From: Bacillota bacterium
Lineage (GTDB): Bacteria > Bacillota > Bacilli > Bacillales > Cytobacillaceae
DNA length: 23,959 nucleotides
NCBI GenBank assembly: GCA_030705745.1
Contig: JAUZPT010000007.1
Coordinates: 1 to 23,959 of the forward strand
Direction of reading: 5' to 3'
Made by a program: the position numbers and the translations under genes. The notes under the pieces are model-generated. The model saw only the letters and a list, made by a program, of their open reading frames with translations. It was not told the DNA's origin and did no database searches. Positions 1-23,959 of the stretch are shown here, piece after piece (the first letter of the stretch is position 1; every line of letters begins with the position of its first letter).

Positions 1-1
1 A

Positions 2-355
2 TCACCTGATGTGGCCATCGTCGTTTCCCTTATTATTTGGTTATTTGATTTTTTACCGATTATTAGTTCCATTATCATCCTCGGTCCGTGGTCGTTATAC
101 CAATTTATGAGTGGAAATATATCGATGGGAACGCAATTAGCCATATTGGCATGTATTTTGTTAATTATCCGAAGAACGGTGGAACCAAAGGTATTAGGAA
201 TTCAAATTGGCCTTTCGCCACTTTCCACTTTAATTTCGATGTACTTGGGTCTTAAACTTTTCGGAATCATAGGTTTAATTGTCGGTCCATTGCTACTGAT
301 CATTTTTAATTCCGCCCGTGAAGCAGGCTTCATCAAATTCAACTTTAAAATATAA
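2..355 (+). CDS. AI-2E family / YtvI-type permease, C-terminal part (5' truncated by window edge)
   Basis: The reading frame is already open at the left edge (Ser-Pro-Asp before the first possible GTG at 11), so this is the 3' end of a longer gene of which about 117 codons are visible. The fragment has three to four hydrophobic segments and the family's typical C-terminal pattern: a Val-Glu-Pro-Lys-Val-Leu-Gly stretch, then Gly-Leu-Ser-Pro-Leu-x-Thr-Leu, then a Phe-Gly-x-x-Gly-Leu-Ile-x-Gly-Pro loop before the last membrane segment. AI-2E/PF01594 proteins are about 350-370 residue polytopic membrane proteins; Bacillus YtvI is a sporulation-associated member, and others are ion or solute exporters. 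The substrate cannot be inferred. The gene is convergent with the acetyltransferase and shares a hairpin with it. Confidence 0.75.
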   Translation, partial: SPDVAIVVSLIIWLFDFLPIISSIIILGPWSLYQFMSGNISMGTQLAILACILLIIRRTVEPKVLGIQIGLSPLSTLISMYLGLKLFGIIGLIVGPLLLIIFNSAREAGFIKFNFKI

Positions 356-391
356 GAAACGCGGGTTCCAGCATTGGAATCCGCGTTTCTT
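354..391. terminator. Hairpin between convergent genes
   Basis: A 17-bp stem (354-370 with 375-391, one G-T wobble) and a 4-base loop sit exactly between two convergent stop codons. Neither side has a long uninterrupted T tract; the minus side is the more T-rich. It probably serves both genes. Confidence 0.65.
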
Positions 392-394
392 ATA

Positions 395-1567
395 TTAAAA
401 AAAGTCGTAAAAAAATGGTTTTTTTGCAGGAATCATTCTTTCAAGTGTGGCTATTTCATCTTCTGATCCTTGTATTAATTCCATTTCATGAAGATCCACA
501 GGCCGTTTGTATCCAAAGAGAATCGCTGTTAATGCATTACTGTTTATATGTATCCCTCTTTTGGGGACTTCCACACAACGGCTGCCGCTCTTTTCTTTAA
601 ATGACTGGAACTTCCCCTTTCCAATGAGATAACTGCCATTATTCCATGGAGCATATTCATCTTCGACATGAAGAAATACGCTATCGTCCATTCCAGCGAA
701 TGGATATTGTTTTAAACATTTCTCGACATCTACTAGCCTTGCCATAAAGTACGGATATACTTCCATTTTCAATTTAGGTTGATGGAATAAATACTGAAAG
801 TGATCATGTACGGAGAGAAGCATGGTCACTTGTTCCACCATTGAATCATGCTGACAAATAAAGTTCCATAGCCCTGCCCTCGCTTCCTGATTAAGCGCAA
901 CCATTTCCATCACGTCTAATTTTCTCTCAGAAACCTTGTACAGGATATACCCTTTTGCTTCTTCGTGCTCATTGCGATAGAGTGCAAGTTGAGCATCGTG
1001 ATAAATACTTTCCTTCCACCATTTTGCATCACGGACCAACATCCCCATATACTTGGAGGCATACTCCTGGTACACCCTTTCAATTTCCCCTTGATGCGTT
1101 TCCTTTGTAAAGCGCTGAATGCGCCCTTTTTGAATGTTATTTATGCGGAGCTCCTTTTTATCAATCACGATTTTTTGGTTATCCGAGAAAATTTCCCATC
1201 CGAACTTTCGATAAAAACCGATATCAAAAGGATGAAGAAGTGAAACAATTTGATTTTCTTCTCTCATCTTTTTTAAAGCTTCTACAATTAGTTCCCTTAC
1301 ATATCCTTTACGCCGATATTCAGGATATGTCGCTACACCGGCTACGCCTCCCATTTTCCACTTATGTTCCCCCATCGTTATTTCCAAAGGAATAATATGA
1401 AGCTTGGCAGCTAGATTTTGATCTTCATAAATGCCAAGTATCGTATGATCTTTTAATTTTTCCTTTCTTCCAGCAATCTCTTCTTCTTTAATTCGGTATT
1501 GAAAAGCATACATCGATAAATCCATAGAATCGATATACTGTTCCTCGGTCAACGTATTAATTTTCAT
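395..1567 (-). CDS. Eis-type GNAT N-acetyltransferase (GNAT plus SCP2-like domain)
   Basis: This 390-residue protein has the size and order of the Eis family (COG4552): an N-terminal GNAT fold, a second GNAT-like region, and a C-terminal sterol-carrier-like domain. The acetyl-CoA site is visible at residues 74-92 (GVAGVATYPEYRRKGYVRE). Tyr119 in Phe-Tyr-Arg-Lys-Phe-Gly-Trp matches the position of the proposed catalytic acid Tyr of mycobacterial Eis. The chain ends in Phe390; in Eis the C-terminal Phe carboxylate takes part in catalysis. Family members acetylate amines on aminoglycosides, peptides or lysines, but the substrate here is unknown. The ATG follows a GAGAGAGG ribosome binding site. 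Upstream lies the DUF420 gene, separated by a terminator, so it is probably transcribed on its own. Confidence 0.88.
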   Translation of the reverse strand: MKINTLTEEQYIDSMDLSMYAFQYRIKEEEIAGRKEKLKDHTILGIYEDQNLAAKLHIIPLEITMGEHKWKMGGVAGVATYPEYRRKGYVRELIVEALKKMREENQIVSLLHPFDIGFYRKFGWEIFSDNQKIVIDKKELRINNIQKGRIQRFTKETHQGEIERVYQEYASKYMGMLVRDAKWWKESIYHDAQLALYRNEHEEAKGYILYKVSERKLDVMEMVALNQEARAGLWNFICQHDSMVEQVTMLLSVHDHFQYLFHQPKLKMEVYPYFMARLVDVEKCLKQYPFAGMDDSVFLHVEDEYAPWNNGSYLIGKGKFQSFKEKSGSRCVEVPKRGIHINSNALTAILFGYKRPVDLHEMELIQGSEDEIATLERMIPAKKPFFYDFF

Positions 1568-1652
1568 TCTGATACCTCTCTCTCGAAAAAATTCACTTCT
1601 ATACTTTCGGTTTTAAACCTAATAATCCTTCTATTAACTATTTTCTTGATAT

Positions 1653-1681
1653 AAAAAAAACGCCATTTAATTGGCGCTTTT
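1653..1681 (-). terminator. Rho-independent terminator after the DUF420 gene
   Basis: Read on the minus strand, AAAAGCGCCA, a 6-base loop and TGGCGTTTTTTTT form a stem of about 10 bp (one G-T) followed directly by a run of T. It lies 4 bases past the DUF420 stop and ends the ctaG-DUF420 transcript. Confidence 0.85.
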
Positions 1682-1685
1682 AACA

Positions 1686-2153
1686 TTAAAATCCGAGTAT
1701 CGCTTTTATGACAGATGTAGTTTCTCCGCCTTTGTAAAAAACGTAAAGCAAAAGATAAACGGCAATGCCTGTTATTCCTGTAAAAAACCAAATTACGCTT
1801 GTGATGGGACCTAATTTCCGATGGAGCTTAAAATTATTTTTAAACCCAGTCATCAGCGTTACGATACCAAAAACTGCTCCTGTCGTCGCAAGGGTAATAT
1901 GAAAAATCAGAAAAAGCGTATAATAAATCTTTATGTCATGTGGACCGCCAAAAGAAGTATTTCCAATGAACACAGTGCGGCTTGCATAAATCAAAAAGAA
2001 AATAAGGGCAAATATCGCTGCCGCAATCATCGTTTTTTTGTGTGTTTCAATTCTTTTTTGGCGAATCTGCCACCAGCCGATGGCAACCGTCACAGCACTC
2101 AAAACAATAAAAAACGTGCTGATTGTAGGCAGTATAGGTAATGAAAAATGCAT
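1686..2153 (-). CDS. DUF420 family membrane protein (CtaM/YozB-like)
   Basis: This 155-residue protein has four predicted membrane helices and histidines typical of DUF420 (Glu-Thr-His-Lys near residue 38, Phe-His-Ile-Thr in the third helix, Leu-His-Arg-Lys-Leu-Gly before the fourth). In Staphylococcus aureus the DUF420 protein CtaM is needed for maturation of heme A-containing terminal oxidase; B. subtilis YozB is the related protein. Its place directly after ctaG in the oxidase cluster fits a role in heme A or copper-site assembly of caa3 oxidase. That role is inferred from family and context. The ATG has a GAGAGGAA ribosome binding site. It is probably co-transcribed with ctaG, 85 bases upstream, as no terminator is seen between them. 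Confidence 0.82.
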   Translation of the reverse strand: MHFSLPILPTISTFFIVLSAVTVAIGWWQIRQKRIETHKKTMIAAAIFALIFFLIYASRTVFIGNTSFGGPHDIKIYYTLFLIFHITLATTGAVFGIVTLMTGFKNNFKLHRKLGPITSVIWFFTGITGIAVYLLLYVFYKGGETTSVIKAILGF

Positions 2154-2238
2154 GATAATTCCTCTCTTTTTCCTTTATTCTACGACCATTCTAAATTAGT
2201 TCAGTGTAATTTTCAAATGCTAGCAATCGAACAAAACA

Positions 2239-3153
2239 TCATTCGACTGGAGAGGTCTCCAAGCTCTTCGCAATTTCATTTGCAGAATCAGCCTGATCCT
2301 TGCGATACCATTCGAAAAACACTTGCCCCAATACCACTCCATAAACGATTTCCTGAATGACCTTCATCAGTACGCCGCCAAGCTGCTGGTCATGGATTGG
2401 AGACATGGAATTAAATAGCTCGGGACCACTTAAATTTAAATTGGCCAAGGTCGATGGAGGCACACATAATTTCATTGCCTCTCCCCAGGCATGCGGATCA
2501 GTATATGTCATGTACATAGGCGTTTCAGCAAAGATAATTAATGCACATGCAGGAGTTAATAGGATTCCACTCGCAAAAATATAGCCGACTTTTTTTATTC
2601 CACTTAGTGTCTGATAATCAGGATGTTGATTGATTAACGGCCACCACATAAAGATAGCAGTTAAAAATAACAGTACTGTGTAAAATGCATGAAGCCACAT
2701 ATTTTGCTTGATTGTATCAAAAACGAGCGGAATATGATAAATCGAAAAAAACCCGTTAAAAATAATTAATGCAATTATTGGCTTTGTAAACAATGAAAAA
2801 ACATTATGAACGAAACGGAGTCGCAATACCTTGCTCCACATCCAGGAAGGGATACCGACAATCAACATCGGAGGAATCACTAAACATAGTACAGCCATTT
2901 GAATCATATGAGCATAAAACATCAAATGCCCCATTAAATCAAGTGGAGAACCTTTTACTGTATATAAAATTGCGATCGATAAGGTAAAATAAATACCTTG
3001 TTTCATTTTTAACGCTTCACTATCTTTGAATTTCAGTCTATATTTTACAGCTATAAGGAAATAGCCCAAAATAACAATGAGCAAAAATGAAAGGAAAAAT
3101 GGACTCCATAGGGCTTGAAAGCCAAAAATATCTAACGAAAGCATAACAATCAC
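2239..3153 (-). CDS. ctaG: Cytochrome c oxidase assembly factor CtaG (caa3 type)
   Basis: This 304-residue protein has about seven membrane helices and matches the Bacillus caa3_CtaG family, not the Cox11-type CtaG of proteobacteria. Visible family marks include the Gly-His-Leu-Met-Phe-Tyr-Ala-His-Met-Ile-Gln-Met stretch in the second helix and a Tyr-His-Ile-Pro-Leu-Val segment; the His and Met residues are candidate copper ligands. In B. subtilis CtaG is required for a functional caa3 oxidase. The ATG follows a GAGGTGATTG ribosome binding site. It is the last oxidase gene of the cluster but is separated from ctaF by a strong terminator and has its own promoter at 3174-3202. Confidence 0.93.
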   Translation of the reverse strand: MIVMLSLDIFGFQALWSPFFLSFLLIVILGYFLIAVKYRLKFKDSEALKMKQGIYFTLSIAILYTVKGSPLDLMGHLMFYAHMIQMAVLCLVIPPMLIVGIPSWMWSKVLRLRFVHNVFSLFTKPIIALIIFNGFFSIYHIPLVFDTIKQNMWLHAFYTVLLFLTAIFMWWPLINQHPDYQTLSGIKKVGYIFASGILLTPACALIIFAETPMYMTYTDPHAWGEAMKLCVPPSTLANLNLSGPELFNSMSPIHDQQLGGVLMKVIQEIVYGVVLGQVFFEWYRKDQADSANEIAKSLETSPVE

Positions 3154-3173
3154 CTCAAAAAAAGACTGTCTAT

Positions 3174-3202
3174 ATTATACCGCTGAGAACCTATTTAGGC
3201 AA
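3174..3202 (-). promoter_or_regulatory. Sigma-A promoter of ctaG
   Basis: Minus-strand TTGCCT (3197-3202), a 17-base spacer and a perfect TATAAT (3174-3179). The predicted start near 3167 leaves a leader of about 13 bases that consists mainly of the ribosome binding site. It lies between the ctaF terminator and ctaG, so ctaG can be expressed apart from ctaCDEF. Confidence 0.72.
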
Positions 3203-3225
3203 AGAACCTAAAATCCCCACAACCT
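3188..3225. repeat. Three AACCT repeats over the ctaG promoter
   Basis: AACCT occurs at 3188-3192, 3205-3209 and 3221-3225 (spacing 17 and 16 bases), partly within CCTAA/TTAGG inverted pairs such as TTTAGG-7-CCTAAA, which covers the -35 box. The arrangement looks like a tandem operator or activator site; no factor can be named. Confidence 0.4.
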
Positions 3226-3230
3226 TAGGC

Positions 3231-3262
3231 AAAAAAGAAAATCGGCCATAAGCCGATTTTCT
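3231..3262 (-). terminator. Rho-independent terminator after ctaF
   Basis: On the minus strand an 11-bp perfect stem (AGAAAATCGGC with GCCGATTTTCT) and a 5-base loop are followed by TTTTT. It closes the ctaCDEF transcript before ctaG. Confidence 0.85.
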
Positions 3263-3269
3263 CTAATAG

Positions 3270-3605
3270 TTACCACCAAATGATTGTTGTGAAAGTTAGA
3301 ATTATTGTAAAACCCACTGTTACTCCACCGTATAAAAAGAGCTTTGGAGCTTCGTGTCCTTTATGATTCATATGCATGAAGTAATACAGTTGGAAAATAA
3401 CTTGTACGGCTGCTAAAAGAATGATAAAAGGCTTTATAAATGTAGCTTCGAAGCCTTTAATCGCAACAGCAGCAAACGCAATCAATGTCAAAAACATCAT
3501 CAAGGAAAAAGAAACAATTTGATATCTCATGTCTTCCGCATTTTTTTTGCGTCGATATTCAATGTCAACTCTAGGGTTACCTGAATTCAATTGATGATTT
3601 GCCAT
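3270..3605 (-). CDS. ctaF: caa3 cytochrome c oxidase subunit IV
   Basis: This 111-residue, three-helix membrane protein of the COX4_pro family is the small subunit of the caa3 oxidase. It has a charged N-terminus (Arg-Arg-Lys-Lys near residue 19) and a Tyr-Phe-Met-His-Met-Asn-His motif typical of bacterial subunit IV. Length agrees with B. subtilis CtaF (about 110). It starts 4 bases after the ctaE stop and is therefore coupled to it in the operon. It has no redox centre of its own; the subunit stabilises the complex. Confidence 0.92.
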   Translation of the reverse strand: MANHQLNSGNPRVDIEYRRKKNAEDMRYQIVSFSLMMFLTLIAFAAVAIKGFEATFIKPFIILLAAVQVIFQLYYFMHMNHKGHEAPKLFLYGGVTVGFTIILTFTTIIWW

Positions 3606-3609
3606 CAGT

Positions 3610-4239
3610 TTATCCCACCATTCCCATTAAATAGACTACTGTAAAGATAAATACCCAAACAACATCGATAAAATGCCAATATAGGCTTGCAACATAAAAT
3701 TTTGGTGCATTGTACAGGTTCAAACCACGTTTTGCATTGCGGGCCATTAAAGTGATAATCCATAATAAACCGAAGGCTACGTGCGCTCCATGGAAGCCAA
3801 CAAGCGTATAAAACGCAGAACCGAATGCACTGCTCGTAAATGTATGGTGAAATGCATGGACATAATGATTGAATTCATAAATCTCTAGCCCCAGGAACCC
3901 GAAACCTAATAAAACCGTCAAACCAAGCCATAGCAGCATCTTTTTAAAAGCAAAGTTTTTCATATGGTACATCGCGTAAACGCTTGTCAGTGAACTAGTC
4001 AATAACAGCATTGTTGCCGTGAAGGTCAGCGGCAATTCAAACAAATCTTTTGCAAGAGCCTGGTGCGTATTTGGCACTCTATCTTTTAATGCCAAATATG
4101 TGGCAAAGAGAGATGCAAACAGTACTGTTTCTCCACCTAGGAAAAACCAGAAACCTAAAAATTTATTTTTTGCTTCAAGGGTGGCTTTTTCAGGAGAAGC
4201 TGGCCATGTTTCATGCGTAAATTTCTCTTCTACGTGCAT
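3610..4239 (-). CDS. ctaE: caa3 cytochrome c oxidase subunit III
   Basis: This 209-residue protein has five membrane helices and matches COX3. Marks include the Gly-Phe-Trp-Phe-Phe-Leu-Gly-Gly-Glu segment (first helix, with the family Glu), Gly-Phe-His-Gly-Ala-His-Val in the fourth helix, and Tyr-Trp-His-Phe-Ile-Asp-Val-Val-Trp near the end. Subunit III flanks the subunit I core and supports proton uptake and stability. The ATG overlaps the ctaD stop codon by one base (TAATG), indicating translational coupling. The length matches B. subtilis CtaE (207). Confidence 0.94.
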   Translation of the reverse strand: MHVEEKFTHETWPASPEKATLEAKNKFLGFWFFLGGETVLFASLFATYLALKDRVPNTHQALAKDLFELPLTFTATMLLLTSSLTSVYAMYHMKNFAFKKMLLWLGLTVLLGFGFLGLEIYEFNHYVHAFHHTFTSSAFGSAFYTLVGFHGAHVAFGLLWIITLMARNAKRGLNLYNAPKFYVASLYWHFIDVVWVFIFTVVYLMGMVG

Positions 4240-6110
4240 TATGCCTTAACCCCCTTCTCATCATCGTCCATTAAATCTTCTTTATGGATATGGAATCCAT
4301 GATCATCCTTAACGGATCTTAAAAACATTGAACCAAGTGTAATCGCCAATCCAAGGAATAATACTGGGAAAGCCCAAGTTCCATGTTCGCCATGGTACAT
4401 GGCTCCAAATGCAGCGACGAAAAGTCCAAATGACATCATAAATGGCAAGAATGATGAATTTGGCATATGAATGTCCCCTAGTGGCTCTGCAGGAGTCAAA
4501 CCTTTCTTGCCTTCCATCTTTTCTATCCAATAAGCGTCCAATCCACGTACAAGCGGAAGCTGTTTATAGTTATAGAATGGTGGCGGTGAAGAAAGAGCCC
4601 ATTCAAGAGTTCTGCCATCACCCCATGGATCGTTTCCAACTCGAACATTTTTAACGGAAGTAGTAATGATGTTGATTAAAAGAACAATCACACCTGCTGC
4701 CATAAAAAACGCCCCAACTGAACTGACCATGTTTGCAGTTTCAAATCCTTGGCCTGGTAAATAGGTAAACACACGGCGTGGCATGCCCCATAGTCCCAAG
4801 AAATGCTGGATAAAGAATGTCAAATGGAAACCAATGAGGAATAACCAGAAAGTAATTTTACCCAAAGTTTCGTTCAACATTGTACCAAATATTTTTGGCC
4901 AATAAAGATGTGTACCTCCTAGAAGTGCAAGTACTACACCACCAACGATAACATAATGGAAATGTGCTACAACGAAGTAGCTGTCATGATATTGATAGTC
5001 AGCAGCTGCAGATGCAAGCATGACTCCCGTTACTCCCCCTGCCACGAAAGAAGGAATGAACGCAACTGCATAAAGCATTGGCGTCGTAAATTTCACGCTT
5101 CCGCCCCACATTGTAAACAACCAGTTGAAAATCTTAATACCAGTCGGAACTCCAATTGCCATAGTTGCAACTGCGAAAATTGCATTTGTGACCGGCCCTA
5201 AACCGTCAGCAAACATATGGTGAGCCCAAACCATGAATCCTAAGAATCCAATTAATACAAGAGCAAATACCATTGAAGAATATCCGAACAAACGCTTTCT
5301 TGAGAAAATCGCGAAAGTCTCAGAGAAAATACCGAAAGCCGGAAGAATCAAAATGTATACTTCAGGATGTCCGAAAATCCAGAATAAATGCTCCCAAATT
5401 ATGGTATTACCACCCATCGACACTTCAAAGAATTTAGCACCGAACAAACGGTCAAACATCATTAAGACTAACCCTATAGTTAATGGAGGGAAAGCGAATA
5501 AAATAAGTGCTGATGTTACAAAAGTTGCCCATGTGAACATCGGCATACGCATATACGTCATACCAGGAGCACGCATATTAATAATCGTGACAAGGAAATT
5601 GATGCCCCCGATTAATGTACCAAAACCTGAAATCTGTAGACCTAATAAGTAAAAATCTACCCCATGCCCTTTTGAGGCTACCGCCAATGATGCATATGAA
5701 GTCCAGCCAGCATCAGGTGCTCCTCCTAAAAACCAAGATAAATTTAAGAATACTCCACCAAAGAAAAATAGCCAAAATCCTAAAGCGTTTACAAATGGAA
5801 ATGCAACGTCACGAGCGCCAATTTGCAAAGGCATGACAGCATTCATAAACGCAAAGATGAGCGGCATTGCTGCCAGGAATATCATAGTAGTTCCGTGCAT
5901 TGTCATAATTTGATTGTATAATCCTGCGCTTACGAAATCATTGTTTGGAACAGCAAGCTGAATCCGAATGAACAATGCTTCAAGTCCACCAACGACGAAG
6001 AAAAATCCACCGGCAATAAGATATAGGATTGCGATCTTCTTATGGTCAACAGTCGTTAGAAAATCCCATAGTGTCGCACCGAATCCTTGTTTCTTAGCAT
6101 AGGTACTCAC
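4239..6110 (-). CDS. ctaD: caa3 cytochrome c oxidase subunit I
   Basis: This 623-residue heme-copper oxidase core subunit reduces O2 and pumps protons across the cytoplasmic membrane. All metal ligands are visible: His72 and His385 (heme a), His383 (heme a3), His248, His297 and His298 (CuB), with Tyr252 placed for the His-Tyr crosslink. Phe-Gly-His-Pro-Glu-Val marks it as an A1-type oxidase with the D-channel glutamate (Glu250). After the 12 core helices there is a C-terminal extension with two further membrane segments, as in Bacillus CtaD (B. subtilis 622 residues). The start is GTG at 6110 with a GGGAGGT ribosome binding site. It lies 30 bases after ctaC and overlaps ctaE by one base. Confidence 0.96.
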   Translation of the reverse strand: MSTYAKKQGFGATLWDFLTTVDHKKIAILYLIAGGFFFVVGGLEALFIRIQLAVPNNDFVSAGLYNQIMTMHGTTMIFLAAMPLIFAFMNAVMPLQIGARDVAFPFVNALGFWLFFFGGVFLNLSWFLGGAPDAGWTSYASLAVASKGHGVDFYLLGLQISGFGTLIGGINFLVTIINMRAPGMTYMRMPMFTWATFVTSALILFAFPPLTIGLVLMMFDRLFGAKFFEVSMGGNTIIWEHLFWIFGHPEVYILILPAFGIFSETFAIFSRKRLFGYSSMVFALVLIGFLGFMVWAHHMFADGLGPVTNAIFAVATMAIGVPTGIKIFNWLFTMWGGSVKFTTPMLYAVAFIPSFVAGGVTGVMLASAAADYQYHDSYFVVAHFHYVIVGGVVLALLGGTHLYWPKIFGTMLNETLGKITFWLFLIGFHLTFFIQHFLGLWGMPRRVFTYLPGQGFETANMVSSVGAFFMAAGVIVLLINIITTSVKNVRVGNDPWGDGRTLEWALSSPPPFYNYKQLPLVRGLDAYWIEKMEGKKGLTPAEPLGDIHMPNSSFLPFMMSFGLFVAAFGAMYHGEHGTWAFPVLFLGLAITLGSMFLRSVKDDHGFHIHKEDLMDDDEKGVKA

Positions 6111-6140
6111 AATTTTACCTCCCTTTCGAACAAATCCCTT

Positions 6141-7214
6141 TTATTTCTGTACCTTCAGACTCATCAAATAATCAGCTAATGCATTAAGCTGTGCATCTGA
6201 CATTGTTGGATATTTACCAGCCATTTTATTGCCTGGTTTATATTTTTCAGGATTTTTAATCCAATTTTTAATCGATTCTTTCGTATGCGGCAAAATACCA
6301 GCTACACGTGAACGCTCACCAAAGTTTGTCATGTTTGGTGCGATACGAGCTGCAATCGGAGTGCTATTTGTAGGCGTTACAGCATGGCAGCCAATACAGC
6401 TTTTGCTGAAAATTTGCTGTCCTTCCTGTGCAGATGCAGTTGTAGCTTCCTGTGGTTTTTTCACATTCTGCATCGCTCGTACCCAGGTTTGGAATTTGTC
6501 TTTATCAATTGCTTTTACTTTAAAGTCCATTAGAGCATGTGATTCGCCGCAAAGCTCAGCACATTTTCCGTAAAAAAGATTTCCAGCTTCGTCTGCTTTT
6601 TTATTATCAAATTCAAGCCAAAATTTATTTACATTTTCTGGGTTTACATCCAATTTTCCTCCGACTGCAGGAATCCAGAAAGAATGTTTTACATCAGAAG
6701 ATTTCAAGTTAAAATAAACTTTTTGATTCGTCGGTACAACCAACTCCTGGCTTGTTACAATACCAAGATCCGGGTATTCAAATTCCCACCAATATAAATT
6801 GGCACGAACGTTGACGACAAGAACATTATGTTTACCATCAGCATTTTTCTTATCCATCGGTGATACATTCGCAAGATTGAAGGTAGTTGCCACAGTTGGA
6901 ACAGCTAAAATTAAAAGTAATAGAATTGGAATAACAGTCCAGATGATTTCCAATCTATGGTTTCCTTCGACTTGTTTCGGAATCATGTTTTCGTCTTTTC
7001 TTCTAAACTTTACCAACACAAGCAAAAAGATAACGGTTACAACAATGATTACACCAATCATAATGTATGTACTTAACTTCATTAACCCAAATTGCATTTC
7101 TGCAACGTCGCCGGCTGGCTGCAATGTGGACAAATACGGTTTGCCACAGCCGGAGAGAACAAGCGCTAAGATCGCAAATAACGAGATTAAACGCCACTTC
7201 GCAAGCCTTTTCAT
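6141..7214 (-). CDS. ctaC: caa3 cytochrome c oxidase subunit II with fused cytochrome c domain
   Basis: This 357-residue lipoprotein accepts electrons at the outer face of the membrane. The signal peptide ends in a lipobox, Leu-Ser-Gly-Cys23. Two membrane helices follow (about 47-68 and 89-110), then the CuA domain with ligands His177, Cys218, Glu220, Cys222, His226 and Met229. A covalent heme c domain follows, with Cys273-x-x-Cys276-His277 and Met331 or Met338 as the likely axial Met. The fusion defines the caa3 type. The ATG has a GAGGGG ribosome binding site with rather long spacing of about 12 bases. In B. subtilis the operon is ResD-activated and catabolite-repressed; I saw no clear cre or ResD box directly upstream here. 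Confidence 0.96.
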   Translation of the reverse strand: MKRLAKWRLISLFAILALVLSGCGKPYLSTLQPAGDVAEMQFGLMKLSTYIMIGVIIVVTVIFLLVLVKFRRKDENMIPKQVEGNHRLEIIWTVIPILLLLILAVPTVATTFNLANVSPMDKKNADGKHNVLVVNVRANLYWWEFEYPDLGIVTSQELVVPTNQKVYFNLKSSDVKHSFWIPAVGGKLDVNPENVNKFWLEFDNKKADEAGNLFYGKCAELCGESHALMDFKVKAIDKDKFQTWVRAMQNVKKPQEATTASAQEGQQIFSKSCIGCHAVTPTNSTPIAARIAPNMTNFGERSRVAGILPHTKESIKNWIKNPEKYKPGNKMAGKYPTMSDAQLNALADYLMSLKVQK

Positions 7215-7288
7215 AGCTTAATCAAACCCCTCTTTCGCATATAAATTCTTTGTAATGCTTAATCATAAAATATATTTTTGGATAAATA

Positions 7289-7320
7289 CATTCCGAAGCA
7301 GCGCTCCGGAATGCCTTTAT
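7289..7320 (-). terminator. Hairpin between ctaB and ctaC
   Basis: An 11-bp stem (7289-7299 with 7303-7313, one G-T) and a 3-base loop lie 15 bases past the ctaB stop. The following minus-strand sequence (TATTTATCC) is only weakly T-rich, so it may attenuate or be an mRNA-processing or stability hairpin instead of a full terminator. Confidence 0.5.
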
Positions 7321-7328
7321 CGACAAAA

Positions 7329-8261
7329 CTAAAGTAATGTGACAATAACCATTGCTACAAACATGATTGTTAAATATTGAAGCGAGTATAAAAACATCGA
7401 TTTTGCCCATTTTATATCATCTTTACTCTTGTATCCATAAATCCCTAATCCCAACCATCCTAAATTCAATGCGGTTGAAAGAATTAAAAACGGCAAGCCC
7501 AATGAAGTAAGGAAAAACGGAATTGGAAGCAAGGCAGCTACCCAGATAAGAATATGCTTTTTCGTAACTGCAAAACCTTTAACAACCGGAAGCATTGGAA
7601 TACCGGCAGCGCGATATTCTTCCACCCTTCTCATTGCCAAAGCATAAAAATGAGGCGGTTGCCAAACAAACATTAGCAAAAATAACATCCAGGCCATTGT
7701 ACTGAGATTGCCATCGATTGCAGCCCAGCCAATCAATGGAGGTACTGCCCCTGAAATGCTTCCTACAATAGTATTCGAAACAAACTGCCTCTTGGACCAC
7801 ATTGTATAAAGGACCACATAAGTAAAAACACCAACTAAACCAATGACCGTTGCTGTCCATGTTGTCAGCATCAAAAGCAGCGTTCCTAAAACAATTAAGA
7901 AAACACCCATTACAAGGACCTTATACGGCATTACCTTTCCAGTAACAGTCGGCCTTGATTTTGTTCTATCCATCAAGTGATCGATATCTCGGTCATAATA
8001 GTTATTGATACTGCATGAACCTGCGATAATTAAAGAAGAACCCATCATTGTAAAAAAGAGAATATCGAGATTATCGAGAAAGCGCAGGCCGCTAAAATGT
8101 AAAGCCAGCCAAAAACCTGTAAAAGTGGTTATTGCATTGGAATTGACGATTCCGATTTTAATCAGGGCAAGGAAGTCTTTCCAAACATTCGTTTCTTCTA
8201 TTTGGAGGCTAGTTGCGCCATTGTCCATAACCGTATCGTTAATTGTCTTTGAATTGGACAT
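7329..8261 (-). CDS. ctaB: Heme O synthase (protoheme IX farnesyltransferase)
   Basis: This 310-residue UbiA-family prenyltransferase adds a farnesyl group to heme B to make heme O, the precursor of the heme A in CtaD. About nine membrane helices are visible. The prenyl diphosphate site is the Asn86-x-x-x-Asp90-x-x-x-Asp94 motif, continuing through Asp98-Arg99-Thr. A second acidic motif occurs near the C-terminus (Lys-Ser-Lys-Asp-Asp). The ATG is preceded by an AGGAGG ribosome binding site. The N-terminal 25 residues are polar and variable, as in other Bacillus CtaB. It is the first gene of the minus-strand oxidase cluster and diverges from ctaA. Confidence 0.95.
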
Positions 8262-8360
8262 ATTTTTTCCTCCTATTCATTTATCACAAACAGACAACCT
8301 AAAACATCGATAGAAAACGTAAAACTCTTTTCCTATCTTGCTCAAAAATAAAATTTAGAG

Positions 8361-8400
8361 AAAAACAGTTAAAATAGATACCTATATTTACACTGTTTTT
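8361..8400. promoter_or_regulatory. Imperfect palindrome overlapping a possible ctaB promoter
   Basis: AAAAACAGT pairs with ACTGTTTTT and is followed inward by TAAAATAG/CTATATTTA, with two single-base bulges and a 4-base centre. A possible minus-strand promoter, TTAACA (8405-8410) with 18 bases to TATAGG (8381-8386), has its -10 box inside the palindrome, so this could be an operator. Confidence 0.35.
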
Positions 8401-8629
8401 AGATTGTTAATTATTAAAATAAAAAAAGCAATACTTTCTCTGTATATTAAATCACACTTTTATCCTTTTTTGTGAACTTTTTTTGTATAATTTCCAAAAG
8501 AAACATCATAAAATTCATCTATAACCTTTCGTAGTGCGAAAAGAAAACGTTTATATAGGAAATATCGGGAAAAAATAAGTTTTTTCCAATATAAAGAAAA
8601 TATTATCATGTTCAATACAAAAAATAAAC

Positions 8630-8662
8630 AAACAATCCTAATAACGATTAGGATTGTTTTTC
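8630..8662. terminator. Orphan bidirectional terminator upstream of ctaA
   Basis: A perfect 13-bp stem (8630-8642 with 8647-8659) and the loop AACG are followed on the plus strand by TTTTTC; the minus side is also T-rich. No gene ends here, which suggests an unrecognised short transcript or a leader or insulating structure. Confidence 0.65.
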
Positions 8663-8758
8663 TGTTTTCATCATAATTTTCGACCTATTCCACTATAACA
8701 ATAGTGAAAACTAGTTCGTTACAATAAAAACAAAGAAACATTTCATTATAAAATGAAA

Positions 8759-8786
8759 AACAGAGATTCACGTCTGTTCTTTTTTG
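8759..8786 (+). terminator. Terminator-like hairpin in the ctaA leader region
   Basis: AACAGA (8759-8764) pairs with TCTGTT (8773-8778) around an 8-base loop and is followed by CTTTTTTTG. The stem is short. It lies 115 bases before ctaA and could be an attenuator if transcription starts upstream of it. Confidence 0.35.
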
Positions 8787-8900
8787 TCATAATTCGTTAT
8801 GATGAATAAGGGATTTTGAACTTCAACGGTTACAAATTAATTATACGGTCAAGATTAGTCTTTGACAAATTTTTGAATTATTTACAAGAAGGTGAAGTAT

Positions 8901-9809
8901 TTGCGGCGTTCTTTAAAGTGGCTTGCAGTTGCCACTACAATCGGAATGATTTTTATTTTAATCGGTGGAGCATTGGTTACGAAAACAGGTTCAGGAATGG
9001 GATGCGGAAGATCATGGCCACTATGCAACGGCAAATTCGTTCCAACCCATATCACAGCACAATTAATCATCGAGCTTGCACATAGGCTTATTTCCGGAAC
9101 TGTGGGCATCATGGTCCTGATTCTCTCTATATGGTCCTGGAAAACAATTGGTCATATTAGGGAAGCAAAATTCCTTTCATTTCTATCATTTTTCTTTCTT
9201 TTGCTACAGGCGTTGATTGGTGCTGCAGCGGTAAAATGGGGCCAATCTGGCTTTATTCTAGCCTTGCACTTTGGAATTTCACTTGTTTCTTTTGCTTCGG
9301 TATTTTTATTGACATTGCTCATTTTTGAAGTGGATAAAAAATTCGATGCTGAAAAGCTGATTATTGATAAAAGAATGGGAAGGCATATTGTTCTTGTTTC
9401 CATTTATAGTTACTTCGTTATTTATTCCGGTGCTCTTGTGCGGCACACGAAGTCAAGTCTCGTGTGCCGTGATTGGCCATTGTGCATTAACAGCTCTCCA
9501 GCGCTTCCATCGAACATGTATGAATGGGTTCAAATGGGCCACAGGACAGCCGCGGCTTTAATTTTTCTTTGGATTGCATATATTACAATTTTGGCCATTC
9601 GCAAGTATAAGCATCAAAAAATCATTTACTGGGGCTGGATTATATCTTTTGCGCTCGTTTGCTTGCAGGTGATTGCAGGCGCATGCATTATTTTCAGCAG
9701 GTTAAATCTGTATATTGCTCTTCTACACGCTTTTTTCATCACCTGCCTTTTCGGAGTACTGAGTTATTTTCTACTCTTATATTCCCGAAACAGACACAAT
9801 AGCCATTAA
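8901..9809 (+). CDS. ctaA: Heme A synthase
   Basis: This eight-helix membrane protein oxidises heme O to heme A for the caa3 oxidase. I choose TTG at 8901 (302 residues): AAGGTG lies 6 bases upstream and residues then number as in B. subtilis CtaA, with Cys35 and Cys42 in the Gly-Cys-Gly-Arg-Ser-Trp-Pro-Leu-Cys loop. An in-frame GTG at 8892 falls inside that ribosome binding site. Heme ligand histidines are visible in Glu58-Leu-Ala-His61, Leu-His-Phe-Gly-Ile-Ser, Gln-Met-Gly-His-Arg and Leu-His-Ala-Phe-Phe. A second Cys pair (Cys-Arg-Asp-Trp-Pro-Leu-Cys) is in the C-terminal half. It is divergent from ctaB, as in B. subtilis. Confidence 0.95.
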
Positions 9810-9841
9810 AAAAAGTTGCCGAATTATCGGCAACTTTTTTT
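9809..9841. terminator. Bidirectional terminator between ctaA and ftsW
   Basis: A 14-bp stem (AAAAAAGTTGCCGA with TCGGCAACTTTTTT) and loop ATTA, with A and T runs on both sides, immediately after the ctaA stop and 6 bases before the ftsW stop. It serves both convergent genes. Confidence 0.9.
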
Positions 9842-9846
9842 ATTTC

Positions 9847-11052
9847 TCATGACCTTAGTTGAAAAACATTTTGTTTATTCACAGCCGTTTTCTTGTCTAT
9901 TTGCATCTCATTTTTTTTATACTTGCTTTCATAATTAGTAAACATCGAAATATTGACCAATATTCCGCTTGCCAGGGCAAGCTGTACAAGTGAAGATCCC
10001 CCATAGCTGACAAAAGGAAGAGGAACGCCTGTTAACGGTATAAGACCCGAGACGCCACCAAGGTTTATAAAAGATTGTAAACCTCTCATGCCAGCGATTC
10101 CAATGGCAAGCATACTTCCAAAAGGATCCTTGCACTTCATGCTAATATAAATCCCTCTTAAAACGATATATCCCAAAAGGATCAAGACGAAGCCCACACC
10201 CCAAATTCCAAGTTCCTCTGCAATGACTGCCATAATGAAATCCGTATGTGGTTCAGGCAAATAACCTAACTTCTCTATGCTTTTCCCTAATCCCAATCCA
10301 TTTATGCCTCCCGAACCGATTGCATAATATGAATTAACAATATGGTATCCAAAGGTTTTCTCAACAGCAAATGGATTGGAATAGGCCTGAAAACGGCCCA
10401 TGCGCACAGTTGAGAAAACTTTTGCTTTTAAAACAATGGCAAACGGCAATGCCGCAATTATTCCTATCGTCGCTAAGCGAAGAATATTCTTCCCATTCAT
10501 ACCAGAGGAAACAATAACCGTAAGAGCAATCAGAAAAATAATCCCAGCGGTTCCAAAATCCGGCTGGATTGCGACAAACAAACAGACCAAAAAGAGATAA
10601 AGAAGAGGAGGTACAACACCTTTATTAAATTCATTTATGTAGTTCTGTTTTTTCGCATAAACGGCTGACATATAGATGATGACGAACAACTTTACAAATT
10701 CAGAAGGCTGTAAGCTGTTACTTCCAAATTTGAACCAACTATTTGCGTTACCGGCGACATGGCCAAACACAAACAAAGCCGCCAGTCCAGCTAAAGATCC
10801 CACAACCATTGGGAAAAGAATTCTTGTACTCCTCATAGCTTTGTATGGAAAGAGAGCAGTTAGGATAAAAACAACTGCAGCCGCAATAAGATGCAGTTTT
10901 TGCTTTTGATAAAAATAGTCAGCAGGATATCCGTATCTTTGCATCGCAGTGACCATACTTGCACTATATACCATAATCAGCCCGAATGTCGCCAAAAGTG
11001 CGATCGCAATAACAAGCGTATAATCATATGATTTCAAAATTTTCTTTATCAT
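9847..11052 (-). CDS. ftsW: FtsW/RodA/SpoVE-family peptidoglycan polymerase, FtsW
   Basis: This 401-residue SEDS glycosyltransferase has ten membrane helices and polymerises lipid II into septal glycan, working with a class B penicillin-binding protein. The SEDS signature is intact: Pro-Glu-Pro-His-Thr-Asp271-Phe at the catalytic outer loop, Gln-Pro-Ser-Glu-Phe (115-119), Gln-Pro-Asp-Phe-Gly-Thr (163-168), and Gly-Val-Pro-Leu-Pro-Phe-Val-Ser-Tyr-Gly-Gly-Ser. Length matches B. subtilis FtsW (403), and the adjacent ylaN supports FtsW over SpoVE or RodA. The ATG follows GAGGAAG. A perfect TATAAT lies upstream (11086-11091, minus) without a good -35 box. A terminator separates it from ylaN. Confidence 0.92.
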   Translation of the reverse strand: MIKKILKSYDYTLVIAIALLATFGLIMVYSASMVTAMQRYGYPADYFYQKQKLHLIAAAVVFILTALFPYKAMRSTRILFPMVVGSLAGLAALFVFGHVAGNANSWFKFGSNSLQPSEFVKLFVIIYMSAVYAKKQNYINEFNKGVVPPLLYLFLVCLFVAIQPDFGTAGIIFLIALTVIVSSGMNGKNILRLATIGIIAALPFAIVLKAKVFSTVRMGRFQAYSNPFAVEKTFGYHIVNSYYAIGSGGINGLGLGKSIEKLGYLPEPHTDFIMAVIAEELGIWGVGFVLILLGYIVLRGIYISMKCKDPFGSMLAIGIAGMRGLQSFINLGGVSGLIPLTGVPLPFVSYGGSSLVQLALASGILVNISMFTNYESKYKKNEMQIDKKTAVNKQNVFQLRS

Positions 11053-11168
11053 TTCATCTCTTCCTCAATTTTGATTGGTACAACTATTATAATAGAAAAA
11101 TGTGGCGAATACTTAAGGAAAAGATATTTAATTAAAAATAGGCATATGTGCTGATTTTATATTGTATC

Positions 11169-11208
11169 AAAAAAACTCAAACAATTCGAATTCATTGTTT
11201 GAGTTTTG
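11169..11208 (-). terminator. Rho-independent terminator after ylaN
   Basis: A 14-bp perfect stem (11172-11185 with 11194-11207) around an 8-base loop is followed on the minus strand by T residues. It lies 5 bases past the ylaN stop and separates ylaN from ftsW. Confidence 0.87.
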
Positions 11209-11211
11209 TAG

Positions 11212-11496
11212 TTATTTTTTTATAGATGCATCGTGAAGGACGGAAAGTTCTCTTTCCAGTTTATCCAAGATTTCCTTGCCATCCATAACATTTATCAAGC
11301 CAAGTCGCACTGCAAAGTCAATTTCTCTTGATAAGCCAAACATTTGAGTATCCAATACCTCTTCATAAAGAGGGCATTGAGGCATCGTAAGATTATCCAT
11401 TTGCACTTTGATCAACTTTAATATTTTATCAGCGTCAGCCTGCAATAAGGCATATGCTCTTTCCTGATGATTCACTACCATTTCAGACGCCACCAT
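11212..11496 (-). CDS. ylaN: YlaN (DUF1507) iron-homeostasis protein
   Basis: This 94-residue soluble protein is almost identical to Bacillus YlaN through its core ([19 protein letters not shown]). The frame stays open for 44 more codons upstream, but ATG 11496 has the ribosome binding site GGGGGGATCA next to it and agrees with the known N-terminus Met-Ala-Ser-Glu-Met; a GTG one codon later (11493) is equally possible. YlaN is essential in B. subtilis under standard conditions, and is reported to bind iron and Fur in B. subtilis and Staphylococcus, relieving Fur repression. It has its own promoter at 11538-11566 and its own terminator, so it is a single-gene transcript. Confidence 0.95.
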
Positions 11497-11537
11497 TGAT
11501 CCCCCCGTCTCCGAGCGTTTACCCAACTTATCTCTAA

Positions 11538-11566
11538 ATTTTACCGTTAAGAGACATAAATTGCAA
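11538..11566 (-). promoter_or_regulatory. Sigma-A promoter of ylaN
   Basis: Minus-strand TTGCAA (11561-11566), a 17-base spacer and TAAAAT (11538-11543). The predicted start near 11531 gives a leader of about 34 bases. It overlaps the upstream in-frame extension of the plus-strand small ORF. Confidence 0.7.
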
Positions 11567-11616
11567 GAACATTCATCATCGACCCCAAAAAAGTACATGC
11601 CAAAATAAAACAGGAT

Positions 11617-11757
11617 ATGACATTCCATGAAATTGAAGCTATACTTTTACTTAGAACAAAAAGTGGAAGCGCATTGTTTATCCCCTCGAGGTTGCTGGAA
11701 CTGGATTATGATAACCCTGTGAGTTATGAACAACGCGAATTTTCATTATTTTCTTAG
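11617..11757 (+). CDS. Small unannotated ORF upstream of ylaL (46 aa; frame open from 11560)
   Basis: An ORF of 46 codons from ATG 11617 to TAG 11755-11757, in a frame open back to 11560 (65 codons, after TAA 11557-11559). The translation looks like a folded soluble protein: [16 protein letters not shown], then [10 protein letters not shown], ending Glu-Phe-Ser-Leu-Phe-Ser. I do not recognise the family. The in-frame extension also reads well ([13 protein letters not shown]), but the only starts there would be ATT or ATA/ATC. The ATG has only a poor ribosome binding site (AGG two bases away). The stop lies 26 bases before ylaL on the same strand, so co-transcription is likely. Confidence 0.5.
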
Positions 11758-11783
11758 CAACAGGTGAAAATGGAGGCATTATC

Positions 11784-12281
11784 ATGGAAAATATCATTCA
11801 AATAAAAGGAAAAGTGAGATTTCCGATTACTCTTGATCCAGGAGTATGGATTTTTGACGATCGACGAGTCGATTTATCCACGTTCTTTGATCAACCAGAA
11901 AAATCAGAGAATCATTTAGAAAGATACACAAAGGAAATTTCGAAGCACTGGGACAGGGAAATTACTGAGGGGGCAATTGTACCGCCAACTTTAAAAACCG
12001 AAAAAAAATTCCTGAAGGAACAATTATTGTCCGGATCATTCGGCATTCCATTGAAACCATTTTTGCTCAATGCAGAACCCCATCAAGATGCAACATCCTT
12101 AATAATAGAAACTGCTAGTGATAAAATAGTAGTTCCTCTAGAAAAAGCTTTTATGAGCATCGTAGCTTTCTCGGAAAACGGAAAACCATTAAAGCAGGAT
12201 GGGCCAGTCCATATTTATTTTGGCGATGGTTCCAATCGACACAACCCTATTAAATGCGTTAAAGGTTTTCACATTTTATAG
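11784..12281 (+). CDS. ylaL: YlaL-like conserved protein
   Basis: This 165-residue soluble protein is identified as YlaL by its N-terminal pattern (Lys-Gly-Lys-Val-Arg-Phe-Pro-Ile-Thr-Leu-Asp-Pro-Gly-Val-Trp-Ile-Phe-Asp-Asp-Arg), size and position next to phoH/ylaK. Databases often label it a peptidyl-prolyl isomerase, but I see no motif that proves this. It has no signal peptide or membrane segment. The ATG has the ribosome binding site ATGGAGG at good spacing. It is followed by a bidirectional terminator shared with convergent ylaK. The physiological role is unknown. Confidence 0.72.
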   Translation: MENIIQIKGKVRFPITLDPGVWIFDDRRVDLSTFFDQPEKSENHLERYTKEISKHWDREITEGAIVPPTLKTEKKFLKEQLLSGSFGIPLKPFLLNAEPHQDATSLIIETASDKIVVPLEKAFMSIVAFSENGKPLKQDGPVHIYFGDGSNRHNPIKCVKGFHIL

Positions 12282-12290
12282 TAATATCCG

Positions 12291-12320
12291 AACGGGCGCA
12301 ACAAAGCGCCCGTTTATTTT
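12291..12320. terminator. Bidirectional terminator between ylaL and ylaK
   Basis: A perfect 9-bp GC-rich stem (AACGGGCGC with GCGCCCGTT) and a 6-base loop, followed on the plus strand by TATTTTC. It lies between two convergent stop codons. Confidence 0.8.
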
Positions 12321-13648
12321 CATAAAAGATCGGCTGCCAGTCTGGCGAGCCCTGATCTCTCCCCTTTTAACAATTTCATATGGGCCGAAATGGATTCATT
12401 CTTGAATTTTTCAAGAACGTAAGCTAGGCCGTTATTATACGCATCCAAATACGGATGGTCAATCTGGTCAGGATCTCCCATCAGGACGATTTTACTTCCC
12501 TCTCCTACCCTCGTTAATATCGTCTTTACCTCATGTTTCGTTAAATTTTGTGCTTCATCAATGATAATAAATTGATCCGGCAAACTTCTTCCCCTAATGT
12601 AAGTGAGAGCTTCGACTTCAATCGAATTCATGCCCGCAAGGATGGCATCCAGTTCTCCCGCTTTTTTTGTATTGAAAAGAAATTCGAGATTATCGAATAT
12701 GGGCTGCATCCAAGGCCTGAGTTTTTCTTGTTTTTCCCCTGGAAGGTATCCAAGGTCTTTTCCCACTGGCACAATTGGCCTTGCAACAAGAAGCTTTTTA
12801 TATTGCCTCAGATCCTCTGTCTGAAGCAAGCCTGAAGCAAGCGCCAATAAAGTCTTTCCGGTTCCGGCTTTGCCAATAAGGGTGACAAGCGGGATATCTT
12901 TTCTCAAAAGCAATTCTATTGCTAGCGTTTGTTGGACATTGCGGGGATGGATTCCCCATATATGTTCCTGGTTAAAAATTAACTTCTTGACCTTGTTGCC
13001 GCTTTTGTCTACCATACCTAGCGCAGAGGCTGAACCACCAAGAGAATCCTTCATGATAAGTGCCTGATTTGGATAAAAGGGGTGGTTGGCGATCTCCAAA
13101 AGAGAAAGTTCTCCTCTTTCGTAAAACTTGCTTAACTTATCCGCAGGCAAATATACTTCGAGAAATCCCGTATATAAATGATCTGTTTCAATCACGCGAT
13201 CACTTAAAAAATCTTCTGCCACGAGACCGATTGAATCTGCTTTTACCCGGACAAGCGTATCCTTGCTAACTAGAATAACCATTTTACCATTTTCTTTTGT
13301 TTGCTCCTCTAAAAATAAGTTCTTTGCCACAGCCAGAATCCGGTTATCATTTGTTTTTTCAACAAAAATTTCTTGAAGTTCATGAAACGAACGGTGATTC
13401 AATTCAATTCGTAAACTGCCTCCATTTTCGAGCTGGATTTTCTCGTGCAGCTTCCCATTGGCTCTCAGGCTATCGATTAACCTAGATACCTGCCTTGCAT
13501 TCCTACCTACTTCGTCCATATATCTTTTCTTAGAGTCAACCTCTTCCAGGACAACGGCTGGAATGATGACCTCGTTGTCTTCAAAAGAGAAAATGGAATA
13601 CGGGTCCTGCAACAATACATTTGTGTCCAACACGTATATTTTACTCAA
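12320..13648 (-). CDS. ylaK: PIN-PhoH family ATPase/RNase (YlaK)
   Basis: This 442-residue protein fuses an N-terminal PIN ribonuclease domain (about 1-140; acidic residues Asp8, Glu35/Glu36, Asp101 and Asp130) to a C-terminal PhoH P-loop ATPase. The ATPase has a Walker A Gly-Lys-Ala-Gly-Thr-Gly-Lys-Thr at 259-266, a Walker B Ile-Ile-Ile-Asp-Glu-Ala-Gln at 361-367, and Gly-Asp-Pro-Asp-Gln-Ile-Asp after it. Related PIN-PhoH (PhoH2) proteins act as ATP-dependent RNA helicase/RNases; the role in Bacillus is not settled. The start is TTG 13648 with GGGAGG seven bases upstream. It is convergent with ylaL and divergent from ylaJ. Confidence 0.92.
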   Translation of the reverse strand: MSKIYVLDTNVLLQDPYSIFSFEDNEVIIPAVVLEEVDSKKRYMDEVGRNARQVSRLIDSLRANGKLHEKIQLENGGSLRIELNHRSFHELQEIFVEKTNDNRILAVAKNLFLEEQTKENGKMVILVSKDTLVRVKADSIGLVAEDFLSDRVIETDHLYTGFLEVYLPADKLSKFYERGELSLLEIANHPFYPNQALIMKDSLGGSASALGMVDKSGNKVKKLIFNQEHIWGIHPRNVQQTLAIELLLRKDIPLVTLIGKAGTGKTLLALASGLLQTEDLRQYKKLLVARPIVPVGKDLGYLPGEKQEKLRPWMQPIFDNLEFLFNTKKAGELDAILAGMNSIEVEALTYIRGRSLPDQFIIIDEAQNLTKHEVKTILTRVGEGSKIVLMGDPDQIDHPYLDAYNNGLAYVLEKFKNESISAHMKLLKGERSGLARLAADLL

Positions 13649-13858
13649 TCCGATGCCTCCCGTTTCTCATGTTCTTTTGATCTTAAATGGTCTGAAGCAC
13701 GCAAAGGTAAAGGAACTTTTGTAAAATATATGAGTATCGGGATAAAGATAGAAGAAAAATAGCACAATAAATGATAATCAATCCGTTAAAAGACCCGGTT
13801 TTCAAGACAAATATGAATTCATTCATACATGAAAAATACAAAAAATGAGGTGATTTCA

Positions 13859-14443
13859 ATGAAGAAAATTATTATGTCTATTTTAATCCTTGTTATTTTA
13901 GCGGGATGCAGTACCAATACAGTTAGAAATCAAAATGTAAAGTCACAAGTAATCAACGTGAAAAATAGTTATATTCAAGAAGTCGACAAAAAATCAGGAC
14001 AGGAAATCGCAAAGCATTTGGTCGAACTCGCCTCCGGTATCCCAAATGTTAACGATGCTACAGCAGTCGTGATCGGAAGATATGCTATCGTTGGAATTGA
14101 TGTAAATTCAAAACTAGAAAGGTCGCAGGTTGGTTCGATAAAGTATTCAGTTGCCGAAAGCTTAAAGAAGGATCCTTTTGGGGCTCGAGCAATAGTCGTA
14201 GCTGATGCGGATACAACTGCCAGATTAAAAGAAATCTCTCAGGATATTCGAAATGGAAGGCCTGTACAAGGTGTCCTGAATGAGCTCGCAGATATTACAG
14301 GACGCTTAATGCCTGAAATACCTGGTGATTTAATCAACCCAAATCCAAAAAATGCCCCAGAAGAACCAAAAAGGAATTTAAATCGCACTGAACAAAATAA
14401 CCTCCAACATCAACAGGAACAAGAATCAAAAGGAAAAAAATAG
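13859..14443 (+). CDS. ylaJ: YhcN/YlaJ family sporulation lipoprotein
   Basis: This 194-residue lipoprotein begins at ATG 13859, chosen over an upstream in-frame ATG (13829) because GAGGTGATTT stands 4-5 bases before it and the signal peptide begins there. The signal sequence ends in Leu-Ala-Gly-Cys17. The YhcN/YlaJ domain follows, with Asp-Ala-Thr-Ala-Val-Val-Ile-Gly-Arg-Tyr-Ala-Ile-Val-Gly-Ile-Asp near residues 75-90, and a Pro/Gln/Glu-rich tail. In B. subtilis, YhcN and YlaJ are spore proteins of the inner membrane region that influence germination and outgrowth. Expression would be expected in the forespore; I could not place a clear sigma-F/G promoter. Confidence 0.9.
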   Translation: MKKIIMSILILVILAGCSTNTVRNQNVKSQVINVKNSYIQEVDKKSGQEIAKHLVELASGIPNVNDATAVVIGRYAIVGIDVNSKLERSQVGSIKYSVAESLKKDPFGARAIVVADADTTARLKEISQDIRNGRPVQGVLNELADITGRLMPEIPGDLINPNPKNAPEEPKRNLNRTEQNNLQHQQEQESKGKK

Positions 14444-14487
14444 GTTTTGTTAATCATCTTTGTCTATATTAGCTGAACACAAAAAAT

Positions 14488-14518
14488 AAAAAGCTTAGTC
14501 ATTTGACTAAGCTTTTTT
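14488..14518. terminator. Terminator after ylaJ, overlapping the end of the next gene
   Basis: A 14-bp perfect stem (14488-14501 with 14504-14517) has A and T runs at both ends. It terminates ylaJ on the plus strand. Its right arm also encodes the last codons and stop of the convergent minus-strand gene. Confidence 0.85.
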
Positions 14519-14962
14519 CATTGCTTCCATTACTTGTTTGTCTAATCTTGCTGCTGCGTCTTTGTCATAAGTTTTATCGTACTTAGGCTCAGCAACAATT
14601 TTTGATCCATAAAACATAACATCTCGAACTTCCTGAATGGATAATTCAATTAATGCAAGTTTCAATGGAACGTCAGATAATTTTTCAATTTTCACATTAG
14701 CCGTTCCACTTATTGAATATGTAGATTCATTAGCAATTACGTTTATGACTGCTTGATTATGAGCGGTAACGTTTTGTACAATTCTGGACCGATTATCGAC
14801 AGCGAAATAAATCGTGCTATCATCTTTCGCAAAAACCCACGAAATCGCACTAATTGCTGGTGCCCCTGTTTCATGGTCAATCGTTGCCAAAGTAACAAAT
14901 TTTTCTTTTTGAAGCTCATTGTATAAAGGCACAATTAATTTAGGTTCAACTTGGTTTGCCAT
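14507..14962 (-). CDS. FMN-binding split-barrel protein (pyridoxamine 5'-phosphate oxidase family)
   Basis: This 151-residue protein has the PNPOx-like pattern: Phe-Val-Thr-Leu-Ala-Thr-Ile-Asp near residues 22-29, a Pro-Ala-Ile-Ser strand, Ile-Tyr-Phe-Ala-Val-Asp-Asn-Arg-Ser-Arg near 51-60, and an Ile-Ser-Gly-Thr-Ala-Asn-Val strand near 84-90. The family binds FMN or F420/heme in a dimer. It is shorter than true PdxH and lacks that enzyme's C-terminal region, so it is more likely a general flavin oxidoreductase or flavin-binding protein. The ATG has GGGG eight bases upstream. It sits between ylaI and ylaJ, where I recall no gene in B. subtilis. The substrate is unknown. Confidence 0.78.
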   Translation of the reverse strand: MANQVEPKLIVPLYNELQKEKFVTLATIDHETGAPAISAISWVFAKDDSTIYFAVDNRSRIVQNVTAHNQAVINVIANESTYSISGTANVKIEKLSDVPLKLALIELSIQEVRDVMFYGSKIVAEPKYDKTYDKDAAARLDKQVMEAMKKA

Positions 14963-15143
14963 TCTATCTACCCCTTATTTAATTTCTGATAGCATCTGAA
15001 GGAACTATTCCCATCTTACTACTATCCCAATTATTCATCAACTCATACGGAATTCGCTAACGACTTGAATGCCGGTATGGTATACTATTATATAATTATT
15101 CATGTTATTGTTTGATATGAGAGAAAAAAATCGAGGTGTATAT

Positions 15144-15344
15144 ATGAGAGTCAAATGTGTTATTTGCGATAAAATTGAAGCGATTGAAGATGAATCGCTT
15201 ATAGCAAAACGGCTACGCAACCGCCCCATACATACATATATGTGTAATAGCTGCCAGGAAAGAATAACCGAAAAAACGAATGCCCGCATTGAAACAGGCA
15301 ATTTCCGTCTTTATCGCTCAAATTCCGAGGAAGATGAATGGTAG
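15144..15344 (+). CDS. ylaI: YlaI (DUF2197) zinc-finger-like protein
   Basis: This 66-residue protein begins at ATG 15144, preceded by GAGGTG at good spacing; the frame is open 14 codons further upstream without a ribosome binding site. Two Cys pairs, Cys5-x-x-Cys8 and Cys34-x-x-Cys37, form a probable zinc ribbon. The C-terminal half (Thr-Asn-Ala-Arg-Ile-Glu-Thr-Gly-Asn-Phe) matches DUF2197. The function is unknown. It is a single gene followed by a strong terminator shared with the convergent typA-ylaH-orf96 unit. Confidence 0.9.
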   Translation: MRVKCVICDKIEAIEDESLIAKRLRNRPIHTYMCNSCQERITEKTNARIETGNFRLYRSNSEEDEW

Positions 15345-15350
15345 TACATA

Positions 15351-15391
15351 AAAACCCGAGTGGCCCACGAAACGGCCACTCGGGTTTTTTT
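15351..15391. terminator. Bidirectional terminator between ylaI and orf96
   Basis: A perfect 15-bp stem (15351-15365 with 15374-15388; AAAACCCGAGTGGCC) with an 8-base loop and TTTTTTT on the plus side. The minus side follows with TATGTACTACC, so it is strongest for ylaI. Confidence 0.9.
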
Positions 15392-15680
15392 ATATCTCCG
15401 GATAGTTTGGAAACTTTTCCGGTTCTTCATTGATTTGATTAAGCATAACTTCAATCAAATCGCATGGAAAACGAGTTGTCTTTCTCTCTCCGTTTTGATC
15501 AAAAGAAATGTAATACATATCATCATCTTTTGAAACTTCAATATGAGAAACTCCATGTTGTTCACGCAAAATTTCATAAAACATCGTTTCGGTTTCGACT
15601 GCTGCAACATCATCCTGCCGCACATCCAAAACCACCTTGATTGTTAACCAATTATACAATGCATCCTGCAGGGACATCAT
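15390..15680 (-). CDS. Conserved hypothetical protein downstream of ylaH
   Basis: A 96-residue acidic soluble protein of unknown function. The frame is open to 15698, where ATG would overlap the ylaH stop (ATGA). I prefer ATG 15680 (or the adjacent ATG 15677), because GGAGGG lies seven bases before it. The sequence starts Met-Ser-Leu-Gln-Asp-Ala-Leu-Tyr-Asn-Trp-Leu-Thr and ends Glu-Pro-Glu-Lys-Phe-Pro-Asn-Tyr-Pro. There is no metal motif, signal peptide or membrane segment. It is last in the typA-ylaH unit and is likely co-translated with ylaH. I recall similar proteins at this position in other Bacillaceae but cannot name a family. Confidence 0.78.
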   Translation of the reverse strand: MMSLQDALYNWLTIKVVLDVRQDDVAAVETETMFYEILREQHGVSHIEVSKDDDMYYISFDQNGERKTTRFPCDLIEVMLNQINEEPEKFPNYPEI

Positions 15681-15694
15681 TACTTTTCCCTCCA

Positions 15695-16000
15695 TCATTT
15701 CGCTTCCGCCTGTTGCCTTTTTTCTTGGTGGAGGCGAATTTTATAAATAACAAGAATTAGCGCCGCCACCATAAGGCCTTCCGCAATTGGCAATGCATAG
15801 GATAAAATAAGCAGAATAAAACAGCCAAATAGGAGGCAAATATAAATGACTAAATTTTTCAAAGGAGGCAACTTTTTGGCAAACCCCAATTTATAAACAA
15901 GCACTGACAACAATACAATCAAAATATACTGTAACCATACCGCGGTATGAACGTCAGTAAGCTCCATGAAAAATTTTAAACTCGGAGAAAAAGTTACCAT
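15695..16000 (-). CDS. ylaH: YlaH-like membrane protein
   Basis: This 101-residue protein has three membrane segments (about 22-40, 49-67 and 70-86) and a basic, Gln-rich cytoplasmic tail (His-Gln-Glu-Lys-Arg-Gln-Gln). Size, topology and position directly after typA identify it as YlaH. The function is unknown. The ATG follows GAGGAGGG. It begins 20 bases after the typA stop, so the two are in one transcript. Confidence 0.87.
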   Translation of the reverse strand: MVTFSPSLKFFMELTDVHTAVWLQYILIVLLSVLVYKLGFAKKLPPLKNLVIYICLLFGCFILLILSYALPIAEGLMVAALILVIYKIRLHQEKRQQAEAK

Positions 16001-16020
16001 ATAATTCCCTCCTCTTGGGA

Positions 16021-17859
16021 TTAGTTTGTTTCTGCGAATTTTTTCTTCTTGGCCATTCTTTCACGTTCATTTTTATCAAGGATTTTTTTACGCAATCTAA
16101 TTGATTCAGGTGTTACTTCACAGAACTCATCATCATTCAAATATTCCAAAGACTCTTCCAATGTCATAATGCGAGGCTTTTTGATGACAGAGGTTTGGTC
16201 TTTGTTTGCCGAACGGATATTGGTTGCTTGCTTCACTTTCGTGATATTTACAGTAATGTCGCTCTCACGTGTATGTTGTCCAACAATCATACCTTCGTAA
16301 ATTTCAGTTCCCGGATCAACAAAAATTGTTCCTCTGTCTTCGACTTGCATAATACCATAGGTTGAAGCCTTTCCAGATTCCATGGAAACGAGAACGCCTT
16401 CGCGTCTGCCGCCAACTTGTCCTTGTGCCATCGGCTGGTAGCTGTCAAATGTATGATTGATGATTCCGTAACCGCGAGTAAGGGTTAAGAATTCAGTTGT
16501 GTAACCAATTAATCCACGAGCAGGTACATTGAAGATTAAACGAACTTGCCCAGATCCATTGTTCACCATATCAATCATTTCACCTTTACGAGCACCGATT
16601 GATTCCATTACAGAACCTGTATGCTCCTCAGGAACATCGATTTGAACTCTTTCAATCGGTTCGCATCTAACCCCATCAACATCCTTAACGATAACTTCTG
16701 GTTTTGAAACCTGCAACTCGTACCCTTCACGGCGCATATTTTCGATTAAAATCGATAAATGCAACTCTCCGCGGCCTGATACGATCCACGCATCCGGAGA
16801 ATCTGTATTATCAACGCGCAAGCTAACATCTGTTTGTAATTGAGCGCGAAGTCTTTCTTCGATTTTTCTTGAAGTCAAATACTTGCCTTCCCTGCCGGCA
16901 AATGGGCTGTTATTCACAAGGAATGTCATTTGCAATGTCGGCTCATCGATTCGCAGGATTGGCAAAGCATCCTGATGCTCAACAGGGCAAACTGTTTCAC
17001 CCACATTGATATCTTCCATTCCTGAAACAGCAATCAAATCACCAGCTACTGCTTCTTCGATTTCTTGGCGCTTAAGACCAAAGAAACCAAAAATCTTCGT
17101 TACACGGAATTGCTTGACTGAACCGTCGAGCTTCATAAGAGCAACTTGTTGCCCAACTTTCATCGTGCCGCGGAATACGCGTCCGATCCCGATTCTTCCT
17201 ACATAGTCATTATAATCAAGTAGGGCAACCTGGAATTGAAGTGGTTCTTCACGGTTGTCCACAGGAGCAGGAATATGTTCAACGATTGCTTCATACAAAG
17301 ATTGCATGTTTTCATCCTGTTGTGCAGCATCCACACTTGCTGTTCCGTTAATAGCAGAAGCGTAAATTACAGGGAATTCAAGCTGTTCTTCAGTAGCATC
17401 AAGTTCGATAAATAAATCGATTACTTCATCAATTACTTCTGCAGGGCGAGCAAAGTCACGGTCGATTTTATTCACGACAACAATTGGAGTTAAATTTTGC
17501 TCCAAAGCTTTTTTTAGAACAAAACGAGTTTGTGGCATGCAGCCTTCGTAAGCGTCAACGACGAGCAATACACCGTCGACCATTTTCATGATTCGTTCTA
17601 CTTCGCCACCAAAATCAGCGTGTCCAGGTGTATCCAAAATGTTAATACGTTTATCTTTATATTGAATCGCCGTATTTTTCGCTAAAATGGTAATTCCGCG
17701 TTCTCTTTCCAAATCATTTGAGTCCATCGCACGTTCTTCAACGTGCTCATTTGTGCGGAAAGTTCCCGACTGTTTTAAAAGCTGGTCTACCAACGTTGTT
17801 TTACCATGGTCAACGTGGGCAATAATGGCGATATTACGTATATCTTCTCTGATTTTCAA
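16021..17859 (-). CDS. typA: Ribosome-associated GTPase TypA/BipA
   Basis: This 612-residue translational GTPase is full length. G motifs are visible: Ala-His-Val-Asp-His-Gly-Lys-Thr (14-21), Asp-Thr-Pro-Gly-His-Ala-Asp-Phe and Asn-Lys-Ile-Asp-Arg. Domain II, EF-G-like domains III and V and the TypA-specific C-terminal domain follow, the last containing Gly-Gln-Val-Gly-Gly-Arg-Arg-Glu-Gly. TypA binds the ribosome, and helps 50S assembly and growth under stress or cold. The start is TTG 17859 with AGGTAGGAG upstream, matching the family N-terminus. A sigma-A promoter with an extended -10 lies at 17931-17959. The downstream genes ylaH and orf96 share the transcript. Confidence 0.96.
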
Positions 17860-17930
17860 AAAATTTCACTCCTACCTGTATTCTAAAAGAGTACATTCCT
17901 ATTTTTAATTTCCCCATCCATAACTAAAAC

Positions 17931-17959
17931 ATTATACCATAATTAAAGTAGAAACCTAA
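17931..17959 (-). promoter_or_regulatory. Promoter of typA (extended -10)
   Basis: Minus-strand TTAGGT (17954-17959), a 17-base spacer and TGGTATAAT, a perfect -10 box with extended TG. The predicted start near 17924 gives a leader of about 65 bases. Confidence 0.62.
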
Positions 17960-18072
17960 AGGCATTTTATGTACAATGAAGAATATAAACAGAAAAGGCG
18001 TTGAAATGCTTGTTTATATGCAGTAAAAAAAAATATAAATAGATATAATTACCAAATAAGGGGATTATTAAT

Positions 18073-18258
18073 ATGAAGAAAATTAAATGGATTTTTCTTT
18101 TTTACGCCATTTTGGCAGCAGCATGTATCATGGGAATGGGCGTGGCAATCGCAGAGAAAAGCATGATCGGCTTTGCAGGCTGTGTCGTATTGCTCATTTT
18201 CATCATGGGTTCCGGTTTTAAAACGAAAAAAAGAATGCGTGAAAACGGTCAGTTATAA
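18073..18258 (+). CDS. ylaF: DUF5325 small membrane protein (YlaF)
   Basis: This 61-residue protein has two membrane helices (about 6-28 and 32-48) joined by a short Ala-Glu-Lys-Ser-Met-Ile-Gly loop and a basic tail (Lys-Thr-Lys-Lys-Arg-Met-Arg). This is the layout of B. subtilis YlaF, which likewise neighbours typA. The function is unknown. The ATG has AAGGGGATT upstream. A possible promoter is TTGAAA at 18001 with a 17-base spacer to TAAAAA. No terminator is seen before the GC-rich repeat that follows. Confidence 0.8.
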   Translation: MKKIKWIFLFYAILAAACIMGMGVAIAEKSMIGFAGCVVLLIFIMGSGFKTKKRMRENGQL

Positions 18259-18261
18259 ACA

Positions 18262-18380
18262 AAAGGCGCAAGCGCCCTGTTTAGCCCCGACAAGCGCTGG
18301 AGGGCCTGGCGGTGAAGTCGGTCTTTGACTTCATCGTCAGGACCGAAGCGACCTCGAGGGGCTGGGCGCTGAAGCTGGAT
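18262..18380. repeat. GC-rich cruciform-forming dispersed repeat element
   Basis: About 115 bases at roughly 60% GC, in contrast to the AT-rich surroundings, built of nested inverted repeats. GGCGC-AA-GCGCC lies at 18265-18276. An outer stem pairs AGCGCCC (18271-18277) and AGCCCC (18283-18288) with GGGGCT (18358-18363) and GGGCGCT (18364-18370). A central 15-bp hairpin (18305-18319 with 18327-18341, two G-T pairs) has a 7-base loop, and a small palindrome CCTCGAGG is at 18353. It resembles short intergenic repeats that I recall from many Bacillaceae genomes; copy number cannot be checked in one window. Minus-strand ORFs through it are by-products. Confidence 0.7.
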
Positions 18381-18435
18381 TACACTAAATTCTTCCGAGT
18401 TATCCATACCTAGAAAATATATTATTTTCTTGACG

Positions 18436-18476
18436 AAAAAAAGGAGGACAGGATGTTTTATCCCGTCCTCTTCTTT
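18436..18476 (-). terminator. Rho-independent terminator after suhB
   Basis: On the minus strand GAGGAC-GGGAT and ATCC-TGTCCTC pair with one internal mismatch, followed by CTTTTTTT. It lies about 25 bases past the suhB stop. Confidence 0.8.
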
Positions 18477-18497
18477 TATTAGATTCACTTTCTCCCA

Positions 18498-19295
18498 TTA
18501 CCATTTTCCGTCTTTTAAATAATCATGTAAAATGGTTGAATGAAGTCCAGGCCCTGATGCCAACAAAGAATCCTGGTTAACGAAATCAAGCTTTTCTCCT
18601 CTCAAATTCGTAATGATTCCTCCCAATTCCTCCACAATTACGGCACCTGCAGCAACATCCCACGGAGCAAGCCTTAAGGAAATATACGCATCAATTCTCC
18701 CTGTCGCAACAAATACCAATTCTAATGCAGCAGAGCCGTATGACCGTGTTCCCCGTGCATCCCTGGCAAGAGGGATAAGCAGATTATGATCAATTCGATG
18801 ATTTTCCATGACCCAAGTGGCATTTAATGCGATGATTGCTTCATTCACACTTTTCTCTTTAAGATTCACTAACTTCTTTTCATTTAAAAATGCGCCCTGC
18901 CCACGCTTTGCATGATAAAGTTCATCATGAACGACATCATAAATCAGACCGATCATCCCAATTCCCTGTTCATAAACACCAAGCGATATGGCAAAATTTC
19001 TTTGCTGATGAACAAAATTCATTGTTCCATCAATCGGGTCAATGATCCATACAATTCCCTCGTGGCTTGTTAATTTGTCGCCGAATCCTTCTTCTCCAAG
19101 AATTTGATGTCCAGGAAAGGTGTTTCTAATTTTCTCAATAAAAAACTGTTCCGTTTCTTGATCGATATTTGTTACAAGGTCATTTGGATCAGATTTCGTT
19201 TGGATATTCAATGTTTTGTCAAAGGAGGAGCGAATCATTGTTCCTGCTTCCTTTATCCATTTTTTCGCGTATTCATCAATGCTTTCCCAGTTCAT
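18498..19295 (-). CDS. suhB: Inositol monophosphatase family protein (YktC/SuhB)
   Basis: This 265-residue Mg2+-dependent phosphatase of the IMPase/FIG superfamily carries all metal-site motifs: Gly-Glu-Glu-Gly at 67-70, Asp86-Pro-Ile-Asp89-Gly-Thr91, and Ala-Pro-Trp-Asp-Val-Ala-Ala-Gly in the C-terminal half. Family members hydrolyse inositol-1-phosphate, and some act on fructose-1,6-bisphosphate or NADP. In B. subtilis the homologue is yktC. The ATG follows GGAGGGT. A TATAAT box at 19419-19424 (minus) may be its promoter, giving a leader of about 115 bases. It is a single gene. Confidence 0.9.
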   Translation of the reverse strand: MNWESIDEYAKKWIKEAGTMIRSSFDKTLNIQTKSDPNDLVTNIDQETEQFFIEKIRNTFPGHQILGEEGFGDKLTSHEGIVWIIDPIDGTMNFVHQQRNFAISLGVYEQGIGMIGLIYDVVHDELYHAKRGQGAFLNEKKLVNLKEKSVNEAIIALNATWVMENHRIDHNLLIPLARDARGTRSYGSAALELVFVATGRIDAYISLRLAPWDVAAGAVIVEELGGIITNLRGEKLDFVNQDSLLASGPGLHSTILHDYLKDGKW

Positions 19296-19445
19296 CTTTT
19301 ACCCTCCAAAAATCCTTTTTTCAATGTCATATGTATTACGTTCATCAATTTAGTATCTCTTTTCAGCTTAATAAAAATATGAAGTCTCTTCAACTTTTAG
19401 GCTTCCCATTTTTATTCAATTATACCTTTTTCTACTTTTTAAAAA

Positions 19446-19490
19446 ACAATAAACGAACTCCCTGAATCATCTTGGAGTTCGTTTTATTTT
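19446..19490. terminator. Terminator between ykzI-like gene and suhB
   Basis: An 11-bp perfect stem (19451-19461 with 19474-19484, AAACGAACTCC) with a 12-base loop. On the minus strand it is followed by ATTGTTTTTT, and the plus side also has TTTTATTTTT. It ends the minus-strand small gene at 19551-19745. Confidence 0.78.
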
Positions 19491-19550
19491 TGCCACTTTG
19501 TGCTTGCATTGAATTTCATTTCTTTCGTTAATCCCCTTCGCATTTTTGCA

Positions 19551-19745
19551 TTAAAGAGCTTTCAGGCGAAGAAGTTCCTGCCTGATTTTTTCAAGGCGCA
19601 GCTTGCAATTGCTTTTTTTATCCTCATTCTTCTCTTTCATCGCTTCGAATAAGGTAGCCAGTTCATAATCCATTTCCAATCTCAGCATTGCTGTTCTTTC
19701 TTTTTCCACGGACTTCTTTCTTGTTGAGCTAATTAATTGTTTCAT
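19551..19745 (-). CDS. Small coiled-coil protein (YkzI-like by position)
   Basis: This 64-residue, highly charged protein is probably one long helix or helical hairpin: residues 12-62 are rich in Glu, Lys and Leu in heptad-like spacing (Glu-Lys-Ile-Arg-Gln-Glu-Leu-Leu-Arg-Leu-Lys). The frame is open upstream to 19949, but ATG 19745 has the ribosome binding site GGAAGGAGAG. It has no membrane segment or known motif. In B. subtilis the small gene between yktA and yktC is ykzI, so this is probably its equivalent; that rests on synteny and size. A possible promoter is at 19798-19826. Confidence 0.7.
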   Translation of the reverse strand: MKQLISSTRKKSVEKERTAMLRLEMDYELATLFEAMKEKNEDKKSNCKLRLEKIRQELLRLKAL

Positions 19746-19797
19746 AAATATACTCTCCTTCCAAATTAAAAACTGATTTTTCTGATTATTTATAAAT

Positions 19798-19826
19798 AGT
19801 GTATGAGCAACCTTCACTTGTTGCAA
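19798..19826 (-). promoter_or_regulatory. Possible promoter of the ykzI-like gene
   Basis: Minus-strand TTGCAA (19821-19826), a 17-base spacer and TACACT (19798-19803), each matching the sigma-A consensus at four of six bases. Confidence 0.35.
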
Positions 19827-19888
19827 CCACATTGAGGTTTTTTTATAAAATCTTCCTAGCCTAATTTGTATAAGTATGCCCGCCAATA

Positions 19889-19897
19889 TGCTACAAT
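19889..19897 (+). promoter_or_regulatory. Possible extended -10 promoter of yktB
   Basis: TGCTACAAT (19889-19897), an extended -10 element. A TTGTAT lies 20 bases upstream of the hexamer, which is too far to be a good -35. The start would fall near 19904, just before the ribosome binding site. Confidence 0.4.
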
Positions 19898-19925
19898 TAT
19901 CGACAAAGTTGCAAGGAGGTTGAAT

Positions 19926-20546
19926 ATGGAATTTACTGGTTTTAATCAAGATGATTTCGAAGTTTTTTCGATAAATGGTTTAGACGAACGGATGGATGCG
20001 TTGAAGGAAAGAATTCGTCCTAAATTATCCAGTTTGGGTGAATATTTTGCCCCAACCTTATCCTTATTAACAAATGATGAAATGTTCGTTCATGTTGCAA
20101 AACACGCACGCCGTACCATTAATCCGCCTAACGATACTTGGGTTGCCTTTGCGGCGAATCCACGAGGTTATAAAATGCTGCCCCATTTCCAAATTGGCCT
20201 TTGGAAAACGCATTTGTTTATTTGGTTTGCAGTCATATATGAATGTCCACAAAAACAGCATGTTGGCAATACACTTGAAAAACACGTCGACAACCTTTAT
20301 GAAGAAATCCCAAGTAATTTCTCTTGGTCTGGAGATCACACAAAGCCAGACGCGATTCAACATGGACAACTTTCCAAGAAAGAACTGTTGGCTCTTTTCC
20401 AAAGATTGCAAACGGTTAAAAAATCAGAAATTCTTTGCGGATTACACCTTGATCGTGATGAAGTGATTAGGATGGGCCCATCAAAACTTCTTCTTGAAAT
20501 TGAGAATGTGTTTAGAAAAATAGTACCCGTATATAAATTGTCATAA
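19926..20546 (+). CDS. yktB: UPF0637 family protein YktB
   Basis: This 206-residue soluble protein is identified as UPF0637/YktB by Phe-Thr-Gly-Phe at the start, His-Ala-Arg-Arg-Thr-Ile-Asn-Pro-Pro-Asn-Asp-Thr-Trp-Val-Ala-Phe, Pro-Arg-Gly-Tyr-Lys-Met-Leu-Pro-His-Phe-Gln-Ile-Gly, and its full length. The frame runs 20 codons further upstream, but ATG 19926 follows a consensus AAGGAGG. No biochemical function is established for the family. It is flanked by the divergent ykzI-like gene and convergent yktA, as a single-gene transcript. Confidence 0.92.
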   Translation: MEFTGFNQDDFEVFSINGLDERMDALKERIRPKLSSLGEYFAPTLSLLTNDEMFVHVAKHARRTINPPNDTWVAFAANPRGYKMLPHFQIGLWKTHLFIWFAVIYECPQKQHVGNTLEKHVDNLYEEIPSNFSWSGDHTKPDAIQHGQLSKKELLALFQRLQTVKKSEILCGLHLDRDEVIRMGPSKLLLEIENVFRKIVPVYKLS

Positions 20547-20579
20547 ACCTTTTAACTGCTAAGCTTAGTATATAATTAA

Positions 20580-20605
20580 CAAAAGCTCCCTTTTGGGAGC
20601 CTTTG
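20580..20605. terminator. Bidirectional terminator between yktB and yktA
   Basis: An 11-bp stem (CAAAAGCTCCC with GGGAGCCTTTG, one G-T) with a TTTT loop, directly before the yktA stop on the opposite strand. T tracts are short on both sides. Confidence 0.72.
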
Positions 20606-20878
20606 TCATTTCATGATAATTTTATCCATGGGTGATGCTTCTTTTGCTTTTTTGATTGCACGGTAAGCAGAATAGCTGCTTAATTCTTCAAATTCTCCGC
20701 AAATCTTTTTTTCCTGGGCTTTTCCTGGCACTATTTCTTTAAAACGCCGATAGGTTTCCATTAATTCATCTCGACCGATTCCTGATTCATACGCACGTTC
20801 AATCGCCTCGAAAAACTTGATTACGTCCACGATTTCTTCTGTGGACCAATGATAATCAATCGGATATTGATATTCCAT
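20606..20878 (-). CDS. yktA: UPF0223 family protein YktA
   Basis: This 90-residue, mostly helical soluble protein matches UPF0223: [13 protein letters not shown] at the N-terminus, Tyr-Arg-Arg-Phe-Lys-Glu-Ile-Val-Pro in the middle, and Gly-Glu-Phe-Glu near residue 61. Size equals B. subtilis YktA. The function is unknown. The ATG is preceded by an AGGTG ribosome binding site (minus strand). It stands between yktB and the nitronate monooxygenase gene and ends at a shared terminator. Confidence 0.93.
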
Positions 20879-20946
20879 TCATGTTCACCTGCTTTCACTT
20901 GCTGCATTTCATTTTACTTATAAGCGTTTTTTTTTTCAACCGAAGC

Positions 20947-21906
20947 TTACCCTCTCCATTTGGATTGTATTCTTTCGACATCCACCATAATTCTTTCAAT
21001 TAACTTTTGAACGGACGGAACATCATGGATCAACCCTAACACTTGACCGGCCCACCCAAACCCTTCTTCCTGCACCCCATCATAAATGAAGCGCTTGTTG
21101 GCTTCTCCGCCAATGAAGGATTTCAATTGCTCATACCCTCCGTTTCGGCTTTCTATTTCAAGTATTTTATCGGTCCATGAATTTGAAAGTGCCCTTGCCG
21201 GAGCTCCCAAAGATCTTTTGATAATGACCGTATCGTTTTCGTTTCCTTCAAGCAACATGTTTTTGTAGGCTGCACTCGCATGCAAGCATTCTTTCGTCGC
21301 AATGAATCTTGTTCCCATTTCGATGCCTTCTGCCCCCAAACTCAAAGCAGCCATAAATCCCCGGCCATCTCCAATTCCTCCTGAAGCAATGACAGGAATT
21401 GAAACAGAATCAACCACACTGGGGATAAGAACCATCGTGCCAATATCATCACGGCCAAGATGTCCTCCCCCTTCTTGCCCGACTACCATAACAGCATCCG
21501 CGCCTAACTGTTCTGCCTTTATTGCCTGTCTTCTTGAAGCTACAAGTATCAGCTTTTTACAATTTGTGCTTTCTAACTTTTTTAAAATTGGTTCAGGATT
21601 TCCACCTGTCATAGAAATAACGGGTACATTTTCTTCAATTGCAACCTTTAAATGTTCTTCATACGCTCTCCCATGCTGGCCGATAGCAAAATTCACACCA
21701 AATGGGTTATCAGTCAGCTTCCTTACCTTGTATATTTCCTCCCTAAGCATTTCTGGATTTTCAAGGGACATGGCAGTGATTTGACCAAGGCCGCCTGAAT
21801 TCGAGACAGCCGCAGCTAAATCTGAATACGCTAAATACGCTAATCCTCCCTGTATGATTGGGATCTTTATGTTTAATAATTCAGTTACGCGAGTTTCAAA
21901 CTTCAT
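20947..21906 (-). CDS. Nitronate monooxygenase-like FMN protein (NMO/FabK-like)
   Basis: This 319-residue TIM-barrel flavoprotein of the NPD/2-nitropropane dioxygenase family shows Ile-Pro-Ile-Ile-Gln-Gly-Gly near residues 15-21, Gly-Gly-Leu-Gly-Gln-Ile (38-43), Gly-Gln-Glu-Gly-Gly-Gly-His149 with the family His, and Ala-Ser-Gly-Gly-Ile-Gly-Asp-Gly-Arg-Gly (174-183) for phosphate binding of FMN. Such enzymes oxidise alkyl nitronates, and relatives include the enoyl-ACP reductase FabK, so the substrate is uncertain. The ATG follows GGGGG. It is divergent from speA; in B. subtilis yktA adjoins speA directly, so this gene is extra at this position. Confidence 0.85.
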   Translation of the reverse strand: MKFETRVTELLNIKIPIIQGGLAYLAYSDLAAAVSNSGGLGQITAMSLENPEMLREEIYKVRKLTDNPFGVNFAIGQHGRAYEEHLKVAIEENVPVISMTGGNPEPILKKLESTNCKKLILVASRRQAIKAEQLGADAVMVVGQEGGGHLGRDDIGTMVLIPSVVDSVSIPVIASGGIGDGRGFMAALSLGAEGIEMGTRFIATKECLHASAAYKNMLLEGNENDTVIIKRSLGAPARALSNSWTDKILEIESRNGGYEQLKSFIGGEANKRFIYDGVQEEGFGWAGQVLGLIHDVPSVQKLIERIMVDVERIQSKWRG

Positions 21907-22041
21907 TTAGATTCCCCCAAAACGAATGTATATTGTTAATTTCTTCTTAGTAGGGTAATTTCCCTTTTTCCATCAAAAACTAACGTATTGAGAATGTGTA
22001 GTTTTGGCAAGCAATTATTTCTATGCAAAGAGAGGTAATAG

Positions 22042-22050
22042 TGCTATAAT
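22042..22050 (+). promoter_or_regulatory. Possible extended -10 promoter of speA
   Basis: TGCTATAAT (22042-22050) combines a perfect -10 hexamer with the extended TG. The -35 region (TATGCA) is poor. Transcription would start near 22057, leaving a leader of about 59 bases. Confidence 0.5.
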
Positions 22051-22115
22051 TCATTTGTTTTATGACTTTTTCATTTGTAAAAATGCATTTTGAAATAAAG
22101 AGGTGTGAGTATAAA

Positions 22116-23588
22116 TTGTCCCAAAATGAAACCCCGCTTTTCAGCGGATTACTAGCACACGCACAAAAAAATCCCATTCAATTTCATATTCCTGGCCATA
22201 AAAAAGGCGCTGGAATGGATCCTGAATTCAGGAATTTCATCGGAGATAACGCTCTTTCAATAGACTTGATTAATATCGGTCCTCTCGATGATCTTCATCA
22301 GCCGAAAGGCATCATTAAACAAGCACAGGACTTAGCTGCAGAGGCGTTCGGTGCTGATCATACATTTTTCTCTGTCCAGGGAACAAGTGGAGCGATCATG
22401 ACAATGGTCATGGCTGTTTGCGGCCCTGGCGACAAAATCATCGTACCACGGAATGTCCATAAATCGGTCATGTCAGCTATCGTATTCTCAGGAGCGACTC
22501 CCGTTTTTATTCATCCGGATATTGATGTGAATCTCGGAATTTCCCATGGAATTTCTACAGATTCTGTTGAAAAGGCTCTTGAACAGCATCCCGATGCAAA
22601 AGGTATTCTTGTTATCAATCCAACTTACTTTGGCGTTTCTGCCGATCTAAAGAGAATTGTTGAGATTGCCCATTCCTATCAAGTCCCTGTTCTAGTAGAC
22701 GAAGCGCACGGAGTTCATATTCATTTCCATGAAGAACTTCCAATGTCAGCGATGCAGGCAGGCGCAGATATGGCTGCAACAAGCGTTCACAAGCTTGGGG
22801 GCTCTATGACCCAAAGCTCCATCCTGAACGTAAAGGAAGGGCTTGTATCCGCTAAACGCGTTCAATCCATCCTAAGTATGTTAACAACGACTTCTACTTC
22901 CTATCTTCTTCTTGCTTCTCTTGATGTCGCGAGAAGAAGATTAGTGACGGAAGGCAATCAGTTAATCGGAAAAACCATTGATTTGGCTCAGTCAATCCGT
23001 AGTCGAGTCAATAAAATCGACCATATTTACTGTGTTGGTGAAGAGATACTCGGTTCAAAGGCAGCATTTGATTACGATCCAACAAAGCTGATTATTTCCG
23101 TAAAAGATTTGGGAATGACAGGCTACGAGGTCGAAAAGTGGTTGAGAGAAAAATATAATATTGAAGTTGAAATGTCTGATTTGTACAATATTCTTTGTGT
23201 GATCACTTTGGGAGATACCGAAGTAGAAGGCAATATTTTAGTCAAAGCCTTGGAAGATCTTGCAGATGAGTGCGAACATCGAGCTGAAAAGGTTGAACCG
23301 TTAAAAGTTCTTTTGCCTGATATTCCTGTCCTTGCATTAACTCCAAGAGATGCTTTCTACGCGGAAACGGAAATCATTCCATTCGAAGAGTCTGAAGGAA
23401 GAATTATTGCCGAGTTTGTTATGGTTTATCCACCCGGAATTCCAATTTTCATCCCAGGTGAAATTATTACGAAGGAAAATCTTCATTATCTTCATGAAAA
23501 TCTTGAAGCAGGCCTTCCTGTACAAGGGCCTGAAGATGATGAACTCAAATTGATCCACGTTATTAAGGAATATAAAGCAATTAAATAA
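22116..23588 (+). CDS. speA: Arginine decarboxylase (PLP-dependent)
   Basis: This 490-residue fold-type I PLP enzyme of the Orn/Lys/Arg decarboxylase major domain converts arginine to agmatine, the first step of the agmatine route to putrescine and spermidine. I take TTG 22116 as the start: AGAGGTG lies upstream and the protein then begins Met-Ser-Gln-Asn-Glu-Thr-Pro-Leu as in B. subtilis SpeA. The longer frame from 22062 adds 18 unrelated residues. The PLP lysine is Lys226 in Ser-Val-His-Lys-Leu-Gly-Gly; Asp195-Glu-Ala-His198 contacts the cofactor; Gln-Gly-Thr-Ser-Gly-Ala (88-93) holds the phosphate. The C-terminal domain is complete (Pro-Pro-Gly-Ile-Pro-Ile-Phe-Ile-Pro-Gly-Glu). It is convergent with the SR1 RNA. 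Confidence 0.96.
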   Translation: MSQNETPLFSGLLAHAQKNPIQFHIPGHKKGAGMDPEFRNFIGDNALSIDLINIGPLDDLHQPKGIIKQAQDLAAEAFGADHTFFSVQGTSGAIMTMVMAVCGPGDKIIVPRNVHKSVMSAIVFSGATPVFIHPDIDVNLGISHGISTDSVEKALEQHPDAKGILVINPTYFGVSADLKRIVEIAHSYQVPVLVDEAHGVHIHFHEELPMSAMQAGADMAATSVHKLGGSMTQSSILNVKEGLVSAKRVQSILSMLTTTSTSYLLLASLDVARRRLVTEGNQLIGKTIDLAQSIRSRVNKIDHIYCVGEEILGSKAAFDYDPTKLIISVKDLGMTGYEVEKWLREKYNIEVEMSDLYNILCVITLGDTEVEGNILVKALEDLADECEHRAEKVEPLKVLLPDIPVLALTPRDAFYAETEIIPFEESEGRIIAEFVMVYPPGIPIFIPGEIITKENLHYLHENLEAGLPVQGPEDDELKLIHVIKEYKAIK

Positions 23589-23632
23589 CAAGGCTTTCAG
23601 ATTTGAACATTTTTCATTCTTCTGGAATTAAT

Positions 23633-23670
23633 AAAAAACAGGATTCCCTATTGCGGAATCCTGTTTTTAT
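23633..23670. terminator. Bidirectional terminator shared by speA and SR1
   Basis: A perfect 14-bp stem (23634... to 23647 with 23655-23668; AAAAACAGGATTCC) and a 7-base loop, with A and T runs on both sides. It ends speA on the plus strand and SR1 on the minus strand, so the two RNAs can be complementary through this hairpin. Confidence 0.9.
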
Positions 23671-23695
23671 CTATTTATCCAAAACCGAATTAAAA

Positions 23696-23821
23696 TTAAG
23701 CTTCCTCTTCTTGCGATTGGTGTCCACAGCATGTTGTGTTTTTTGCATAAAGTACCGTTACTTTTTCGTCTTCAAAATGATCAATAGTAGAGTTACAGGC
23801 TTGGCATACAATAGTACCCAT
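23696..23821 (-). CDS. sr1P: SR1P, GapA-binding peptide
   Basis: A 41-residue peptide starting Met-Gly-Thr-Ile-Val-Cys-Gln-Ala-Cys-Asn and continuing Phe-Glu-Asp-Glu-Lys-Val-Thr-Val-Leu-Tyr. It closely matches B. subtilis SR1P as I recall it (39 residues). Cys6-x-x-Cys9 and Cys31-Cys32 could bind zinc. SR1P binds glyceraldehyde-3-phosphate dehydrogenase GapA, stabilises gapA mRNA, and promotes the GapA-RNase J1 interaction. The ATG at 23821 has a strong AAGGGGA ribosome binding site. The C-terminus (His-Gln-Ser-Gln then four acidic/Ala residues) differs from B. subtilis. It is too short for a 60-codon ORF search and easily missed. Confidence 0.93.
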   Translation of the reverse strand: MGTIVCQACNSTIDHFEDEKVTVLYAKNTTCCGHQSQEEEA

Positions 23822-23857
23822 TATACATTCCCCTTTTCTTTTTGATGATCACAAATT

Positions 23858-23871
23858 TGAAAGCGCTTCAA
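23858..23871 (-). promoter_or_regulatory. CcpA binding site (cre) in the SR1 leader
   Basis: Minus-strand TTGAAGCGCTTTCA matches the cre consensus TGWAARCGYTWNCW in the central ARCGYT core and at 13 of 14 positions against the palindromic form. It lies about 7-20 bases downstream of the predicted start, where bound CcpA would block transcription when glucose is present. Confidence 0.7.
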
Positions 23872-23884
23872 CATCTTTAATTCC

Positions 23885-23913
23885 ATAATAATATAACACA
23901 TATATTTTTTCAA
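23885..23913 (-). promoter_or_regulatory. Sigma-A promoter of SR1
   Basis: Minus-strand TTGAAA (23908-23913), a 17-base spacer and TATTAT (23885-23890), each one base off consensus. Confidence 0.82.
23890..23900 (-). promoter_or_regulatory. CcpN operator I, abutting the -10 box of SR1
   Basis: Minus-strand TGTGTTATATT fits the CcpN consensus TRTGHYATAYW (as I recall it) at all 11 positions. It lies in the spacer, touching the -10 box. Confidence 0.68.
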
Positions 23914-23921
23914 GCCTAAAT

Positions 23922-23932
23922 TGTATAACATA
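23922..23932 (-). promoter_or_regulatory. CcpN operator II, upstream of the -35 box of SR1
   Basis: Minus-strand TATGTTATACA also fits the CcpN consensus at all 11 positions. Its centre is 32 bases (about three helical turns) from operator I, which suits cooperative binding on one DNA face. Confidence 0.68.
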
Positions 23933-23953
23933 TTTATTTTAAAGGTTGATTAA

Positions 23954-23959
23954 ATGAAA
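23954..23959 (+). CDS. Possible first codons of a gene cut by the window end
   Basis: ATG-AAA is the last sequence in the window, 8 bases after AAAGG. It could be the start of a plus-strand gene divergent from SR1 (in B. subtilis slp is near this position). Two codons are not enough for any identification. Confidence 0.2.

Follow-up and report, generated by a model that had tools for sequence, protein, structure and literature searches.

Among the small RNAs of Gram-positive bacteria, SR1 is well studied and has a dual function. The locus described here raises the question of whether its transcription answers to one sugar-responsive repressor or to two acting on the same promoter, and whether a second operator would be a trait of one genome or of SR1 at large. 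The locus lies in a 23,959-nucleotide stretch of DNA from a Bacillota bacterium of the Cytobacillaceae (assembly GCA_030705745.1, contig JAUZPT010000007.1), and this whole stretch is called the window below.

The SR1 Locus

The minus strand from 23632 to 23881 holds the gene for SR1, a small RNA already known from Bacillus, with 69.3 bits for Rfam RF02376 (gathering threshold 45). Inside it, an open reading frame at 23696..23821 (minus strand, stop codon included) encodes a small protein of 41 residues that reaches 68.5 bits for PF13790 against a cut-off of 26. On the plus strand, a speA-like Orn/Lys/Arg decarboxylase gene (22110..23588, PF01276, 394 bits; longest ATG frame from 22062) runs toward SR1 and ends at 23588. 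A preliminary description of this DNA had read the 41-codon frame as SR1P convergent with speA and had proposed the Rfam and PF13790 searches; both scored above their cut-offs and the reading stands. A bidirectional intrinsic terminator at 23634..23668, with a 14-pair stem and T tracts on each strand (−19.8 kcal/mol and z −7.3 on the SR1 strand), is probably common to SR1 and speA.

The Rfam match begins at 23881 in the window and, in the B. subtilis-type locus L130, 7 bases beyond the −10 box. By analogy with the L130 spacing, the SR1 start was placed at 23878. The predicted transcript is 247–250 nt long with its 5′ end at 23878–23881, matching the 240–250 bases expected earlier.

Homologous loci were collected at two depths. 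The named loci (Neobacillus, Mesobacillus, Cytobacillus and kin) are the best 80 of 256 relatives and lean to close kin, while the order-level loci are the 29 best new matches plus one per genus hand-picked among the matches listed. An SR1P reading frame was not found in 6 of 89 loci, two of which, L258 and L262, are 200-base filler stretches without a match. Removal of 4 duplicates from 131 rows left 127 distinct loci, and 5 of these (L241, L243–L246) had no clear promoter frame, leaving 122. SR1 loci are related by descent, and counts over them are not independent. The convergent SR1-speA arrangement is old, since a speA match faces SR1 in 76 of the 80 named loci (best 80 of 256; the other four have no match) and adjoins it in 29/29 of the order-level loci (29 best new matches).

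A search for SR1P (PF13790) across the order gave matches in 325 of 397 genomes, spread over 118 of 135 genera. A 2021 paper gives homologues in 139 species, of Bacillus and Geobacillus only (PMC8501984); renamed genera may account for part of the gap between that list and our 118 genera. Within the window's family, SR1P was absent from all 13 genomes searched of genus g20. Tandem or multiple SR1P copies also occur, with two in L246, seven matches in G503 and five in G158. Hallmarks of the SR1 family include pairing with ahrC mRNA, binding of GapA by SR1P and expression in gluconeogenesis. The window's genome has an ahrC/argR gene, and in a crude test of SR1-ahrC duplex energy, 127 of 200 shuffles did as well without the terminator and 43 of 200 with it.

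A Promoter with Twin CcpN Operators

A promoter scan placed a −35 box (TTGAAA, 23908..23913) and a −10 box (TATTAT, 23885..23890) on the minus strand, 10/12 with a 17-bp spacer, a grade about equally common in shuffles. Two predicted CcpN operators flank and fill this frame on the same strand. Operator 1, TATGTTATACA at 23922..23932, lies 8 bp upstream of the −35 box. Operator 2, TGTGTTATATT at 23890..23900, lies in the spacer and overlaps the −10 box by one base. Both match TRTGHYATAYW at 11 of 11 positions, their starts are 32 bp apart, and they are the sole exact matches in the 24-kb window; these coordinates agree with the preliminary description, which had reported two such boxes 32 bases apart, one touching −10 and one upstream of −35. 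Shuffled windows held 0.69 exact matches on average and 16 of 100 reached two, so the number of matches is weak evidence by itself. The strength of the evidence, judged from sequence, lies in the shared promoter of both predicted boxes and in the conservation of the pair. When up to two mismatches were allowed over the two boxes combined, the pair was found in 112 of the 127 distinct SR1 loci and in none in each of five shuffle rounds; the spacing was 32 bp in 75 of the 112. All 80 named loci (best 80 of 256) carry it.

In B. subtilis, the twin CcpN layout of sr1 is already known, and CcpN on the two sites holds RNA polymerase (PMC8464778). The B. subtilis literature describes CcpN as repressing at two sites via the RNA polymerase alpha subunit.

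A cre-like Site Downstream of the Start

The preliminary description had also placed a nearly ideal cre just past the start site. A likely CcpA operator was predicted at 23858..23871, a pseudo-palindrome that scores best on the plus strand as TGAAAGCGCTTCAA and covers +8 to +21 from a start at 23878 or +11 to +24 from 23881, in agreement with the claimed position. The IUPAC consensus of cre is TGWAANCGNTNWCA, which the site matches at 12 of 14 positions. The window holds 29 matches of this grade against 27.3 expected, a chance-level count that favors reading the site as a fortuitous resemblance in an AT-rich leader. Because such a match is worthless by itself, we built a matrix from 69 B. subtilis boxes with measured CcpA response (tables 3 and 4 of PMC3463425; sr1 is not among them), scoring both strands and treating the known boxes by leave-one-out. 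The window site reached 17.5 bits, the highest score in the window and more than that of 80% of the known boxes, and lies within one base of the known B. subtilis cre of yjmD. A reading of the site as poor, drawn from the IUPAC pattern and from the matrix on one strand, was reversed by scoring both strands. "Nearly ideal" thus fails by the IUPAC pattern (12/14, chance level) and holds by the matrix (17.5 bits, 80th percentile). CcpA probably binds the site and acts through it in vivo.

Recurrence across SR1 Loci

Sites were counted as being of known-cre quality from 12.6 bits upward, the 10th percentile of the known boxes. A site of this quality lay 20–38 bp past the start of CcpN operator 2 in 99 of the 122 SR1 loci whose promoter frame is clear. 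Three control windows, two of which lie in promoter sequence under constraint, gave 0/122 and a fourth 0/121, and dinucleotide-shuffled leaders gave a mean of 0.1 and a maximum of 1 over 20 rounds. The IUPAC pattern with at most two mismatches, at offsets 24–34, likewise occurred in 99 of 122 loci against 1.05 (maximum 2) in shuffles. Of these 99 sites, 24 reproduce a measured B. subtilis cre exactly and another 61 differ from one at a single base. With a site in the same position in 99 of 122 loci, where shuffles give about 0.1, a chance resemblance is very improbable, though the loci share ancestry.

The site is widespread. It was found in 71 of the 80 named loci (best 80 of 256) and, within 160 bp before the conserved SR1P motif, in 56 of 72 loci from families other than the window's, where 0.5 were expected; 24 of the 27 such families sampled have it. 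This family-level scan left out L242 and found a cre in L243–L246, which lack a clear promoter frame. The site is missing or weak in 23 of the 122 frames, including L240, L253, L216, L217 and L229. The last three belong to family f13 and have both CcpN boxes without the downstream cre, while L104–L107, L113 and L215 of the same family keep it. A cre special to the window's genome is ruled out by the 99 of 122 loci and the 24 of 27 other families. The preliminary description had suggested that this genome departs from B. subtilis through a locally stronger CcpA role, and here it does not hold, as most SR1 loci, the B. subtilis type included, have the downstream cre. Its presence in most loci points to CcpA contributing to SR1 control in general, not to a stronger role in this one genome.

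The box also lies inside the SR1 transcript, near its 5′ end, and could instead work as an RNA element of the leader, by forming a stem with the SR1P reading frame or by serving as a pairing seed at the 5′ end. In the Rfam model, the stretch is paired with SR1P codons. One orientation dominates as well: 91 of 99 boxes have their best score on the template strand, a bias not demanded by a plain palindrome, so that some further constraint may exist. Against a leader stem, box position 9 (C/T) showed no covariation with the third base of the Lys codon (Fisher p = 0.29, with a trend in the wrong direction), and the four-pair stem, the one stem examined, is complete in only 57 of 108 boxes. The variation that the box tolerates (N at position 6, mostly C/T at 9, T/A at 12) follows the degeneracy of cre, and in some families the SR1 box is a full 14/14 IUPAC cre (L236, L251 and L255). 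The distance from CcpN operator 2 to the box had a standard deviation of 6.1 bp against 13.0 for box to ATG, with boxes at offsets 12–60; the corresponding 1.6 and 14.6 bp exaggerate the difference, since boxes were then sought only at offsets 24–35. Taken together, an RNA element is unlikely, and a DNA operator remains our preferred reading of the box.

B. subtilis-type Loci and the Far Upstream Site

For B. subtilis sr1, PMC8464778 places a CcpA site about 260 bp upstream, and the CcpA effect reported in the literature is minor. For two loci in our set, the RF02376 scores are 224 bits (L119) and 221 bits (L130). Both encode a 39-residue SR1P, which we take to resemble that of B. subtilis. 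Their downstream box, at about +20, scores 15.7 bits and differs from the acuA cre at one base. Each locus has, in addition, a cre-like site of 13.7 bits farther upstream, centered at −278 in L119 and −246 in L130, and L119 has a third site at −123 (14.2 bits). We infer that the −278/−246 site is the published cre. It occurs in 2 of the 121 loci with upstream sequence (L119 and L130; the window's own locus was not counted, as only about 80 bases before its predicted start lie on the contig) and was not found in the other three B. subtilis-type loci, L124–L126. By position, three cre matches fell at −420 to −1, all in L119 or L130, 99 at 0 to +19 and one at +40 to +59. On this distribution of predicted sites, the published upstream cre is clade-limited, whereas the downstream cre is general and higher-scoring.

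Regulators and Other CcpN Targets in the Genome

The absence of a ccpN gene would have spoken against this control. The gene is present in the window's genome, in two overlapping contig-end fragments that cover residues 1–130 (contig C327, 196 bits) and 57–207 (contig C559, 202 bits) of NF053704 and are 99% identical where they overlap. Each falls below the 260-bit whole-protein cut-off, as a fragment would be expected to. In three genomes of the same genus (L098, L099, L101), a second CcpN-like protein was observed, 52–54% identical to the queried part. The genome also has a whole ccpA gene (TIGR01481, 544.5 bits against a cut-off of 442.35), and by alignment the DNA-binding domain of its product is nearly identical to that of the solved CcpA chain 3oqm. 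ccpA was searched in 4 genomes. In one of the same genus, the best match was in two pieces (G162:C1:3364743-3365734), the second with in-frame stop codons, either a broken gene or a sequencing or assembly error.

The window's genus has several ccpA-like paralogues, and operators of the LacI family share a AANCGNTT core; both would suit a box bound by another LacI-family repressor rather than CcpA. The recurrence of the box in 24 of 27 other families, in which CcpA is the regulator to be expected, and the identity of 24 SR1 boxes with known CcpA sites argue against such a repressor, which we regard as even less probable than an RNA element. CcpA thus remains the favored ligand.

In the window's genome, pckA and a GAPDH gene, taken as gapB, are also each preceded by an exact CcpN box. 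From these matches, a CcpN regulon is likely there. Across pckA loci, a CcpN box was present in 33 of 34, while neither the 32-bp pair nor an IUPAC cre 24–34 bp downstream of the box was found in any of the 34. Scored by matrix over 12–60 bp, five of the 34 (L080, L082, L281, L282 and L290) had a cre-like site of 12.7–15.3 bits, 19–23 bp past the CcpN box; L082, from the window's genome, scored 15.3 bits, and in four of the five CA replaces the central CG. In some lineages, pckA may be under both CcpN and CcpA. With these five loci, the pairing of CcpN with cre is not wholly confined to SR1. Set against 99 of 122 SR1 loci, they indicate that the constant geometry belongs to SR1, while the joining of the two kinds of site is not exclusive to it.

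Proposed Control of SR1

Taken together, these results make it quite probable that SR1 transcription is shut in sugar-rich cells by CcpN and CcpA acting on one promoter. In the presence of sugar, CcpN would occupy both of its operators, the one upstream of −35 and the other 32 bp away in the spacer, and hold polymerase at the promoter. CcpA with HPr-Ser-P would bind the cre, centered at about +14 to +20 in the initially transcribed region, and block polymerase binding or escape. Without sugar, both would leave, and SR1 and SR1P would be made. A cre near the start site contributes to strong regulation, according to PMC3463425. The preliminary description had called the arrangement a double glycolytic lock. 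By sequence, that idea gains ground as a general feature of SR1 and loses it as a trait peculiar to this genome.

The identity of SR1 and the twin CcpN sites were already known; the downstream cre is the new part. No description of a downstream sr1 cre was found in the SR1 and CcpA literature covered, including passages of PMC8501984, PMC7430163, PMC8464778, PMC10448178 and PMC3463425. We lean, with modest confidence, toward a broader reading. In it, the start-proximal cre (about +8 to +24) would be the ancestral CcpA operator of sr1 and also the main one throughout the order, in B. subtilis too, and the site near −260 would have been added late and within one clade. Together with the twin CcpN sites, the promoter would then join two unlike sugar sensors, CcpN (ATP, pH) and CcpA (HPr-Ser-P). 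If the downstream cre works, the present account, with CcpN acting mainly and CcpA weakly from a distant upstream site, overlooks an operator that is conserved, and the slight effect of CcpA in B. subtilis may mean that CcpA is masked by CcpN, not that it is unimportant. Lineages without the cre, such as L216, L217 and L229, offer a ready comparison.

Comparison with Known Systems

The locus shares with SR1/SR1P of B. subtilis the RNA family, the small protein, the convergence with speA and two CcpN sites, of which the first precedes the −35 box and the second lies within the spacer. It differs in the length of SR1P, 41 residues against 39, and in its strong predicted cre at +8 to +24, on a contig with about 80 upstream bases, where the B. 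subtilis literature covered gives a CcpA site about 260 bp upstream. The CcpN targets gapB and pckA resemble SR1 in having an exact CcpN box upstream in the window's genome. pckA differs in lacking the 32-bp pair (0 of 34 loci) and in the frequency of a cre-like site, 5 of 34 against 99 of 122. The start-proximal cre sites of acuA, dctP, bglP, sigL and acsA (PMC3463425) are like that of SR1 in their position at the start site and in the presence of an encoded CcpA. Unlike them, the SR1 cre is joined with two CcpN operators on the promoter of a small RNA.
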